Of a DNA stretch of 64,000 bases, positions 1 through 64,000 are shown in pieces. The stretch covers positions 1-64,000 of the forward strand of contig NZ_QYUP01000008.1 in assembly GCF_003590855.1 (NCBI RefSeq). Direction: 5' to 3'. How positions within the stretch are numbered: position 1 is the first letter of the stretch; every line of letters begins with the position of its first letter. The stretch is from Massilia cavernae (GTDB taxonomy: Bacteria; Pseudomonadota; Gammaproteobacteria; Burkholderiales; Burkholderiaceae_D). The translations under genes and the position numbers were made by a program. The notes below the pieces were generated by a model. It had not been told where the DNA came from. It did no database searches and saw nothing but the letters and a program-made list of their open reading frames with translations.

Positions 1-1734
1 GATGTGGCGCGCGGCACCTTCATTATCGCCGGTCAGCATGACTGTCCTGATGCCCAGGCCGTGGAGGCGCGCGACGGCCTCGCGGCTCTCCGGCTTGACG
101 GCGTCGCCGAAGGCCAGTAGCCCGACCAGCTTCGGTTCCGGCGTAAGTTGCGCGAGCCAGGAAACCGTCTGGCCGGCTGCTTCGTGTTCCTGCGCGGCGC
201 GCGCCAGGTCGCCCGTTCCGACGCCGTGGCGTTCCATCAGCCGCCGGTTGCCCAGCGCATAACCGGCGCCGTCGACGGTGGCCGTCACGCCGTGGCCGGG
301 AACGGCTTTGACATCGGTGGCGGCCAGCGGCACGCGCCCTGCCGCCTCGCCAACTGCGCGCGCCAGCGGATGCTCGCTGCCTTGCTGGATGGCGGCGGCC
401 AGTGCCAGCATCGCATCGTGACTGCCATCCGCCGCGATGTGCGCCGCCAAGCGCGGTTTGCCCACGGTGAGCGTGCCGGTCTTGTCGAAGGCGACGACAT
501 CCACGCCGTGCAGCAGCTCGAGCGCCTGTGCATCCTTGATCAGGATGCCGTGGCGCGCCGCCACGCCGGTGCCGGCCATGATGGCGGTGGGCGTCGCGAG
601 TCCCAGCGCGCATGGGCAGGCGATGACCAGCACCGCCACCGCGTTCAGCACGGCCGCACTCCAGTCGCCGTTGTACAGGGACCAGCCGGCGAAGGTGGCC
701 AGCGCGATCGCCAGGATCACCGGCACGAATACCGCGCTGACCCGGTCCACCAGGCGCTGGATCGGCGCCTTGGCGGATTGCGCATCCTCGACCGCGCGGA
801 TGATGCGGGCCAGCGTGGATTCGGCGCCCAGCGCAGTGGCGCGCGCGACCACCATGCCGTCGCCGTTGACCGAACCGCCAATCAGCTGGCTGCCGGGCCC
901 TTTGGTGACCGGCATGCTTTCGCCGGTGAGCATCGATTCGTCCGCGTGGCTCGCGCCTTCGATCACCACGCCGTCCATCGGCACACGCTCGCCAGGGCGC
1001 ACCAGCACCTCGTCGCCCACGCGCAGCGCTTCGACCGGCACTTCGCGTACCTCGCCTCCCGCGCGCATCCGCGCGGTGGCCGGACGCAACGCCTGCAAGG
1101 CCCGGATCGCCTCCGTGGTCTGCCGCTTGGCGCGCGTTTCCAGCCACTTGCCAAGCCGGACGAGCGTGATGACCACGGCCGCGGCTTCGAAGTAAAGGTG
1201 GCCGCCCTGCCTTGGCTGCGCCAGCCACTGGAACATGCTCAGGCCGTACGCCGCCGAAGTGCCCAGTGCCACCAGCAGGTCCATATTGCCGGTCCTGGCC
1301 AACAGCGCCTTCCATGCGCCGCGGTAGAAGCGCGCGCCGATCCAGAACTGCACAGGCGTGGCTAGCGCGAACTGGACCCAGCCGGGGAGCATCAAATAGA
1401 TGCCCACCAGCTCGGCGAGCATGGGCGCAAGCAGCGGCAGCGTCAGTGCGGCCGATACCGCTATCTCGAGGGGTTCTGTGGACGTGGCGGCGGGTGCCGG
1501 TGCGGCGGCGGCAACGGGCACCGCCTTGTAGCCGGCGCGCTCCACCGCCTGTACCAGTTGTGCGGTGTCGAGCGCGTTGTCCGACGTGACGAAGGCGCGC
1601 TCCATCGCCAGGTTGACGTTGGCGTCGCGCACGCCCGGCACGGCGCGCAGGGCCTTCTCGACACGGCCTGCACAGGATGCGCAGCTCATGCCTTCGATCG
1701 GCAGCGTCAGTTCGTTCGCGTTCGCTGTTGCCAT
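1..1734 (-). CDS. copA: Copper-exporting P1B-type ATPase (3' end outside window)
   Basis: Inner-membrane pump that exports Cu(I) from the cytoplasm at the expense of ATP. The start is the ATG at 1734-1732, and 578 codons are visible before the window edge. One N-terminal heavy-metal-associated domain carries GMSCASC (residues 15-21). The actuator-domain TGES lies at 270-273, the intramembrane metal site CPC at 373-375, and the phosphorylation motif DKTGT at 417-421. The last visible part contains the TGDN hinge motif of the P domain, so only the end of the ATP-binding region and the last membrane helices are missing. The gene diverges from a multicopper oxidase. A MerR-type promoter with a 19-bp spacer lies directly upstream, so copper induction by CueR is likely; cueR itself is not visible here. 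Confidence 0.95.
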
Positions 1735-1762
1735 GATGCTCCCCAGAATGTGTAATGCAGCC

Positions 1763-1793
1763 ATCTTGAACCTTCCCATGATTGTAAGGTCAA
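1763..1793 (-). promoter_or_regulatory. CueR-type promoter/operator for copA
   Basis: On the minus strand a TTGACC -35 element (1793-1788) is separated by 19 bp from CAAGAT as -10 (1768-1763). The spacer contains an interrupted dyad, ACCTT/AAGGT, spanning 1770-1790. The over-long 19-bp spacer with this dyad is the signature of MerR-family metal-sensor promoters, and ACCTTCC matches known CueR sites. It faces copA. Confidence 0.75.
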
Positions 1794-1817
1794 GCGCGAT
1801 TTTTCACATAAAGGGGC

Positions 1818-1848
1818 TTGACCTTCCCATCATGGCAAGGTCCATCGT
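1818..1848 (+). promoter_or_regulatory. CueR-type promoter/operator for the multicopper oxidase
   Basis: TTGACC (1818-1823) and a weak -10 CATCGT (1843-1848) are separated by 19 bp. The spacer holds the dyad ACCTT(N11)AAGGT at 1821-1841. The operator has the same 21-bp layout as the copA-facing site about 50 bp away. Each transcription unit therefore appears to have its own operator. Confidence 0.72.
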
Positions 1849-1932
1849 CCATGCACGCTATACTTATTCACCGCGCCATCGAGGGACAACGCTGGCGCGC
1901 CGGCACACTAAACGCAGCAAAAGGAACAGCAG

Positions 1933-3315
1933 ATGGTTTCACGCAGAGATTTCTTCCGCGGCGCGGGTGCCGCCGCCGTCAGCACCGCGATCGTCAGCCG
2001 CGTCGGCGCAGCCTCGCTGCCGGAAGCGGTAATCATGGACAAGGCCACCACCCAGGCGCCGCTGGCGCCGCCCAACGGCCGTCCGTACAACCCGGTAGTC
2101 ACGCTCAATGGCTGGACGCTCCCGTGGCGCATGAAGGACGGCGTCAAGGAGTTCCACCTGGTGGCCGAACCGGTGGTGCGCGAAATCGCGCCCGGCATGA
2201 AGGCCAACCTGTGGGGTTACAACGGCCAGTCGCCGGGACCGACCATCGAGGTGGTCGAGGGCGACCGCGTGCGCATCTACGTCACCAACAAGCTGCCCGA
2301 GCACACCAGCATCCACTGGCACGGCCAGCGCCTGCCGAACGGCATGGATGGCGTGACCGGCCTGACCCAGCCTGCCATCCCGGTCGGCAAGACCTTCGTG
2401 TACGAATTCGAAGCGCGCCGTCCGGGCACCTTCATGTACCACCCGCACGCGGACGAGATGACGCAGATGGCGATGGGGATGATGGGCTTCTGGGTCACGC
2501 ATCCGAAGGACCCGGCCTTCCAGCGCGTCGACCGCGATTTCTGCTTCCTGCTCAATTCCTACGACATCGAGCCGGGCAGCGCGACGCCGAAGGTCAACAC
2601 GATGCTGGACTTTAACCTGTGGACCTTCAACAGCCGCGCCTTCCCCGGCATCGACCCGATGGTGGTGGGCCTGAACGACAAGGTCCGCATCCGGATCGGC
2701 AACCTGACCATGACCAACCACCCGATCCACATCCACGGCCATGAATTCACCGTGACCGGCACCGACGGCGGATGGACGCCGCCCGCCTCGCGCTGGCCGG
2801 AGGTGACGACCGATATCGCGGTGGGCCAGATGCGCGCGATCGAGTTCGTGGCCAACGAGCCGGGCGACTGGGCCTTCCACTGCCACAAGTCGCACCACAC
2901 GATGAACGCGATGGGGCACGATGTGCCGACCATGATCGGCGTCGATCAGCGCGACATGGTCGGGAAGATCAACAAGCTGGTGCCCGACTACATGATCATG
3001 GGCGACAAGGGCATGGCAGACATGGCGGAGATGGAAATGCCGCTGCCGGACAACACGCTACCGATGATGACGGGCACCGGGCAGTTCGGCGCGATGGGCA
3101 TGGGCGGCATGTTCACCACCGTAAAGGTGCGCAAGGGACTGGCGCGCGGCGACTACAAGGACCCGGGCTGGTACAAGCATCCGGCCGGCACCGTCGCCTA
3201 CGAATGGAAAGGTGACGCCGCACCGCAGGCCGTGCGGGCACCGGACGCCGCGCCCGCGAAGCCAGGGGAAAAGGTACTGCAGGTCAGGAAGCCTGGCCAG
3301 CATCACGGCCACTAA
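1933..3315 (+). CDS. Tat-exported multicopper oxidase (copper tolerance)
   Basis: Periplasmic multicopper oxidase of 460 residues, expected to oxidise Cu(I) or phenolic substrates with reduction of O2 to water. The N-terminus MVSRRDFFRGAG followed by an alanine-rich stretch is a twin-arginine signal. All four copper-ligand motifs are present: HWHG near residue 128, HPH near 170, HPIHIHGH from 263, and HCHxxHHxxxxM from 316, the last including the type-1 Met. A methionine-rich segment (about residues 355-400) and a His-rich C-terminus (HHGH) fit a copper-handling role. AAAGGAA precedes the ATG. Promoter context links it to CopA, and it is followed after 40 bp by a broken CusF-like gene that was probably co-transcribed. 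Confidence 0.93.
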   Translation: MVSRRDFFRGAGAAAVSTAIVSRVGAASLPEAVIMDKATTQAPLAPPNGRPYNPVVTLNGWTLPWRMKDGVKEFHLVAEPVVREIAPGMKANLWGYNGQSPGPTIEVVEGDRVRIYVTNKLPEHTSIHWHGQRLPNGMDGVTGLTQPAIPVGKTFVYEFEARRPGTFMYHPHADEMTQMAMGMMGFWVTHPKDPAFQRVDRDFCFLLNSYDIEPGSATPKVNTMLDFNLWTFNSRAFPGIDPMVVGLNDKVRIRIGNLTMTNHPIHIHGHEFTVTGTDGGWTPPASRWPEVTTDIAVGQMRAIEFVANEPGDWAFHCHKSHHTMNAMGHDVPTMIGVDQRDMVGKINKLVPDYMIMGDKGMADMAEMEMPLPDNTLPMMTGTGQFGAMGMGGMFTTVKVRKGLARGDYKDPGWYKHPAGTVAYEWKGDAAPQAVRAPDAAPAKPGEKVLQVRKPGQHHGH

Positions 3316-3377
3316 GCCTGTCGGCATGAACGTTTATTTCAAGAATGGAGTCATCATGAAATTTTCTAACATATTCA

Positions 3378-5075
3378 TCAGATTTGCTCCGAGAAACCTC
3401 GTCCTTCAGAGGGTGTCGCAAAACGTTTTTCTGCGATCACATCAGGCCCGGGCGATGTTGTGGTTGAGGACGCAAGCCCAAAAAACGCGGCATGCGGCCG
3501 AAAAAACGTATGCGCCCCTCTGAGAGCGTATGGAACGGCGTAAAAGTAGAAAAACAGCGCTCTCAGCAGGGCAACCGCTCTGGACAAGTCGTACGCGATG
3601 ACATGTAAGGCAAATTCGCGCTTGACCGCCTGTAGCCCACGTCGGCGAAAGCGATCCAGGCCCTGCTGACCGCGCAGGCTGCTGAACACTGGTTCGACGA
3701 TCGCCTTGCGCTGGCTGAAAATGTAGCGCGCCTGGCGATGCTGCATCACGAGACGAAGCGCGTCCCGTTGCTCATCCTCGGGGTAGCGCTTGATGCGCCG
3801 CCCCTGCGCGGCCTTCGTACAGTTCGCACGCAGGCGGCAAGCTGTGCAGCTTGATGCCGCATACACGCTCACTGCCCGCGTGCGCGGTGTTTCTCCGCAT
3901 TTGGAAATGAGGACCAAGGTTTGGCCGGCAGGGCATCGGTAAGTGTCGGTATGCGCGTCGTAGGTGAATGCGCTCTTGTGGTACAGCCCCTCCTCTTTGG
4001 TCTTGGCAGGCCACTGGCCCTCCGGACACAACAAGCTGATATCGCGTGTGAGCGTCGCGTCAATCACTTCATCATCGAAGTAGCCGGCGTCGAGCAGCAA
4101 TTCCCTGACATCTTCTCCAGTCACGCGTGCACTTTGATCGAGCATCGGTGCGATCACCTTCGTCTCGCTCGATGGATCGATTTCGAAGGCTGTGATGATT
4201 CTGTCTGGATTTGCCAGTACCGATGGTTTGTACGACGCCGCAAACCCGTGTCCACGTTTCAGGCGCTGTACCATGGCCTCCGGTTCGCTGCCGCTGATAC
4301 GCAAGGTCTCGACATTCTTGCCATTGCTGCGGCGCGCAGTCTGGCGCTGCTCGAAGAGTTCCTGGCATCGCGCACTGCGTTCCTGTTCCTGCTGCGCCGC
4401 CCGATTCTCCGGTGTGCGTTCTACGGCCTGGTGCGCCGCTGTTGCGCGCGCCTTGACGGCCTCTTCCTTGAGCAGATTGTAGTGCGAGCAAGCCGCTTCA
4501 ATAACGGTGCCGTCACCGGCCAACCGAGCGCTGCCAGAACCCGTCGCTTTCAAAATCGACCCGGTCAGCGATTCAAAGAAATCCCGGGTCAGCGACGCTT
4601 CATGCTGGACGATGAAGCGTCCGATGTTGGCATGGTCCGGCGCGATGCCGCCGGTCACCCACATGCATCCGAGATCGAGTCGCGCCAGCCGTTCCAATTC
4701 GCGCAGGGAATGCACCCCTTGCATCACGCCGTACAGGATCAGGCCGACCATCAGTTGCGGCGCATAGGGAGCGCGGCCAGTTGCAGCGTAGCGCCGCTCA
4801 AACGCTTGCCAGTCTTGTGCTCCGAGCAGACGGGCCACGGTAAATGGAGCATGCTGGCCAGAACGCTTCAGATGTTCTTCCAGACGCATCGTCCCCAGGA
4901 AAATGGCGTTGGCATCGCCCGTCACGAAACGCCGACCGCTATGGACCGCCGTTTGCAGAGCCGGCGCATCCGAACCTGCCGGCACGCCGCCAAACAAATC
5001 GTACTGCGGATCGTCGGGCGAAGGTAATTTGCGGGTGCTGCTCATTGTCGGTTCCTGGCGTTTCATTCTGAGCAA
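3378..5075 (-). CDS. IS1182-family transposase
   Basis: DDE transposase of 565 residues. The N-terminal DUF772-like region contains PQLMVGLILYGVMQGVHSLRELE. Catalytic acidic positions are suggested by LAGDGTVIEA, LLLDAGYFDD and the C-terminal KAIVEPVFSSLRG block. A zinc-like cysteine cluster (CTACRLRANC) precedes the last domain. The reading frame has no stop inside the element: it passes through the terminal repeat at 3409-3423 and ends at 3378 in flanking DNA, so the last residues (about GRGFSEQI) come from the target. The natural C-terminus is therefore altered, although the catalytic core is complete. Confidence 0.9.
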   Translation of the reverse strand: MLRMKRQEPTMSSTRKLPSPDDPQYDLFGGVPAGSDAPALQTAVHSGRRFVTGDANAIFLGTMRLEEHLKRSGQHAPFTVARLLGAQDWQAFERRYAATGRAPYAPQLMVGLILYGVMQGVHSLRELERLARLDLGCMWVTGGIAPDHANIGRFIVQHEASLTRDFFESLTGSILKATGSGSARLAGDGTVIEAACSHYNLLKEEAVKARATAAHQAVERTPENRAAQQEQERSARCQELFEQRQTARRSNGKNVETLRISGSEPEAMVQRLKRGHGFAASYKPSVLANPDRIITAFEIDPSSETKVIAPMLDQSARVTGEDVRELLLDAGYFDDEVIDATLTRDISLLCPEGQWPAKTKEEGLYHKSAFTYDAHTDTYRCPAGQTLVLISKCGETPRTRAVSVYAASSCTACRLRANCTKAAQGRRIKRYPEDEQRDALRLVMQHRQARYIFSQRKAIVEPVFSSLRGQQGLDRFRRRGLQAVKREFALHVIAYDLSRAVALLRALFFYFYAVPYALRGAHTFFRPHAAFFGLASSTTTSPGPDVIAEKRFATPSEGRGFSEQI

Positions 5076-5110
5076 TATTTTATCGCGCAGAGGGCTTTTG
5101 CGACACCCTC
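3409..5110 (-). mobile_element. IS1182-family insertion sequence
   Basis: A 1702-bp element bounded by a perfect 15-bp inverted repeat, GAGGGTGTCGCAAAA at 3409-3423 and its complement at 5096-5110. It is flanked by the direct repeat TTCA (3405-3408 and 5111-5114), probably the target duplication. It carries one large transposase gene on the minus strand. It has inserted into an older insertion inside the CusF-like gene, apparently in the loop of a small stem-loop (CTCGTCC-TTCA-GGGCAGGGAG once the IS is removed). Confidence 0.85.
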
Positions 5111-5410
5111 TTCAGGGCAGGGAGTGAAAGGAGCCGGGCGCGAAGCGCACGCAGCCGTCCACGTGAAATAATGTTTTGAACTTTGGTGTTGGGGCATGGT
5201 CAAACTCCCTAAGTGCTTCAGTATGCGATTACGCGCTGGGGCATCAGTCACCTGTACCGTTTTTTCCGATCCGCGGTCGCCTTTAGGCGAGGTCGAGAGA
5301 TATCCTGCGGATTGAATAAGAAGCTGGGCTACCTTCAGTCCGGCTTCCGTCTGGGGCATCAGACGCCAGCAGTGGGAATCCCCTTCCGTTTACGACGGGG
5401 AGGATGTCAA
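5111..5410 (+). mobile_element. Probable IS200/IS605-type remnant (right end)
   Basis: Together with 3388-3408, this non-coding DNA sits between the two halves of the CusF-like gene and contains the IS1182 copy. Its right end, about 5377-5410, reads GAATCCCC, a short arm, then CGACGGGGAGGATGTCAA. I recognise this as the hairpin-plus-GGATGTCAA end common downstream of TnpB genes, with TCAA as the usual right cleavage tetranucleotide. The host reading frame resumes exactly after TCAA. No intact tnpA or tnpB remains, so it is either a non-autonomous (PATE/MITE-like) copy or a decayed element. The family assignment comes from memory of end sequences and needs a search. Confidence 0.45.
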
Positions 5411-5726
5411 CGCAGCAGCACTTTTCATGTCCTTCGGCGCCAGCGTGGCCACCGAGACCGCGCCTACTCCCACCGCCACCGCAGCGGCGGCATTGGTGGC
5501 CGGCGAAGTCAAGAAAGTGGACAAGGAAGCGGGCAAGCTCACCGTCAAGCACGGCCCGCTGGCCAGCCTGGACATGCCAGCCATGACGATGGTGTTCCGC
5601 GTGAAGGAGCCAGCCATGCTCGACCAGGTCAAGCCGGGCGACAAGATCAACTTCGCCGCCGAGCGCGTCAACGGCCAAATCACCGTCACCCGCCTCGAAG
5701 CCGCGAAGTAAGGCGGACACGCCCGT

Positions 5727-6230
5727 TTACAGATCGATCTTGCCGTGCTCGACCGGGTCGACCTTTGGCGGCTCGCCAGTAAGGGCCGCCCTGGCCACGG
5801 CAAACAGCGACACCATCTTGTTCGCAGCCGTATCCCAATACTCCGCGCTGTGCGGCACCACGCGAATCAAGGCCACGTGCGGATCGTCCGGCCCGCTGGG
5901 GAGCCATGCCTCGACGAAGGGATTCCACAACTCATGCACCTTGACGGGGTCGACCACGCGCTCGGCGGTTCCGCTGACCGACACATACAGTCCATCCTTC
6001 GGTTCGGCGAAGCTGGCGTTGACCTCCGGTTGATGAGCAATGTTTTCCCACAGGTCAGTATTGATCGAGGTGAAGAACCAGAGCTCGCCCGCTGGCCCCA
6101 TTTCCTGGTTGGTCATCGGGGTGGCGATCAGATGGCCGTACTTGTCGGTGCAGGTGAACATGGCGAAACGAACGGAATCGATTTTGTCCTTAAGTTCCTT
6201 CACGTGGTGCATCGAATCAGTTGGGAACAT
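5727..6230 (-). CDS. Pyridoxamine 5'-phosphate oxidase-fold general stress protein
   Basis: Protein of 167 residues of the general-stress-protein-26 branch of the PNPOx-like flavin-binding fold. Diagnostic segments are RFAMFTCTDKYGHLIATPMT (strand pair), ELWFFTSINTDLWENI, VSVSGTAERV and VVPHSAEYWDTAANKMVSLF near the C-terminus. Members bind FMN, FAD or F420, but the physiological substrate is generally unknown. The ATG at 6230 is chosen because AGGAGT lies just upstream; the longer frame to 6314 has no ribosome site and a non-conserved leader. The gene runs tail-to-tail toward the broken copper gene. Confidence 0.85.
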   Translation of the reverse strand: MFPTDSMHHVKELKDKIDSVRFAMFTCTDKYGHLIATPMTNQEMGPAGELWFFTSINTDLWENIAHQPEVNASFAEPKDGLYVSVSGTAERVVDPVKVHELWNPFVEAWLPSGPDDPHVALIRVVPHSAEYWDTAANKMVSLFAVARAALTGEPPKVDPVEHGKIDL

Positions 6231-6435
6231 GGGGACTCCTTGGTTTGTCCTGAACAGTAGTTCATTCTGGGCGTGTCTTGTGGCGCCCTCTGTGCGGCGC
6301 CGAACGCAAGCCACAACAATACTGGCCCGAAAAGGTTCAGTTGTTCACATTGAGGCCGGTCATCCGGTCCACGTCGCTGCGGCCGATACTTGAAGTCCGG
6401 GGCGAGGCGCCTCGCTACTTCAGGGAGGAAATGTG

Positions 6436-7407
6436 ATGCATCCAGGCGAGCAACTGGCCCGCCACAGCGCGCGCAACTGGCTGCGCCATAACGACAAGGT
6501 GCGCGATGCCGTGCTGCGGCACCTGCCCGAGCTGATCGCCGGCCCGGACCTGATCACTGGGCTGCAGGAGCGCACCGTGCAGGTGCCGGTGCGCTTGCTC
6601 GAACACGCGCGCTTCAGGCTGGCCGAGCCGCGCAGCCGGACCGGCGCCGGCCAAGGCGCAGGCAAGCCGGGTGACGTACTGCAGTGGGCCGCGCGGCATG
6701 ACTTGGCCGATGGCGACGGCGGCAACGAAGACGGCGGGGTCAGGCTGCTGCTGGAACTCTCCATCGACGAAGTGATGGACTGGGTGTGGGAAGAGCTCAG
6801 GCTGCCGGACCTGAAGCTGAAAGCCCGTGCGCGCAAGCCCGGCATCAGCGCCGTCATCCTGTTCGTGCTCGACGTCTCGGCCAGCATGACCGAGCTGGAA
6901 CGCAAACTGGCCAAATCGTTTTTCTTCTTTGCGCTGCAGGGCATCCGCCGCCAGTACGCGCGGGTGGAAACCCGCTTCGTCGCACACACCACCCACGCTT
7001 GGCAATTCAGCGAGGCCGAGTTCTTTCAGGTGTCGGGCATGGGCGGCACCATCGCGTCCAGCGCCTTCAGGCTGGCGCTCGACATCGTGCGCAAGGAGTT
7101 CGACCCAGCGCAGGACAATGTCTACATGTTCTATGCATCGGACGGTGAAAACTTTACAGAGGACCGCACCGCGGCCGGCGAGGCGCTGACCGAACTTGGC
7201 ACGATGCTCAACCACATCGGCTATGTTGAAACCCTGCCCGGCGTAACGCGCTCGCTGGAAACCGAGATGCGGCGCCTGTGCGGCGAGCTGGAGCGGCGTG
7301 GCGTGCCGATCGGCAGCAGCGTGCTGACCGGTCCCGACGACGTTTGGCGCGCCTTGCGAAAATTTTTCACGCAGAAAGCGGACGACAGCGCGGAGGCCCC
7401 GGCATGA
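6436..7407 (+). CDS. DUF444 / YeaH-type von Willebrand A-like protein
   Basis: Protein of about 323 residues of the YeaH/YhbH (DUF444) family. The core VILFVLDVSASMTELERKLAKSFFFFAL is the family's VWA-like segment with a MIDAS-type DxSxS. MGGTIASSAFRLALDIV and NVYMFYASDGENFTED follow. It is shorter at the N-terminus than the roughly 420-residue E. coli protein. In enterobacteria this family is encoded with the PrkA serine kinase and the SpoVR protein YcgB and is induced by starvation and nitrogen stress. Here only the SpoVR partner follows, overlapping by 4 nt. AGGGAGGAA precedes both the GTG at 6433 and the ATG at 6436; the spacing favours the ATG. Confidence 0.85.
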   Translation: MHPGEQLARHSARNWLRHNDKVRDAVLRHLPELIAGPDLITGLQERTVQVPVRLLEHARFRLAEPRSRTGAGQGAGKPGDVLQWAARHDLADGDGGNEDGGVRLLLELSIDEVMDWVWEELRLPDLKLKARARKPGISAVILFVLDVSASMTELERKLAKSFFFFALQGIRRQYARVETRFVAHTTHAWQFSEAEFFQVSGMGGTIASSAFRLALDIVRKEFDPAQDNVYMFYASDGENFTEDRTAAGEALTELGTMLNHIGYVETLPGVTRSLETEMRRLCGELERRGVPIGSSVLTGPDDVWRALRKFFTQKADDSAEAPA

Positions 7408-8609
7408 CGACGGCAACCCAACACACGCTGGCCGGCTATGGCGCGCAGCTGGAAGCGCTGGCGCTGGAGCTTGGCATGGACTTTTACCCGGTCAACTTCG
7501 ACCTGGTGCCGTCCAACTTCATGGTCGAGATCGCCGTCCACGGCCTGCCGGTGCGCCTGCGCCACTGGTCTTTCGGCATCCGCTACATCCACCATCTGGT
7601 GCGCCAGCACATGGGGCATTCGCACATCGTTGAAGCGATGTTCCCCGGCGACCCATGCCAGGCCTACATGCAGGAGCAGAACTCGCTGGCCGAAAACACC
7701 CTGGTGACCGCCCACGCATTGGGGCACGCCGATTTCGCCAAGAACAAGCAGTTGTTCACCCGTTTCATGGACATGGCCGGCAGCCGTATCCTGGAGCGGA
7801 GCGCGGCGCGCGCCAACCGGCTCGAGCGCGCACTACAGGCCCACGGGCTGGAACGGGTCGAGGCCGTGCTCGACGCGGCGCTTTCGCTGGAAATCCACAT
7901 CGACACCAACCAGCCGCTGCATCGGCCGCCCTACCCCGAATTCGCCAGCGAGCCGTCCCAGCGCCCGCCGCCGCCGCCCCGGCCCGAAGCCGACCTGCTG
8001 TGGTTCATCGCGCGCTACGCGCCGGAACTGGAGGACTGGGAGCGCGACATCTTCCTCGCGGTGCGCGAAGAAGCCTACTACTTCCACCCCATCCACGCCT
8101 GCCAGATCATGAACGAAGGCTGGGCATCGTACTGGCATGCGCGCCTGCTGTGCGAAGCCACCTTCCTGCCGCACGAGCTGTACCTGGCCGCCATCAAGTC
8201 GCACCCGGACGTGGTGCGCCCGTTCGCCGGCAGCCAGCAGCTGGTGCTGTCGCTCAATCCCTGCCACCTGGGCTGCTCGCTGTGGGAGTACATCATCGAG
8301 AAGCACGGTATGGACAAGGCGCGCCAAATTTGCCGCGAGGAAGACGATTTCGGCTTTATCCGCAACTACCTCGACCAGGAAATCTCCGACCGGCTCGACC
8401 TGTTCGTGTACGAGGCGCGGCGCCACGGCGAGACCCGCATCGCCACCCGCGACATCCATGCCATCCGCGAAGCCATCCTGGCGCCGCGCTTCAACTACGG
8501 CGCGCCGTCGGTCATGGTGTCGCAGGTAGGCGCCGACGGCAGCCTCGACCTGCGCCACGACTACCTGCACGATGGCGCGGGCTGGACCTGGCACAGGCCG
8601 AGCGTGTGA
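7404..8609 (+). CDS. SpoVR family protein (C-terminal frameshift)
   Basis: Protein of 401 residues with the SpoVR/YcgB signature: YPVNFDLVPSNFM, RHWSFGIRYIHH, MQEQNSLAENTLVTAHALGHADFAKNK, AYYFHPIHACQIMNEGWASYWHA and the NPCHLGCSLWEYI block. Its function is unknown; the family accompanies DUF444 proteins in stress operons, and here the ATGA overlap implies translational coupling. A one-base loss at about 8574-8582 shifts the end of the frame, so the protein stops with GWTWHRPSV. The other frame continues to 8710 with LDLAQAERVMEYVARVWRRPV, which matches the normal SpoVR C-terminus. The native gene thus spans 7404-8710, and about 40 terminal residues are lost or the base is a sequence error. 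Confidence 0.85.
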   Translation: MTTATQHTLAGYGAQLEALALELGMDFYPVNFDLVPSNFMVEIAVHGLPVRLRHWSFGIRYIHHLVRQHMGHSHIVEAMFPGDPCQAYMQEQNSLAENTLVTAHALGHADFAKNKQLFTRFMDMAGSRILERSAARANRLERALQAHGLERVEAVLDAALSLEIHIDTNQPLHRPPYPEFASEPSQRPPPPPRPEADLLWFIARYAPELEDWERDIFLAVREEAYYFHPIHACQIMNEGWASYWHARLLCEATFLPHELYLAAIKSHPDVVRPFAGSQQLVLSLNPCHLGCSLWEYIIEKHGMDKARQICREEDDFGFIRNYLDQEISDRLDLFVYEARRHGETRIATRDIHAIREAILAPRFNYGAPSVMVSQVGADGSLDLRHDYLHDGAGWTWHRPSV

Positions 8610-8804
8610 TGGAGTACGTGGCACGCGTCTGGCGCCGGCCGGTGTCGCTGCACACAATCGACTTCCGTGGCGTGGTGCGCGTCCTGCGCGGCAAAAGGCC
8701 TCCGGCCTGACTGCGAAGCCTTGTTGCGCGTTGCCGTTGACAGTCATCAACAAGTTGCATGGTGGACTCACTACCCTAGTCAGGTCACCTGACCGGAGAG
8801 TGCC

Positions 8805-11579
8805 ATGCCCGAACAAAAGCAACCCCTGTGGTCCCGTTCCGTCGCTGCCGCCCTTGCGGTATCGCTCGGCATCACCGGCGTCGGTTGCAGCGGCAATACC
8901 GAGGTCGCCCCGCTGATCGCCGAAGCGCGCAAATACCGCGCGCAGGGCGAAATCAAGGCTGCCGTGATCCAGCTCAAGAACGCCATCCAGCGCGACGAAG
9001 GCAGCGGCGCCGCGCGCATCCTGCTGGCCGAGGTTTACCTGGACGAAGGCGACGCGGCGTCGGCCGACAAGGACCTGCGGCGTGCCATGGCCGCTGGAGG
9101 CGACGCCGCCCAGGTCGCGCCGCTGCTGGGCAAGGCTATGCTGATGCAGGGGCAGTACGACCGGCTGCTGGCGGACATCGTCCCGGTCGGCGCCGCGTCG
9201 GTGCGGCCGGCCCTGCTGGCCCTGCGCGGTTCGGCCTTCCTCGGGCTCGGCAAGGTGGAACCGGCGCGCGAACTGCTGAACGACGCGTTGAAACTGGCGC
9301 CACACTCGATCGAGGCCCTGATCTGGGCATGGCAAGCTGGAACAACGGATGGTCGAAGGCAATGCGGCCGAAGCGGGCAACTGGATCGTGCGCGCGCTGG
9401 CGGCCGGCCAGCGGACACCGAGCTTCTGCGCCTGCGGGCGACGTCGACCGAGCCACGGCAAGGCCGGCGCGGCGATGGCTCGTACATACAGAAAAATACT
9501 GCGAACTGCGTCCGGCAACGCGCATGTCTGGTCCGACATGCCAACCTGCACTCGAGGAGGGCAGGCTGCAGGAAGCGCGCACGGCTATCGAGCAGGCGCG
9601 CAAGTCCGGCGCCGGGCGCCGCGGTTGTGATCCTTCCCAGGCCATGCTGATTTCCCGCGAAGGCAAACACAGGCGCACTCGCCGCGGCCCAGAACATCCT
9701 GCGCGGAAACTACCGGAGCACATGCCCAGCGTGCTGCTGGCGGGGGCGTGCATCGCGCACTGGGTTCGAGCCGCAAGCGCAAACAGCATGCAGACTTCCT
9801 CGGAGCCATCCGACGCACCTGTACCGCATCTCGGCTGCTGGCTCGGTCACATCCGCATAACGCCCCGGCGGACGCGCTCGACCTGCTGCGTCCGCTGATA
9901 CTCGCCATCCGCGCGACGTCGAACTGCTTGCGCTGGCTGGCGAGGCCCACCTGCGCGCCCGGCAGTTCACCCAGGCCGCGGAACTGTTCCAGAACGCGGC
10001 GGCGCTGCGTCCCGACGCGGCCGGCCTGCACACCGGCCTTGCCCTCTCCAGCCTCGGCACCGGCGAGAACGGCCGGGCCGTCGCCGAACTGGAGCGCGCT
10101 GCCTCGCTCGACAAGGGCACCCAGCGCGCCGGCATCTTGCTGACCATGAGCTACCTGCGCGCGAGGGCGCCCGACAAGGCCATGGCGGCGGTGGTGCAAA
10201 TGGAGAAGAACGGCAGCAATCCGCTGGTCCAGAACCTCAAGGGCGGTGTCCACCTGGCCAAACAGGACCTGGCCGGCGCGCGGGCCAGCTTCGAGGAGGC
10301 CCTCAAGCTCGACCCGCTCTACATGCCCGCCCTCGACAACCTGGCACAACTGGACACGATGGAAAAGCGGCCCGGCGGGGCGCGGCAGCGCTACATGGCC
10401 GCACTGGCTCGATCGCCCGGCAATCCCCTTCTGATGGAAGCGCTGGCGCGCCTCGCTGCCGCCGAAGGCAAGACCGGCGAAGCGCGACAATGGCTCGCAC
10501 GCGCCCTGAACGACAACCCGGACGATCTGCGGGCCGGGCTCCGGCTTGTGGAATTCGACGTTCGCGCGGGCGACAAGCAGAAGGCGCTTGTGCTGGCGCA
10601 AAAGATCCAGACCAGCCACCCCGCCAACGTGGACGCGCGCGCCATGCTCGCCCACGTGTCTTACGCCAACGACAACTTCGCCGCGGCCGCCGAGGAATAC
10701 GCCCGACTCACTGCGATGTCGCCCAACAACGCCGGGCTGCACGCGCGCTACGCCACGGTACAAATGAGCATGGAGGATATGGCGGGCGCTGAAGCATCAC
10801 TGCGCAAGGCGCTGTCGATCGCGCCGGACATGACCGCCGCCCAGCTCTCGCTGCTGAACGTCCTGATCGCGCAAAAGAAGTTCCCCGCCGCGCTGTCGTA
10901 CGCCAAAACGGTGCAGGAAAAGCAGCCCGCATCCGCAAGCGGATTCAAGTACGAGGGCGACGTCCACGGCGCGCAGGGCATGCACGCGGCGGCGGTCAAG
11001 GCCTACGAGCGTGCGTTTGTGTTGCAACAAAGCAGCGCGCTGGTCACCCAGCTCCACGGCGCGCTGACCCGGGCCGGCAAAGCCGGCGAGGCCAAGGCGC
11101 GCATCACCGGCTGGCTTGGCCAGCACCCCGGCGACATCGCCACTCGGATGTACTTTGCCAGCGGACTGCTGCTGGCGAAGGACGTCGAAGCCGGCGCCGA
11201 ACACCTGCATGCCGTACTCCGTTTCGACCCGGCTAACGTGATGGCGCTCAACGACCTGGCCTGGGCCTCGCAGCAACTGAAGCGCAAGGACGCCCTCTCC
11301 TACGCCGAGCGCGCCTACAAGCTGGCGCCGAACAATGCAGCCGTGCTCGACACGCTGGGCTGGATCCTGATGGACAATGGCGAAACCCGGCGCGCGCTGC
11401 CGCTGCTGAAAAATGCCAGCGCCCTTGCGCCCGGCTCCAGCGACATCCGCTTCCACTACGGCGCCGCGCTCGCCAAAAGCGGGGACAAGCGCAGCGCCCG
11501 CGCTGAGATCGAGCGCGCCATGGCCGGCACGTCCTTCACCCACAAAGCCGAAGCGAAAGCCCTGCTCGCCACCCTCTGA
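8805..11579 (+). pseudogene. prsT: PEP-CTERM system TPR-repeat lipoprotein PrsT (multiple frameshifts)
   Basis: The gene would encode roughly 920 residues of TPR repeats. The N-terminal part (8805 to about 9322) has a signal-like segment ending ITGVGCSG, a possible but weak lipobox, and repeats such as ILLAEVYLDEGDAASADKDL. From about 9909 to 11579 the frame is open and clean, with many 34-residue repeats (for example ALDNLAQLDTMEKRPGGARQR and DTLGWILMDNGETRRALPLL). Between about 9323 and 9908 the TPR reading jumps frame several times. PrsT is the large TPR protein typical of exosortase-A polysaccharide loci, which fits the neighbours. The break is either decay or a poorly assembled stretch; the conserved flanks and clustering favour the latter. 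CGGAGAG precedes the ATG. Confidence 0.75.
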
Positions 11580-11628
11580 TCTGACCCGATTTTCCCTTTC
11601 CGGATTGGTTTCGCGATGTCGGAAGCTT

Positions 11629-13272
11629 TTACAGGGGCGGTGGCTGGTAGCGGCCGGGGGCAATGATACCGTCGGGATCGAGTGCGGCTTTGATCTGGCG
11701 GACAGTCGCCCAGAAGACGTCCGAATGTGGATCGAGCTGGGCCATCGACTGGTTGCCGACCCGGTAAGGTACGTATCCCTCGGCCATGCACAGGTCGAAC
11801 ACTTTCTGGTAGCAGCCCAAAGCCCGCGCCACTTCGTCCGGATCGTCCTTATCGTACGCCACCGTGATGACGCCGCCCAAGGCACGCTCGTTGATCATGC
11901 TGAAGGTAATGAACAGGTCGAAGCGGAACTCCGCGAACACTGGTTCGACCAGCCGGTACACCGCAAGCAGGTCCGCGCCGCGCATCGGGAGGATCGGCGA
12001 TACCCACAACAGGCCGCAGTTGTCGGCCGCAGGATTGGCATCGTGCGGGAAGCCGGACGGCAGCCCGCCGCGCCGGCGCCAGTACGCGCCGGCGAGGAAA
12101 CGCCCGTTCGGCACGCCGCGGTTCATGGCAAAGAGTGCTTCGCCCAAGTCGACCCTGGCCCGCATCCGCTTGCCGGCCCTTGTTCCGCCCAGCAGGCGCG
12201 CCGCCAACGCGCCCAGCCGCAGCCTGCCTTCGGTGAGGATGATGGTCCGCGCTGGCGTTGGCTTCATCGCCTGCTTGAGCGCATGGCGCGCCGCCGCGAC
12301 CTGCCGCTTGCTGCCGTACAGCGCGCCCGATACAGTCCACGCACCCACGCCCGCGCCCTCGCGCATGCGCTGGCGCAGTCCTCCTGGCAGCATCGGCGCG
12401 CCACCTGCCTGCTCGCGCGGATACACGGTGCCGCCCGACAGCACGCGCAGGTCATTGCCGATGTGGAGGATGCTGCGCAGGGTGCCGTCCATGCGCAGCG
12501 GCCGCAACGCGTCCACCACCGCGCCGATGTCCTCGTGCCGTTCGACCGTGCAGAAGAAGTGTTCGACCGCTTCGGACTTCGGCATCAGCCAGATCGCGAT
12601 CCGCGTCACGATGCCGAAGTTCGACTGGGTGAACAGCCCGTCGAGGAAAGGCCCCACCCCGTATGGGAACAGGTAGGCGGCCCTGGCATTCGGGTAGTGC
12701 CCGAACCCTGTCTCGAGCACGTCGCCGCTGGCCAGCACCACCTGCATCCCGGCGACGTGCTGCAGCCTATTGCCGTAGGGTGAATGGCCGAAGCCGCGTT
12801 CGAGGATGTTCCCCATGAAGCTGGTATCCGGCCCCGCCCCTGTGCAGTCGATCCAGAAATCGAGCTTGTGTGCTGCCAAATATTCCGACAGCTGCCGCTG
12901 CGTGACCCCCGGTTCGATCACGGCGTAGGCCAGCGTTGGATCGACCGTGATAATCCGGTTCATGCGCGACAGCTCGACGATCACCTGGCCCTCGGTCACC
13001 GGGCAGGCGTCGCCGTAGCCCCAGTTCTTGCCTGTGCTGATGGGGTAGACCGGCGTGCGGTGGCGCAGCGCCGCCCGCACAACGCCGGCCACTTCCGCCA
13101 CGCTGCCCGGCGTGACCACCGCCAGCGCGCGGGTGCTGCGCGAGGCGGTGCTGCGCGCATAGCGCTCCAGCGTGGCGACGTCGTCGCGTATTTGCGCGCC
13201 GCCCACGATGGCGCGCAGCTCGTCCAGCAAGTACACGTTCGCCGCCGCTCCATGTTCGAAGGTCGCGCCCAT
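11629..13272 (-). CDS. FAD-linked oxidase of the vanillyl-alcohol oxidase / 4-cresol dehydrogenase type
   Basis: Flavoprotein of 547 residues. The FAD-binding PCMH-type domain contains AVVTPGSVAEVAGVVRAAL and PISTGKNWGYGDACPV. It is followed by the substrate-domain landmarks ERGFGHSPYGNRLQH and LFPYGVGPFLDGLFTQSNFGIVT, which correspond closely to the VAO/PCMH family rather than to generic lactate or glycolate oxidases. Known relatives oxidise para-alkylphenols at the benzylic carbon. The substrate here is unknown. The start ATG at 13272 follows a G-rich Shine-Dalgarno and lies 8 bp after the FeeM-like acyltransferase gene, so the two are co-transcribed. No signal peptide is visible, implying a cytoplasmic enzyme. 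Confidence 0.85.
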   Translation of the reverse strand: MGATFEHGAAANVYLLDELRAIVGGAQIRDDVATLERYARSTASRSTRALAVVTPGSVAEVAGVVRAALRHRTPVYPISTGKNWGYGDACPVTEGQVIVELSRMNRIITVDPTLAYAVIEPGVTQRQLSEYLAAHKLDFWIDCTGAGPDTSFMGNILERGFGHSPYGNRLQHVAGMQVVLASGDVLETGFGHYPNARAAYLFPYGVGPFLDGLFTQSNFGIVTRIAIWLMPKSEAVEHFFCTVERHEDIGAVVDALRPLRMDGTLRSILHIGNDLRVLSGGTVYPREQAGGAPMLPGGLRQRMREGAGVGAWTVSGALYGSKRQVAAARHALKQAMKPTPARTIILTEGRLRLGALAARLLGGTRAGKRMRARVDLGEALFAMNRGVPNGRFLAGAYWRRRGGLPSGFPHDANPAADNCGLLWVSPILPMRGADLLAVYRLVEPVFAEFRFDLFITFSMINERALGGVITVAYDKDDPDEVARALGCYQKVFDLCMAEGYVPYRVGNQSMAQLDPHSDVFWATVRQIKAALDPDGIIAPGRYQPPPL

Positions 13273-13280
13273 GGCGCCCC

Positions 13281-14024
13281 CTAGCTGCGCCCGGTGAGCA
13301 GCCGAGCGGTGATGCCCGGCTCGTCCCAGGCAGGAAAGAAGTAGGGATAGAACGAGCGTTCCTCGCCGTGCGCCTCCATCAGGCCGCCCCATTTGCGGAT
13401 CTGCTCGCCCATGTATTCAAGCTCCAGCCGCAGCAGCACCGCGGGTGCACCCACCCGCGTACACGGCCGCTCGCCGCCGAAGTCGCCGAAGCCCAGCATG
13501 CGCTTGTAGAACATCACGTGGCGCGGATTGACCTCGATCACATAGTCGCTGAAGCGGTGGATGTTGTGGGCGTAGATGTAGGAGATGTGGATCAGCGCGG
13601 CGAACACGCGCTTGGTCACGCCCTTGTCGATCGCCAGCCGCGACGGCTCGCACAGGCGCCGCCCCTGCGCCCGCAGGCCGTCCAGCATGTCGCGGAAGTT
13701 TTCATCAGCAGGCAGGCGGGTGTCCCGGTCCAGGCACAGGCTCATCGTACCGACCACCATGCCCCCGGTCTCGGCGTACAGCGTGACCTTGTTGGCTTCG
13801 TGTTCCTCGCCCGGCTCGAAGGCATAGCCGCGCCAGCCGTACATCTTGCGGATCAGGAGGCTGGCCGCCTCGCGCCGCCCGGCCGAATTGGCAAGGCGGA
13901 TGTGGAACACCTGCACGTCGAGCGGATGGTCCAGGCGTGCGTCCATGCCCTGTTCGCCGATGCACAGCTCGCGCAAGCCGGTGGGACATACAAACGAGGC
14001 AATGGGGAGCTCGTCGTTCAGCAT
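13281..14024 (-). CDS. PEP-CTERM/exosortase-associated FeeM-like N-acyltransferase
   Basis: Protein of 247 residues of the exosortase-associated acyltransferase family, related by fold to N-acyl amino acid synthase FeeM and to autoinducer synthases (GNAT-like). Conserved features are DVQVFHIRLANSAGRREAASLLIRKMY, GGMVVGTMSLCLDRDTRLPAD, EPSRLAIDKG and YVIEVNPRHVMFYKRMLGF. Family members are proposed to move a fatty acyl group from acyl-ACP to an amino acid such as tyrosine. The start ATG 14024 is preceded by GGAGGA. It is the first gene of a two-gene unit with the VAO-type oxidase downstream. Its presence inside an XrtA locus is typical, but the product has not been defined for the family. Confidence 0.82.
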   Translation of the reverse strand: MLNDELPIASFVCPTGLRELCIGEQGMDARLDHPLDVQVFHIRLANSAGRREAASLLIRKMYGWRGYAFEPGEEHEANKVTLYAETGGMVVGTMSLCLDRDTRLPADENFRDMLDGLRAQGRRLCEPSRLAIDKGVTKRVFAALIHISYIYAHNIHRFSDYVIEVNPRHVMFYKRMLGFGDFGGERPCTRVGAPAVLLRLELEYMGEQIRKWGGLMEAHGEERSFYPYFFPAWDEPGITARLLTGRS

Positions 14025-14331
14025 GATTGTCGTCCTCCAGGAAAGCGTCGGCACCGATTGCCGGCACGAATGAAATTGTTGTGTCTCTCAGACATGCTCA
14101 TGCATGGGGAAGTTCCCCCGGGCTGGACAGTAGACGCGCCAGCGCAAACCCGGGTCCGCGCGTCGGAAAATTTTCCAGCGCCGATACAGCGCCATGCCGG
14201 ACGCTATCCGCGGCAACGCAAGCTGCTGATTTGGTGGGGAAAAGTCGGGTGGTACGAAAACTGCAACAAGGGCCTGCGAGGCGGCATCTTGCGCCCGGCA
14301 CATCCAGTTTCATCCCCAACAGGAGATCGAC
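14025..14331 (+). other. Divergent intergenic region
   Basis: About 307 bp without a gene, between the acyltransferase (minus) and the PEP-CTERM gene (plus). An AGGAG ribosome site is visible just before 14332 and a GGAGGA before 14024 on the other strand. I looked for a PrsR/sigma-54 -24/-12 element. The best candidate (about 14278-14292) has the GG and GC elements one base too close, so no promoter is called. Confidence 0.4.
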
Positions 14332-15312
14332 ATGAAGATCGTACGCAAAACCTTGCTGCTGACGGCGATGGCCGCCAGCATCGCCATCGGTGGGATGGGC
14401 AGCGCGCGAGCCGATGCGTTCGCACAGTCCATCCTCGTCATCAACAACTTCCGGCTGCTGAACTCGTCCGGCACGCCATTCAACGTGAGCGACTTCGCCA
14501 TGCTGACAGGGACCAACGATGCCCATGCGACCGGCTCGCTGAACGGCACGTTCGCGAACGGCGCCCAGTCCTTCGGTATTTTGAGCGGCATCAATCCGGA
14601 CGTCGCCCAGCAGACGGTCGGCTTGCCCAACCCGCCGCTGGCCGAGAACGACTTCTCGCCTTTCCCCGCGCCACCCGGCGTGCCCGGCACCTTCGGTTAC
14701 GCCGACCAGAACCTGTCCGGCAGCGCGATCACCGTCGGCGACGTCCCCGCCGGCGCGCTGGCCCAGACCCGCGCCGACGCCTCGCTCGCGATGAACGGCA
14801 TGGCATCGGGAAATTCGGACGTCGGCACCTCGACCACCTTCAGCTTCGTGATGGGCGCCGAAGACACCATGACGATCGCGTTCGAGGCCAATCCCTACAC
14901 CCAGGCCCATGTATCGGCCGACGGCGCCCCGACCACCAACGCTAATGCGCGCCTGTCGTGGAGCATCAACATCGTCGACATGACGACTGGCCTGAGCGTG
15001 TTCTCCTTCGCCCCCGACGAGCTGAACGGCGCCAGCAACGTCAGCCGCACCGACGGTTTCCCGGGTACCACCACCTACGACCCGGGCACCCTGAACTTCA
15101 GCGCCACCACCGGCATGCTCAGCGTCGACAGCACCTACCAGATCACGATCCAGCACAACACGCTGGCCAACGCGCTGCAGAACCAGGCAGTGCCGGAGCC
15201 GGCCACGCTGGCGATCTTCGGGCTTGGCGTGCTGGGACTGGGCACCATCGGCCGCCGCCGGTTTTCCACCGACCCGAAGCATTTTGATTCGAATCAACGG
15301 CTTCCAAGGTAG
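14332..15312 (+). CDS. PEP-CTERM sorting-domain protein
   Basis: Secreted protein of 326 residues with an N-terminal signal peptide (MKIVRKTLLLTAMAASIAIGG) and a C-terminal sorting module. The module is VPEPATLAIFGLGVLGLGTIGRR: the VPEP box at residue 287, a hydrophobic helix, then basic residues. This is the substrate signal for exosortase. The body is a low-complexity beta-rich domain beginning DAFAQSILVINNF, resembling exosortase-dependent surface proteins of the EDSAP-1 type; that sub-assignment is tentative. Unusually, about 15 polar residues (FSTDPKHFDSNQRLPR) follow the basic cluster, where most such proteins end within a few residues. It probably serves as the surface or matrix protein that the surrounding polysaccharide locus decorates or retains. 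Confidence 0.88.
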   Translation: MKIVRKTLLLTAMAASIAIGGMGSARADAFAQSILVINNFRLLNSSGTPFNVSDFAMLTGTNDAHATGSLNGTFANGAQSFGILSGINPDVAQQTVGLPNPPLAENDFSPFPAPPGVPGTFGYADQNLSGSAITVGDVPAGALAQTRADASLAMNGMASGNSDVGTSTTFSFVMGAEDTMTIAFEANPYTQAHVSADGAPTTNANARLSWSINIVDMTTGLSVFSFAPDELNGASNVSRTDGFPGTTTYDPGTLNFSATTGMLSVDSTYQITIQHNTLANALQNQAVPEPATLAIFGLGVLGLGTIGRRRFSTDPKHFDSNQRLPR

Positions 15313-15408
15313 CCAATTTTCGTTGCCGGTCCGCCATATAATCGAAAAATTCATGGCGGCGCCGGGCACGCGCTCCCCGATACCGCACGACTTACGGAGA
15401 TCGACAGA
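15313..15408 (+). promoter_or_regulatory. Possible promoter for the chain-length/kinase operon
   Basis: A perfect TATAAT lies at 15337-15342, about 65 bp before the Wzz-like start, in a gap of 96 bp. No good -35 hexamer is found 16-18 bp upstream (CAATTT-like), so this may be an activator-dependent promoter. ACGGAGATCGACAG forms the ribosome-binding region of the next gene. Confidence 0.35.
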
Positions 15409-16932
15409 ATGGAGGACCTCATCAGCCAGCTGCTGTCCCACGTGCGCGGCATCTGGAGGTACCGCTGGCATGCCGTCGCCGTGTCCTGGCTGGTCGCCGT
15501 GTTCGGCTGGACCCAGGTCTATACGATGGACGACGAGTACCAGACCAGCGCGCGTGTGTTCGTCGACACCCAGACCATCCTCAAGCCGCTGCTGTCGGGG
15601 ATGACCAGCGTGCCAAACGTCGAACAGCAGGTCGCCATCATGAGCCGCACGCTGCTTAGCCGCCCCAACGTCGAACGCGTGATCCGCATGGTGGACATGG
15701 ATATCCGCGCCACTACCGCGCGCGAGCATGAACGGCAGATCGAGAACCTGATGTCGACGATAAGGATCAACGGCACCACCGCCAACGACATCTACACCAT
15801 CACCTACCGGGACAAGGACGCCAGGACGGTGCGCGACGTAGTCCAGTCCCTGCTGACCATCTTCGTCGAGGGCAGCTTCAAGGGCAAGCGCAGCGACTCG
15901 CAGAAGGCTGTGCAGTTCATCGACGAGCAGATCAAGAACTACGAAGACCGGCTGGTCGCGGCCGAGAACATGGTCAAGGAGTTCAAGCTGCGCAACAGCA
16001 GCCTGCTGCCGCGCCAGGGCGTCGACTACGGCGCGCAAGTGGCGATCGCCTTCGACCAGCTGAGCGCCGCCCGCCTCGAACTGCTCGAAGCCGAACAGGC
16101 GCGCGCCGCGATCCGTGCCGAAATCGTCGGCGACGTGCCGATGATGAGCGTCGAGGCCGTGCGCCCGCTATCGGTCGCCAACCCGGAACTCGACGCCCGC
16201 ATCGCCGCGGTCGACAAGAATCTCGACGCGCTGCGCATGCAGTACACCGAGCTGCATCCCGACATCGTGGCGGCGCGCCGCCTGTTGTCGCAGCTGGAAG
16301 CGCGCAAGGTCGAGGAGGCAAGGTCGCGCGTGCGCGACGGCGACCCTGGCCGCAATTACAGCCCGATGCTTCTGCAGCTGAAGGTGGCGTTGACCGAAGC
16401 CGACGCCAAGGTGGCGGCGATGCAGGCGCGGGTACAGGAGTTCACCGCCCGCCACGTCCGCCTGGTCGCACAGAGCAATGCGGTGCCGGAAGTGGAATCG
16501 CAGCTGGCGCAGCTTAACCGCGACTACGAGATCAACAAGGACAACTACGAAAAGCTGATCGGGCGGCGCGAGGCGGCCAAGCTGTCGGGCGACCTGTCGT
16601 CGACCACCGAGATGATGTCCTTCAAGATCATCGACCCGCCGACGATGCCGTTCGCGCCGATCGGCCCCAACCGCCTGCTGTTCTACAGCGCCGTGATGAT
16701 CGCGGCGTTGCTGGCGGGACCGGGCATCGCGCTGCTGGTCAGCCAGGCCCGCCCGGTCTTCCTCGGCCCCGGCGAAATGCGCGAGAACACCGGCCTGCAT
16801 GTGCTGGGCACCGTCTCGATGAACTGGACCGATGCCGAGCGCATCAAGCGGCGCCGCGGCCAGTACCTGTTCTTCGCCGCCCTCGCGCTGCTGGCCGTGG
16901 TGTACGCCGCCATGATGGCCGCCGCGCTCTGA
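15409..16932 (+). CDS. XrtA-system polysaccharide chain-length determinant (Wzz/EpsB-like)
   Basis: Inner-membrane protein of 507 residues of the exosortase-associated chain-length determinant family. The Wzz domain starts at the N-terminus, followed by a helix (AVAVSWLVAVFGWTQVYTM) and the periplasmic DEYQTSARVFVDTQTILKPLL motif. A long coiled-coil region covers about residues 170-390. Two membrane segments close the protein (about 420-450 and 480-507), the first preceded by the proline-rich IIDPPTMPFAPIGP typical of co-polymerases. It should set the length of the polymer made by this locus and interacts with the cognate tyrosine autokinase encoded 25 bp downstream. The protein lacks its own kinase domain. 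Confidence 0.92.
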   Translation: MEDLISQLLSHVRGIWRYRWHAVAVSWLVAVFGWTQVYTMDDEYQTSARVFVDTQTILKPLLSGMTSVPNVEQQVAIMSRTLLSRPNVERVIRMVDMDIRATTAREHERQIENLMSTIRINGTTANDIYTITYRDKDARTVRDVVQSLLTIFVEGSFKGKRSDSQKAVQFIDEQIKNYEDRLVAAENMVKEFKLRNSSLLPRQGVDYGAQVAIAFDQLSAARLELLEAEQARAAIRAEIVGDVPMMSVEAVRPLSVANPELDARIAAVDKNLDALRMQYTELHPDIVAARRLLSQLEARKVEEARSRVRDGDPGRNYSPMLLQLKVALTEADAKVAAMQARVQEFTARHVRLVAQSNAVPEVESQLAQLNRDYEINKDNYEKLIGRREAAKLSGDLSSTTEMMSFKIIDPPTMPFAPIGPNRLLFYSAVMIAALLAGPGIALLVSQARPVFLGPGEMRENTGLHVLGTVSMNWTDAERIKRRRGQYLFFAALALLAVVYAAMMAAAL

Positions 16933-16957
16933 CCCAAACCCGCCACGGGAGATCGAC

Positions 16958-17731
16958 ATGGAAGATCCGCAGACGCATGACAGCGCGGTGCTGGGGGCCG
17001 GCCAGGACAGCCGTCGGCGCTATGTCGACATCAACCTGGCGCGCCTGCACCAGATGGGAATCATCACCCAGGACGGCGGACGCACCAGCGCCGCCGAGGA
17101 CTTCCGCATCATCAAGCGCCCGCTGCTGCGCAACGCCCTGCAGCCGGGCAGCGCTGCCGCCAACCGCAACCTGATCGTGGTGACCAGCGCGCTGCCGGGC
17201 GAAGGCAAGACCTACTGCGCGATCAACCTGGCCATGAGCATCGCGATGGAGAAGGACCACACGGTGCTGCTGGTCGACGCCGACGTGGCGCGGCCCTCGG
17301 TGCTGAAGGTGCTTGGCCTGCCAGCGGCGCCGGGGCTGATGGACATCCTGCTCACCGAAAAAGTGGGCGTGTCCGACGTCATCCTGCGCACCAATATCGA
17401 TACCCTCAGCCTGCTGCCGGCGGGCCGCAACAACAAGCACGCCACCGAGCTGCTGGCCAGCCAGGCCATGAGCGCGCTGCTGGTCGAGATCAGCAGCCGC
17501 TATCCCGACCGGATCGTCATCTTCGATTCGCCGCCGCTGCTGCTGACCAGCGAGGCCAGCGTGCTGGCGTCCCAAATGGGCCAGGTGGTGATGGTGATCG
17601 AGGCCGAGTCGACCACCCAGGCCACGGTCAAGGAGGCGCTGCGCCGGCTCGACCACTGTCCCCATATCAACCTGATCTGCAACAAGGCACGGTCCTTTCC
17701 GGCGGGTGACTACTATGGCTACTACGACTGA
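16958..17731 (+). CDS. XrtA-associated tyrosine autokinase
   Basis: Cytoplasmic BY-kinase of 257 residues, separate from its membrane adaptor. The Walker A motif is SALPGEGKT (Lys 84), the Walker A' is LLVDADVARPS, and Walker B is IVIFDSPPLLL. The C-terminus ends in the tyrosine cluster GDYYGYYD, the autophosphorylation tail. It acts with the preceding Wzz-like protein to control polymer assembly. The stop overlaps the upstream frame of the following glycosyltransferase, indicating one operon. Confidence 0.92.
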   Translation: MEDPQTHDSAVLGAGQDSRRRYVDINLARLHQMGIITQDGGRTSAAEDFRIIKRPLLRNALQPGSAAANRNLIVVTSALPGEGKTYCAINLAMSIAMEKDHTVLLVDADVARPSVLKVLGLPAAPGLMDILLTEKVGVSDVILRTNIDTLSLLPAGRNNKHATELLASQAMSALLVEISSRYPDRIVIFDSPPLLLTSEASVLASQMGQVVMVIEAESTTQATVKEALRRLDHCPHINLICNKARSFPAGDYYGYYD

Positions 17732-17786
17732 TCCGGCGCGCCATGCAATGACGGTCAACATGAAGTCGACACCTGCGGAGCAGAAC

Positions 17787-18971
17787 ATGACAGAGTCTCT
17801 TGAACAGCCGCGGCTCGTGGTGCACCTGATCCACCAGCTCGATGCCGGCGGCTTCGAAAATGGCCTCATCAACCTGATCCGGAACATGCCGCCGGAGCGC
17901 TACCGCCATGCCATCGTCTGCCTGAAGGATTACTCCGATTTCGAATCGCAGCTGCAGCCGCGCGGCGTCGAGATCATCAGCCTGAACAAGCGCGAGGGCA
18001 AGGACTTCGGCCACTACCTGCGCATGTTCAAGGCATTGCGCGCGCTGCAGCCGGACCTGATCCACACCCGCAACCTGTCCGGCCTGGAAGGGCAACTGGT
18101 GGCGGCGCTAGCCGGCGTCAAGCTGCGCGTGCACGGCGAGCATGGGCGCGACATGTTCGACCTGTACGGCAAGCGCCTCAAGTACCAGTTGCTGCGGCGC
18201 CTGCTTCGGCCACTGATCGGCCACTTCATCGCGGTCAGCGCCGATCTCGAACACTGGCTGATCGACAATGTCGGCGCCGAGCCGCAGCGCGTGTCGCAGA
18301 TCGCCAATGGCGTCGACAGCATCCAGTTCCATCCGCGTCTCGGTCCGCCCGCGGCGGTCGGGCCGGCCGGCTTCATGCAGGACAACGCCTTCGTCATCGG
18401 CAGCGTCGGCCGCATGGTCGACGTCAAGAACCACGCCACCCTGGTCGAAGCTTTCCTGCGCCTGATCGCCTCGCCCCACCCCTCGCACCAGCGCCTGCGC
18501 CTGCTGATCGTCGGCGACGGGCCGGCCCGCGCCGAGTGCGTCGACATGCTGACCCGCGCCGGCGCCTCGCACCGCGCCTGGCTGCCGGGCGAGCGCGGCG
18601 ACATCCCCCAGATGCTGCGCGCGATGGACCTGTTCGTGCTGCCCTCGCTGGCAGAGGGCAGCTCCAACACCATCCTCGAGGCGATGGCGACCGGATTGCC
18701 GGTGGTGGCCACTGCAGTCGGCGGCAATACCGAACTGGTAAAGCCCGGCTTTACCGGCATCCTGGTGCCGCCCAAGTCGCCCGAGCTGATGGCAGCCGCC
18801 ATCGCCGACTACTGCCGTATCCCCGAAATGGGGGGGCGCCACGGCATGCGCGCGCGCAGCCAGGTGATCGCCCACCACAGCTTGCCGGCGATGGCGCGCG
18901 GCTACATGGCGGTCTACGATGCGCTAACCAACGCCTCGCCCTGCACTGCCGCCCAGGAGAAGCGCGCCTGA
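17787..18971 (+). CDS. XrtA/PEP-CTERM-associated GT4 glycosyltransferase
   Basis: Protein of about 394 residues with two Rossmann domains of the GT-B fold. The N-terminal part has VVHLIHQLDAGGFENGLINLI, typical of the exosortase-associated family (TIGR03088-like). The C-terminal donor-binding part has VGRMVDVKNHATLVEAF, LLIVGDGPAR and the GT4 motif SLAEGSSNTILEAMATGLPVVAT. It would add a nucleotide-sugar-derived residue to the lipid-linked repeat unit. Several in-frame starts exist from 17706; ATG 17787 is preferred because of GGAG upstream and because the conserved sequence begins shortly after it. It follows the kinase gene directly. Confidence 0.9.
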   Translation: MTESLEQPRLVVHLIHQLDAGGFENGLINLIRNMPPERYRHAIVCLKDYSDFESQLQPRGVEIISLNKREGKDFGHYLRMFKALRALQPDLIHTRNLSGLEGQLVAALAGVKLRVHGEHGRDMFDLYGKRLKYQLLRRLLRPLIGHFIAVSADLEHWLIDNVGAEPQRVSQIANGVDSIQFHPRLGPPAAVGPAGFMQDNAFVIGSVGRMVDVKNHATLVEAFLRLIASPHPSHQRLRLLIVGDGPARAECVDMLTRAGASHRAWLPGERGDIPQMLRAMDLFVLPSLAEGSSNTILEAMATGLPVVATAVGGNTELVKPGFTGILVPPKSPELMAAAIADYCRIPEMGGRHGMRARSQVIAHHSLPAMARGYMAVYDALTNASPCTAAQEKRA

Positions 18972-18985
18972 GCGCGCGGCGCAGC

Positions 18986-20017
18986 ATGCGCGTCCTGCAT
19001 ATACTCGACCACTCGCCTCCCCTCCATACCGCCTATTCGCTGCGCGCGGTCTCGCTGCTCCGGCAGCAGCGAGCGCTCGGCTGGCACACAATCCAGCTGA
19101 CCGGCCCGGCCCAGGGCAAGGTCGAAACCGAGGACCGCAACCGCGACGGCTGGCATTTCTTCCGCACCGATCCCGGAAACGGCCTGATGCCGCCGGCGCT
19201 TCTGGCCGGCCGGATGGCGCGCCGGATCTGCCACGCCATCACGCTGGCGCGGCCCGGTATCGTCCACGCGCACCCACCGGTGCTGAACGCCGTCGCCGCC
19301 CTGCGAGCGGCGCGCCAGGCGGGCCTGCCGGTGGTGATCGGCATGCCGGGCCGGCTTCATAGCCACGGCGTCAAGGACTGGATGGTGCGTGCGCTTGAGG
19401 TGCGCGCGGCGCGCTCCGCTGCCGCGGTGGTGACCGACACCCTGGCCATGCGTAGCTGGCTGATCGCGGGCGGGGTCGAACCGAGACGCATTTCCATCGT
19501 GCCGCCCTCGGTCAGCGCGCCCGCGGCGGCGAGCGATTCTCCACGCGCCGGTGTCCGAAGCGCGCCGCTGGTTCATTGTCCCGGCGCGGTGGAAGCATGC
19601 ACCGTGCTGCGCGCTGCGCTTCCGGCGCTGCGCGCAGCATTTCCGGGCCTGCAGCTCGGGTTCACGGGTGCAAACAACGCGGATGCGGACATGCTTCTTT
19701 TTCCCGAACCGGCCTCGCCGTCGCTGGTGGCGCCAATCCGCCTGCTGGAAGCGATGGCCCGCGGCGCCCTGGTGGTGGCGTCCGATACCGCCATGCACCG
19801 CGAACTGGTCGAGCATGGCCGCAACGGCATCCTGTTCGAATCCGGGAACGCGGCCGCGCTGGTGGAGGCGGTGCTTGGGATGCTGGCCGAACCGGAATGC
19901 ATGCGCCAGTTGCGCGGATGCGCCCGCGCGTTTGCGCTGCGCGAGCGCAGCTGGGAGGCCGCCGCCAGGCTCTATGGGCGGTTGTACGAGGAATTGATCG
20001 AGAACGGCGGGCGCTGA
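18986..20017 (+). CDS. Exosortase A-associated glycosyltransferase (shortened)
   Basis: GT-B glycosyltransferase of 343 residues. The N-terminal half (VLHILDHSPPLHTAYSLRAVSLLRQQ, then IVHAHPPVLNAVAAL) matches the exosortase A-associated family, and the C-terminal half has LLEAMARGALVVASDTAMHRELVEHGRNGILFE. Family members are usually around 400 residues. Here the segment after VPPSVSAPAAAS is compressed, lacking the usual GxxGSF...YEGL and LLLVGxG blocks of the donor domain. Activity is therefore uncertain: it may be a divergent or partly deleted enzyme. It lies 14 bp after the previous glycosyltransferase, and its 3' end overlaps the convergent gene by 46 bp. Confidence 0.75.
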   Translation: MRVLHILDHSPPLHTAYSLRAVSLLRQQRALGWHTIQLTGPAQGKVETEDRNRDGWHFFRTDPGNGLMPPALLAGRMARRICHAITLARPGIVHAHPPVLNAVAALRAARQAGLPVVIGMPGRLHSHGVKDWMVRALEVRAARSAAAVVTDTLAMRSWLIAGGVEPRRISIVPPSVSAPAAASDSPRAGVRSAPLVHCPGAVEACTVLRAALPALRAAFPGLQLGFTGANNADADMLLFPEPASPSLVAPIRLLEAMARGALVVASDTAMHRELVEHGRNGILFESGNAAALVEAVLGMLAEPECMRQLRGCARAFALRERSWEAAARLYGRLYEELIENGGR

Positions 20018-21096
20018 AGCAGCGCCGTCATTTCGGCGCGGCCTGGCGCAGCGCCGACCACCTCAGCGTAACAGCGCGCGATGTCCTGCGCGATCCGGTC
20101 CCACGTGTAGTTGCGCACCAGCGCGCGCACACGCGCTGCTTCGGGCGGCTCGTCGATGAAGCCCATCACCGCGCGTTTCAGGCCGGTGACGTCGTCCGGG
20201 GCGACCCGCCGCAGCGCAAACGCGTTGTCGGCCATCCCAAGCTCGCTGTCGGCGCTGGTGACGACTGGCGTGCCGGCCGCCAGCGCCTCGAACACCGTCA
20301 TCGGCAGCACGCCGGGCTGGGTCGGCAGCGCAAACACCGAGGCGGCGGCGAAGGCGCTTGCCAGCAGCCTGTCGTCGTGGCGCAGCTTGCCGATGCAGGT
20401 GACGCCGCGCACCTGCCGCACCTGCGCCAGGTAATCCTGGTCGCGCTCGCGCGCTTCGCCGATCAGCACGAACGGCAGCGCCATTTCCGACAACGCGTGG
20501 GCCATGCCCAGCTGGTTCTTCTGCGGGCCGATGCTGCCCACCATCAGCACGAACGGCCCGGTAATGCCGGTGCGGGCGCGGAAGTGGGCGCCGTCTGCGT
20601 GGAAGAATTGCGGCGCGATCCCGTTCGGGAACACCCGGATGCGCGAGGGCGACACCAGGAAGGCGTCGCCGATGGCCCGCTTCTCGGCTTCGCCCAGCGC
20701 CACGATATGGGTCGCCAGTTGCAGCGCGCGGCGCGTCTGGGCGTAGCTGGTCTCGACGTTCCAGGCGGTGAGGTTGGACAGCAGCCGGTCCGCGACGCGG
20801 GCGCGGGTGCCGCTGGAGCGGTTCCAGCCGGGCGAAATGAGCGGCGACAGGATCACTGGCACGCCCAGCTCGGACGCAGCTTCGACAATGCGGTGGTTGC
20901 CGTGCACGGCGGCGAACACGTGGACCAGGTCATAGTCGTCCAGGCGCGACCGGCACGGGTCGACCAGTTCCACCGCGATCGGTTCGCCGTCGATGCGTTC
21001 GAGCTCGTTGAGCGCGCGGATGGTTTCGCGCATCTGGATCTGGAGGCTGCCTTCGCGCTGAAACAGCATGGGATAGGACAGGATTCCGATACGCAT
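19972..21096 (-). CDS. Glycosyltransferase, GT4-like
   Basis: Protein of 374 residues with a GT-B organisation. N-terminal features are IGILSYPMLFQREGSLQIQMRE and DLVHVFAAVHGNH; the C-terminal domain has FVLMVGSIGPQKNQLGMAHAL and LPTQPGVLPMTVFEALAAGTPVV. The start ATG 21096 is preceded by GGAGGTG. It is transcribed against the rest of the cluster, and its last codons overlap the preceding plus-strand glycosyltransferase tail-to-tail (19972-20017). The sugar and acceptor are unknown, but the location implies a role in the same polysaccharide. Confidence 0.85.
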   Translation of the reverse strand: MRIGILSYPMLFQREGSLQIQMRETIRALNELERIDGEPIAVELVDPCRSRLDDYDLVHVFAAVHGNHRIVEAASELGVPVILSPLISPGWNRSSGTRARVADRLLSNLTAWNVETSYAQTRRALQLATHIVALGEAEKRAIGDAFLVSPSRIRVFPNGIAPQFFHADGAHFRARTGITGPFVLMVGSIGPQKNQLGMAHALSEMALPFVLIGEARERDQDYLAQVRQVRGVTCIGKLRHDDRLLASAFAAASVFALPTQPGVLPMTVFEALAAGTPVVTSADSELGMADNAFALRRVAPDDVTGLKRAVMGFIDEPPEAARVRALVRNYTWDRIAQDIARCYAEVVGAAPGRAEMTALLQRPPFSINSSYNRP

Positions 21097-21288
21097 ACAC
21101 ACCTCCGCTTGTTCCGCATTTGGCTGCAACGCACAGCGCCATGAGCAGGCTCAACAGATATGCGCCGGCGCTGATCTATATTGTCTGAACCTGATTTGCT
21201 CCAGTGTAGCGGCGGTCCCCATGGCATTGTTGACAAGTGTCAACCGATCCCGGTGCCGCGGCAATACGCCCTCCAGCCAGCCGCCAAC

Positions 21289-22185
21289 ATGCAAGTACCG
21301 CTCACGATCCTCGCCTACCGCCGCGTCGTGCCACGGCCCGACCCGCTGTTCCCGGAACAGATCGATGCGCGCCGCTTCGACGAGCAGCTGCAAGCGCTGA
21401 CCCGCTGGTTCTGTGTGCTGCCGCTGTCCGACGCGGTGCGCCGCCTGCGCGAACGCACCCTGCCCGCGCGCGCCGCCTGCATCACCTTCGACAACGGCTA
21501 TGCCGACAATGCCGCGGTGGCGCTGCCGATACTGCAGCGCTACGCCGCACCTGCCACCTTCTTTGTCGCCAGCGGTTTCCTCGATGGCGGCTGCATGTGG
21601 AAGGACGCGGTGATCGACGTGGTGCGCAACGCGCCCGGCGACCGCCTCAACCTCACCGCCAGCGGCTTCGCCACCTACGACCTCGGATGCCCGGTGCGGC
21701 GCCGCGCGGTGATCGACATGCTGGTCGACAGCCTGTCGCGCCTTCCGCACGTCGATCGGCTGGAGCGCATCCGCACCATGGCGCGAAGCTTCACCCCGGC
21801 CATGCTGACCTCCGACGAGGTACTGGCGCTGCACCGGGCCGGCATGGAGATCGGTGCGCAAACGGTCAGCCACCCGGTGCTGACGACAATCTCCAACGCC
21901 GACGCGCGCGCTGAAATCGCCAACGGCCGCGCCCGGCTTCAGGAAATCATCCAGGCGCCGGTGCGCATGTTCGCCTACCCGAGCGGGAAGCCGGGCCAGG
22001 ATTTCGAGCCGCGCCACGTGCACATGCTGCGCAGCCAGGGCTTCGATGCCGCCGTCACCAGCGCGCGCGGTGCGGCGCGCCACGACACCGACCCGATGCT
22101 GCTGCCGCGCCTTGCGCCGCCCGATCGCGCCAACGGCTGCTTCCTGCTGCGGGTCGGCGGCAACCTGCTGATGCGGCCACATTGA
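21289..22185 (+). CDS. Polysaccharide deacetylase-fold (NodB-like) protein with altered metal site
   Basis: Protein of about 298 residues with the carbohydrate esterase 4 layout: LTILAYRRV at the N-terminus, ACITFDNGYADN at 63-74, GAQTVSHPVLT around 189-199, and VRMFAYPSGKPG. The canonical motifs are TFDDGY and H-x3-H. Here the metal-binding second Asp is Asn69 and the first His is Gln191, leaving only His195 of the usual three ligands. The fold is clear, but catalysis by the standard metal-dependent mechanism is doubtful. The TTG at 21181 would extend it by 36 non-conserved residues; ATG 21289 suits the domain start. The gene reads into the hydrolase pair. Confidence 0.82.
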   Translation: MQVPLTILAYRRVVPRPDPLFPEQIDARRFDEQLQALTRWFCVLPLSDAVRRLRERTLPARAACITFDNGYADNAAVALPILQRYAAPATFFVASGFLDGGCMWKDAVIDVVRNAPGDRLNLTASGFATYDLGCPVRRRAVIDMLVDSLSRLPHVDRLERIRTMARSFTPAMLTSDEVLALHRAGMEIGAQTVSHPVLTTISNADARAEIANGRARLQEIIQAPVRMFAYPSGKPGQDFEPRHVHMLRSQGFDAAVTSARGAARHDTDPMLLPRLAPPDRANGCFLLRVGGNLLMRPH

Positions 22186-22289
22186 GGCCGTGCGCCGGCT
22201 CAAGGCGAGCGCAAGTTCTGGGGTGTCTAATGAAACCGGAGTGGCAGGCCTGACAAGTCTTTCCGCCCTCCGCACACACAGGAGCCACC

Positions 22290-23132
22290 ATGAACGCCCC
22301 GCTGCTGTCCACGCCAAGCGTGGAGGCATTCTTCTTCGATGCCGACCCCGGCACCCGATTCAGCCTGTATCACGCGCCGGCGCCGCGCCGCCCCGAACTG
22401 GGCGCGATCCTGTACGTGCACCCGTTCGCCGAGGAGCTCAATCGCAGCCGCCGCATGGCGTCGCTGCAGGCGCGCCAGTTCGCCGCGATGGGATACGCGG
22501 TGTTGCAGATCGACCTGTTCGGCTGCGGCGACAGCTGCGGCGACTTCTCGGCTGCGCGCTGGGACATCTGGCGCCGCGACCTTGCCGCGGCGCTCGACTG
22601 GCTGCAGCAGCGCAGCGCCGGTCCGGTGCAGCTGTGGGGACTGCGCCTGGGCGGGCTGCTGGCGCTCGACTTCGCGTGCAGCACGCCGGTCGACGGCATC
22701 ATCCTGTGGCAGCCCTTCCTGCACGGCCGCACCTGCATCAACCAGTTCCTGCGCCAGCGCCTGACCGAGACCGAAGGCGACTCCACTGCGCCGCGCAGCA
22801 CCGCGGTCCTGCGCGCCAACCTGGCCGCACACGGCAGCATCGAAGTGGCCGGCTATTCACTTGCACGCGAACTCGCCCAGGCGATCGACGCCTGCGACGC
22901 CGCAGCCATGCCGGTGCCGCCCTGCCCGATCCACTGGTTTGCCAGCGGCGGCCCGGCGCCGGCGCGGCAGGCGGCCGGCGTCGCGCGGCTGGCGCAGCGC
23001 TGGGCCGAACGCGACGCCATCCTGCACTACCACCCACTCGACGGCCCGCCGTTCTGGGGTCCGGCCGCTGGCACCGAATGCCAGGCGCTGCTGGCCGCCA
23101 CCGCCACCGTGTTCGGCGCGGGGCAGCCATGA
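22290..23132 (+). CDS. Exosortase A system-associated hydrolase 2
   Basis: Alpha/beta-hydrolase-fold protein of 280 residues of the TIGR03101-like family, found almost only in exosortase-A loci. Key segments are AILYVHPFAEELNRSRRMASLQARQFA, VLQIDLFGCGDSCGDFSAARW and the elbow-like VQLWGLRLGGLLAL. The elbow lacks the usual Ser, which appears to be normal for this family, so its chemistry is unknown. It is translationally coupled (ATGA overlap) to the hydrolase 1 gene, as in other XrtA clusters. Confidence 0.88.
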   Translation: MNAPLLSTPSVEAFFFDADPGTRFSLYHAPAPRRPELGAILYVHPFAEELNRSRRMASLQARQFAAMGYAVLQIDLFGCGDSCGDFSAARWDIWRRDLAAALDWLQQRSAGPVQLWGLRLGGLLALDFACSTPVDGIILWQPFLHGRTCINQFLRQRLTETEGDSTAPRSTAVLRANLAAHGSIEVAGYSLARELAQAIDACDAAAMPVPPCPIHWFASGGPAPARQAAGVARLAQRWAERDAILHYHPLDGPPFWGPAAGTECQALLAATATVFGAGQP

Positions 23133-23857
23133 ACTTCGACCAGCGCGCACTTCGCTTCTGTTGCGCCGGCAGCTGGCTGGTCGGCATCGTCGACGTGCCT
23201 GAACGTCCAATCGAGCGCGGCCTGCTGGTGGTCACCGACACCGCGCAGTACCGCGTGGGAGGGCACCGCCAGTTCACGCTGCTCTCGCGCACCCTGGCCG
23301 GACGTGGCATTCCGGTCATGCGCTTCGACCACCGCGGCTGCGGCGACAGCGAAGGCGAGCCGCGCGCCTTCAACGCCATCGGGGAAGATATCCGCACCGC
23401 CATCGGCGAGTTCTTCATGCAGATGCCCGAGCTGAAGGAAATCGTTATCTGGGGACTGGGCCATGCCGCCGCAGCGGCCGTCCTCTATGCCCACCTCGAT
23501 CCCTGCGTGCGCGGGCTGGTGCTGCTCAATCCCAATGCGGGTGTTCCGGAACCCGAACCGCGTACCGGCGGCCGCCAGCAGTACATTGGGCGCCTGGGCG
23601 AACTGGCGTTCTGGAAGAAGGCGCCAAGGGGTGACGGCGCGGTGCCCGTGGCCGACAGCCTGGCCAGTTTTACCGGACAGGCGCTGGTGGTCACCGGCGG
23701 CGGCGACGGCAGCACATCGGATTTCATCCGGCTGGCCGGCAAGCATGTGCTGAAATATCGGCACGTCGAGATCCCTCATGCCGGCCATACCTTCGCCAGC
23801 CGCGAGTGGCGCGACGAGGTGGCGCGCCTGACCGCGCACTGGGTCGTCACCTGGTAA
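23129..23857 (+). CDS. Exosortase A system-associated hydrolase 1
   Basis: Alpha/beta-hydrolase-fold protein of 242 residues of the TIGR03100-like family. Landmarks are LVVTDTAQYRVGGHRQFTLLSRTLA, VMRFDHRGCGDSEGE and EIPHAGHTF (the likely catalytic His). The nucleophile elbow reads WGLGHAAAAA (residues 108-117). From memory the family usually has Cys-Asp in place of Gly-His here, so the nucleophile may be missing. Role in the pathway is unknown; pairing with hydrolase 2 is a hallmark of XrtA loci. The end abuts the convergent prsR gene with a 5-bp gap. Confidence 0.88.
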   Translation: MNFDQRALRFCCAGSWLVGIVDVPERPIERGLLVVTDTAQYRVGGHRQFTLLSRTLAGRGIPVMRFDHRGCGDSEGEPRAFNAIGEDIRTAIGEFFMQMPELKEIVIWGLGHAAAAAVLYAHLDPCVRGLVLLNPNAGVPEPEPRTGGRQQYIGRLGELAFWKKAPRGDGAVPVADSLASFTGQALVVTGGGDGSTSDFIRLAGKHVLKYRHVEIPHAGHTFASREWRDEVARLTAHWVVTW

Positions 23858-23862
23858 GCAGC

Positions 23863-25224
23863 CTACGTTGCCGGCTGCGGCTTCACGCCGTGGTGGTGCA
23901 TCAGGTCATACAAGGTCGGGCGGCTGACGCCAAGCAGGTCGGCCGCCTTGACGATATTCCCGTCCGAGCGCGCCAGCGCCATCACCATCACCTTGTACTC
24001 GGCCGCGTCGCGCACTTGGCGCAGGTTGACCGGCGCCGCGGCGTGCGCGACGCCTGGCAGGCCCAGGTCGTCCGCGCCGATGTGAGGGCCGTCGGACATG
24101 ATCACCGCGCGCTTGATGCAGTTTTCCAGTTCGCGCACGTTGCCGGGCCACTCGTACGCCTCGATCGCCGCCAGCGCTTCGGGCGCGAACACCATCAGCG
24201 GCCGGTTCTCGCTGCGGCAGTAGCGGTTGCGGAAGTGGTGGGCGAGGAGCGCGCGGTCGCCGGACCGCGAGCGCAGCGGTGGAATCGCCAGCACGATCTC
24301 GCGCAGCCGGTACATCAGGTCCTCGCGGAAGCGGCCGTCGCGCACCATCGCGGCCAGGTCCTGGTGGGTGGCGCACACCACCCGCACGTCGACCGCGATC
24401 TCGCTGCGCCCGCCGATGCGCTCGATCACGCGCTCCTGCAGGAAGCGCAGCAGCTTGGCCTGCAGCGGCAGCGCCATGTCGCCGATCTCGTCGAGGAAGA
24501 AAGTGCCGCCGTCGGCCATTTCGATCTTGCCCAGCGTCTGCTGGCCGGCGCCGGTAAAGGCGCCTTTCTCGTGGCCGAACAACTCGCTTTCGAGCAGGTC
24601 GGCCGGAATGGCGGCGCAGTTGATCGCCACGAAGCGCCGCTCATGGCGCGCGCTCATCTGGTGCAGCGCGCGCGCCACCAGTTCCTTGCCGCTGCCGGAT
24701 TCACCCAGCAGCATCACGGTGGCAGACGTCGGCGCCACTTTCTCGACGCCGCGGCACAACGCCAGCATGGCCGGGTCGCGTGAGACGATGCCCGCCAGCG
24801 GCGACTCGGCGGCGATCTGCAGCATGCGCCGGTTCTCCTGCTGCATCTCATGCAGCTTGCAGGCGCGCGCGATCACCAGCCCCAGGGTGGCGGCGTCGAA
24901 CGGCTTCTGCTGGAAATCGTAGGCGCCCATCGCGACGGCCTTCAGCGCATTGGCGCGCTGCTGGTTCCCGGACAGGATGATGACTTTGGTGTCCGGCGCC
25001 AGTGCATGGATCTGCTGCAGGGTAGCCAGTCCTTCGGAAGCGCCGTCGGGATTGGGCGGCAGGCCGAGGTCGAGCGTCACCACCGGCGGCATGTGGCGCC
25101 GCACCTGCACCAGCGCGCTGTCGCGGTCGCCCGCCACCACCACGTCGTACCCGTCCAGGCACCAGCGCAGCTGCTTCTGCATGCCCGCATCGTCTTCCAC
25201 CACCAACAGCCTTGTTTTTCCCAT
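23863..25224 (-). CDS. prsR: PEP-CTERM-box sigma-54-dependent response regulator PrsR
   Basis: Transcription activator of 453 residues. The receiver domain is [12 protein letters not shown] with the phospho-acceptor in VTLDLGLPP (about residue 52). The AAA+ domain carries GESGSGKE and [15 protein letters not shown], the loop that contacts sigma-54. The C-terminal Fis-type helix-turn-helix contains [21 protein letters not shown]. Such proteins switch on PEP-CTERM protein genes and EPS genes from -24/-12 promoters. The cognate sensor kinase PrsK, usually adjacent, is not in this window. The upstream neighbour on the same strand is the sugar transferase (30-bp gap), so the two are probably co-transcribed. 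Confidence 0.93.
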
Positions 25225-25254
25225 CGGTTCCTCGCTGGTCTGGCGCCCGGGTTC

Positions 25255-26646
25255 CTACCTGCTGCCCTTGCCGAACAGGACAACCTGTACGGTATCGATC
25301 AGAATCAGCAGGTCCAGGAACAGGCTGTTGTTCTTCACGTAGTACAGGTCGTACTGCAGTTTTTCGATGGCGTCTTCGACCGACGCGCCGTACTGGTAGC
25401 GCACCTGGGCAAGGCCCGTGATTCCCGGCTTGATGCCGTGCCGGACGCCGTAGTACGGGATGCTGCGTTCCAGCTGGCGCACGAAGTACGCCCGTTCCGG
25501 GCGCGGGCCGACGAAGCTCATCTCGCCGCGGAACACGTTGACCATCTGCGGCAGCTCGTCGATGCGCAGCAAGCGGATGATGCGGCCCACCCGGGTGATG
25601 CGCGGATCGTCCCTGGATGCCCAGCGCGGCGCGCCTGCGCTCTCGGCGTCGGTGCGCATGCTGCGGAACTTGAGCACGCTGAAGATGCGGCCGTCGCGGC
25701 CGACCCGCTCCTGGCGGTAGAACACCGGGCCGCCGTCCTCCAGCAGGATGGCGGCGCAGGCGGCCAGCATCAGCGGCAGCGTCAGGAGGGTGATCAGGCT
25801 GCTGGCGGCCAGGTCGAAGGCGCGCTTGGTAGCGGCGCGGATGAGGCTCTGGTCGAAGCCGCCGCCGAAAATCAGGTAGCTCGGCTGCAGCGAATCCATC
25901 CGGATCTGGCAGGCCTCGCGCTCGAAGAAGGTGGCGGCGTCGATCACCCGCACTCCGCCGAGCGCGCATTCGAGCAGCTGGTTGACCGGGAACGCCCGGC
26001 TGCGCCGGTTCGTGACGGTGACCACGATCTCGCTGGCTTCATACTTCCGCGCCATCTCCAGCAGCGACTCGCCCATCGGCAGCAGGCAGGCGTCCGGCAC
26101 GCAGTTCTCTTCATCCTGCAGCGGCACGCAACCGATCACGTGGAACTGGTGAAAACCGAATTTGCTGGCCGCGAGGTCGATGCATTCGCGCGCGAGCTGG
26201 CCGCCGCCGATAAACAGCAGGCGCGCTTCCAGCAACGCCGACTCGGCCGACTTGAACACCACCAGTCGCGTGAGCAGCACGCCGGTGGCGCCGAGCGCGA
26301 AGATCAGGATGCTGATGCCGCGCCCGAAGTACATCTCTGGCCGCACCGCGATCAGCGCCGACAGCAGCGCGAAGCCCAGCCCGAACGAGGGCATGATGCG
26401 GATCAGGGTGGTGCGTATGCCCTCGCGCGAGGAATGCTGGTACATGCCGAGGGCGCTCATGCTGAAGATGATCACCAGCGCGAACGTCAGCGAGGACAGG
26501 TAGAGGTTATCGGCGCGGAAGTGGCCGGCGCCGTCGTTGAACCACAGCGCCGAGGCGATGCTGGCTGACGCCAGCAACATCAGCAGCTCCAGAAGCAGCA
26601 GGATGAACGCCATCTTGGAAACGTAGTGATTGAAGATCCGGATCAC
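25255..26646 (-). CDS. XrtA-system undecaprenyl-phosphate sugar transferase
   Basis: Polyprenyl-phosphate sugar transferase of 463 residues (TIGR03013-like), the priming enzyme that loads the first sugar-1-phosphate on the lipid carrier at the inner membrane. Four to five N-terminal membrane segments (about residues 10-130) precede a Rossmann-like region (LLFIGGGQLARECIDL). A further helix precedes the catalytic bac_transf domain, with YRQERVGRDGRIFSVLKFRSM, RIDELPQMVNVFRGEMSFVGPRPER and HGIKPGITGLAQV. The GTG at 26646 is chosen because GGGAGAAGCT lies before it and the membrane segment starts soon after. Confidence 0.92.
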   Translation of the reverse strand: MIRIFNHYVSKMAFILLLLELLMLLASASIASALWFNDGAGHFRADNLYLSSLTFALVIIFSMSALGMYQHSSREGIRTTLIRIMPSFGLGFALLSALIAVRPEMYFGRGISILIFALGATGVLLTRLVVFKSAESALLEARLLFIGGGQLARECIDLAASKFGFHQFHVIGCVPLQDEENCVPDACLLPMGESLLEMARKYEASEIVVTVTNRRSRAFPVNQLLECALGGVRVIDAATFFEREACQIRMDSLQPSYLIFGGGFDQSLIRAATKRAFDLAASSLITLLTLPLMLAACAAILLEDGGPVFYRQERVGRDGRIFSVLKFRSMRTDAESAGAPRWASRDDPRITRVGRIIRLLRIDELPQMVNVFRGEMSFVGPRPERAYFVRQLERSIPYYGVRHGIKPGITGLAQVRYQYGASVEDAIEKLQYDLYYVKNNSLFLDLLILIDTVQVVLFGKGSR

Positions 26647-26826
26647 AGCTTCTCCCGCCAAACAGTCGGCGCCCCGGTGCGCACGCGCAAAGGGGCAAAT
26701 AGATGATGGAGGAATATTGCATTTAGTGCATTGACCATGGACAAGCGAGCCCTGCCGAGGGTGGGACACGGCAAGACGTGGACAAATGCTCTATAGTGAT
26801 GCTTCTGTACACAGCAAAACACTGTC

Positions 26827-28428
26827 ATGAAATTTGATGTCGCTATCGTCGGCAGCGGCCTGGCCGGTCTGTCGGTCGCCCTGCACCTGGCCGAAACCCG
26901 CAAAGTCGCAATCATCTCCAAGCGCGCCCTGCTCGACGGGGCCAGCAACTGGGCGCAAGGCGGCATTGCCGCCGTGCTCGACTCTGGCGACAGCTACCAG
27001 AAGCACATGGAAGACACCCTGGTCGCCGGCGCCGGCCTGTGCGACGAGGCGGCTACCCGCTTCATCGTCGAACACGGACGCGAAGCGATCGAATGGCTGA
27101 TTGCCCAGGGCGTGCCGTTCACGCGCGACCCGACCGCCGAACTCGGGTTCCACCTGACCCGCGAAGGCGGCCATAGCGAACGGCGCATCATCCACGCCGC
27201 CGACGCCACCGGCCACGCGGTGCAGGTCACGCTGGAACAGAAGGTGCGCGCGCACCCGAACATCAGCCTGTTCGAGCAGCACGTCGCGATCGACGTCATC
27301 ACCTCCGACAAGCTGGCCGCGTCCGGCGTCCACCCCGGCCAGCCGCGCTGCTACGGGCTGTACGTGCAGGATGAGAAAACCGGTCGCGTGCTGACCTTCG
27401 AAGCCGCGCACACCGTGCTGGCCACCGGCGGCGCCGGCAAGGTTTACCTGTACACCACCAATCCCGACACCGCCACCGGCGACGGCATCGCGATGGCGTG
27501 GCGCGCCGGCTGCCGCGTGTCGAACATGGAGTTCATCCAGTTCCACCCGACCTGCCTGTACCATCCGTTCGCCAAGTCCTTCCTGATTACCGAAGCGATC
27601 CGCGGCGAAGGCGGCCGCCTGCTGTTGCCGCCCGAAGCCGGCCCTGCGGCCGGAACCCGCTTCATGCCGATGCACGATTCGCGCGGCGAACTGGCCCCGC
27701 GCGACGTGGTCGCACGCGCGATCGACTTCGAGATGAAGAAGCGCGGGCTGGACTACGTCAACCTCGACATCAGCCACCAGCCGGCCGAATTCCTGATGGA
27801 GCACTTCCCGACCATCTACGCGCGCTGCCTCGAACTGGGCATCGACATCACCAAGGAACCGATTCCGGTCGTCCCTGCGGTGCACTTCACCTGCGGCGGC
27901 ATCGTTACCGACCTGGCCGGCCGCACCGACATCTCCGGCCTGTACGCCGTCGGCGAAACCGCCTGCACCGGCCTGCACGGCGCCAACCGCCTGGCCAGCA
28001 ACTCGCTGCTCGAATGCCTGGTGGTCGGGCGCTCCTGCGCCATCGAGATCGCCGCCATGGCGCCGGGCGAAACGCTGACGCTTCCGGCCTGGGACGAAAG
28101 CCGCGTCACCAACGCCGACGAGGAAGTGGTCATCGCCCACAACTGGGACGAGCTGCGGCGCTTCATGTGGAACTACGTGGGCATCGTGCGCACCACAAAA
28201 CGCCTGGAGCGCGCCCAGCACCGCATCGCGCTGCTGAAGGAAGAAATCGACGAGTACTACCGCAACTTCCGCATCACGCCCGACCTGCTCGAGCTGCGCA
28301 ACCTGGTCGACGTGGCGGCCCTGATCGTCAACAGTGCCCTGACCCGCCACGAGAGCCGCGGCCTGCACTTCAACCGCGATGGGGCGATATCCCGACACGC
28401 TGGGCCCAGGCGCTGCCCGAGCGTCTGA
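26827..28428 (+). CDS. nadB: L-aspartate oxidase
   Basis: FAD enzyme that oxidises L-aspartate to iminoaspartate, the first step of de novo NAD synthesis. FAD binding is shown by [19 protein letters not shown]. The succinate dehydrogenase/fumarate reductase-like core has [56 protein letters not shown] and [23 protein letters not shown]. It has 533 residues. The conserved sequence holds to [10 protein letters not shown]; the last residues ([15 protein letters not shown]) differ from the expected YPDT-type ending, which is visible in another frame just downstream (YPDTLGP). The extreme C-terminus therefore seems disturbed by an indel near 28380. A TATAGT at 26792-26797 may be the -10 element. 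Confidence 0.92.
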
Positions 28429-28456
28429 CGCCGCGCGCCGCGACCGCGCAAGGCGC

Positions 28457-29361
28457 ATGAACCACAAGCTGACGCCGTGCGACGGGCGGTACTCCCTGAC
28501 CATGCGCGCCGATGCTGTGGCTGGTAATCGCATCGTCGGCCGGCTGCTTGCGCGACGCAGGTCACCCGCCGATGACGCTGAACCTGCTGCGCTGGTCGAT
28601 CGCGGCTGCTGATCTGCTGCCACTGCCCGCCGCGTGGTTCCGCCGAAGGCAGCGGGCTGGGCACAACTGGGCGCGCCTCAGCATGCTCGGCCTGCCTCGG
28701 CATCGGCCTGTACAACTCCCTCCAGTACTGGCGCTGCAAAGCTCGACGCGATCAACGTGAGCTGGTGCGTCCGGATGCCGGTATGGATGCTGGCTGGTCG
28801 GCACGCGATCCCTTCCGCGGGTGAAGGCGCGCGACGGCAGACTGCCGGCGCCCTGCTGTCGATCGCCGGCGTGCTTGATCGTCCTCAGTCGGGCGCATGG
28901 GACAGCTGCTGCGATGCCGCCTGGTCGCGGGCGACCTGTACATGATCCTCGCCACCATCGCCTGGGCGTTCTATAGCTGGCTGCTGATGCAACCGAAGGA
29001 TCCGCCCGCGCTGCGCGGCGACTGGGCCGCCTTCCTGCTGGCGCAAGTGATCTACGGCGTGCTGTGGTCGGGGGCCTTCGCCGGCGCCGAGCTGGCGGGT
29101 GGCGCTAAGGCCATCGCGTGGAGCTGGCCGGTGGCCGCCGGCATGCTGTTTGTCGCGGTCGGCCCGGCCATCATCGCGTTCCGCTGCTGGGGCGCCGGCG
29201 TGCAGGCGGCCGGGCCGGGCATCGCCTCGTTCTTCGTCAACCTGACGCCGCTGTTCGCGGCCATGCTGTCCGCGGCGATCCTGGGCGAGACACCCCACCT
29301 GTACCACGCGGTAGCGTTCGCGCTGATCGTGGGCGGCATCGTTATCTCCGCACGGCGCTAG
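28457..29361 (+). pseudogene. EamA/DMT-family transporter (frameshifted 5' half)
   Basis: Ten-helix drug/metabolite transporter. The 3' half (from about 28940) is open and clean: LVAGDLYMILATIAWAFYSWLLM, IIAFRCWGAGVQAAGPGIASFFVNLTPLFAAMLSAAILGE and IVGGIVISARR. The 5' half (28457-28940) shows the expected pieces in different frames: MTLNLLRWSIAAA, ARLSMLGL, LALQSST, PVWML, RQTAGALLSIAGVL. Several indels must therefore be present. As read, only the C-terminal half could be translated. This block starts right at the disturbed end of nadB, which hints at a local sequence-quality problem rather than two independently damaged genes. The substrate is unknown. Confidence 0.7.
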
Positions 29362-29373
29362 CGGGATGCTGCC

Positions 29374-30222
29374 ATGGCCGGCGACCTGACAGATCACGAT
29401 TCGCTGGAGCGGATGGCGGCTTTCCTGCAGCGGCACCAGCGCGTTCTGGTGCTGACCGGGGCCGGCATCAGCACCGGCTCCGGCATTCCGGGCTACCGCG
29501 ACGAGAAAGGCGTGCGGCGCGGAACGCCGCCAACGCAGGGGCCGGAATTCCGCAAGTCGCAAGCCGCCCGCAAACGCTACTGGGCACGCAGCATGGTTGG
29601 TTATCCGCTCCTGTCTCGCGCGCAGCCGAATGACGCGCACCTGGCCGTCGCGGACCTCACCCGCGCAGGAGTGGTGGGCGCGCTGATTACCCAGAATGTC
29701 GACGGCCTGCACCAGCGCGCGGGCAGCATCGATGTGCTTGAGCTGCACGGGAATATCCATGGCGTGGTCTGCCTCGATTGCCATGCGCGGTTCAGCCGGG
29801 CTTTTGTGCAGTCGGTGCTGGAAGAAGTCAATCCCGCCCTGCTCGGCGCCAGCGCGCGGCCTTTGCCTGATGGCGACGCGCAGCTGTCGCTGGAAATGCT
29901 GGAAGGATTCCGTGAACCGGCCTGCGTTCACTGCGGCGGCACGCTGAAGCCGGATGTAGTGTTCTTTGGGGATGGAGTCCCGGCCGAGTGCACGACGCGG
30001 GCGGTGAGGATGATGGACGATGCGGACGCACTGATGGTGGTCGGCTCGTCGCTGATGGTGTTTTCGGGGTTCCGGTTTTGCCGGATGGCGGCGCAGGCGG
30101 GAAAGCCAATTGCGGCCGTCAATCTTGGGAAGACGCGTGCCGACGATATGCTGTCAGTGAAGGTGGAGGATGCGGCGGAGCGATTTTTGCCGCGGCTCCG
30201 CGAACTTCTCGGTGTTGGGTGA
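29374..30222 (+). CDS. SIR2-family NAD-dependent protein deacylase
   Basis: Sirtuin of 282 residues that uses NAD+ to remove acyl groups from lysine. Motifs: [20 protein letters not shown] (NAD site), [14 protein letters not shown], the catalytic His in LELHGNIHG, two zinc-binding Cys pairs (CLDC and CVHC) and [14 protein letters not shown]. The sequence between the Cys pairs is long. No Tyr-xx-Arg deacylase signature typical of CobB/SIRT5 was identified. It lies 12 bp after the EamA gene and next to NAD synthesis genes. A strong inverted repeat follows the stop. Confidence 0.9.
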
Positions 30223-30229
30223 TGGTGAA

Positions 30230-30340
30230 GGCGGATGCGGCCTCGGCGGCAGCCAGCTTATCCGCCCTACGTGTCATGATGCAATCAAACTTAGACTTGT
30301 AGGGCGGATAAGCGTGGCTGCCGCCGAGGCCGCATCCGCC
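30230..30340. repeat. Long near-perfect inverted repeat between convergent genes
   Basis: Arms at 30230-30270 and 30299-30340 are complementary over about 41 positions with a single one-base bulge, around a 28-base AT-rich loop. The outer arm reads GGCGGATGCGGCC and the inner end CTTATCCGCCCTAC. It lies between the ends of the sirtuin gene and nadC, so it may act as a bidirectional terminator. Its length and GGCGGAT/ATCCGCC ends also fit a REP/MITE-like interspersed element. Confidence 0.8.
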
Positions 30341-30354
30341 GAACTACACCACAA

Positions 30355-31218
30355 TCAGAGAATGCGCAGCGAGTAATCCGTCGCCTTGACATCCTTGGTA
30401 AGGCTGCCGATCGAGATACGGTCGACGCCCGTCTCCGCGATCGCGCGCACGCTGTCCAGGTTGACGCCACCCGACGCCTCCAGCAGCGCGCGTCCGGCAT
30501 TCACCTTCACCGCGTCGCGCATCATCTGCAGGTCGAAGTTATCCAGCAGGACCGACTCGGCGCCCGCCGCCAGCGCTTCCTCGAGCTGCGCCAAGCTCTC
30601 GACCTCGATCTGGATTGAGACGCCAGCCTGCAGCGCCTGCGCCGCAGCCATCGCCGCGTTCACCCCGCCCGCTGCCGCGATGTGGTTTTCCTTGATCAGG
30701 ATGCCGTCATACAGCGCCATGCGCTGGTTCTTGCCGCCGCCGACGCGCACCGCGTACTTCTGCGCCTGGCGCAGGCCCGGCAGCGTCTTGCGCGTGTCGA
30801 GGATCGCGGCGTTGGTGCCGCCGATGATGTCGACATACTTGCGGGTTTCGGTCGCCACGCCCGACATCAATTGAAGGAAGTTCAGCGCGCTGCGTTCCGC
30901 CGTCAGCAAGGCGCGCGGCGGCCCCTCGATGAAGCAGACCACGCTGTTCGCGGCCATCAAGTTGCCCTCGGCGTACTGCCAGTCGATGTCGATGCCCGCA
31001 TCAAGCGCGTGCATCACGCCTTCGAACCACGGCGCGCCACACAGCACGGCGTTTTCGCGCACCAGCACGCGGGCACGCACGCGGCCGTCGCCCGGCACCA
31101 GCTTGCCGGTCAGGTCGCCGGTGCCGACGTCTTCCAGCAGCGCGGAAAGGAGGTTCTGTTCGAATGCGGCTTGCAGTTTTTCGTCGAACTGGTCGAACGG
31201 ATTGCGCAAATTGCTCAT
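30355..31218 (-). CDS. nadC: Nicotinate-nucleotide pyrophosphorylase (carboxylating)
   Basis: Converts quinolinate and PRPP to nicotinate mononucleotide, the third step of de novo NAD synthesis. The 287 residues contain [61 protein letters not shown]-like (here GGGKNQRM), [20 protein letters not shown] and [10 protein letters not shown]. All are standard for QPRTase. The start ATG overlaps the nadA stop by 4 nt, so the pair is translationally coupled. Confidence 0.95.
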
Positions 31219-32348
31219 GCAGGTCCAATTCCCGAGAAAAGTTTGTTTTCGCTTGCCAGGTCGCCGGTCGGCAGCGCCTTGGCTTTTTTCGCGGCCGCGA
31301 AATCGAGCATGCGGTCGATCGCGCGCACGGCCTTCTTGCCGATCTCAGGATCGACGAAGACTTCGTTCTTGCCGGTTTCGAGCACTTCGGCCAGGTTGCG
31401 CAGGCCGTTCATCGCCATCCACGGGCAGTGCGCGCAGCTCTTGCAGGTTGCGCTGTTGCCGGCGGTTGGCGCCTCGATGAAGGTCTTGCCCGGCGCCGCC
31501 ATGCGCATCTTGTGGAAGATGCCGTTGTCGGTTGCGACGATGAATTCGGTCGCGTCCAGCGTTTGCGCAGCGTTGATCAGCTGGGTGGTCGAGCCGACCA
31601 CGTCGGCCATCGCCACTACGCTCGCCGGCGATTCGGGGTGCACCAGGATCTTGGCGTGCGGGTATTCGTTCTTCAGCAGGTCAAGCTCGATGCCCTTGAA
31701 CTCGTCGTGCACGATGCACGAACCCTGCCACAGCAGCATGTCCGCGCCGGTCTTTTTCTGGATGTAGGAACCGAGGTGGCGGTCCGGCGCCCACAGGATC
31801 TTCTTGCCCTGCGCGTGCAGGTGCGCCACGATGTCCAGGCCGATCGAGGACGTCACCATCCAGTCGGCGCGCGCCTTGACGGCGGCGCTGGTGTTCGCAT
31901 ACACGACCACGGTGCGGTCCGGATGGGCGTCGCAGAAGGCGGCGAATTCGTCGGCCGGGCAGCCCAGGTCGAGCGAACAGGTCGCGTCCAGGTCCGGCAT
32001 CAGGATGGTCTTGTCCGGGCTGAGGATCTTCGCGGTCTCGCCCATGAAGCGCACGCCCGCCACCACCAGCGTCTTGGCCGGGTGGTCGCGGCCGAAGCGC
32101 GCCATTTCGAGCGAGTCCGACACGCAGCCGCCGGTTTCTTCGGCCAGGTCCTGCAGGTCGGCGTCCACATAATAGTGTGCCACCAGCACCGCCTCGCGCT
32201 CCTTCAGCAGCTTGCGGATGCGGTCCTTGAGCGCGGCCTTTTCGTCGGCCGACGGCTGCTCGGGCGTGCGCGCCCAGGCATGGGCCGTGCAGCTCAAGCC
32301 GGCCTGGGGATGGTCGTACTCGACGGTCTTGATAGGAAGGATATTCAT
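31215..32348 (-). CDS. nadA: Quinolinate synthase A
   Basis: [4Fe-4S] enzyme that condenses iminoaspartate (made by NadB) with dihydroxyacetone phosphate to quinolinate. It has 377 residues. Motifs: [75 protein letters not shown] and the cluster ligands within [16 protein letters not shown]. It is first in the nadA-nadC unit; nadB is a few kb away on the opposite strand. Confidence 0.96.
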
Positions 32349-32386
32349 GGGGTGCTACCTCGTTTTCAATTGACCCGGCCGTGTGC

Positions 32387-33985
32387 TTAGTTGATGCCCT
32401 GGCTGGTCAGGTAATCCTCATAGTTACCGCGGAAGTCGATGACTTCGCCGTCCTTGATCTCGAGGACGCGGTTTGCCAGCGACGACACGAACTCACGGTC
32501 GTGCGACACGAAGATGAGGGTGCCGGCGTATTTATCCAGTGCGATGTTGAGCGACTCGATCGATTCCATGTCCATGTGGTTGGTCGGTTCGTCCAGCAGC
32601 ATGACGTTGTGACGGCCCAGCATCAGCTTACCGTACATCATGCGGCCCTTCTCGCCGCCCGACAGCACCTTGACCGACTTCTTCACCTCGTCGCCGCCGA
32701 ACAGCAGGCGGCCGAGGATCGAGCGCACGGCCTGGTCGTCGTCGCCTTCCTTGGTCCAGCGGCCCATCCAGTCGGTCAGGGTCGCGCCGTCCATGAACTC
32801 CTCGGTCGGATCCTGCGGCATGTAGCCGACGTTCGCGTTCTCGGCCCACTTGACGCGGCCGGTGTCGGTCGTCATGCCGCACATTTCGCCGCAGATGGAG
32901 CGCAGCAGCGTGGTTTTACCGGCGCCGTTGGCGCCGATGATCGCAATGCGCTCGCCCGCTTCAACCATGATGCTGAAATTCTTGAACAGCTGGCGGTCGT
33001 ACTTCTTCGAAATGCCCTCGACTTCCACCGCCAGGCGGTGCAGCTTCTTCTCGCCGTCGAAGCGCACGAACGGATAGGCGCGCGACGATGGCTTGATATC
33101 CTCGACCTTGATCTTGTCGATCTGCTTGGCGCGCGACGTCGCCTGGCGTGCCTTGGACTTGTTGGCCGAGAAGCGGCGCACGAAGTCTTGCAGTTCCGCG
33201 ACCTTTTCCTTGGCCTTGGCGTTGTTCGCCAGCTGCTGGTTGCGCGCTTGCGTCGACGCCAGCATGTACTCGTCGTAGTTGCCTGGATAGATCTTCAGCG
33301 TGCCGTAGTCCATGTCGGCCACGTGGGTGCAGACCTGGTTCAGGAAGTGGCGGTCGTGCGAAATGATGATCATGGTCGAATCGCGCTGGTTAAGCACGTC
33401 CTCGAGCCAGCGAATCGTATCGATGTCCAGGTTGTTGGTCGGTTCGTCGAGCAGCAGGATGTCCGGATTCGAGAACAGCGCCTGCGCCAGCAGCACGCGC
33501 AGCTTCCAGCCCGGCGCCACATTGCTCATCGGGCCCTGGTGCTGGTCGATCGAGACGCCCGCACCCAGCAGCAGTTCGCCGGCGCGCGCTTCGGCCGAGT
33601 AACCGTCGTATTCAGCCACTTTGGCTTCCAGTTCGGCCGCGTGCATGTAGTCGTCGTCGGTCGCTTCCGGGTTCGCGTAGATCGCGTCGCGCTCGGTGAT
33701 CGCGTTCCACAGTTCGGTGTGGCCCATCATGACCACGTCCAGCACGCGCATTTCTTCGTACGCGAACTGGTCCTGGCGCAGTTTGCCCAGGCGCTCGTTC
33801 GTGTCGAGCATGACGTTGCCGGCCGAAGGTTCGAGGTCGCCGCCCAGGATTTTCATGAAGGTCGACTTGCCGCAGCCGTTCGCGCCGATCAGGCCATAGC
33901 GGTTGCCATCGCCGAACTTGACGGAGATGTTTTCGAACAGCGGCTTGGCGCCGAATTGCATTGTGATGTTAGCTGTAGATAGCAC
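32387..33985 (-). CDS. ABC-F family ATPase (YbiT-like)
   Basis: Soluble protein of 532 residues with two ABC cassettes and no membrane domain. Cassette 1 has GANGCGKST and [14 protein letters not shown]; its signature is the family-typical [11 protein letters not shown]. Cassette 2 has [25 protein letters not shown] and [13 protein letters not shown]. The linker (about residues 250-320) is charged and helical, as in ribosome-associated ABC-F factors. These bind the E site and modulate translation; the precise role of the YbiT group is not settled. The GTG start at 33985 is supported by AAGGG upstream and the conserved [11 protein letters not shown] beginning. An ISAs1 element has inserted about 75 bp upstream of the start. 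Confidence 0.93.
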
Positions 33986-34060
33986 TGGTAAAGCCCTTGC
34001 ATGCGGTGATTTGATTAACCGCGTATTTTACCATTTGCGGGGTTTTTCGGCGCAAACGGC

Positions 34061-35321
34061 AGGGCGATTGCATGAAGGATCAGATTGCCAAGCCCAATAC
34101 TTTAGCGAGATAGTCGGTGTTCCAGCCTGCCTTTAAGCGTTTTCCGGCGATCCCGAGCTTCGTGGTCTTCTCGTTTTTCAGTAGGTTGAGAGCAATTCGA
34201 CGCAGGATGGCGAAATTTTGCGCAGCTTCGCCTACGCGGATACGGCAATCGTCCTCGCGAAATGCGACGTCCAGAACCCAGTGCATGCAGTTTTCGATGC
34301 CCCAGTGTGCCCGTACGGTCTGAGCGAGATGCGCCGCTTTGGCCGGCAGGCTGCTGATGTAGTATCGGCGTTCGACGCTGGTTTTGCCGCTACTGTTTCT
34401 GCCAATAATTTCACGCGTCGATTCGATCATGATTAGGCTTTGCAGGCCGGACCAGTGCTGGTTTTGCTGACCGAGCCAGGCGACGTCGTTGGTTACCAAG
34501 CAGCGCCGGGTTTCGATCCGTCCGTGATCTTTTTCCGTCTGGCTGTCATCCCAGAACGGGCGATCCAACTTGCCGCTATCTGCGGCATCGAACCACAGCT
34601 TGACGGCTTCGGACAGACCGGGCTGGTTGTCCTTCACGCCCAGCACATAGTCGGCGCCGCTTGCGACGATATTGGCCGCGATGTCGTGCTGGCATCCCAT
34701 CGCGTCAATCGTGATTATGGCGCCTTTGATGTCCAGCGTCGCCAACAGTTCCGGTATCGCCGTGATCTCGTTACTCTTGTCGGCTGTCCGGACCTGTCCC
34801 AGCGTCAAACCGCTTGCGCTGCTCCATGCCGACACTAGGTGAATGGCACTCTGCTTGCCATCATGCGAGCCACGTACGCACTTGCCATCGATGGCAATGT
34901 GCTGTCCCTTCAGCGAGGGACACATTGAACTCATCCAGCGCACGAAGCATGCCTCGAACTGCGTTGCGTCGAGCAGCGAAAAGACCCGTCCGAAGGTGTC
35001 GTGCGAGGCGATGCCATTGGCAAATGGAAGGTGCTGGCGCAACCAGTCGAGCTTCATCTCGCTCCATTCGACAACATTGGTCCAGCTCTCTGCCCCACTG
35101 ATGACGGCGCAGATCGCGGCCAACAGTAATTCGTCGAGTTGATATGCGCATTGCCGCGCACGCGGATCGCGCAATTCATCGAATGCTTCCACCAACGACA
35201 TCGGTCCGTTTGCCATTTTCTCGCTCAAATATCGAGAGTAAACGCCATTCTGAGCGAGTTTACAAGCAATACTTGCAACCTTTGCTCATGACAACGAGAT
35301 CGCCTTCATGCAATTGCCCTG
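34061..35321 (-). mobile_element. ISAs1-family insertion sequence
   Basis: A 1261-bp element with 19-bp terminal inverted repeats at 34061-34079 and 35303-35321 (CAGGGC-G/A-ATTGCATGAAGG, one mismatch). A perfect 10-bp target duplication, GCGCAAACGG, lies at 34051-34060 and 35322-35331. It carries one intact transposase. Perfect duplication and intact ends indicate a recent insertion. It separates the ABC-F gene from the MBL-fold gene. Confidence 0.93.
34080..35228 (-). CDS. ISAs1-family transposase
   Basis: DDE transposase of 382 residues. The N-terminal DDE_Tnp_1-associated domain has DPRARQCAYQLDELLLAAICAVISGAE. Catalytic acids lie in IAIDGKCVRGS, IITIDAMGCQ and HWGIENCMHWVLDVAFREDDCRI. 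Length and motifs match the H-repeat/ISAs1 group. The frame is intact and lies wholly within the terminal repeats, so the element may be active. Confidence 0.94.
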   Translation of the reverse strand: MSEKMANGPMSLVEAFDELRDPRARQCAYQLDELLLAAICAVISGAESWTNVVEWSEMKLDWLRQHLPFANGIASHDTFGRVFSLLDATQFEACFVRWMSSMCPSLKGQHIAIDGKCVRGSHDGKQSAIHLVSAWSSASGLTLGQVRTADKSNEITAIPELLATLDIKGAIITIDAMGCQHDIAANIVASGADYVLGVKDNQPGLSEAVKLWFDAADSGKLDRPFWDDSQTEKDHGRIETRRCLVTNDVAWLGQQNQHWSGLQSLIMIESTREIIGRNSSGKTSVERRYYISSLPAKAAHLAQTVRAHWGIENCMHWVLDVAFREDDCRIRVGEAAQNFAILRRIALNLLKNEKTTKLGIAGKRLKAGWNTDYLAKVLGLAI

Positions 35322-35403
35322 GCGCAAACGGTCCTTGCTCCAGTTTGGCAGGCTGCCGCATGGGATAATGACGGCCGCCTTCCCGCAAATTTCCATCCTG
35401 ACA

Positions 35404-36759
35404 ATGCCGCTTACAATCTCCAGGATCCTCCACGCCGGCTACGTTTTCGAGTGCCAGGACACGCTGATCGCCTTCGACACCATCTTCGAAAACCCGTTCA
35501 GCAGCAATTGTCATGCTTTTCCCGATGTCCGCTTCGACCACGGCCAGATTCGCCAGCTGAGGTTCGACGCCGTCTTCATCTCGCACTTCCACGACGACCA
35601 CTGCTCGCTCGACAGCCTGGACCTGCTGGACCGCGCCACGCCGCTCTACATCTATTGCATCTTCGACGAGCTGTTCGACATGGTCAGGGAGCTGGGTTTC
35701 ACCGAGGCCCATAAGCTGGAGACCAATGTGCCCGTTTCGGTCGGCCCGTTCGAGGTCATTCCTCGCGAAGCCATCGATAGCGACGTCGATTCGCTGTACC
35801 AGATAAAGGCGGCCGGCCTGAACGTGCTGAATGTCGTGGATTCGTGGATTTCCCCGGTCGCGCTGCGCGAGCTTGCCGAGGAAGGGCCGTGGGACATGGT
35901 GCTGTGGCCTTTCCAGACCATGCGCGAGATCGAAGTGATCGCGCCGACGCGGGCAGATGCGGCACCGCCCGGCCTGCCGGCGGAATGGCTGGACCAGCTT
36001 CGCTTGCTGGACCCGCGCTTCGTCGTCCCAAGCTCCTGCCAGTTCATCCAGGAGCCGTGGTCGTGGTTCAGCAAGCGGTTCTTCCCGATCAGCTACACGC
36101 TGTTCCAGCAGGAGGTCGAGGCTGCCTTGCCAGCAGCACGCGTGGTACGGATGAACCCATCCACCGCCGTTACGCTCACCAGCACTGGACTTGACGCAGC
36201 CCCTGCCCTGCCATGGGTGACTCCGGTTGGCGACCAGGATGTCGACTACGAATACGACAGCACCGCCGTCCCGCCGCGGACGTTTGAAGTCTCGCGCAAC
36301 TTCACCGCGCTGACCGCGCCGCATGCGCGGAAGGTCACGGACTACTGCGAACAGGGCCTGCTCGAGAAGTATCGTGATATGGAGCTGCCCGAGGACAGCT
36401 ACTTCCAGCATGCGCGCGTGTGGCGCCTGTCGGTGTTCGACCATGCGGGCCATGGCGTGGAATACCACTATCGCGTCGAAGGTGACAGCATCGCAAAAGC
36501 CGGGAACGGTGACGGTCCACTCGCATGGACCACCGAAATCCCGGCGGCGAAACTGTACGCCGCGCTGGAACAGGGCGAATCGCTCACCTCGATGTACATG
36601 CGCATCAACGACGGGCTGTTCGACGCCGCCATTGAAGAGGAAATCGCGGACGCCGAGATTATCGACGACCCGTTGATCCGCTGCCTGTTCAACGACGTCT
36701 TCGGCGCCTACCAGGCGGCGCAGCTGCGCCGCCTGAAGGAACGGGTTACACCTTCCTGA
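35404..36759 (+). CDS. Metallo-beta-lactamase-fold hydrolase
   Basis: Protein of 451 residues whose first half is an MBL-type domain: [23 protein letters not shown], then [13 protein letters not shown] (the HxHxDH zinc motif, slightly offset as HFHDDH). The second half (from about residue 230) has no family I recognise. The start is taken at ATG 35404 because the domain begins there; a longer frame would run back into the IS terminal repeat at 35303-35321, which cannot be native. The substrate is unknown. The end overlaps the convergent yjdM gene by 14 bp. Confidence 0.75.
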
Positions 36760-37090
36760 CGAATTCCGTCTTCAGGCCCATCTGGCCAAAGCCCTCGATC
36801 TTGCAGTCGATGTCATGGTCACCGTCGACCAGGCGGATGTTCTTGACCTTGGTTCCCATCTTGACGGTGCCGCCACCGCCCTTCAGTTTCAGGTCCTTGA
36901 TGACGGTGACGGTGTCGCCGTCCTGCAGGATGTTGCCAGAGGCGTCGCGCCAGACGCGCGCGCCCTCTTCCTGCGCCTCGCCGGCGGCCTGCGCGCTCCA
37001 CTCATGGCCGCACTCGGGGCAGATGTACTGGCCCGCGTCTTCGTACGTGAATTCCGAACTGCACTTCGGGCAAGGGGGCAATGCGCTCAT
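36746..37090 (-). CDS. yjdM: YjdM/PhnA-family zinc-ribbon protein
   Basis: Protein of 114 residues. An N-terminal zinc ribbon (CPKC ... CPEC, about residues 7-27) is followed by the compact PhnA domain with [25 protein letters not shown] and [22 protein letters not shown]. It was formerly named for alkylphosphonate use, but a direct role is not supported. The upstream frame extends much further without conservation, so ATG 37090 is chosen. Confidence 0.9.
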
Positions 37091-37142
37091 ATCGTGTCCT
37101 GTCATGGAGGCTGGCGCCTCGTGTAAAGGCAGGAGTATACAG

Positions 37143-37493
37143 CTAAAGCGAGGCGCGCAGCGCCGGCAGCCCGTGACGCGCCCGCGCGCGGAGGCACTTG
37201 TCGTCGCCCGGCTGGACCTCGCGGCATGGCGACGGGCGCTGATCGTACAGGCCGCATTGGACACGGCCTCCGATCTCGCCGGCCAGCGCGCCGCAGCGCG
37301 GCGCCTTGCTGTTTGTACCGGCCATGCACATGTAGAAAGGCGACACCTGCTCGGTCGCGCGATCCGGAATGGCGCGGTCTTCGGCTTCTGACCAGTAGAA
37401 CGAGACACGGAAGCTGGCGCAGCACGCGCCGCAGCGCATGCATTCGTCATTGTCGTTGATTTCGGCGGTCGCGATCATGAATCGGGAAGGCAT
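37143..37493 (-). CDS. YkgJ-family cysteine cluster protein
   Basis: Protein of 116 residues with the CxxCGxCC motif (CMRCGACC, residues 18-25), then YMCM, RCGAL and [18 protein letters not shown]. These cysteines form the putative Zn/Fe-chelating cluster of the CxxCxxCC (YkgJ) family, of unknown function. An alternative start is the Met six codons downstream. It lies 52 bp upstream of yjdM on the same strand. Confidence 0.85.
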
Positions 37494-37545
37494 TCAATGT
37501 AGACGAAAATTCTAGCGCAGCCTTACCCGGGTGAAAAGCCCTTCT

Positions 37546-38730
37546 TCAACGCCTGTAGGTAAAGCGCCGCCACAAGGCTTCGAACGGGCCTTGCTGGTGG
37601 CCGGACAGCCACCATCGGCTGAGCAGCACCTGTACCAGCATGATGGCCATGCATAGCGCCAGCAGCTCGATGCGCCCCAAGAGCGCGCCGAGCCCAAGTC
37701 CATACGCCGGCAACATCAATCCCAAGGCAAGCGACTGCACCAGGTAGTTGGTCAACGCCATGCGGCCGACCGGCGCCAGCCAGCGCGCGACGGAGTCCAT
37801 GGCGCGCTCGCCCGCCAGCATGAACGCCGCGATATACGCCGCGCCCAGCGCCGGGCCGGAAAGCTCAAGCAGATACAGCGCAGCATGCGACGTAGGCCTT
37901 GGCGTCCCGGCGCCGACCGCCATGTCGACCGCCGAGTAGCCCCACCACAGGTTGAGCGGCAGGGCCACCAGCAGCCCCGCCGCCAGCACGCAAAGCCATA
38001 GCCTCCGATGCCTGTGCGGCCGCGTGATCCACCCCAGCCGTACCGCAAAGACCCCGAGCAGGAACAGCAGCATCAGGCGTGGGATGAACAGCCAGAACCC
38101 GCTGAGATTAGTGCCGAAGTCCTTGAGCCGCTCACGCGCGACCTCGCCCCAGCCGCCGTTGACATAGATGTCGGCGGCGCGAAGGACTTCCACCAGCGCG
38201 TCGGCCGCAAAGTCGGACGAGGTGGCGATGAAGACGGTCAGCAGCGCCATCAACAGCAGCAACCCGCCATTGAGCAGCACCGCCGCATCGAACGACTCGC
38301 GCACCTTCGACAGCGGCTGCAGCCCTTTGCGGAACACCCAGAAGCCTGTGAGCGCGTAGGCGGTCAGTATGTCGCCGAACCACAGCAGCGACCCATGCAG
38401 CAGCCCGACGACGAGAAGCCATCCCAGCCGGCGCCGGTAGATGCGCATGGCTTCCAGCGCGCCTACGGACTTCGTCAGCGAGCGTATCTGCAGCGCAAAG
38501 CCCGCGCCGAACAGGAAGGAAAAGATCGGATAAAACTTCTGCTCCGCGAACGCGGCGGCGAAGAAGACCGCGAAGCGGTCGGCCTGGCTGTCGTCCCCAC
38601 CCATCGGGCCATAGCGCAGCACCGCATAGCCGTAGACGAAACCCCATACATTGATTAACAGGATGCCGAACACGGCGAAACCGCGCAGCGCGTCGATACG
38701 TTCCGACCGCCGGGAGGAAGGCGCGGCCAC
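37546..38730 (-). CDS. DUF418-domain inner-membrane protein
   Basis: Multi-pass membrane protein of 394 residues. It starts with RIDALRGFAVFGILLINVWGF, the characteristic opening of the DUF418 / acyltransferase-like YeiB group, and has about ten hydrophobic segments. The DUF418 domain covers roughly the last 160 residues (RRLGWLL..., RMALTNYLVQSLALGLM, PFEALWRRFTYRR). Function is unknown. No ATG fits; the GTG at 38730 overlaps the TAG of the preceding oxidoreductase (TAGTG), indicating translational coupling. Confidence 0.87.
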   Translation of the reverse strand: MAAPSSRRSERIDALRGFAVFGILLINVWGFVYGYAVLRYGPMGGDDSQADRFAVFFAAAFAEQKFYPIFSFLFGAGFALQIRSLTKSVGALEAMRIYRRRLGWLLVVGLLHGSLLWFGDILTAYALTGFWVFRKGLQPLSKVRESFDAAVLLNGGLLLLMALLTVFIATSSDFAADALVEVLRAADIYVNGGWGEVARERLKDFGTNLSGFWLFIPRLMLLFLLGVFAVRLGWITRPHRHRRLWLCVLAAGLLVALPLNLWWGYSAVDMAVGAGTPRPTSHAALYLLELSGPALGAAYIAAFMLAGERAMDSVARWLAPVGRMALTNYLVQSLALGLMLPAYGLGLGALLGRIELLALCMAIMLVQVLLSRWWLSGHQQGPFEALWRRFTYRR

Positions 38731-40007
38731 TATTGGCGCATCCAGTCGCGCAATTCGTAGTACCAGTACGTGAGCTGTGCGGCGGCCAGGCCCGCGCGGC
38801 CGCCGACGTGCGGCAGTCCCCACGCGCCGAACTGGTCCAGTCCCTTGCCCTCGCCGCACATCGCCGCGGCCAGCAGTTCCCCGGCCAGCGTGGTCGGCGC
38901 GACGCCGTGTCCGCCGAAGCCCATGCCGTACCACAGGCCTTCCGGCAGGCGTCCGACCTGCGGCATGCGGTGGCGCCCATAGCTCATCATGCCGCTCCAG
39001 GCGTAATCGACGCGCGTCCCTTCCAGTTGCGGGTACACCTTCAGCATGTCCTCGTAGAGCAGGCGCGCCACCTCGGACGGGCTGCGCTCCCGTACCGCGA
39101 TCCGTCCGCCCCACAGCAAGCGCGTGTCGGGCAGGGGCCGATAGTAGTCGAATGCGAAGCGAGTGTCGTAGACCGCCGCGCCGGTGCGTACCGAGTCCTG
39201 CAGCCCGCTGCCCAACGGCTCGGTCGCCATCACGTAGGTCGCGATCGGCAGGGCGGCTCCGGCCAGGCGTGGGTACAGGCGTTCGATGTAGCCGCCGCAG
39301 CAGATCACGACTTCCTTCGCGCGAACTTCACCGCCGGCGGTCTTCACGCGCCAGCCCGCGCCGTCGGCCTCGATGTGGGTGACGCGGCTACCTTCGTGCA
39401 CCGCCACGCCTTGTTCGGTGAGCACGCGCGCCAGTCCCTGCGCATACTTCAGCGGGTGGAAATGGAAGGCGGCAGGCTCGAACAGGCCGCCGAAGTAGCG
39501 CTTGCTGAGCAGCCGGTCCGACAAATCGGCGCGGCTGATGCGCTGCCACTCCACGCCCAGGCGCTCCTCCATGAAGCGCTGCTGCGCGTCGAGGATACGG
39601 TCGTCGTCGAACCAGTTGGCGAGAATGACGCCTTCCTCGCGGGCGTCGCAGTCGATGCCGTAGCGCCTGATGCGGCTGCGGATCTGCTCCACCGCCGCCA
39701 GCGTCAGGCGGTACAGCGCCCTGCCCGCCTCATCGCCGGCGCTGTCCAGCAGCGCGCGCTCGCCCAGCGAGAAGCCGCCGAACACGAAGCCGCCACTGCG
39801 CCCGGACGCGCCGTGCCCGATGGTATCGCCTTCCAGCAGGATGATGCCGGCCTGGCCGCGCTCGGCCAGCGACAGCGCGGTGCCGAGGCCCGCGAAGCCT
39901 CCGCCGATGACGCAGACCGCCGCGTCATGCGAGCCGGACAAGGTGGGATAAGTGCCGCCGTCGGCCGTCGCCTGGTAGAAGCTGTGCGACGGCAGGATTT
40001 CAGACAT
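38730..40007 (-). CDS. DAO-type FAD-dependent oxidoreductase
   Basis: Flavoenzyme of 425 residues related to D-amino-acid dehydrogenase and gamma-glutamylputrescine oxidase (PuuB). Features: AAVCVIGGGFAGLGTALSLAERG (FAD site), GASGRSGGFVFGGFS, EVVICCGGYIERLYPRL and, near the end, GLWYGMGFGGHGVAPTTLAGELLA. It probably oxidises the C-N bond of an amine or amino acid; the substrate cannot be read from sequence. It overlaps ldcA by 8 nt and DUF418 by 1 nt within a four-gene operon. Confidence 0.87.
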   Translation of the reverse strand: MSEILPSHSFYQATADGGTYPTLSGSHDAAVCVIGGGFAGLGTALSLAERGQAGIILLEGDTIGHGASGRSGGFVFGGFSLGERALLDSAGDEAGRALYRLTLAAVEQIRSRIRRYGIDCDAREEGVILANWFDDDRILDAQQRFMEERLGVEWQRISRADLSDRLLSKRYFGGLFEPAAFHFHPLKYAQGLARVLTEQGVAVHEGSRVTHIEADGAGWRVKTAGGEVRAKEVVICCGGYIERLYPRLAGAALPIATYVMATEPLGSGLQDSVRTGAAVYDTRFAFDYYRPLPDTRLLWGGRIAVRERSPSEVARLLYEDMLKVYPQLEGTRVDYAWSGMMSYGRHRMPQVGRLPEGLWYGMGFGGHGVAPTTLAGELLAAAMCGEGKGLDQFGAWGLPHVGGRAGLAAAQLTYWYYELRDWMRQ

Positions 40008-40917
40008 GCGCGATGGTGGGGTAGCCGCTCATCGTCAGCGTAAAGCCATCCGCATCCGATACCAGCCTGGCATGCGCGCCGAACGGGATCGTGGCGCGGG
40101 TGCGGCCATGGCCGAACGGAAGGCCGGTCAGCACCGGCACCGGCAGCACGCTGCGCAGGTAGTCGACCATCACGCCGAAGTTGTAGCCGTTATCGGCGGG
40201 CGTGATGCCGTAGGAGGAAAAATCGCCCAGCACCACTGCCTTCTGGCGCTCGATCACACCAGCATGCATAAGCTGCAGCAGCATGCGCTCCACGCGGTAC
40301 GGATGCTCGTTGACGTCCTCGAAAAACAGGATGCCGCCGTCGACCTGTGGGAAGTATTCCGTACCGAGAACGGACAGCACCATCGCGAGGTTGCCGCCCC
40401 AAAGCGTGCCGCTGGCCTCGACGCAGGGATTACCTTGCTCCTTGACCGCGATGCGGTGGGCCGGCCCTTCCAGGCAGCGCCAGAAATCGCCCAGCGTGAA
40501 TTCGTCCGGCTCCTTCGCGCCAAAGTCACCGAAGAACATCGGGCCCGCATAGCTCATGGCGCCGGTCTTTGCCATCAACGCCATCTGGAAGGCGGTGAAG
40601 TCGGAGAAGCCGACAAATATCTTGCCACTTTGCGCCATCAGGTCGAAGTCGATCCGCGGCAACAGGCGCGACAAGCCGTACTGGCCGCGCAGCGCGATGA
40701 CGACGTCGATATCGGGATTGCAGGCGGCGGCCTGCAGCTGCGCCAGGCGCGCCTCGTCGGTGCCGCCGAAGCGCTGGAACACCTTTCCGGTATCGAAGTA
40801 ATTGTGGACGGCGTGGCCGCGTGCTTCGAGCCGCCTGATGCCGCGTTCGATCGCGGCGTCGTCGAGGGTGTATCCGCTCGGCGCGACGATGCCGATGCCT
40901 GGTTTGTATTTGCTCAC
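40000..40917 (-). CDS. ldcA: LD-carboxypeptidase (peptidase family S66)
   Basis: Serine peptidase of 305 residues that removes the terminal D-Ala from murein tetrapeptides during peptidoglycan recycling in the cytoplasm. Motifs: IGIVAPSGYTLD, VVIALRGQYGLSRLLPRIDF, the nucleophile Ser in FVGFSDFTA (about residue 103), LWGGNLAMVLSVLGTEYFP, ILFFEDVNEHPYRVERML and GLPFGHGR. It lies between the alpha/beta hydrolase and DAO genes with overlapping ends. Confidence 0.93.
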   Translation of the reverse strand: MSKYKPGIGIVAPSGYTLDDAAIERGIRRLEARGHAVHNYFDTGKVFQRFGGTDEARLAQLQAAACNPDIDVVIALRGQYGLSRLLPRIDFDLMAQSGKIFVGFSDFTAFQMALMAKTGAMSYAGPMFFGDFGAKEPDEFTLGDFWRCLEGPAHRIAVKEQGNPCVEASGTLWGGNLAMVLSVLGTEYFPQVDGGILFFEDVNEHPYRVERMLLQLMHAGVIERQKAVVLGDFSSYGITPADNGYNFGVMVDYLRSVLPVPVLTGLPFGHGRTRATIPFGAHARLVSDADGFTLTMSGYPTIAHV

Positions 40918-41840
40918 TGTTTTTCGAATAGCCGTGGTGTGGAGTCCGCTGCCATCTTACCGTGCGCATGGGCGTCGATCAAGGCTAGCAGCCGCTCCAC
41001 CAACTGGCCGGGCAGGTCATGCCCCATGCCCTCGATGATCTCGAGGCGCGCGTCCGGGATCAGGCGCGCGGTGTCGATGCCGCAGGCGACCGGCACCAGT
41101 GGATCGGCGGCGCCATGGATGACAAGCGCCGGCACGCGGATCGAGCGCAGCTGCGCGCTGCGGTCGCCCGCCGCGGTCACCGCCACCATCTGGCGCGCCA
41201 CGCCGCGGCCGTTGACGTTGCGCCGGATCGCACGGGCGATGCCGTCGCGCAGCTGCTTGTCGGGCGTCGGGTAGGCCGGGCTGCCGATCACGCGGTAGAT
41301 CTGTGCGGTGTGGTCGATGATGCTTTCCATGTCGCGCGCGTTGCGGGGCCGGCGCATCAGCAGCGCACGCGCCTCGCGCGTCGGCCCCGGCAAGCCACGC
41401 CGGCCGCTGGTGGACATGATGGAAGTGAGGCTGAGGATGCGGTCGGGGAACCTGGCCGCCATGATCTGGGCGATCATCCCGCCCATCGACACCCCCACCA
41501 CGTGCGCCTTGGCGATGCCCAGCGCGCGCAGCACGCCGCGCGCGTCTTCGGCCATGTCCTCGAGGGTGTAGGCGGTCTTGATCGGCCAGTGCATCGCCGA
41601 CTTGAGCCAGGTGAGCCAGAGGTTGGGCGTGCCCGCGTGGTCGAACTTGGTCGAAAGCCCGCAGTCGCGGTTGTCGAAGCGGATGACGTAGAAGCCCAGC
41701 TCGACCAGCCCTTCGACGAAGTCGTCCGGCCAGGTGGTCAGTTGCATGCCCAGGCCCATCACCAGCAAGACGGGGACGTCTTTCGGGTCCCCTGCGGTTT
41801 CGTAGGCCAGGCGTATGCCGTTGGACTTCAGGGTTGGCAT
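40914..41840 (-). CDS. Alpha/beta hydrolase
   Basis: Hydrolase of 308 residues. It begins GIRLAYETAGDPKDVPVLLVMGLGMQL, has IRFDNRDCGLST, the nucleophile elbow GVSMGGM, a lid insertion, ALVIHGAADPLVP (acid) and EGMGHDLPG (His). The triad is complete. This resembles the RsbQ/haloperoxidase-like esterases annotated broadly as alpha/beta hydrolases. The start ATG 41840 matches the conserved N-terminus; the longer frame upstream is non-conserved. It is the first gene of the four-gene overlapping unit, with a 4-nt ATGA overlap to ldcA. Confidence 0.88.
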   Translation of the reverse strand: MPTLKSNGIRLAYETAGDPKDVPVLLVMGLGMQLTTWPDDFVEGLVELGFYVIRFDNRDCGLSTKFDHAGTPNLWLTWLKSAMHWPIKTAYTLEDMAEDARGVLRALGIAKAHVVGVSMGGMIAQIMAARFPDRILSLTSIMSTSGRRGLPGPTREARALLMRRPRNARDMESIIDHTAQIYRVIGSPAYPTPDKQLRDGIARAIRRNVNGRGVARQMVAVTAAGDRSAQLRSIRVPALVIHGAADPLVPVACGIDTARLIPDARLEIIEGMGHDLPGQLVERLLALIDAHAHGKMAADSTPRLFEKQ

Positions 41841-41950
41841 GGTATCGGGGCGGAACTTGATTGATCCTTGTTCAGCATACCATTTTTGTGCGCCCCCGGG
41901 GAGCGCACGGCGCTGGCGCAACGTATGAGCTGCACCAAGGACAGCGGAGC

Positions 41951-42866
<916 letters not shown>

Positions 42867-42874
42867 GGAAAGCT

Positions 42875-43510
42875 TTAAGGTATCTGGAGAAGTTTATGGG
42901 TTTGCAGGCTCAGCTTCCATTTCGGGTTGCGCTTGCAGGTTTCGATCGCGAGGCGGGTATTGAACTCGGCCAGCGGGCCGTCCATCGGCTGCACGAAGAA
43001 GTTCTCGAAGTCGAGATGCTCGTAGGCGGCCAGCTCCTGATTCGCCTGGGGTATCACAACCTTGATTTCATTGCCTTTCTCGACGACCAGCTTCGAACCC
43101 ATCTTCGGGCTGACGCAGATCCAGTCGACGCCCGGCGGCACCGGCAAGGTTCCGTTGGTTTCGATGGCGATGGTGAAGCCCACCGCATGCATCGCGTCGA
43201 TCAGGGCGGCGTCGAGCTGCAGCAGCGGCTCGCCGCCGGTAAACACGACGTACTTGCTGGCCGCATGGCTGGCCGGCCACAGGCTGTCGATGCGCGCAGC
43301 CAGCTCGGCCGCGGTCGGAAACTTGCCGCCCAGCTCGCCGTCGGTGCCGACGAAATCGGTATCGCAGAAGGTGCAGACCGCCGTGGCGCGGTCGGCTTCG
43401 CGCCCGGTCCACAGGTTGCAGCCCGAAAAACGGCAGAACACCGCCGGACGCCCCGCATGGGCGCCCTCGCCCTGCAAGGTGTAGAAAATCTCTTTAATGC
43501 TGTAAGTCAC
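42875..43510 (-). CDS. queE: 7-carboxy-7-deazaguanine synthase
   Basis: Radical SAM enzyme of 211 residues that converts QueD's product to 7-carboxy-7-deazaguanine. Features: YSIKEIFYTLQGEGAHAGRPAVFCRFSGCNLWTG, then VCTFCDTDF (cluster Cys with the expanded first spacing typical of QueE), FTGGEPLLQLDAAL, IETNGTLPVP and WICVSPKMGS. The GTG at 43510 is chosen because the conserved sequence starts there and a TATAAT lies 28 bp upstream; in-frame ATGs further out would precede that promoter. Confidence 0.92.
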   Translation of the reverse strand: MTYSIKEIFYTLQGEGAHAGRPAVFCRFSGCNLWTGREADRATAVCTFCDTDFVGTDGELGGKFPTAAELAARIDSLWPASHAASKYVVFTGGEPLLQLDAALIDAMHAVGFTIAIETNGTLPVPPGVDWICVSPKMGSKLVVEKGNEIKVVIPQANQELAAYEHLDFENFFVQPMDGPLAEFNTRLAIETCKRNPKWKLSLQTHKLLQIP

Positions 43511-43537
43511 GGTGATGGCCTTGATCGTCAACCTTTC

Positions 43538-43543
43538 ATTATA
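43538..43543 (-). promoter_or_regulatory. Putative -10 element for queE-queD-tadA
   Basis: Perfect TATAAT on the minus strand. The -35 region 17 bp further upstream is poor (TACCCT). Transcription would begin about 20 nt before the GTG start of queE, consistent with the chosen start. Confidence 0.35.
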
Positions 43544-43684
43544 CCGCGCCGCCGGCAGCGAGGGTAAACCCATCGGGCCTTGCCCCCGACCGATTTCCAT
43601 CCGTCATTAACTTGCTAAACATCAATAAACCCGCTCACCTGCGGTAGCAGAATCAAGCCTTGTCGGCAGTAAATTACTTGCCGT

Positions 43685-44701
43685 ATGGCAGCCAGTTTTG
43701 AACAACAGGAATGGCGCACGATGAGCACAACAACAATATTAGGCGCAGACGGCGGACCGCAAGAGCGGATTTTCGCCAACAAGCTGATGGAGATGCTGGC
43801 CGTCCCGGCCTTCGTGCTCGACACCTCCTGCCGGGTGATGATCTGGAACCGGGCCTGCGAACGCCTGACCGGCGTGCCGGCCGACGAGGTGCTCGGCACC
43901 AGCGAGCACTGGCGCAGCTTCTACCAGGACCAGCGCCCTACCCTGGCCGACCTGCTCATCCAGAACCGCAAGGACGAGGCGCCCGCCCTCTACAACGTGA
44001 CTGAAACCGACACGCACTGCGGCGCCCAGCTGTGCGCGGAAAGCTGGTGCGACATGCCGCGCGCCGGCCGGCGCTACCTGGCGGCGGACGCCAGCCCGGT
44101 GTACGACGACCAGCAGCGCCTGATCGCGGTGGTCGAAACCCTGCGCGACATGACCGACGAGAAGCTGGCCCAGATCGCACTGGAACAGCTGGCCACGCGC
44201 GACGGCCTGACCGGCCTGGCCAACCGCCGCTGCTTCGACGACACCCTGCAGGCCGAATGGTCGCGCGCGATGCGCCAGAAGCAGCCGCTGTCGCTGCTGA
44301 TGGTCGACGTCGACAACTTCAAGGCCTACAACGACGCCAACGGCCACCTGGGTGGGGACGAATGCCTGAAACGGGTCGCGCAGGCGGTGGCCAGCGAAAT
44401 GCGCGCCAACGACCTGGTGGCGCGCTACGGCGGCGAGGAATTCGCGGTGATCCTGCCCAACCAGTCGCTCAAGGGCGCGGCCATCGTGGCCGAGCGGATC
44501 CGCAGCCGGGTGGAACAACTGAGCCTGCCCAGCCGCTTCGCCCGCGACGGCCGCGTTACCGTCAGCATCGGCGCCGCGACCGCGATCGCCGCCAGCGGCA
44601 CCGACGCCAGCCAGCTGGTGGCCACCGCCGATGCCGCGCTCTACCGCGCCAAGCACATGGGCCGCAACCGCATCAGCCTGCCCACCGCCGAACCCGCCTG
44701 A
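43685..44701 (+). CDS. PAS-GGDEF diguanylate cyclase
   Basis: Cytoplasmic enzyme of 338 residues that makes cyclic di-GMP from GTP. A PAS-like sensor (about residues 30-155, with VPAFVLDTSCRVMIWNRACERLTG) is joined to a GGDEF domain from TRDGLTGLANRRCFD. The active-site signature GGEEF is at 249-253, and the product-inhibition I-site RxxD at 240-243 (RAND). No membrane segment is seen, so the signal is probably cytoplasmic. The PAS domain contains several Cys residues (HCGAQLCAESWC). A second Met at 43721 could also serve as start; neither has a strong ribosome site. Confidence 0.92.
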   Translation: MAASFEQQEWRTMSTTTILGADGGPQERIFANKLMEMLAVPAFVLDTSCRVMIWNRACERLTGVPADEVLGTSEHWRSFYQDQRPTLADLLIQNRKDEAPALYNVTETDTHCGAQLCAESWCDMPRAGRRYLAADASPVYDDQQRLIAVVETLRDMTDEKLAQIALEQLATRDGLTGLANRRCFDDTLQAEWSRAMRQKQPLSLLMVDVDNFKAYNDANGHLGGDECLKRVAQAVASEMRANDLVARYGGEEFAVILPNQSLKGAAIVAERIRSRVEQLSLPSRFARDGRVTVSIGAATAIAASGTDASQLVATADAALYRAKHMGRNRISLPTAEPA

Positions 44702-44702
44702 T

Positions 44703-45266
44703 TCACGCCAGCCAACCCAACGGCAGGTAGGCGATCCCGTAGCTGAGCACGCCGGCCAGCGCGGCCTGGTTCTCCGCCGATTCCGAAAATGCGGCCAGCG
44801 TTTCGTTGCGGCTGGTCACTCCCCGCCCCAGCAAGTCCACGTGGAACGCCTCGCCGGCCGCATCCGGCTCGCGGCCAAGGATATTCTGGTAAAGGAGCGC
44901 CACGAAGGCTCCATTGTCGAGCTGGCCGTAGGTGGTGACGAATTCGTCGCTCCGGATGAAGTGCTCCGCCAATGACTGCAGGCTGAGGCCGTCGTCAACG
45001 GAGTGGATCCAGAAGCCGATCCCGGTCGGGTCGGGCGCGCGGTCGAACGCGGCCTTGTACAGCCGGTACACCTGCCCGGCAACGCCGTCGATGTCAAGCG
45101 CCATCGCGCGATCGTCGGCGAAACGCAGGCGCTCGACGCCCGCGAGCACATCACGACCGCTTCCCTCGGCCACCCAGCCACCCGCCGCACCATTGATGGT
45201 GTACTGTGCCGACACGCCGGACAGCACCAGTGCATCGATCATGTTGATGCCACTCGACAGACCCAT
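44703..45266 (-). CDS. DUF4214-domain protein
   Basis: Protein of 187 residues. After a short beta-rich leader (AQYTINGAAGGWVAEGSGRDVLAGVERLRFADD) comes a DUF4214 module: VYRLYKAAFDRAPDPTGIGFWIHSVDDGLSL, HFIRSDEFVTTYG, then FVALLYQNILGREPDAAGEAFHVDLLGRG. The domain usually sits in much larger repeat-rich, type I-secreted surface proteins, so a 187-residue stand-alone copy without visible RTX repeats or signal peptide is small. GAGG precedes the ATG. The role is unknown. Confidence 0.85.
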   Translation of the reverse strand: MGLSSGINMIDALVLSGVSAQYTINGAAGGWVAEGSGRDVLAGVERLRFADDRAMALDIDGVAGQVYRLYKAAFDRAPDPTGIGFWIHSVDDGLSLQSLAEHFIRSDEFVTTYGQLDNGAFVALLYQNILGREPDAAGEAFHVDLLGRGVTSRNETLAAFSESAENQAALAGVLSYGIAYLPLGWLA

Positions 45267-45412
45267 GCGCCACCTCGCGTCCGCTATATGTACAGAGGAA
45301 GAATCCTAGCATGCAGAACAGTCCAGGAAACTCGACAGTACGCAGTTTTTTCTGTTCATTCTCAACTGCTTGCACTATCCTTCCGGCGTTGCAATTTACT
45401 CAAGGAGCTAAA

Positions 45413-48250
45413 GTGTCAAGACTGATTCCGCTGACCCTTCTTGCGCTGGGCATTCCGGCGCTGGCCGGCGCGGCGCCGAAGAGCGCCGCGGCCAAGGGCG
45501 ACGTGCTGCCGTTCACCGCCACCGAAAAAACCCTGCCGAACGGCCTGAAGGTCATCGTCGTGCCGACCGGTTTCCCCAACCTGGTATCGGTGCAGATCCC
45601 GGTGCAGACAGGTTCGCGCAATGAAATCGAGCCGGGCAAGTCGGGCTTCGCCCACTTCTTCGAACACATGATGTTCCGTGGCACCAAGGCCTATCCGCCC
45701 GAAAAATACCAGGAAGTCATCACCCGCTCGGGCGCGCGCCAGAATGCCTACACCAGCGACGACCTGACCAACTACTACACCACCTTCGCCAAGGAAGACC
45801 TCGAGACCATCCTGAAGGTCGAGGCCGACCGCTTCCAGAACCTGTCGTACGAGGAAGGCCCGTTCAAAACCGAATCGCGCGCCGTGCTGGGCGAATACAA
45901 CAAGAACAGCGCCAACCCGCTGTCCAAGCTGATCGAAGTGCAGCGCGACGCCGCGTTCAACACCCACACTTACAAGCACACCACGATGGGCTTCCTGCAG
46001 GACATCGAGGACATGCCCAACCAGTACGCCTACTCGAAGGTATTCTTCGACCGCTGGTACCGTCCGGAGCGCACCACCGTGATCATCGCCGGCGACGTCG
46101 AGCCGAAGCAGGCGATCGCGCTGGTCGAGAAATACTGGGCCAACTGGCAGCGCGGCAGCTACAAGTCGGAAGTGCCGGCCGAGCCTGCACCGCGCGGCGC
46201 CATCTACAAGCACGTGCCGTGGGCGAGCCCGACGCTGCCGTTCGTCACCGTCGCCTTCCACGCCCCGGCCTTCTCGGAGAAGAACAAGGAGCAGGCCGCC
46301 CTGTCGACGCTGCTGTCGCTGTCGTTCGGCCGTACCTCGCCGCTGTACAAGCGCCTGGTGCAGGACGAGCAGAAGGTCGACCAGCTGTTCGACTACGCGC
46401 CCAACCGCGTCGACCCGAACCTGGCGACCATCGCGGCACGCGTCAAGAAGCCTGAAGACGCTGTGTACGTACGCGATGCCATCATGCAGACCGTGGCCCA
46501 GTTGCGCTCGACCCCGGTGACCGAAAAAGAGCTGGCGGACGCCAAGTCGTCCCAGAAATACGGCCTGATCCGTTCGCTCGACAACACCGAGCAGATCGCC
46601 GGCACCCTGGCTTCCTACGTCCACTTCAACCGCTCCTACGGCACGCTGAACAACTATTACCGCATGGTCGATTCGCTGACCCCGGCCGACCTGCAGGTCG
46701 TGGCCCGCAGATACCTGGTCGACGACGGCATGGTGGTCACCACGCTGTCGCACCAGGCGCTGCCGGCCGCGATCGCGACGCTGCCGAAGCTGGCCGAGTT
46801 CGACCCGAAGGCTGCCGACGCGAAGTTCGACGTGCTGGTGCAAAAGTCGAAGCTGCCGCAGATCCGCTTCAAGCTGCTGTTCAGCGCGGGTTCCGCGCAT
46901 GACCCGAAAGGCAAGGAAGGCCTGGCCGCGCTGACCGCCGCGATGATGGTGTCGGCCGGCTCGACCGAGCGCAAGATCGACGAGGTGACCAAGGCCCTGT
47001 TCCCACTGGCGGGCAGCTTCTCCGAGCAGACCGACAAGGAAATGACCACCTTCACCGGCTCGATCCACAAGGACAACTGGAATGAATATGCCGACGTGGC
47101 GCTGCCGCTGCTGCTGTCGCCAGGCTTCCGCGAAGAAGACTTCCGCCGCCTGAAAGACGCGCAGAAGAACGCGCTGACGCTCGACCTGAAGGACAACAAC
47201 GAAGAGGAGTTCGCCAAGGAACGCCTGCAAACCAATGTCTTCGCCGGCACGCCTTACGGCCATCCGGTGCTGGGCACGCAGGCAGGACTCGAGTCGATCA
47301 CCCTCGACGACATAAAGGCCTTCTACAAGCAGGCCTACACCCAAGGCGCGCTGAGCGTCGGCATCTCGGGCGACGTCTCGGACGAGCAAACGGCATCGCT
47401 GAAGAAGGCGCTGGCGAAGCTGCCGGCCGGCCCTGGCCTGGCGTACGGCCCGGCCCCGAAGGGCCGCATGCCGAACGGGCTGGAAGTGGAGATCATCGAG
47501 AAGAACACGCGCGCCACCGCGCTGTCGTTCGGGCTGCCGATCGAAGTGACCCGTTCGCATCCGGACTTCCCGGCGCTGTGGGTGGCGAAGGCCTTCCTCG
47601 GCGAGCACCGCGCGTCGAGCTCCTACCTGTACCAGCGCATCCGCGAACTGCGCGGCATGAACTACGGCGACTATGCCTACATCGAGGCTTTCCCGCGCGG
47701 TATGTTCCAGTTCTTCCCGAACCCGAACCTGGGCCGAAAGGCGCAGCTGTTCGAAGTATGGATCCGTCCGGTCGCGCCCGAGAACGCGCACTTCGCGCTG
47801 CGCATCGCGCTGACCGAACTGGACAAGCTGATCGCCAACGGCATGACACGCGAGCAGGTCGAAACCACGCGCGACTACCTGATGAAGAACGTGTTCGTGA
47901 TGACCGCGACCCAGGACCAGCAGCTCGGTTACACGCTCGATTCGAAGTGGTACGGCACGCCCGAGTTCACGCAGATGATGCGCGACGGCCTGTCGAAGCT
48001 GACCGTTGACGATGTCAACGCGGCGATCCGCAAGCACCTGTCGGCCAAGAACATGTCGGTGGTGTTCGTGACCAAGGATGCGGCCGGGCTGAAGGAAAAG
48101 CTGGCCAGCGATGCCTTCTCGCCGATCAAATACGACGCGCCGAAACCCCAGGCGGTGCTGGACGAAGACCAGGCGATCGGCAACACCAAGCTCGGCATCG
48201 CGGCCGACAAGGTGTCGGTGACCCCGGCGACGGCGGCGTTCGCGAAGTAA
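45413..48250 (+). CDS. M16-family zinc metallopeptidase (pitrilysin type, two modules)
   Basis: Secreted or periplasmic protease of 945 residues. The GTG start (45413) has AAGGAG five bases upstream and gives a good signal peptide (SRLIPLTLLALGIPALAGAA). The first M16 module carries the inverted zinc motif HFFEH (His81, Glu84, His85) in GFAHFFEHMMFRGT. The second half (from about residue 500) repeats the fold but lacks HxxEH, as in most two-module M16 enzymes, and includes RIRELRGMNYGDYAYIEAFPRGMFQFFP. It probably degrades peptides in the periplasm. It is followed by a good terminator, so the gene is monocistronic at its 3' end. Confidence 0.92.
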   Translation: MSRLIPLTLLALGIPALAGAAPKSAAAKGDVLPFTATEKTLPNGLKVIVVPTGFPNLVSVQIPVQTGSRNEIEPGKSGFAHFFEHMMFRGTKAYPPEKYQEVITRSGARQNAYTSDDLTNYYTTFAKEDLETILKVEADRFQNLSYEEGPFKTESRAVLGEYNKNSANPLSKLIEVQRDAAFNTHTYKHTTMGFLQDIEDMPNQYAYSKVFFDRWYRPERTTVIIAGDVEPKQAIALVEKYWANWQRGSYKSEVPAEPAPRGAIYKHVPWASPTLPFVTVAFHAPAFSEKNKEQAALSTLLSLSFGRTSPLYKRLVQDEQKVDQLFDYAPNRVDPNLATIAARVKKPEDAVYVRDAIMQTVAQLRSTPVTEKELADAKSSQKYGLIRSLDNTEQIAGTLASYVHFNRSYGTLNNYYRMVDSLTPADLQVVARRYLVDDGMVVTTLSHQALPAAIATLPKLAEFDPKAADAKFDVLVQKSKLPQIRFKLLFSAGSAHDPKGKEGLAALTAAMMVSAGSTERKIDEVTKALFPLAGSFSEQTDKEMTTFTGSIHKDNWNEYADVALPLLLSPGFREEDFRRLKDAQKNALTLDLKDNNEEEFAKERLQTNVFAGTPYGHPVLGTQAGLESITLDDIKAFYKQAYTQGALSVGISGDVSDEQTASLKKALAKLPAGPGLAYGPAPKGRMPNGLEVEIIEKNTRATALSFGLPIEVTRSHPDFPALWVAKAFLGEHRASSSYLYQRIRELRGMNYGDYAYIEAFPRGMFQFFPNPNLGRKAQLFEVWIRPVAPENAHFALRIALTELDKLIANGMTREQVETTRDYLMKNVFVMTATQDQQLGYTLDSKWYGTPEFTQMMRDGLSKLTVDDVNAAIRKHLSAKNMSVVFVTKDAAGLKEKLASDAFSPIKYDAPKPQAVLDEDQAIGNTKLGIAADKVSVTPATAAFAK

Positions 48251-48268
48251 GCGAAGCGCGCTTGTTAG

Positions 48269-48306
48269 AACGGCGTACCTGCGAAAGCGGGTACGCCGTT
48301 TTTTTC
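48269..48306 (+). terminator. Rho-independent terminator of the M16 gene
   Basis: An 11-bp stem, AACGGCGTACC (48269-48279) with GGTACGCCGTT (48290-48300), has a 10-base loop and is followed by a run of T. Confidence 0.9.
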
Positions 48307-48309
48307 AGG

Positions 48310-49230
48310 TCAATGATGACCGGTCAGCCGATCCCACCCATGCCGCACGGCGGACTTGATCGACTCCCAGGCGGCACCGGGATTCAGCCGTCCCCAATCA
48401 CTGCTCAGGTCGACCTCGACATCTTCCCACGGCCGGCCGCGATACAGCTCGCTGCGCCGCATTGCCTTGCCGTACTCGTAAGCTGGAGCATATTCGTCAT
48501 ACTCCTTGCCCTCGCCTGCGTAGTTTCTGGTCCAGTGAGTGCGGTAGGACTTGTCGTCTTCCGCGTCCTCCTGGAACGCCGGTACATCGGCCGGGTCGAC
48601 CATCTTGTCGATGGCGCGCCGCTGCGCATGTTCAGCGCCGGTGCCGGCGGTATCGTCGTCATGCGGATAGATGCGCGAGCTGCGCGACGCCTCGGGCGAT
48701 CCAAAATCCCCACCCGACTGCGAACCGGGCCGCGCGGACTGCATCGAACCGGCGCCGCCCTGCATCGAACCCAGATCCTGCTGCGACTGGCGCGACAAGG
48801 AAGGCGACTCCTGCCGTGCCCCCAGGCCCATTGCCCCCGCGCTCATGCCGGCGGCCGTGGCGCCGGTTTCCCATCCGCTTGCGTGCTCGTCGATGTCGAG
48901 CGGGCCATAACGCTCGACCAGGTCGGCCGCGCGCTCCACTTCCGCTTCGCTCGTGGCTGTAACGCTCAGCACGAAATGGCCGCGCTCAAGCGCCTCGGAA
49001 TACACGTGGAGGCGGTCGCTGCGGTCGCTGCCGAACAGGTCGCTGAAGAAAGCCTTGATGCTGGAAGCGATCGAGTCATCGTCCACGCCCGCAGCGGAAG
49101 CGCCGCCGGCCCCCGTGCCGCCTTCGGACATGCGCACGCCGGAACGGCTGAAGCCGCCGGCGATCAGGTCGTCCATGGCCTTCTGGGCGTCGCCCCGGTT
49201 ATCGAATACGGCGACTAGTGTGTGTAGCAT
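48310..49230 (-). CDS. YflT-like general-stress-domain protein
   Basis: Protein of 306 residues. The N-terminal part (TLVAVFDNRGDAQKAMDDLIAGGFSRSGVRMSEG, then HFVLSVTATSEAEVERAADLVERYG) matches the heat-induced stress protein YflT / GS17M domain. The middle (about 125-210) is low-complexity, rich in Gly, Ser, Gln and Met. The C-terminal part (SYRTHWTRNYAGEGKEYDEYAPAYEYG ... DWGRLNPGAAWESIKSAVRHGWDRLTG) is a soluble helical module seen in related soil Betaproteobacteria. No signal peptide is visible. It probably has a stress-related role; the mechanism is unknown. Confidence 0.8.
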   Translation of the reverse strand: MLHTLVAVFDNRGDAQKAMDDLIAGGFSRSGVRMSEGGTGAGGASAAGVDDDSIASSIKAFFSDLFGSDRSDRLHVYSEALERGHFVLSVTATSEAEVERAADLVERYGPLDIDEHASGWETGATAAGMSAGAMGLGARQESPSLSRQSQQDLGSMQGGAGSMQSARPGSQSGGDFGSPEASRSSRIYPHDDDTAGTGAEHAQRRAIDKMVDPADVPAFQEDAEDDKSYRTHWTRNYAGEGKEYDEYAPAYEYGKAMRRSELYRGRPWEDVEVDLSSDWGRLNPGAAWESIKSAVRHGWDRLTGHH

Positions 49231-49256
49231 GATAAGACTCCTTCACTCTATTGATG

Positions 49257-49610
49257 TCACTCCCGCGTCCAACATCGGCGACGCTCAGCCGCCTGTTGCG
49301 GGTAATGGGCATCTCTTCCTGACTGGCCGGCCCTTGTGAGGCCGCCAGGACTTCCTGTCGGATCGGGACAAACTGCATGCCGCCTTCGAGGTCCTGGGAC
49401 CAGGCGGTTATCTTGAGGGCGCGCGGCGCGCGTGCATTCACCGCCGGGCTGCGAAGTGAACCCGACGCGATGATCGTGGTGGGTGACGGACTTGCGGACC
49501 GTTGCGCCGCGTCCTGTACTGACGATGCGTACGCCAACTTGCGGATACTGCCGGTTCACGGACAAGGCCACGGCAAAGCTGCGGGCCGGGCCTCCGTTGA
49601 TGGTGGCCAT
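49257..49610 (-). pseudogene. Small hypothetical gene, apparently frameshifted
   Basis: AAGGAG lies 9 bases before the ATG at 49610. The first 30-35 codons (MATINGGPARSFAVALSVNRQ, then YPQVGVRIVSTG) look coding. Beyond about 49500 the sense-like sequence continues in another frame, with SPTTIIASGSLRSPAVNARAP and EGGMQFVPIRQEVLAAS, down to about 49200. One indel would explain this. No family is recognised. The rest of the 49231-49769 gap shows nothing else convincing. Confidence 0.4.
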
Positions 49611-49769
49611 CGAAACTCACTCCTTGCCCAACTATGGTTCGAGAGTACCGCAAAAGCGAAGCGAACCTGCGCACCATTGACGATGCCCAGTTGAACGAAA
49701 CCGTGTCAATACAAAGCTGGACAGTCTCTCGCGACACTCAACAGGCGTGCGGGGCGCCGATTGCCGCGT

Positions 49770-50030
49770 TCAGTCGAAGGGGTTGTCGACCGACTTCACG
49801 TCCGGCGGCGGCAGTACGTCGGGCAGGTCCGCCGCCTCGAGCCTGGCGACAATGGCGCCCAACAGCGCATGCAGCTCGCGCGCGTGCGCCAGTCCATGGC
49901 GGTCGGCGGTCAGGTCGATGTCGCCGCTCAGCGTGATGCGGTCGAGCCTGTTCTCGACCATCAGGCCGCCGACGCGCAGTACGTCGGCTTCATTGGCATA
50001 AGGGACAAATCCGGTTTTTTTCGCGCTCAT
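49770..50030 (-). CDS. Small hypothetical protein
   Basis: Protein of 86 residues (starts MSAKKTGFVPYANEADVLRV) with an internal IDLTADRHGLAHARELHALL segment and a Pro/Asp-rich end. No family recognised. Its ATG overlaps the stop of the upstream nuclease gene by 4 nt, so it is very likely translated with it. It might be a cytoplasmic partner or regulator of that gene, but nothing in the sequence proves this. Confidence 0.7.
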   Translation of the reverse strand: MSAKKTGFVPYANEADVLRVGGLMVENRLDRITLSGDIDLTADRHGLAHARELHALLGAIVARLEAADLPDVLPPPDVKSVDNPFD

Positions 50031-50848
50031 GACATCTCCGCTTCGCCGCGCCGCTCGCGCCGCGCCTTCCTCTGGCGCACGTTGGGCAGTTGCAACATGG
50101 TTTGCTTGTCGCGCGCGGTCAGCGAAGGCATCAGGTTGATGCCGATGGTCTGCTCCAGTTGCGCGATGCTCATCGTCGTGTACTGCGTGGCGGCCGCGTT
50201 CTCGATGAACCACGCGGCGCCCGCCTGCCGGCGCGGATTCCACACCACCTTGTACAAATGGCTGGGCACCAGTACGTTGCCCACCTTGCGCAAGCTGCGG
50301 CCGAGGAAGGCCGGACCAGTCACCACGTACAGTGCGCCCTCCTTCGCCGCCATCTTGCGCACCACCGCCTCGATCCCGGCCCACACGTGGCGGTTGTTCT
50401 CGGCATCCTGCGGCACCATGTTCGCCAGCGAAAAGCTCTCGCGCTGGCTGCGCCGGTCCGGCATGTTGCCGTTCGGGGCCAGGTGGCCGCGGTCGAAGCC
50501 GCTGCGCGCGTAGTCGGACAACTCGGCGCGCTGGCCGCGCGGCAGGCGCGGCTCGGCATGGAAGGAATCGACACGCGACTGGTCGGACGCTGCCTCCACA
50601 TTATTGGCACGGAGATACTCGGCCGACCACAAGGCCGTGCGGGTCAAGCCCGAGTGCATGACGCCAAACACGCCGTAGCATAACTCGCGCGTCGCCACCG
50701 CCAGCTTCGGATTCTGGATTTCGGGCAGGCGGCCGCCGACGTAGTGTACGGGACAGGCGCCGGCCAGCGCATTTCCGGCAAACAGCAGTGCCGCGGCAAG
50801 CAGCGCGGCAGGTTGCAACAACTTTTGAAACATTGCGTCCTGATTCAC
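50027..50848 (-). CDS. Secreted DNA/RNA non-specific endonuclease
   Basis: Protein of 273 residues with a signal peptide (AALLAAALLFAGNALA) and the NucA/EndA beta-beta-alpha-Me fold. The catalytic motif is DRGHLAPNGNM (His as general base), with the downstream Asn in PQDAENNRHVWAGIEAVVR and the YVVTGPAF strand. It cuts single- and double-stranded nucleic acid with a metal ion; export implies nutrient scavenging or extracellular DNA turnover. The start may be this Met or the one five codons later. Confidence 0.92.
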   Translation of the reverse strand: MNQDAMFQKLLQPAALLAAALLFAGNALAGACPVHYVGGRLPEIQNPKLAVATRELCYGVFGVMHSGLTRTALWSAEYLRANNVEAASDQSRVDSFHAEPRLPRGQRAELSDYARSGFDRGHLAPNGNMPDRRSQRESFSLANMVPQDAENNRHVWAGIEAVVRKMAAKEGALYVVTGPAFLGRSLRKVGNVLVPSHLYKVVWNPRRQAGAAWFIENAAATQYTTMSIAQLEQTIGINLMPSLTARDKQTMLQLPNVRQRKARRERRGEAEMS

Positions 50849-51333
50849 AAAATCGATATCAGGCGCATTCTACTTCGGCATTCCGTGATGAAACATTGCT
50901 TGTTGTAACAATTATTCACGCCGCCACTGTGCGCACGATAGACAAACGCGTTGCCAAATGGAATGTAATGGAATGTAATGGAATGTAATGGAATGTAATG
51001 GAATGTACCGACGTCGAAGGCGCTCCGGCGGCCACTAGCGACGTGGAAGGACGGCCGGCAACCGCCAGCGAGTCCGGCCCAGGCACACCCGCGGATGGCG
51101 GGCACGGCGCACAAGCGCCGGACAGCCTGCCACCGGTGGGGCACACCGGCAACACGTCGCCAGACGGCAGCGACGATATTCCCGGACTGTAAGGCATCAC
51201 TCGTCCGCGATCCGCATCCGCGTTTTCGACATCCTGGCCTGCGAAAAGAGCATTCTGTCCGCACTCTTCTTGTGCCAGTTTCCTGTTTTCCCTACATTGT
51301 TGAGCTACTCAACAGCGAACCTGGGAAGACGAC
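50849..51333. other. Intergenic region with tandem repeat and weak reading frame
   Basis: About 485 bp between the nuclease and the DUF5694 gene. It contains the 10-bp tandem repeat at 50958-51007. A plus-strand frame (50998-51192, 64 codons) starts inside the repeat and encodes a Gly/Pro/Asp/Ser-rich low-complexity peptide; I see no family and no clear ribosome site, so it is not called as a gene. GGGAAGACGAC before 51334 is the next gene's ribosome region. Confidence 0.4.
50958..51007. repeat. 10-bp tandem repeat (GAATGTAATG, nearly five copies)
   Basis: Four exact units at 50961-51000 plus partial units on both sides. Each unit carries an ATG on the plus strand, and since 10 is not a multiple of three, consecutive ATGs fall in different frames. 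The repeat is AT-rich in a GC-rich neighbourhood. Confidence 0.9.
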
Positions 51334-52386
51334 ATGGGAAAATGGACAAACTGGAGCTGGGTACTCATCGCGGCCCTTCCGTTCGCCGCGCAGGCGCAGC
51401 CGGATCTGACTTCACTCGACCGCGACATGGTTGGCCCCCGCTCGCAGGTGCTGGTGCTGGGCACCGTGCACCTGAGCGGCATGCCGCCTGGCTTCAATCC
51501 CGCAGCGCTGGACGGCGTGCTCGATCGGCTGGCGGCGTTCAGGCCCGACATCATCACCATTGAGGATGAGTCCGGCGAGGAGTGCGACCTCGCCGCGCGC
51601 CATCCTGCGAAGTACGGCCCGGACTACTGTGCCCCGACTGATGCGGCGATGAAGGCCACAGGGCTGGACGTGCCCGCCGCCCTCACCGAAGTGGACAAGA
51701 CGCTCAAGGCCTGGCCTGCGCAACCGACGCCGGCACAGCGGCGCCGACTGGCCGCGTCGTTCCTGGCCGCAAATGACCACGCCTCGGCCTATGTGCAGTG
51801 GTTGCAGCTGCCTGTGGCCGAGCGTCGCGCCGGCGACAGCTTGAACGATGCGCTGGTGGAGACGCTGGTACGAATCGCGAAACGCAACGACGAGAGCTAC
51901 CAGCTGGCCGCGCGTTTGGCCGCACGGCTGGGCCTGCCGCGGGTCCACGCCACCGACAACCATACCGGCGACCGCATCGATGTGCCGGACATCAAGGCGT
52001 TCGTGAAGTCGATCGAGGGGGCCTGGGCCGCGGGCGGTGCGGCGTTGAAGGAGCGCGAAAAGCATTCGAAGACCTTGTCGCAAGCCGCCGACCTGCTGCC
52101 GCTGTACCGCTACCTCAACACCCCGGAAGGCCTGCAGATATATGCGGAGGCAAATGTCAGCGCGGCCATGCGCGCGAAGTCAGCGGAAGGCTACCCGCAG
52201 ATCTGGGCCGCGGGCTGGGAAATCCGCAACCTGCGCATGGTCGCCAACATCCGCGAAACCTTCCGCGAACGGCGCGGTGCACGCGTACTTTCCATTGTCG
52301 GCGTCTCGCACAAGCCGTGGTTTGACGACTGGCTCGGCCAACTGCAGGGTGTCGACGTCGTCGACGTGGCAGGCGTGTTGAAGTGA
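51334..52386 (+). CDS. DUF5694-domain (TraB/ChaN-like) protein
   Basis: Protein of 350 residues with a short signal peptide (WVLIAALPFAAQAQ). The body begins SQVLVLGTVHLSGMPPGF, a strand-loop typical of the TraB/PrgY-like superfamily to which DUF5694 belongs, and ends with IVGVSHKPWFDDWLGQLQGVDVVD. Conserved acidic and His residues (ITIEDESGEECD, HATDNHTGD) may bind metal. It is probably exported; function unknown. Confidence 0.82.
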   Translation: MGKWTNWSWVLIAALPFAAQAQPDLTSLDRDMVGPRSQVLVLGTVHLSGMPPGFNPAALDGVLDRLAAFRPDIITIEDESGEECDLAARHPAKYGPDYCAPTDAAMKATGLDVPAALTEVDKTLKAWPAQPTPAQRRRLAASFLAANDHASAYVQWLQLPVAERRAGDSLNDALVETLVRIAKRNDESYQLAARLAARLGLPRVHATDNHTGDRIDVPDIKAFVKSIEGAWAAGGAALKEREKHSKTLSQAADLLPLYRYLNTPEGLQIYAEANVSAAMRAKSAEGYPQIWAAGWEIRNLRMVANIRETFRERRGARVLSIVGVSHKPWFDDWLGQLQGVDVVDVAGVLK

Positions 52387-52392
52387 CGCCGA

Positions 52393-52821
52393 TCAGAACG
52401 TGATGTGTACCGATGGCGCGCTGCGTTTGGCTTCCCCATGGTAAACGGCTTCGATATTGTTTCCGTCGGGGTCCAGGACGAAAGCGGCATAGTAGCCCGG
52501 ATGGTAAGGACGCTCGCCGGGTGCGCCATTGTCCGATCCGCCCTTCTCCAGGGCACATTTGTAGAACGCGTCCACCATTTCACGGTTCTGCGCCTGGAAT
52601 GCCAGGTGATTGCGTCCGGTGAGCATGCCCAAGGCCGCGTCGCTGTCTGGCGTCGACACAACCAGCTCATCCGCCCAGAAAAATCCTTCGCCGACGCCAC
52701 CCATGGGAATCTTCAGTACATCGAAGATGGCTTCGTAGAACGTCTTGGAAGCGGAAAGATCGCGCACGACGAGTTGGATGTGATCGATCAGGCGGCCTCG
52801 GTGGATCTCGTTTACTTCCAT
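52393..52821 (-). CDS. VOC-family (glyoxalase/bleomycin-resistance fold) protein
   Basis: Protein of 142 residues: RLIDHIQLVVRDLSASKTFYEAIF at the N-terminus, FFWADELVVST, GRNHLAFQAQNREMVDAFY and a terminal FVLDPDGNNIEAVYH. These give the paired beta-alpha-beta-beta-beta modules with likely metal ligands His, Glu and a second His. The substrate is unknown. ATG 52821 begins the conserved region. It converges on the DUF5694 gene, 6 bp apart. Confidence 0.87.
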   Translation of the reverse strand: MEVNEIHRGRLIDHIQLVVRDLSASKTFYEAIFDVLKIPMGGVGEGFFWADELVVSTPDSDAALGMLTGRNHLAFQAQNREMVDAFYKCALEKGGSDNGAPGERPYHPGYYAAFVLDPDGNNIEAVYHGEAKRSAPSVHITF

Positions 52822-53083
52822 GGTGTCCTCACTTGAAAACAATCATGCTGGTTGGTGGGTTTCGTGCAGCGCCAGGCAATCGGAAACGGACACGATCCAG
52901 CTTGTCAGCGGCTGACGGAAGCCGTCTCGACGACCGCAACACATGGCGAAATCGAAGTGTAAAGGCAAATTATTCAAGAGGCAATCGAGCTCGAGGCCGT
53001 CCGCATCCGCCCCATTACTGCCAGTCACGTCTCTCCAAAGTGGCCGTTCAACGTTGGACATGAGGGGAGGGTTGGGCCGCATT

Positions 53084-53266
53084 TCATTTCCTGTTCGATT
53101 CACTTGGCAGCGGAAGCGGGGCCTCAGCTTCCTTAGAGAACTTCAATGGCCCCGTGGTTGGGTCGAAAATTCCGAAGGTTTTGACCTTGCCTCTTTCGAA
53201 TTCGAAGAATGCCCTGTACTTCTCAAACGACAGCAGGCGATTCAGTCCATCAAGTGACGTGGAGAC
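53084..53266 (-). pseudogene. 3' fragment of an unidentified gene
   Basis: The minus strand reads LDGLNRLLSFEKYRAFFEFE, continues RGKVKTFGIFDPTTGPLKFS and ends SESNRK-stop at 53084. The amino-acid pattern looks coding, but no start codon is present in frame upstream before a stop near 53340, so it is a remnant or is frameshifted. The product is unknown. It belongs to the AT-richer accessory stretch 52.8-54.7 kb. Confidence 0.35.
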
Positions 53267-53535
53267 ATTGCTTGGTTGCCCGAGCTTCTTGGATGATCTG
53301 CTCGTACCTGAACCTATTGAGAAAGCCGAGAAGGTATGGGGTCACAATCTGCGTTCATTTGACAATAAGGTAATGTGGTCTGACTTTCCCCCGCGAAACT
53401 GCACCAGCAACCACAGCGTCCTCCGGCTGCGCTAAACCACGAGTGCCGCGTCGAACCCACCGACTTCGTGCTGTGCTTTGCGACTCGGTTCACCCTTTAG
53501 GAACCGGAACATCGGGCTGGTGGTTGAACTTAGTT

Positions 53536-53741
53536 TCAATCCTTCGAAGTTCTCCTGCGCAGTGGGCCTTTCTTTCGTAAAGCACTTTGTAGATCCAAGA
53601 TCCCAAGTGCCAAGACTGCTAGGGTTGCGTAACTGGCAATGCTCAGACGCCACTTGACAATAACCGCTTCCAGTTCCCATCGTCTTTGGTTGCCGCATAA
53701 AGGGCAACAATGCTTATGAGCACTGCGGATAGAAAAGCCAT
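53536..53741 (-). pseudogene. Possible small two-helix membrane protein, frameshifted
   Basis: ATG 53741 begins MAFLSAVLISIVALYAATKD, a membrane helix with a polar turn; that frame stops at 53643. In the next frame the reading continues WRLSIASYATLAVLALGILD and ends RRRTSKD at 53536, a second helix with a basic tail. A single indel would fuse them into a protein of about 65 residues. No family recognised and no convincing ribosome site. Confidence 0.25.
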
Positions 53742-53936
53742 CTCCAACTGACATAGGTAAGTGTGCTCCTTAGTTTAGCTATAATGAACAAAAGGCAGGC
53801 TTTGGTCAAATCCAGCCCATTGCGGGAGCGGCCCGAGCTAGATTTTTGACCCTACATGAAGCTGTCCGGGTAAAGCTTGAGTCAATAAACGTAACGCACC
53901 AGGTTATACTTGCAGACTCTTTAGAAAGAAAAATCT

Positions 53937-54347
53937 TCACTGGTTTCCATTTGTCGCCAACCCAGTTCCAGCCTTTGAGCCATCGGGCCACGAATAAAAT
54001 ATTCCATTTACGAATGGCTTGCCATCTAACATCCGACACACCTTTGGATCAGGTATGTAAACGAGAGCGGTAGTGGGGCAAAGTTCATGGCCTGGTGGAT
54101 CTCTGCAGCTTACCTTTTTTATGCCCCATAGGGTGTGTTTCATGTTGCCGGAGTCCGTAAAGCTCACTTTGAAAACAGTGTCGCTGGAAAACGTGCCACT
54201 AGTTTTATCGACCCAAACAAGTCCTGAGCACGCGAGATATGAATCTCCGTCGGCATCGATGATCTTTGGCCCGGGTTGTACACTGTCGCAAGCTGAAAGA
54301 CATAGCGCCATCGCGATGACAGTGGATGCACGCAGATTCTTGTTCAT
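53937..54347 (-). CDS. Hypothetical lipoprotein
   Basis: Protein of 136 residues. The N-terminus MNKNLRASTVIAMALCLSAC is a clear type II signal peptide with lipobox LSAC. The mature part has paired Cys residues (YLACSG, VSCRDPPGHELCP, KVC) that could form disulfides. No family recognised. It lies in an AT-richer region, on the same strand as the small gene at 54440-54697. Confidence 0.65.
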   Translation of the reverse strand: MNKNLRASTVIAMALCLSACDSVQPGPKIIDADGDSYLACSGLVWVDKTSGTFSSDTVFKVSFTDSGNMKHTLWGIKKVSCRDPPGHELCPTTALVYIPDPKVCRMLDGKPFVNGIFYSWPDGSKAGTGLATNGNQ

Positions 54348-54439
54348 TTTTTATCCTGACCTGGTTGCAGTTGTTCATATTGCGATGCCAAAACGCCGCT
54401 GTTCAGGGGCGCTGTGCGACCTATCCCCGGGAGGTCGTT

Positions 54440-54697
54440 TCAACGCAAAGTTATTATTGAACCGATTGGCACAGCATCTTTGTGGATGTCTTGTAGCAAC
54501 AGGGCAGATTTTTCTATGATCGTTGTCACTCGCATAAGCAACCGTTCACTGAATGCAACTGCATCGAAGGCGGCGCCATCTGGTCTTGTGATTTTCACCT
54601 GAATTGGTCTGCGCCCGTTCAGCTCGATAATCTCATCGAACGCGGCTACCGTTCCTCTTTCGAAGCCCTCAACGACACGGTACGAACGGCGCTCCAT
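54440..54697 (-). CDS. Small hypothetical protein
   Basis: Protein of 85 residues starting MERRSYRVVEGFERGTVAAF, with a strand-rich ELNGRRPIQVKITRPDGA and an amphipathic C-terminal part. AGAGGGG lies five to six bases before the ATG at 54697, supporting translation. No family recognised. It is located between the lipoprotein gene and the IS91-family element. Confidence 0.55.
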   Translation of the reverse strand: MERRSYRVVEGFERGTVAAFDEIIELNGRRPIQVKITRPDGAAFDAVAFSERLLMRVTTIIEKSALLLQDIHKDAVPIGSIITLR

Positions 54698-54885
54698 GTT
54701 ACCCCTCTGATGTTTAGCTTTAATGCAAACGTCCGTTCCTGGCCGATGGACTAAACCGCTCGCGCGGTAGTTGGGCTTCGGCGCTGCCGGCGGGTCGTCG
54801 TCGACAGGGGTTTCTGATGCAATTCTAAACTGTTTCCTATGTTGGTTAATGAGGCAATCGGCCTCATTCCAACAGGAGCAGCATC

Positions 54886-55752
54886 ATGACTCAAGCCATC
54901 ACCCCGCTGCGCCAACGCATGATCGACGACATGCGGATGCGCAAGCTCGCACCCAAGACCCAATCGGCCTACCTGCTGCACGTGCGGCGGCTGGCCGCCT
55001 TCCTGGGCCGCCCGCCCGACACCGCCACGAGCGAGGATCTGCGCTTGTTCCAATTGCACCTGGTCGAACAAGGCTTCACGTCGAACGCCCTGAACGTGAC
55101 GATCACCGGATTGAAGTTCTTTTTCGAAGTCACCGTCCACCATCCCGAACTGATGGCCAGGATGCATCCCGTACCGGTTCCCCGCAAACTTCCCCAAGTG
55201 CTCAGTCGGGACGAAGCCGCGCGCCTGATCGCCTCGGCGTGCAGTCCCAAGTACCGGGCGGCATTGTCGGTCGCCTACGGCGCCGGCCTGCGCGCAAGCG
55301 AAGTGGTCGGGCTCAAGGTGACCGATGTCGACAGCGGGCGCATGGTCTTGCGCGTGGAACAAGGCAAGGGGCACAAGGACCGGTACGCCATGCTGTCGCC
55401 GGCGCTGCTCGACTGCCTGCGTGCCTGGTGGAGGACGGCACGTGCCGAAGGCAAGATCCTGCACGGCGGCTGGTTGTTCCCCGGACAGAATCCCGTCGAC
55501 CCGCTCGGCGTACGGCAGCTGAACCGCGCCATCCACGCCGCCGCCGACCTGGCGCGCATCGACAAGCGCGTGTCCATGCACATCTTGCGCCACAGCTTCG
55601 CCACCCATCTGCTGGAGCAGAAGGTCGACATCCGGGTGATCCAGACCCTGCTCGGCCACAAGCGGCTCGACACGACCGCGCTGTACGCCCAGGTCGCCAC
55701 CGATCTATTGCGCGAAGTAATCAGCCCGCTCGACACCTTGCAGCCGGCATAG
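54886..55752 (+). CDS. Tyrosine recombinase (XerC/D-like) of the IS91-family element
   Basis: Protein of 288 residues. A core-binding SAM-like domain (about 5-95: LRQRMIDDMRMRKLAPKTQSAYLLHVRRLAAFL) is followed by the catalytic domain. Catalytic residues: Arg in YGAGLRASEVVGL, Lys in the KGHKDR hairpin, His-x-x-Arg in HILRHSFATHLL, His in LLGHKRLDTT and the nucleophile Tyr in ALYAQVA. CAGGAGCAG precedes the ATG. It lies directly upstream of the HUH transposase; some IS91 relatives carry such an accessory gene. Confidence 0.93.
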   Translation: MTQAITPLRQRMIDDMRMRKLAPKTQSAYLLHVRRLAAFLGRPPDTATSEDLRLFQLHLVEQGFTSNALNVTITGLKFFFEVTVHHPELMARMHPVPVPRKLPQVLSRDEAARLIASACSPKYRAALSVAYGAGLRASEVVGLKVTDVDSGRMVLRVEQGKGHKDRYAMLSPALLDCLRAWWRTARAEGKILHGGWLFPGQNPVDPLGVRQLNRAIHAAADLARIDKRVSMHILRHSFATHLLEQKVDIRVIQTLLGHKRLDTTALYAQVATDLLREVISPLDTLQPA

Positions 55753-55760
55753 GGGGCGCC

Positions 55761-56942
55761 ATGGAGCACCCCGACCTGGAGGTCGCGGACATCTTCCGCG
55801 CCCACGGTCCGGCCTGGCGACAAGCCCAACGCGGACACCTGAGCCTGGGCCAGCTCAAGGTCATGTCGGCCATCGAGCAGTGTCGCAGCGCGGCGCTGGG
55901 CGGGCACGCGCTGCGCTGCGACACCTGCGAACACGTCGACATCGCCTACAACTCCTGCCGCAATCGCCACTGCCCGAAGTGCCAGGCCGGCGCCGCGCGC
56001 CGCTGGCTTGAAGCGCGCCGCAACGAATTGCTGCCGGTCGAGTACTATCATGTCGTCTTCACCCTGCCGGCGACGGTCGCCGCGCTCGCCTGGCACAACA
56101 AAAGCGTACTCTACCGACTGCTGTTCGAGCTCGCGGCGCAGACGCTGTGTACCATCGCCGCAGATCCCAAGCACCTGGGCGCGCGCATCGGCGCCACACT
56201 GGTGCTGCACACGTGGGGTTCGGCGCTGACCCACCATCCCCATGTGCACGGCATCGTCCCCGGCGGCGGCCTGTCGCAGGACGGCGAGCGCTGGGTCGCC
56301 TGCAGGCGGGGATTCTTCCTGCCGGTGCGCGTGCTCTCGCGCTTGTTCCGGCGGCGCTTCCTCGAAGCGCTGGGCGCGGCCCATCGCGCCGGCCAGTTAC
56401 GTTTCCTCGGCGAGCATGCGGCACTGACGGAACCGACCGCCTTCGCGCGCTGGATGGCGCCGCTGCGGCGTTGCGAGTGGGTGGTCTACGCCAAACGTCC
56501 GTTCGCCGGGCCCGAGGCGGTGCTGGCCTACCTGTCCCGCTACACGCATCGAGTCGCAATCTCGAACCGGCGGCTTGTCGCCATGGACGAGCGCGGCGTG
56601 ACATTTCGTTGGAAGGACTACCGTGCCAAGGATCAGATGCACAAGACGATGACGCTCGGCGCCGACGAGTTCATGCGCCGGTTCCTGCTGCATGTCCTGC
56701 CCAGCGGCTTCCACCGGATCCGGCACTACGGGCTGTTCGCCAACGCGGGACGCAAGGCCAACCTGGCCAGGGCGCGCGCATTACTGCGCGTCCCGGCGCC
56801 CGCCGTCGACACACAGCCTGTCGAGCGCAATTCGACGATGTTCATTTGCCGGCACTGCGGCGCGCCGATGGCGATCACCGCCATCTTCTTGCCGATCAAA
56901 GCAATTCAGGCACCAGCACGGCACCAGGGAGCACCTCCATGA
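55761..56942 (+). CDS. IS91-family transposase
   Basis: Protein of 393 residues. An N-terminal zinc-binding domain (CDTCEHVDIAYNSCRNRHCPKCQ) is followed by the HUH-type single-strand nuclease domain with HHPHVHGIVPGGG (metal-binding His pair) and catalytic Tyr in LSRYTHRVAISNRRL. It closes with a small Cys motif (FICRHCGAPM). Transposition would proceed by rolling-circle strand transfer. The start is the ATG 8 bp after the recombinase stop. Confidence 0.94.
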   Translation: MEHPDLEVADIFRAHGPAWRQAQRGHLSLGQLKVMSAIEQCRSAALGGHALRCDTCEHVDIAYNSCRNRHCPKCQAGAARRWLEARRNELLPVEYYHVVFTLPATVAALAWHNKSVLYRLLFELAAQTLCTIAADPKHLGARIGATLVLHTWGSALTHHPHVHGIVPGGGLSQDGERWVACRRGFFLPVRVLSRLFRRRFLEALGAAHRAGQLRFLGEHAALTEPTAFARWMAPLRRCEWVVYAKRPFAGPEAVLAYLSRYTHRVAISNRRLVAMDERGVTFRWKDYRAKDQMHKTMTLGADEFMRRFLLHVLPSGFHRIRHYGLFANAGRKANLARARALLRVPAPAVDTQPVERNSTMFICRHCGAPMAITAIFLPIKAIQAPARHQGAPP

Positions 56943-57326
56943 GCGACAACGACAACATAGGCTTGCGCCACAAGCGCGTCGACCGTCGGCCAAAACCGAT
57001 GCGGAGCTCCTTTGCCTGTCCTGCCGCAGCGTCTCAATTTCAATCGATTAACCACCGAACAGGCGACGCCCCCCGTGACCGTTTCAGGTCTTATATACGC
57101 CATCGATGCCAACTCGCCCGCTCCAACTGGCACCTTCCCAGCCAACGGCGCCGGTCAAATCGCCATAGCCTATGACAAAGGCTGACGACAACTAAACTTC
57201 CCGCGGTTTCCTCCTTCGGGGCTTGCCCAACGCCGGCCGGGAACGCTTGCGCGCATCAATTCAGGTCTGTGGAAGCGGCCGACATCGGACAACCCTTAAC
57301 GAAAACGGACATTAGTCCTCCTTGGG

Positions 57327-58493
57327 TCAACTCAATGCGTCTTTCCCGGCTACCACCGCAATCCCGATCGCGCCCAGCGCATCGCGCACATCTTCGACTT
57401 CGGCCTCAAGCACGGCATCGACATCGAGCGGCTTCTCCACGTTCGTCAACACGTTTCCGCCAGCTCCCGTCAACGTAATGCGCAGCACCAGATCATCGCC
57501 CCCCGCCGCTGGCACCACGCGCGCGCTGGCGTCCTGCGGCGCGGTGCCGCTGTCTTCCAGCGCCTGGTTCAGCTGACTCATCATGCGCAGCGTCGCCAGT
57601 TCGTCGAAGCCATGCGCCATTGCCCCGAATACCAGGTCCTGGTACAGGAAACTCAGTTCGATACCTTCCGGGTCCGCGGCCAAGCAGCGGCGCACCAGCG
57701 GCGCGGCGTCCTCCGTCCATGCGCGATAACGTTCCATGCGCGCATCGAACCAGGCTTCGGCGGCGGCCTCGTCCTCCGGCACAGCGCAGAACGGATCATC
57801 GGCTCGCTTCAGTGCAAAGCCCAGCAGGAAACGGAGTTCCACGGTCGGGTCTTCCGGCGCCGCATCGCACGGCGTCCAGCCAGTGATGCTCGTTTCCAAG
57901 GCGGGCACCGCCACTAGCTTCTTCGCCGTCATCGACGCGTAAACGCCGCGCACGATGTCGTTCAGTTGGCAATAGGTAATGCGGCTGGCTTCGGCCGGAT
58001 CGTAGGCGTGCGCCACCAGCATCACTTTCGCGTCAGGGCTTTCCAGGCCCGCCTTGGTGAAACTGTCGACCAGTGCATCGAAGGCCTCGGGATCATTGAA
58101 CGCTTCCGTTTCCTTCAGCCCGCCGGTGCAGTGTACGAACACCGGCACCGCGAAGGCATTGATCTCCATGTCCGGGGCGCCTTCGCGGTGCACGAACACC
58201 ACGCCGCTTGCATCCTCGACCATGGAGCGCAGCAGCTGGTAGGCCGGGACGTCGGTGAACCGGGCGCGCTCGATGGCGTCGTACAACACCGCGTCGTTCT
58301 TCTTGCGCAGCGCGTTGAGCACCATGCGGTTCAGCTCTTCTTCCTTCAGTTGAGCGGCGGCGGCATCATCGTCCTCTGGCATGGCAGCGTCGAGCGCGAG
58401 GTCGGCCATCGCCTGCGCCAGTGCGTCGTCCTCATCGACTGGAGCCGCTTTCTGGGCGGACTTGCGTGGAACGGGGCGCTTGTTCTTGGGCAT
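57327..58493 (-). CDS. Hypothetical protein, DUF2863-like
   Basis: Protein of 388 residues beginning MPKNKRPVPRKSAQKAAPVD, a basic, disordered N-terminus followed by an acidic helical stretch. The main domain includes AYQLLRSMVEDASGVVFVHR, NAFAVPVFVHCTGGL, VELRFLLGFALKRADDPF and a long helical C-terminal half. Size and organisation resemble the DUF2863 family of Betaproteobacteria, but I assign this only tentatively. No signal peptide or membrane helix. ATG 58493 is chosen; the upstream extension of the frame has no ribosome site and runs into the divergent promoter region. Confidence 0.7.
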   Translation of the reverse strand: MPKNKRPVPRKSAQKAAPVDEDDALAQAMADLALDAAMPEDDDAAAAQLKEEELNRMVLNALRKKNDAVLYDAIERARFTDVPAYQLLRSMVEDASGVVFVHREGAPDMEINAFAVPVFVHCTGGLKETEAFNDPEAFDALVDSFTKAGLESPDAKVMLVAHAYDPAEASRITYCQLNDIVRGVYASMTAKKLVAVPALETSITGWTPCDAAPEDPTVELRFLLGFALKRADDPFCAVPEDEAAAEAWFDARMERYRAWTEDAAPLVRRCLAADPEGIELSFLYQDLVFGAMAHGFDELATLRMMSQLNQALEDSGTAPQDASARVVPAAGGDDLVLRITLTGAGGNVLTNVEKPLDVDAVLEAEVEDVRDALGAIGIAVVAGKDALS

Positions 58494-58647
58494 GGCTGTA
58501 CCTGGTGGAGTGTCGATCCGCCATGTTATCAAATCGGCAGGCGTCGCGCGACTGGTGTACTCATCCGTATATCCATGCATCGGCGTATGATATTGATAAC
58601 ACGGCAAGGCGCAAGCCGCAGCCGCGCAATCAGACCAGGAGAGCAAG

Positions 58648-59953
58648 GTGTCATTTCTGAACAACTATTTCAAGCTGCGCGAAAGCGGCACCGACGTACG
58701 CACCGAGGTACTGGCGGGACTGACCACCTTCCTGACGATGGCCTACATCATCTTCGTCAATCCATCGATTCTCGGCGATGCCGGCGTGCCCAAGGATGCG
58801 GTGTTCGTCGCGACCTGCCTGGCGGCCGCGATCGGCAGCATGATGATGGGCCTGTATGCCAACTATCCGATCGCGACGGCGCCGGGCATGGGCCTGAACG
58901 CCTACTTCGCCTACACCGTCGTGTTGGGCATGGGCATTCCCTGGCAGACCGCCCTCGGGGCCGTGTTTATTTCGGGTTGCCTGTTCATCCTGGTCAGCGT
59001 TTTCGGCTTGCGCGCAATGATCGTCAATGGCATCCCGCACTCGCTGCGCACCGCCATCACCGCCGGCATCGGCCTGTTCCTCGGGCTCATCGCGCTCAAG
59101 GGCGCGGGCATCGTGGTCGCCAATCCGGCCACCATGGTCACCGCCGGCGACCTGCATGCAGCGCCCGCCATCATGGCCATCCTCGGCTTCCTGCTGATCG
59201 TCACGCTCGACCGCCTGCGCGTGCGCGGCGCCATCCTGATCGGCATGCTGGCCGTGACGGCCGCCAGCTTCTTCTTCGGCGGCAATACCTTCAAGGGCAT
59301 CGTGTCCGCGCCGCCGTCGCTCGCGCCAACCTTGCCCAGCCTGAGTCAAGGCGCCTATCGGGGTCGCATCCTGAACGTGGTGTTTGGTATTCTTCCTGAG
59401 TTGAAACTGTTCGACGCCCCGGCAACCCATGATGGACGTGGCCAAGGCGCAGCCGGCCTGCTGGTCGAGGGCAAGATGGACGCGCTCAACCGACGCGACT
59501 GCTGGCCGAACAAGCGCCGCCATCTGGTGGCCGGTCGGGACGGTCACGTCGAGCACCAAGCGCCTTCATCGAAATCAGCCGCGTGCAGGCCGGCGGGCGC
59601 ACGGCCCTGACGCCTGTGGTGGTCGTGAGCTGTTCCTGGCCATGCTGTTCATCGCCGCTTGACCGGCGTGGTGCCCGCCTACGCACCGCGCCGGCGCTGC
59701 TCTTTCGTTGCTGCGCTGATGATGGCGAGACATCGGCGAACATATCGAATGGAACGAGACCACCGAAGCGGTGCCTGCCGCGATCTGCGCGCTGGCTATT
59801 CCCTTTACCTACTCGATCGCACACGGCATCGCCTTCGGTTTCATTACCTACGCGGCGCTCAAGCTATGCACCGGCCGCGCGCGCGAAGTGAAACCCATCG
59901 TGTGGGTCATTGCGGCCGCGTTCACCTTCAAATACGCCTATGTCGGCGCGTGA
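58648..59953 (+). pseudogene. NCS2-family purine permease (AzgA-like), frameshifted
   Basis: The GTG start at 58648 has AGGAGAGC upstream. The frame encodes typical AzgA-type sequence: LAGLTTFLTMAYIIFVNPSI, ATCLAAAIGSMMMGLYANYPIATAPGMGLNAYFAYTV and TAITAGIGLFLGLIALKGAG. After about 59340 the expected blocks appear in different frames (NVVF, LLVEGKMDALNR, VQAGGRT, LLFVAALM), then a clean end from about 59770 (EAVPAAICALAIPFTYSIAHG ... FTFKYAYVGA) to the stop at 59953. Several indels over about 430 bp thus disrupt the middle. The intact gene would import hypoxanthine, guanine or adenine by proton symport. Confidence 0.8.
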
Positions 59954-60111
59954 AGCAGGGCTTGTCCCGGCGTGGTCCGACACGGCGTCAGCCGCGTCCT
60001 ACGTACAGACAAGCCGCTGTGAAAACTTGTAAGGATGACAGCGTGAAGTAACGAACAGAGGGGGCACCTGGTGGCGCGCAGAATGGTATGCAACGCACAC
60101 GGGAGCCAATC

Positions 60112-60516
60112 ATGAACAGCCGCGCTGTCAGCCATACCATCATCATCGCCGGACTGGTATTCGCATCAAGCACTTTCGCCGGCACCGACATCGTCAGATG
60201 TACTGACGACGAAGGCCACGTTACGCTGACCGACCGTCAGTGCGACAGCGGCGCCGAGGAAGTTCTCCTGTCGAGCTCCCCTGCCCCGGCAGCGGTGCCG
60301 GCCGAGCCCTTGTCCGCTGCGGCCCGCAGTGCACCCGACGGCTACCAGATCAAGGCGCTGCCGCCGGCCCCGCGCATGCGCGCATCGACCTACGCCAAGC
60401 TGCAGCCACCCGGGCGAGCGCTGGCGCGCGACGTCCTCACAATGCAACAGGCCCGCCGCACATTGATGCTCCTCGACAGCAATATGCCGGTTCGCGCCGT
60501 GGTCGCGCGTCGGTAA
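60112..60516 (+). CDS. DUF4124-domain periplasmic protein
   Basis: Protein of 134 residues with a signal peptide (MNSRAVSHTIIIAGLVFASSTFA) and a DUF4124 motif, DIVRCTDDEGHVTLTDRQC, in which the two Cys probably pair. The remainder is Ala/Pro-rich and ends in a basic stretch. Function unknown. GGGAG lies seven bases before ATG 60112, which also gives the best signal peptide. Confidence 0.8.
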   Translation: MNSRAVSHTIIIAGLVFASSTFAGTDIVRCTDDEGHVTLTDRQCDSGAEEVLLSSSPAPAAVPAEPLSAAARSAPDGYQIKALPPAPRMRASTYAKLQPPGRALARDVLTMQQARRTLMLLDSNMPVRAVVARR

Positions 60517-60658
60517 AGATAAGCAGCGTTGGCCCAGCTATATTGACAGTTAGCGTGTGTTGACAGCAGGATGAGGCGATCCAATTCGCATGCCGGTGCG
60601 CGTTTTGGCAAGTTGTTCGGGTACAATACTGCACACCGACAGCAGCCCGGATTCGTCC

Positions 60659-61405
60659 ATGAAATACTTCCCCTTACTCGCGCTGGCCGCGGCCGTGGTG
60701 CACGGCGGCGCTTGCGCCGGCGACAACGCCCACGCATCGACCTGGAACACATCCGCCGAGCTCGGCGCGATCACTACCTCCGGTAACACGGCCGGTACTT
60801 CGGTCACCGGCAAGATCGACGCGCGCCAGGAACTGGCGGACTGGAGCAACCAGTACATCGCGGCCGGATTCTTCAAGGAAGATGAAAAGCGGCTCAGCAA
60901 CGGCCAGACTGTGACGGTCAAATCGGCCGAACGCCTGTCGCTGTCGGCCAAGGCAGCCTACAAGCTGATGGAGGACGGCAAGAAGCTGTTCGTGCTCGGC
61001 ACCCACGTCGACGACAAGTTCGGCGCTTACACCACCTACACGACGATGGCGGTCGGCCACGGATGGGGCTGGGACAATGCAACCGACAAGCGCATCGACC
61101 TGGAAGTCGGTCCGGGTTATTTCAGCGGCACCCGTGCCAACGGCGAAGAGGAAGCCGGCTTTACCGTGCGCGGCGCGGCGGCCATGCGCTGGCGGCTGAG
61201 CCCATCGGCACAGTTCTCGCAGACCGTCAGCGTCGAACGCGGCACCTCCAACGTACACTCGATCGCTGAGGCTGCCCTGAGCACCAAGATCAACGGCACC
61301 ATGCAGATGAAGGCGGCATTCGCGGCCCGTAACGATACCAACGTGCCGATGAACAAGAAGAACACCGACACCCAGACTTCGCTGACCCTGGTCTATTCCT
61401 TCTGA
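60659..61405 (+). CDS. DUF481-domain outer-membrane protein
   Basis: Protein of 248 residues with a signal peptide (KYFPLLALAAAVVHGGACA). The mature part has alternating beta strands: WNTSAELGAITTSGNTAGTSVTGKIDA, SLSAKAAYKLMEDGKKLFVLGTHVDDKFG, RIDLEVGPGYFSG and TDTQTSLTLVYSF with a C-terminal Phe, as expected of a DUF481 beta-barrel. Precise role unknown. The gene overlaps the convergent DUF1579 remnant by 13 bp. Confidence 0.88.
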   Translation: MKYFPLLALAAAVVHGGACAGDNAHASTWNTSAELGAITTSGNTAGTSVTGKIDARQELADWSNQYIAAGFFKEDEKRLSNGQTVTVKSAERLSLSAKAAYKLMEDGKKLFVLGTHVDDKFGAYTTYTTMAVGHGWGWDNATDKRIDLEVGPGYFSGTRANGEEEAGFTVRGAAAMRWRLSPSAQFSQTVSVERGTSNVHSIAEAALSTKINGTMQMKAAFAARNDTNVPMNKKNTDTQTSLTLVYSF

Positions 61406-61641
61406 TTCAAGGCGCGCGGGTATATTCCGCCGATCGTCAGCACCATCTGGGCGCTGCCCTCGCCGGGCATCTTGCCTTCGCCTTCGGCCACGATCCAGAA
61501 ATTGCCCAGCGCCCGCACATGGTCGGTGCCGGTCAGCGCTTCGGACGGGCCGTCGGGCATCTGCGCAGTTGCTTCGTACGTCCAGTTTCCCACCAGCTGC
61601 TGCAGCCAGCGGTGCTGTTCGGTCACGGTCTCCTTGTCCAT
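61393..61641 (-). CDS. DUF1579-family protein, C-terminally truncated
   Basis: Protein of 82 residues starting HRWLQQLVGNWTYEATAQMP, then GTDHVRALGNFWIVAEGEGKMPGEGSAQMVLTIGG. This is the first half of a DUF1579 domain, whose members are usually about 150-180 residues. After GG the sequence is unrelated (IYPRALNQKE) and stops within the end of the DUF481 gene. The missing half suggests a past deletion that brought the two genes together. Probably non-functional. Confidence 0.65.
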   Translation of the reverse strand: MDKETVTEQHRWLQQLVGNWTYEATAQMPDGPSEALTGTDHVRALGNFWIVAEGEGKMPGEGSAQMVLTIGGIYPRALNQKE

Positions 61642-61650
61642 GCATTCTCC

Positions 61651-62064
61651 TCAGCTTGCGTCCCGGCCATCGGCACGGCTGCGCGGGAATTCGGGCAGCC
61701 CGTCCCTGGTCACCATCCAGCTCAGCCGGTGATGCACGAAGGTGTGGTCGTCCGGGCGGGTAGATTCCGGATCGTCCAGGCTGCACAGCGTGATGTCGAT
61801 GTCGCCCGGATAGTCGTCATGCTGGTAGGTCAGCTGAGTGCCGCACTCGGCGCAGAAGCCGCGCGTGGCATGCAGGCTCGACCTGTACTGGGCCGGCGTG
61901 CCCGTGATGATGCTGAAATCGGCCAGCGGCACGCTGAACCATGCGACGCAAGGCGCTCCCGCCGCCCTCCGGCAGGTCGGGCAGTGGCAGGTGGTGGCGT
62001 GGAAGACCTGCTCCGCCGTCTCGTAGCGAACCGCACCGCACAAGCAGCCTCCGCTCAGCACCAT
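61651..62064 (-). CDS. GFA-family (glutathione-dependent formaldehyde-activating-like) protein
   Basis: Protein of 137 residues with the zinc-binding Mss4-like fold. The motifs are SGGCLCGAVRYE (Cys7, Cys9), CHCPTCRRAAGAPCVAWF and RGFCAECGTQLTYQH. Only distant members act on S-hydroxymethylglutathione, so the actual function is open. AGGAGG precedes ATG 62064. It lies 9 bp from the DUF1579 remnant on the same strand. Confidence 0.88.
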   Translation of the reverse strand: MVLSGGCLCGAVRYETAEQVFHATTCHCPTCRRAAGAPCVAWFSVPLADFSIITGTPAQYRSSLHATRGFCAECGTQLTYQHDDYPGDIDITLCSLDDPESTRPDDHTFVHHRLSWMVTRDGLPEFPRSRADGRDAS

Positions 62065-62245
62065 TTCAGCCTCCTGGCTGGACACAATAACAAGCATCAG
62101 TGTAAGCCAGTTCGGCGCCGCCCCGCCGCCCGTTTCGCGCGCGCACCGGCTGCCGGCAAGGCAATGTGGCTCGTGTCCGCATGGTCCGCGCGCGCCTGGC
62201 CGATGTAGAATAGGAATCCCTTTTCCAACTCCTGGCGCGACGTCC

Positions 62246-62653
62246 ATGCTTCAAGCTGTTCCGTTCCCGATCCGGGTCGAGTGCCCGCCAGGCGCCTGCG
62301 TCTGCGACCGCGACAGCCTGCTGGCCGATCCGCAGGCCGACATCCGGGTGCTGCGCCTGACCCGCGAGGAAGAAAAGAAACTGATCGAGCGCATCGAAAG
62401 CATCGCCACCTACGACGACCTCAAGCGCATTGGCGAGCGCATGCGCGAGTTGCTGGGCATCGGCCTGAACATCGTGCCCAGCGCGCGCGGCGTGCGCACC
62501 GTGCGCGGCTTTACCATCCAGCTCGAGGAGCGTCCCGGCCTGTGCCGCAAGACAAGACAGGCGATTCCGGCAGCCGTGCGCAAGTGCCTGGAACGCCATC
62601 CGGACATCGCTTACGCAATCCTTGACGCGCACGACCTGCTGGGCAGCCCGTAA
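62246..62653 (+). CDS. Hypothetical protein
   Basis: Protein of 135 residues. The N-terminus contains CPPGACVCDRD. The middle (TREEEKKLIERIESIATYDDLKRIGERMREL) is a charged helix pair, followed by RGVRTVRGFTIQLEERPGLCRKTRQAIPAAVRKCLERHPDIAYAIL. The composition is clearly coding. I do not recognise the family. Four Cys residues might bind metal, but spacing fits no motif I know. Confidence 0.7.
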   Translation: MLQAVPFPIRVECPPGACVCDRDSLLADPQADIRVLRLTREEEKKLIERIESIATYDDLKRIGERMRELLGIGLNIVPSARGVRTVRGFTIQLEERPGLCRKTRQAIPAAVRKCLERHPDIAYAILDAHDLLGSP

Positions 62654-62842
62654 GGCGCGCGGGCTAGACCGGCGTCATTCCCCGGTCATTTTTCGGGTCT
62701 ACCATGGGGTCGTTGGCGGTATGCGCCTGCATGCCCCACAGGTTAGTCCGGTGGCCTCAAACACCGGCACCACATTTTCTGCGCGCATGCTGGCCGGTGC
62801 TGCTGTATGATGCGGCGTTAACCGAACGCAGTATCGACCAGC

Positions 62843-63304
62843 ATGCGACTGACCACCTTCACCGACTACACCCTGCGCACCCTGCTGCATCTTGGCATGC
62901 ACCGCGAGCGCCTGGTGACCATCCAGGAAATCGCCGACCTCCACGGCATTTCCAAGAACCACCTGATGAAGGTGGTGTACCAGCTCGGGCAGACTGGCGT
63001 GGTCGAGACCCTGCGCGGACGCAACGGCGGCCTGCGCCTGAAGCTGGAACCCGAGCAGATCAACCTTGGCGCCATCGTGCGCGCCACCGAAACCGACTTC
63101 TTCATGGCGGAATGCTTCGCCCCGGGTGGCTCCGACTGCGGGCTGAGCCCCAATTGCGGCCTCAAGCCGGTGCTGGCCGACGCCACCCGCGCCTACCTCG
63201 ACGTGCTCGACCGCCAGACCCTGGCGTCGGTGCTGCCCGTGCCACGGACGGACTCGGCGCCGGTCAAGTTCTACCCACGCAGCGAGAGCGAACAAGCCGC
63301 CTGA
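62843..63304 (+). CDS. nsrR: Rrf2-family nitric-oxide-sensing repressor NsrR
   Basis: Regulator of 153 residues. The winged-helix part begins MRLTTFTDYTLRTLLHLGMH and contains IADLHGISKNHLMKVVYQL, matching NsrR closely. Three Cys at 91, 99 and 105 (ECFAPGGSDCGLSPNC) bind the [Fe-S] cluster that is destroyed by NO, releasing repression. It lies 80 bp upstream of a truncated haemoglobin gene, a plausible regulatory target. Confidence 0.94.
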   Translation: MRLTTFTDYTLRTLLHLGMHRERLVTIQEIADLHGISKNHLMKVVYQLGQTGVVETLRGRNGGLRLKLEPEQINLGAIVRATETDFFMAECFAPGGSDCGLSPNCGLKPVLADATRAYLDVLDRQTLASVLPVPRTDSAPVKFYPRSESEQAA

Positions 63305-63384
63305 CCTGGACAGCATTGGGCTAGCCTGTTTGCCGCAATTAATGTAGTATTTTGTTTCCATGTTAAACGCCCGAGCCGGACACC

Positions 63385-63759
63385 ATGTACGATGAACTGA
63401 ACAAGGCCGCGATTAGCGAGCTGGTCCACGAGTTTTACGGCGACGTCCGGCGCGACCCGCAGCTGCTGGCCATTTTCGACGCGGCCATCGGCGACAACTG
63501 GACGGCCCATCTCGGCCGCATGGTCGAATTCTGGTCCACCGTCATGCTCGCCACCCATGAATTCAAGGGCAATGTCTACGGTACGCACATGGCGATCGGC
63601 GGCGTGGTTCCCGACCATTTCCAGCGCTGGCTGGCCCTGTTCGAAGCGGCCGCGCGCCGCCTGTTCGTCCCGGCGCTGGCCGAGGAATTCCTGGTGGTGG
63701 CGCGCCGCATCGCCGCCAGCCTCCAGTACGGTTTCTTCGGCAGCGTCGAAGTTCACTGA
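63385..63759 (+). CDS. Group III truncated haemoglobin
   Basis: Haem protein of 124 residues with a two-over-two globin fold: ISELVHEFYGDVRRDPQLLAIFDAAIGDNWTAHLGRMVEFWSTVML, then YGTHMAIGGVVPDHFQRWLALF. The proximal His is probably the one in the GTHMA segment, and HFQRWL is conserved in group III. Such proteins bind O2 and NO and may detoxify reactive nitrogen species. Placement after nsrR supports NO-responsive expression. Confidence 0.9.
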   Translation: MYDELNKAAISELVHEFYGDVRRDPQLLAIFDAAIGDNWTAHLGRMVEFWSTVMLATHEFKGNVYGTHMAIGGVVPDHFQRWLALFEAAARRLFVPALAEEFLVVARRIAASLQYGFFGSVEVH

Positions 63760-63770
63760 ACGCCCTTCCC

Positions 63771-64000
63771 TCAGTGCTGGAAGGCGCCGATGTCGTAGCC
63801 GGTGCGCGCATTGCGCGAGCGGCCCGCGAAATCGGTGCTGGCCGCGTGCGCAGGCGTCGCCTGGCCGACTGCCGGCGAGGCCCCGGAAGGCTTCAGCTCC
63901 GGCGTCCCCGATAGCAATTCCGCCACGAACAGCGGCGGCGCACTGACCGTCCCGGAATGCGTCAGTCCGTTCTTCAGCCTCCAGTTGTAGCGCGAGTTGT
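63771..64000 (-). CDS. C-terminal end of a choice-of-anchor Q / beta-helix type protein (5' part outside window)
   Basis: The last 75 codons of a minus-strand gene. The tail PSGASPAVGQATPAHAASTD, then FAGRSRNARTGYDIGAFQH, matches the SPAxG ... DxxGRxR ... DIGAFE ending of right-handed parallel beta-helix (choice-of-anchor Q) proteins, which are usually secreted or surface exposed. The stop is TGA at 63773-63771. The rest cannot be judged here. Confidence 0.65.
   Translation of the reverse strand, partial: NSRYNWRLKNGLTHSGTVSAPPLFVAELLSGTPELKPSGASPAVGQATPAHAASTDFAGRSRNARTGYDIGAFQH

Follow-up and report, generated by a model that had tools for sequence, protein, structure and literature searches.

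FeeM-type synthases are reported to make N-acyl aromatic amino acids, and FeeG to carry out the oxidative decarboxylation of N-acyl-L-tyrosine to N-acyl-4-(2-aminovinyl)phenol (PMC8762209). The chondrochloren enzyme is described as an FAD-dependent oxidase of acyl-tyrosine that works via a quinone methide with loss of CO2 (PMC3039461), and the family tree of the vanillyl-alcohol oxidase (VAO) and p-cresol methylhydroxylase (PCMH) flavoenzymes includes an oxidative decarboxylase clade as well as one member with non-covalent FAD (PMC7617285). A sequence-only reading of the DNA studied here had proposed that an acyltransferase and a VAO-type oxidase act in turn on tyrosine, and had stated that no pathway of such form was described; FeeG, the chondrochloren enzyme, and the decarboxylase clade are precedents that overturn this statement. 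The chemistry of acyl-tyrosine oxidation is already known; the new elements are a VAO subfamily that is tied to exosortase loci and recognisable by a distinct sequence signature, its natural fusions, and a testable function for the acyltransferase family TIGR03694.

N-acyl-tyrosine is also reported to be made and then oxidised by TyzABC/kyonggic acid-type modules, which consist of an N-acyl amino acid synthase (NAS), a ThiF protein, and a nitroreductase (PMC12479983). The same source links the ThiF and nitroreductase module to the double bond of dehydrotyrosine lipids, known from Massilia, Thalassotalea, and Stieleria, and has ThiF/nitroreductase relatives in M. tuberculosis acting on N-acyl-tyrosine. 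In the open-licence literature we found no report joining an N-acyl-tyrosine acyltransferase with a vanillyl-alcohol oxidase, and none of the combination of exosortase, acyltransferase, and VAO. Craig, Cherry and Brady reportedly linked N-acyl amino acid synthases to PEP-CTERM/exosortase systems in 2011; the pairing described below names a second enzyme at such loci.

The gene pair and its XrtA/PEP-CTERM locus

The window, by which we mean the whole stretch of 64,000 nucleotides from Massilia cavernae that was analysed, carries the pair within a polysaccharide locus with the following features:

8805-9650, forward strand: N-terminal piece of PrsT, the XrtA-system TPR protein (TIGR02917, 133.6 bits, profile positions 8-163)
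10137-11579, forward strand: C-terminal part of PrsT, transcribed towards the pair (TIGR02917, 392.3 bits, profile positions 436-897)
11629-13272, reverse strand: VAO/PCMH-family flavoenzyme (P0001), 547 aa (PCMH structure match, AlphaFold2 fold)
13281-14024, reverse strand: FeeM-type N-acyl amino acid synthase (P0002), 247 aa, upstream member of the pair (PF21926, 2g0b)
14332-15312, forward strand: EDSAP-1 family PEP-CTERM protein, transcribed away from the pair (NF041538, 298.5 bits)
15409-16932, forward strand: XrtA-system polysaccharide chain-length determinant (TIGR03007, 572.9 bits)
16958-17731, forward strand: XrtA-associated tyrosine autokinase (TIGR03018, 275.6 bits)
17706-18971, forward strand: PEP-CTERM/XrtA-system glycosyltransferase (TIGR03088, 497.2 bits)

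Both reading frames of the pair are intact, with the synthase upstream; the shared strand and the 8-bp spacing that had been read from the sequence were confirmed, and the three VAO/PCMH landmark peptides singled out in that reading are all present in the translation. Its tie of the pair to PEP-CTERM was likewise borne out by XrtA/PEP-CTERM genes at the window and at related loci. Around the pair, these also include a second glycosyltransferase gene and a PEP-CTERM response regulator, and the marker models matched were TIGR02917, TIGR03007, TIGR03018, TIGR03088, TIGR03013, TIGR02915, and NF041538. The PrsT reading frame is broken downstream of its N-terminal piece, and the EDSAP-1 gene occupies the same place in those opened Oxalobacteraceae loci in which the chain-length gene is visible. 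The window yielded no exosortase gene, and elsewhere in the genome XrtA was matched just once, below the family cut-off, by a C-terminal fragment with which contig C180 begins. The neighbours of the oxidase are PrsT and FeeM, with no cytochrome gene next to the pair, unlike the two plasmid PCMH-like loci that we opened, both of which have an adjacent cytochrome c gene. Plasmid records matching the oxidase numbered 351, all under 60%, the highest among the best 25 of the 351 being 36.9%.

The synthase matched the Pfam FeeM family (PF21926) with 178.6 bits, above the gathering cut-off of 27, and the FeeM crystal structure 2g0b with an E-value of 5.8e-10. The earlier label of a TIGR03694-type acyltransferase was wrong for this gene: the TIGR03694 (exosort_acyl) profile had no listed match to the window synthase at E up to 10 and none anywhere in the source genome at E 0.001, and membership was rejected. 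TIGR03694 genes do, even so, adjoin the same oxidase group elsewhere.

For the oxidase, the 4-cresol dehydrogenase structures 1wve/1dii were matched with an E-value of 2e-81, and the AlphaFold2 model (pLDDT 89.9) had as its nearest predicted fold, at rank 1, the p-cresol methylhydroxylase 1dii (TM 0.86/0.91). In the alignment, PCMH residues Y95, Y473, and R474, which we take to be the phenolate-binding Tyr/Tyr/Arg triad, correspond to Y86, Y503, and R504 of the oxidase and are retained in 57/57 rows; their absence had been named beforehand as a possible refutation. The triad is also found in 8/8 catabolic rows and is common to the whole VAO/PCMH family, so it does not specify acyl-tyrosine. 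The site of the FAD-linking Tyr384 of PCMH aligns with Ala396, with Tyr397 adjacent, and PCMH residues E380, E427, D440, H436, and Y172, presumably the polar residues around the benzylic site, align with F, T, T, G, and H, respectively. Because the FAD-link tyrosine is absent and the first four of these residues are replaced, the behaviour of PCMH is not transferable to this enzyme.

Recurrence of the pairing and the oxidase subfamily

In 294 genomes of the family we counted 39 oxidase orthologues (59-100% identity), of which 37 have FeeM immediately upstream on the same strand; in the other two (G108:C29 and G091:C23) the oxidase is cut by the contig end, and we therefore rejected them as unpaired counter-examples. 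Among 74 named oxidase loci, collected by motif patterns of the oxidase clade, FeeM was adjacent upstream in 45, fused in four (two of these being the same protein in two MAGs), and adjacent and convergent in one. All ten oxidases found in one Planctomycetota MAG were fused to or beside FeeM, with three FeeM-VAO fusions, one VAO-FeeM fusion, and six unfused pairs, three in each gene order. The pairing persists at loci outside the polysaccharide context, and named strains with the pair include Massilia soli R798, Massilia polaris RP-1-19, and Pseudoduganella umbonata CECT 7753, while in Nitrosospira sp. Nsp11 a distance of 4.4 kb separates the two genes. The pairing is thus not unique to the source genome, recurring in family genomes and other bacteria, and the functional coupling that had been proposed is supported by the orthologous pairs and by fusions in both orders; we consider it very likely that FeeM and the oxidase form a functional module. 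That the pair occurs in many bacteria, at times as one protein, suggests that a type of bacterial surface lipid may have gone unnoticed.

Seen from the side of FeeM, an oxidase match lay within 5 kb of 49/150 among the FeeM matches listed for the family, and ten family FeeMs of the window-FeeM clade belonged to genomes without any oxidase match. In a phylum sample of 38 further genomes, none of the 37 FeeM loci opened (flanks up to ~7 kb) had an oxidase nearby. The ThiF and nitroreductase module adjoined 21/135 FeeM rows, 19 of the 21 in the family, and homologues of both genes are adjacent to the source genome's second FeeM (L078); at the window locus neither gene had a match.

The oxidase group was split from the catabolic VAO/PCMH enzymes with a support of 100 in quick trees that contain long branches and were used only for this deep split, the window-FeeM clade, and the count of label changes. 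Q125 and T144 were present in 49/49 rows of the group and 0/8 catabolic rows, and in genes found by profile instead of motif in 20/20 versus 0/9, so that Q125 and the T144-G145 (TG) loop are the signature residues that held. H163 and D142 were dropped from the signature, as the motif patterns used to find the named loci already contain both, and profile-found genes often lack them.

Where an oxidase of the same group lacks FeeM, its neighbour is often TIGR03694, as in Alteromonas lipolytica and Aquisalimonas lutea; for this exosortase-associated acyltransferase no functional study was found in the open-licence literature. FeeM or TIGR03694 was held by 11/11 genomes with the window oxidase type versus 70/398 overall (P 2.5e-9), where the three genome sets behind these counts are assumed to be the same 398 genomes, the oxidase-type counts are lower bounds with three candidates per genome scored in full, and the score line dividing the oxidase types was set post hoc with scores already seen, in agreement with Q125/T144 (10/10 opened versus 0/9). 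Neither acyltransferase was present in the flanks of 13/74 named loci, nine of which carry Vibrio-type oxidases (29-33% identity). In nine Vibrio-type loci (including L152) the next gene encodes a protein of ~190-210 aa; three of these proteins had no Pfam match and two no NCBIfam match, and a shallow profile of seven such neighbours matched neither FeeM nor TIGR03694.

Extending these partnerships, we tentatively suggest a general exosortase-linked pathway in which FeeM or the distantly related TIGR03694 would supply an N-acyl-tyrosine-type lipid to one VAO subfamily, giving a reactive surface lipid, although we hold this broader proposal to be rather doubtful. If it were true, TIGR03694, which owes its name to its genomic surroundings, would gain a testable function, and a styryl-enamide/quinone-methide product could anchor lipid covalently in the PEP-CTERM/polysaccharide matrix.

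Proposed chemistry and alternatives

We regard 11629-13272 as a probable oxidase for an N-acyl phenolic amino acid, and a phenolic N-acyl amino acid as quite likely the substrate of the pair. In our main reading, with a probability of about 0.52, the synthase would acylate an aromatic amino acid, most probably L-tyrosine, on its amino group, using a fatty acyl chain that the FeeM precedent suggests is donated by acyl carrier protein; the oxidase would hold the phenolate of this product through Y86/Y503/R504 and pass a hydride from the benzylic carbon to FAD, leaving a p-quinone methide, with O2 as the presumed electron acceptor. By analogy with FeeG and with CndG, which we take to be the chondrochloren FAD enzyme, the quinone methide would most likely lose CO2 and rearomatise to N-acyl-4-hydroxystyrylamine, an enamide lipid probably exported or displayed together with the XrtA/PEP-CTERM polysaccharide. 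Decarboxylation is somewhat favoured over other fates of the quinone methide because of the free carboxylate next to it. The proposed pathway predicts a definite mass shift, and the natural fusion proteins make both steps assayable from one expression.

Alternatively, the quinone methide may lose its alpha proton, so that the oxidase would desaturate N-acyl-tyrosine to N-acyl-2,3-dehydrotyrosine with the carboxylate kept, a thalassotalic- or kyonggic-acid-like product. Dehydrotyrosine lipids do occur in Massilia and the other two genera noted above, a blocked carboxyl is reported to favour dehydrotyrosine (PMC3039461), and the conserved TG loop might hold the carboxylate with a like effect; but the double bond is already tied to ThiF and nitroreductase, which adjoin FeeM rows including L078, and the reported FAD enzyme decarboxylates acyl-tyrosine with a free carboxylate (PMC3039461), so we think desaturation unlikely.

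Somewhat less probable still is a substrate other than N-acyl-tyrosine, such as an N-acyl phenolic amine or another aromatic conjugate, which would leave the two-step logic unchanged. One TIGR03694-VAO locus (L247) does have a TIGR03098 exosortase-A-associated ligase-like gene, just under the cut-off, and the decarboxylase TIGR03099, but FeeM-type synthases are reported to make N-acyl aromatic amino acids (PMC8762209), and none of the window genes adjoining the pair was recognised as a decarboxylase.

Since the classic outcome with PCMH, the nearest fold, is hydroxylation, water might instead add to the quinone methide to give beta-hydroxy- or beta-keto-N-acyl-tyrosine, but the replacement of the polar benzylic-site residues (E380F, E427T, D440T, H436G, Y172H) makes this PCMH-like route improbable. 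An ordinary catabolic lignin-phenol enzyme with FeeM adjacent by chance is strongly disfavoured and was rejected, for all its resemblance to VAO, PCMH, and eugenol oxidase (EUGO), on the conserved pairing, kept outside the polysaccharide locus, the natural fusions, the tree, the Q125/T144 signature, and the presence of FeeM or TIGR03694 in 11/11 genomes with this oxidase type.

Massilia umbonata, now Pseudoduganella umbonata, is reported to produce kyonggic acids, which are derived from tyrosine and phenylalanine, in saturated form, and its reported N-acyl products are saturated without exception (PMC12479983). The species carries the FeeM-oxidase pair (L110) and three FeeMs in all. Given its saturated products, the oxidase may not be expressed or active there, may act on a different substrate, or may form a product that escaped notice.

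Comparison with described systems

Likened by reported chemistry, the fee cluster from environmental DNA resembles the window pair in combining a FeeM-type synthase with an enzyme that oxidises the tyrosine lipid, but it comprises about 13 genes, whereas the window has two genes inside an XrtA polysaccharide locus. On the same basis, CndG carries out acyl-tyrosine oxidation like that proposed for the window oxidase, but its substrate comes from nonribosomal peptide synthesis and that of the window pair from FeeM. PCMH (1dii/1wve), VAO, and eugenol oxidase have the predicted fold and the phenolate triad in common with the window oxidase, which differs from them in its ~30% identity and its own Q125 and TG loop, from PCMH in lacking the tyrosine at the FAD-link site and in the replaced benzylic-site acids, and in having an acyltransferase as its partner where PCMH-like enzymes have a cytochrome. 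The TyzABC/kyonggic acid-type modules follow the same make-then-oxidise logic with unrelated oxidising enzymes, and the proposed reactive styryl-enamide/quinone-methide surface lipid would be comparable to the dehydro-N-acyldopamines reported to harden insect cuticle (PMC3039461).

Synthase-oxidase pair and its locus

The sequence-only reading described two same-strand genes, FeeM-like and VAO/PCMH-type, 8 bp apart, and both proved intact on the minus strand, within a locus whose features are as follows.

Features of the window locus
13281-14024, - strand, FeeM-type N-acyl amino acid synthase, intact gene
11629-13272, - strand, VAO/PCMH-family flavoenzyme, intact gene
8805-9650 and 10137-11579, + strand, PrsT split across reading frames (profile gap 163-436)
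34080-35228, - strand, ISAs1 family transposase (NCBIfam)
3378-5075, - strand, transposase-like ORF (by eye only)

The pair is flanked by the PrsT TPR gene on one side and a divergent EDSAP-1 PEP-CTERM gene on the other, within a polysaccharide locus that itself lies between the ISAs1 transposase and the transposase-like ORF. Its description as an exosortase locus holds for the XrtA-system marker genes around the pair, but no exosortase gene was found in the locus, and the genome has a single XrtA match, a terminal fragment scoring below cut-off where a different contig begins. Craig (2011) was reportedly the first to tie N-acyl amino acid synthases to exosortase loci. The split in PrsT (8805-11579, +) comes from misassembly or from decay of the gene; long unbroken PrsT-like frames were observed in two relatives (L069, L077). 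The TIGR03694 label earlier given to the acyltransferase had to be dropped, being ruled out by comparison with the TIGR03694 profile.

Pairing and fusion across genomes

Among 294 genomes from the family of the window genome, 47 contained an oxidase match (E < 1e-20) and 107 a FeeM. For 37 of 39 orthologous oxidases (59-100% identity; sorted by position), a FeeM lay directly upstream on the same strand, with 144-230 bp from the end of its domain to the oxidase match, and the other two extended to their contig ends; the pairing is thus not unique to this genome. Nineteen weaker oxidases (33-38% identity) were also found, 12 with a FeeM within 5 kb among the FeeM matches listed (11 convergent) and two lying about 1.2 kb from a diverged FeeM; no FeeM was found near the other five, one of which reaches a contig end and three of which fall among catabolic enzymes on the tree. 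From the FeeM side, 49 of the 150 matches listed were near an oxidase. Pairing in the family therefore exceeds chance.

A scan of named relatives with the oxidase alignment yielded 74 loci; because it was seeded with two clade motif patterns (D[CS]TGAGPDT and ERGFGHSP), oxidases without these could not be found. An adjacent upstream same-strand FeeM was present in 45 loci, a fused FeeM and oxidase in four, an adjacent convergent FeeM in one, a FeeM at 3.2 and 4.4 kb in two, and a TIGR03694-like gene within 1.5 kb in six; upstream sequence was not assembled in three, and neither gene was seen around 13. Many Massilia, Pseudoduganella, Duganella and Rugamonas loci share the order kinase, chain-length gene, EDSAP, FeeM, oxidase, PrsT. 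Twelve Massilia loci have the pair with no kinase, chain-length, EDSAP or PrsT gene seen in the flanks examined, and the two genes therefore remain paired in differing contexts.

Outside the family the pairing is sporadic: in the phylum sample, none of 37 opened FeeM loci, from 38 further FeeM genomes (one unopened), had an oxidase beside FeeM. All ten oxidases of a MAG labelled Planctomycetota NORP49 (G693; 34 FeeM matches) are linked to a FeeM, the ten deriving from 12 matches since two genes are in two pieces each. Three are FeeM-VAO fusions, one is a VAO-FeeM fusion, and six form adjacent pairs, three in each order. Pfam FeeM and FAD_binding_4 fell within a single protein for each fusion order, and one fused protein recurs in a second MAG, identical as printed (L137, L138). 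In an Elusimicrobia locus (L132), the two reading frames overlap. Some G693 FeeMs are joined to further elements, namely a weak UDP-glycosyltransferase match (L243:4951-6519) or long extensions, of which that in L242 gives a weak TPR match.

Other neighbours were also observed. Oxidases of the group in Vibrio, Photobacterium and Zooshikella (L149-L153, L155, L156, L158, L161) are followed by a protein of ~190-210 aa; seven of these, when aligned, had many residues in common, and a Pfam scan of three gave no match. FtsX/MacB-type permease matches near the oxidase in L130, L131, L133, L132 and L147 (Pfam check for L133 only) may represent a lipid export route, and L147 also has a LolA-like protein nearby. 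O-methyltransferase (Methyltransf_2) genes beside the oxidase in a Nitrosospira and a Methylococcaceae genome (L105:9853-11034, L111:9858-10901) suggest further tailoring of a phenol.

Alternative acyltransferases and oxidising modules

Several oxidases lacking a FeeM adjoin TIGR03694 (exosort_acyl) genes, confirmed by NCBIfam at five named loci (139.5-256.7 bits, cut-off 112), including one 1.5 kb from the oxidase (L131), and seven more were confirmed in the phylum sample. To our knowledge TIGR03694 has no tested function, and a search of an open-licence literature library found it once, mentioned in passing in a listing. Its profile is a distant homologue of that of FeeM (hhalign 92.8%, E 3.9e-7). 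Among the 398 phylum-sample genomes, TIGR03694 occurred in 30 and FeeM in 40, with no overlap, and an oxidase match in 20. All 11 genomes with an oxidase of at least 371 bits had FeeM or TIGR03694 (P 2.5e-9), against none of the nine at or below 320 bits, a line placed after the gap was seen; it was matched by a later residue check (Q125 and T144 in 10/10 opened high scorers, 0/9 low scorers). The TIGR03694-VAO adjacency raised by the sequence-only reading does occur elsewhere, with the oxidase within ~1.1 kb in six of the 30 TIGR03694 genomes and within ~10 kb in two. The oxidase lies on a different contig from TIGR03694 in G632 and from FeeM in G628.

In a 135-sequence FeeM tree, the oxidase stands beside 73 members and a ThiF module (ThiF and nitroreductase genes) beside 21, with neither seen for the other 41. 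The oxidase label required 14 changes versus 44.5 when shuffled, at least seven of them forced by strongly supported branches. The clade of the window FeeM has 64 members, 53 oxidase-paired; none of the 11 others has a ThiF module beside it, ten being in genomes without an oxidase match and one in a Nitrosospira with the oxidase 4.4 kb away. A second FeeM of the window genome (L078, G000:C140:17700-18143) is followed by ThiF and nitroreductase homologues, likely a kyonggic-acid-type module; PrsT-like matches lie upstream. That one kind of synthase is paired with two distinct oxidising modules suggests that both act on one kind of substrate.

Active site and probable chemistry

The AlphaFold2 model of the oxidase (pLDDT 89.9) has p-cresol methylhydroxylase (PCMH, 1dii) as nearest fold (TM 0.86/0.91). 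Window residues Y86, Y503 and R504 align with PCMH Y95, Y473 and R474, the phenolate-binding residues of that enzyme; these residues, which the sequence-only reading had made decisive, were kept in all 57 rows of the alignment, 49 of the group and eight catabolic. The FAD-linking Tyr384 of PCMH is replaced by Ala396, and E380, E427, D440, H436 and Y172 by F392, T456, T470, G466 and H163. Q125 and T144 occur in 49/49 group rows versus 0/8 catabolic rows, two sets split in the tree at SH-aLRT 100. T144 lies in a scan pattern, and the test was therefore repeated on profile-found genes, where Q125, T144 and G145 were present in all those tested (10 phylum-sample, 10 NORP49). H163, H270 and N273 are constant in the 41 main rows, not throughout the group.

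For the oxidase step, decarboxylation of an acyl-tyrosine product is favoured at a little over even odds, with desaturation and hydroxylation each less probable, because of published precedents. A VAO/PCMH tree includes an oxidative decarboxylase clade, not studied there (PMC7617285). Dehydrotyrosine lipids are treated via ThiF and nitroreductase, 'vanillyl' and 'FAD' being absent from the main text, and M. umbonata is reported to make saturated forms only (PMC12479983); this species (NCBI: Pseudoduganella umbonata) carries the FeeM-VAO pair (L110). The earlier statement that no pathway of this form is described gives way to two precedents, compared with the window oxidase by description only: FeeG of the fee cluster, whose published activity is oxidative decarboxylation of N-acyl-L-tyrosines (PMC8762209), and the chondrochloren enzyme (CndG), whose own FAD-dependent route passes through a quinone methide with spontaneous CO2 loss when the carboxyl is free (PMC3039461).
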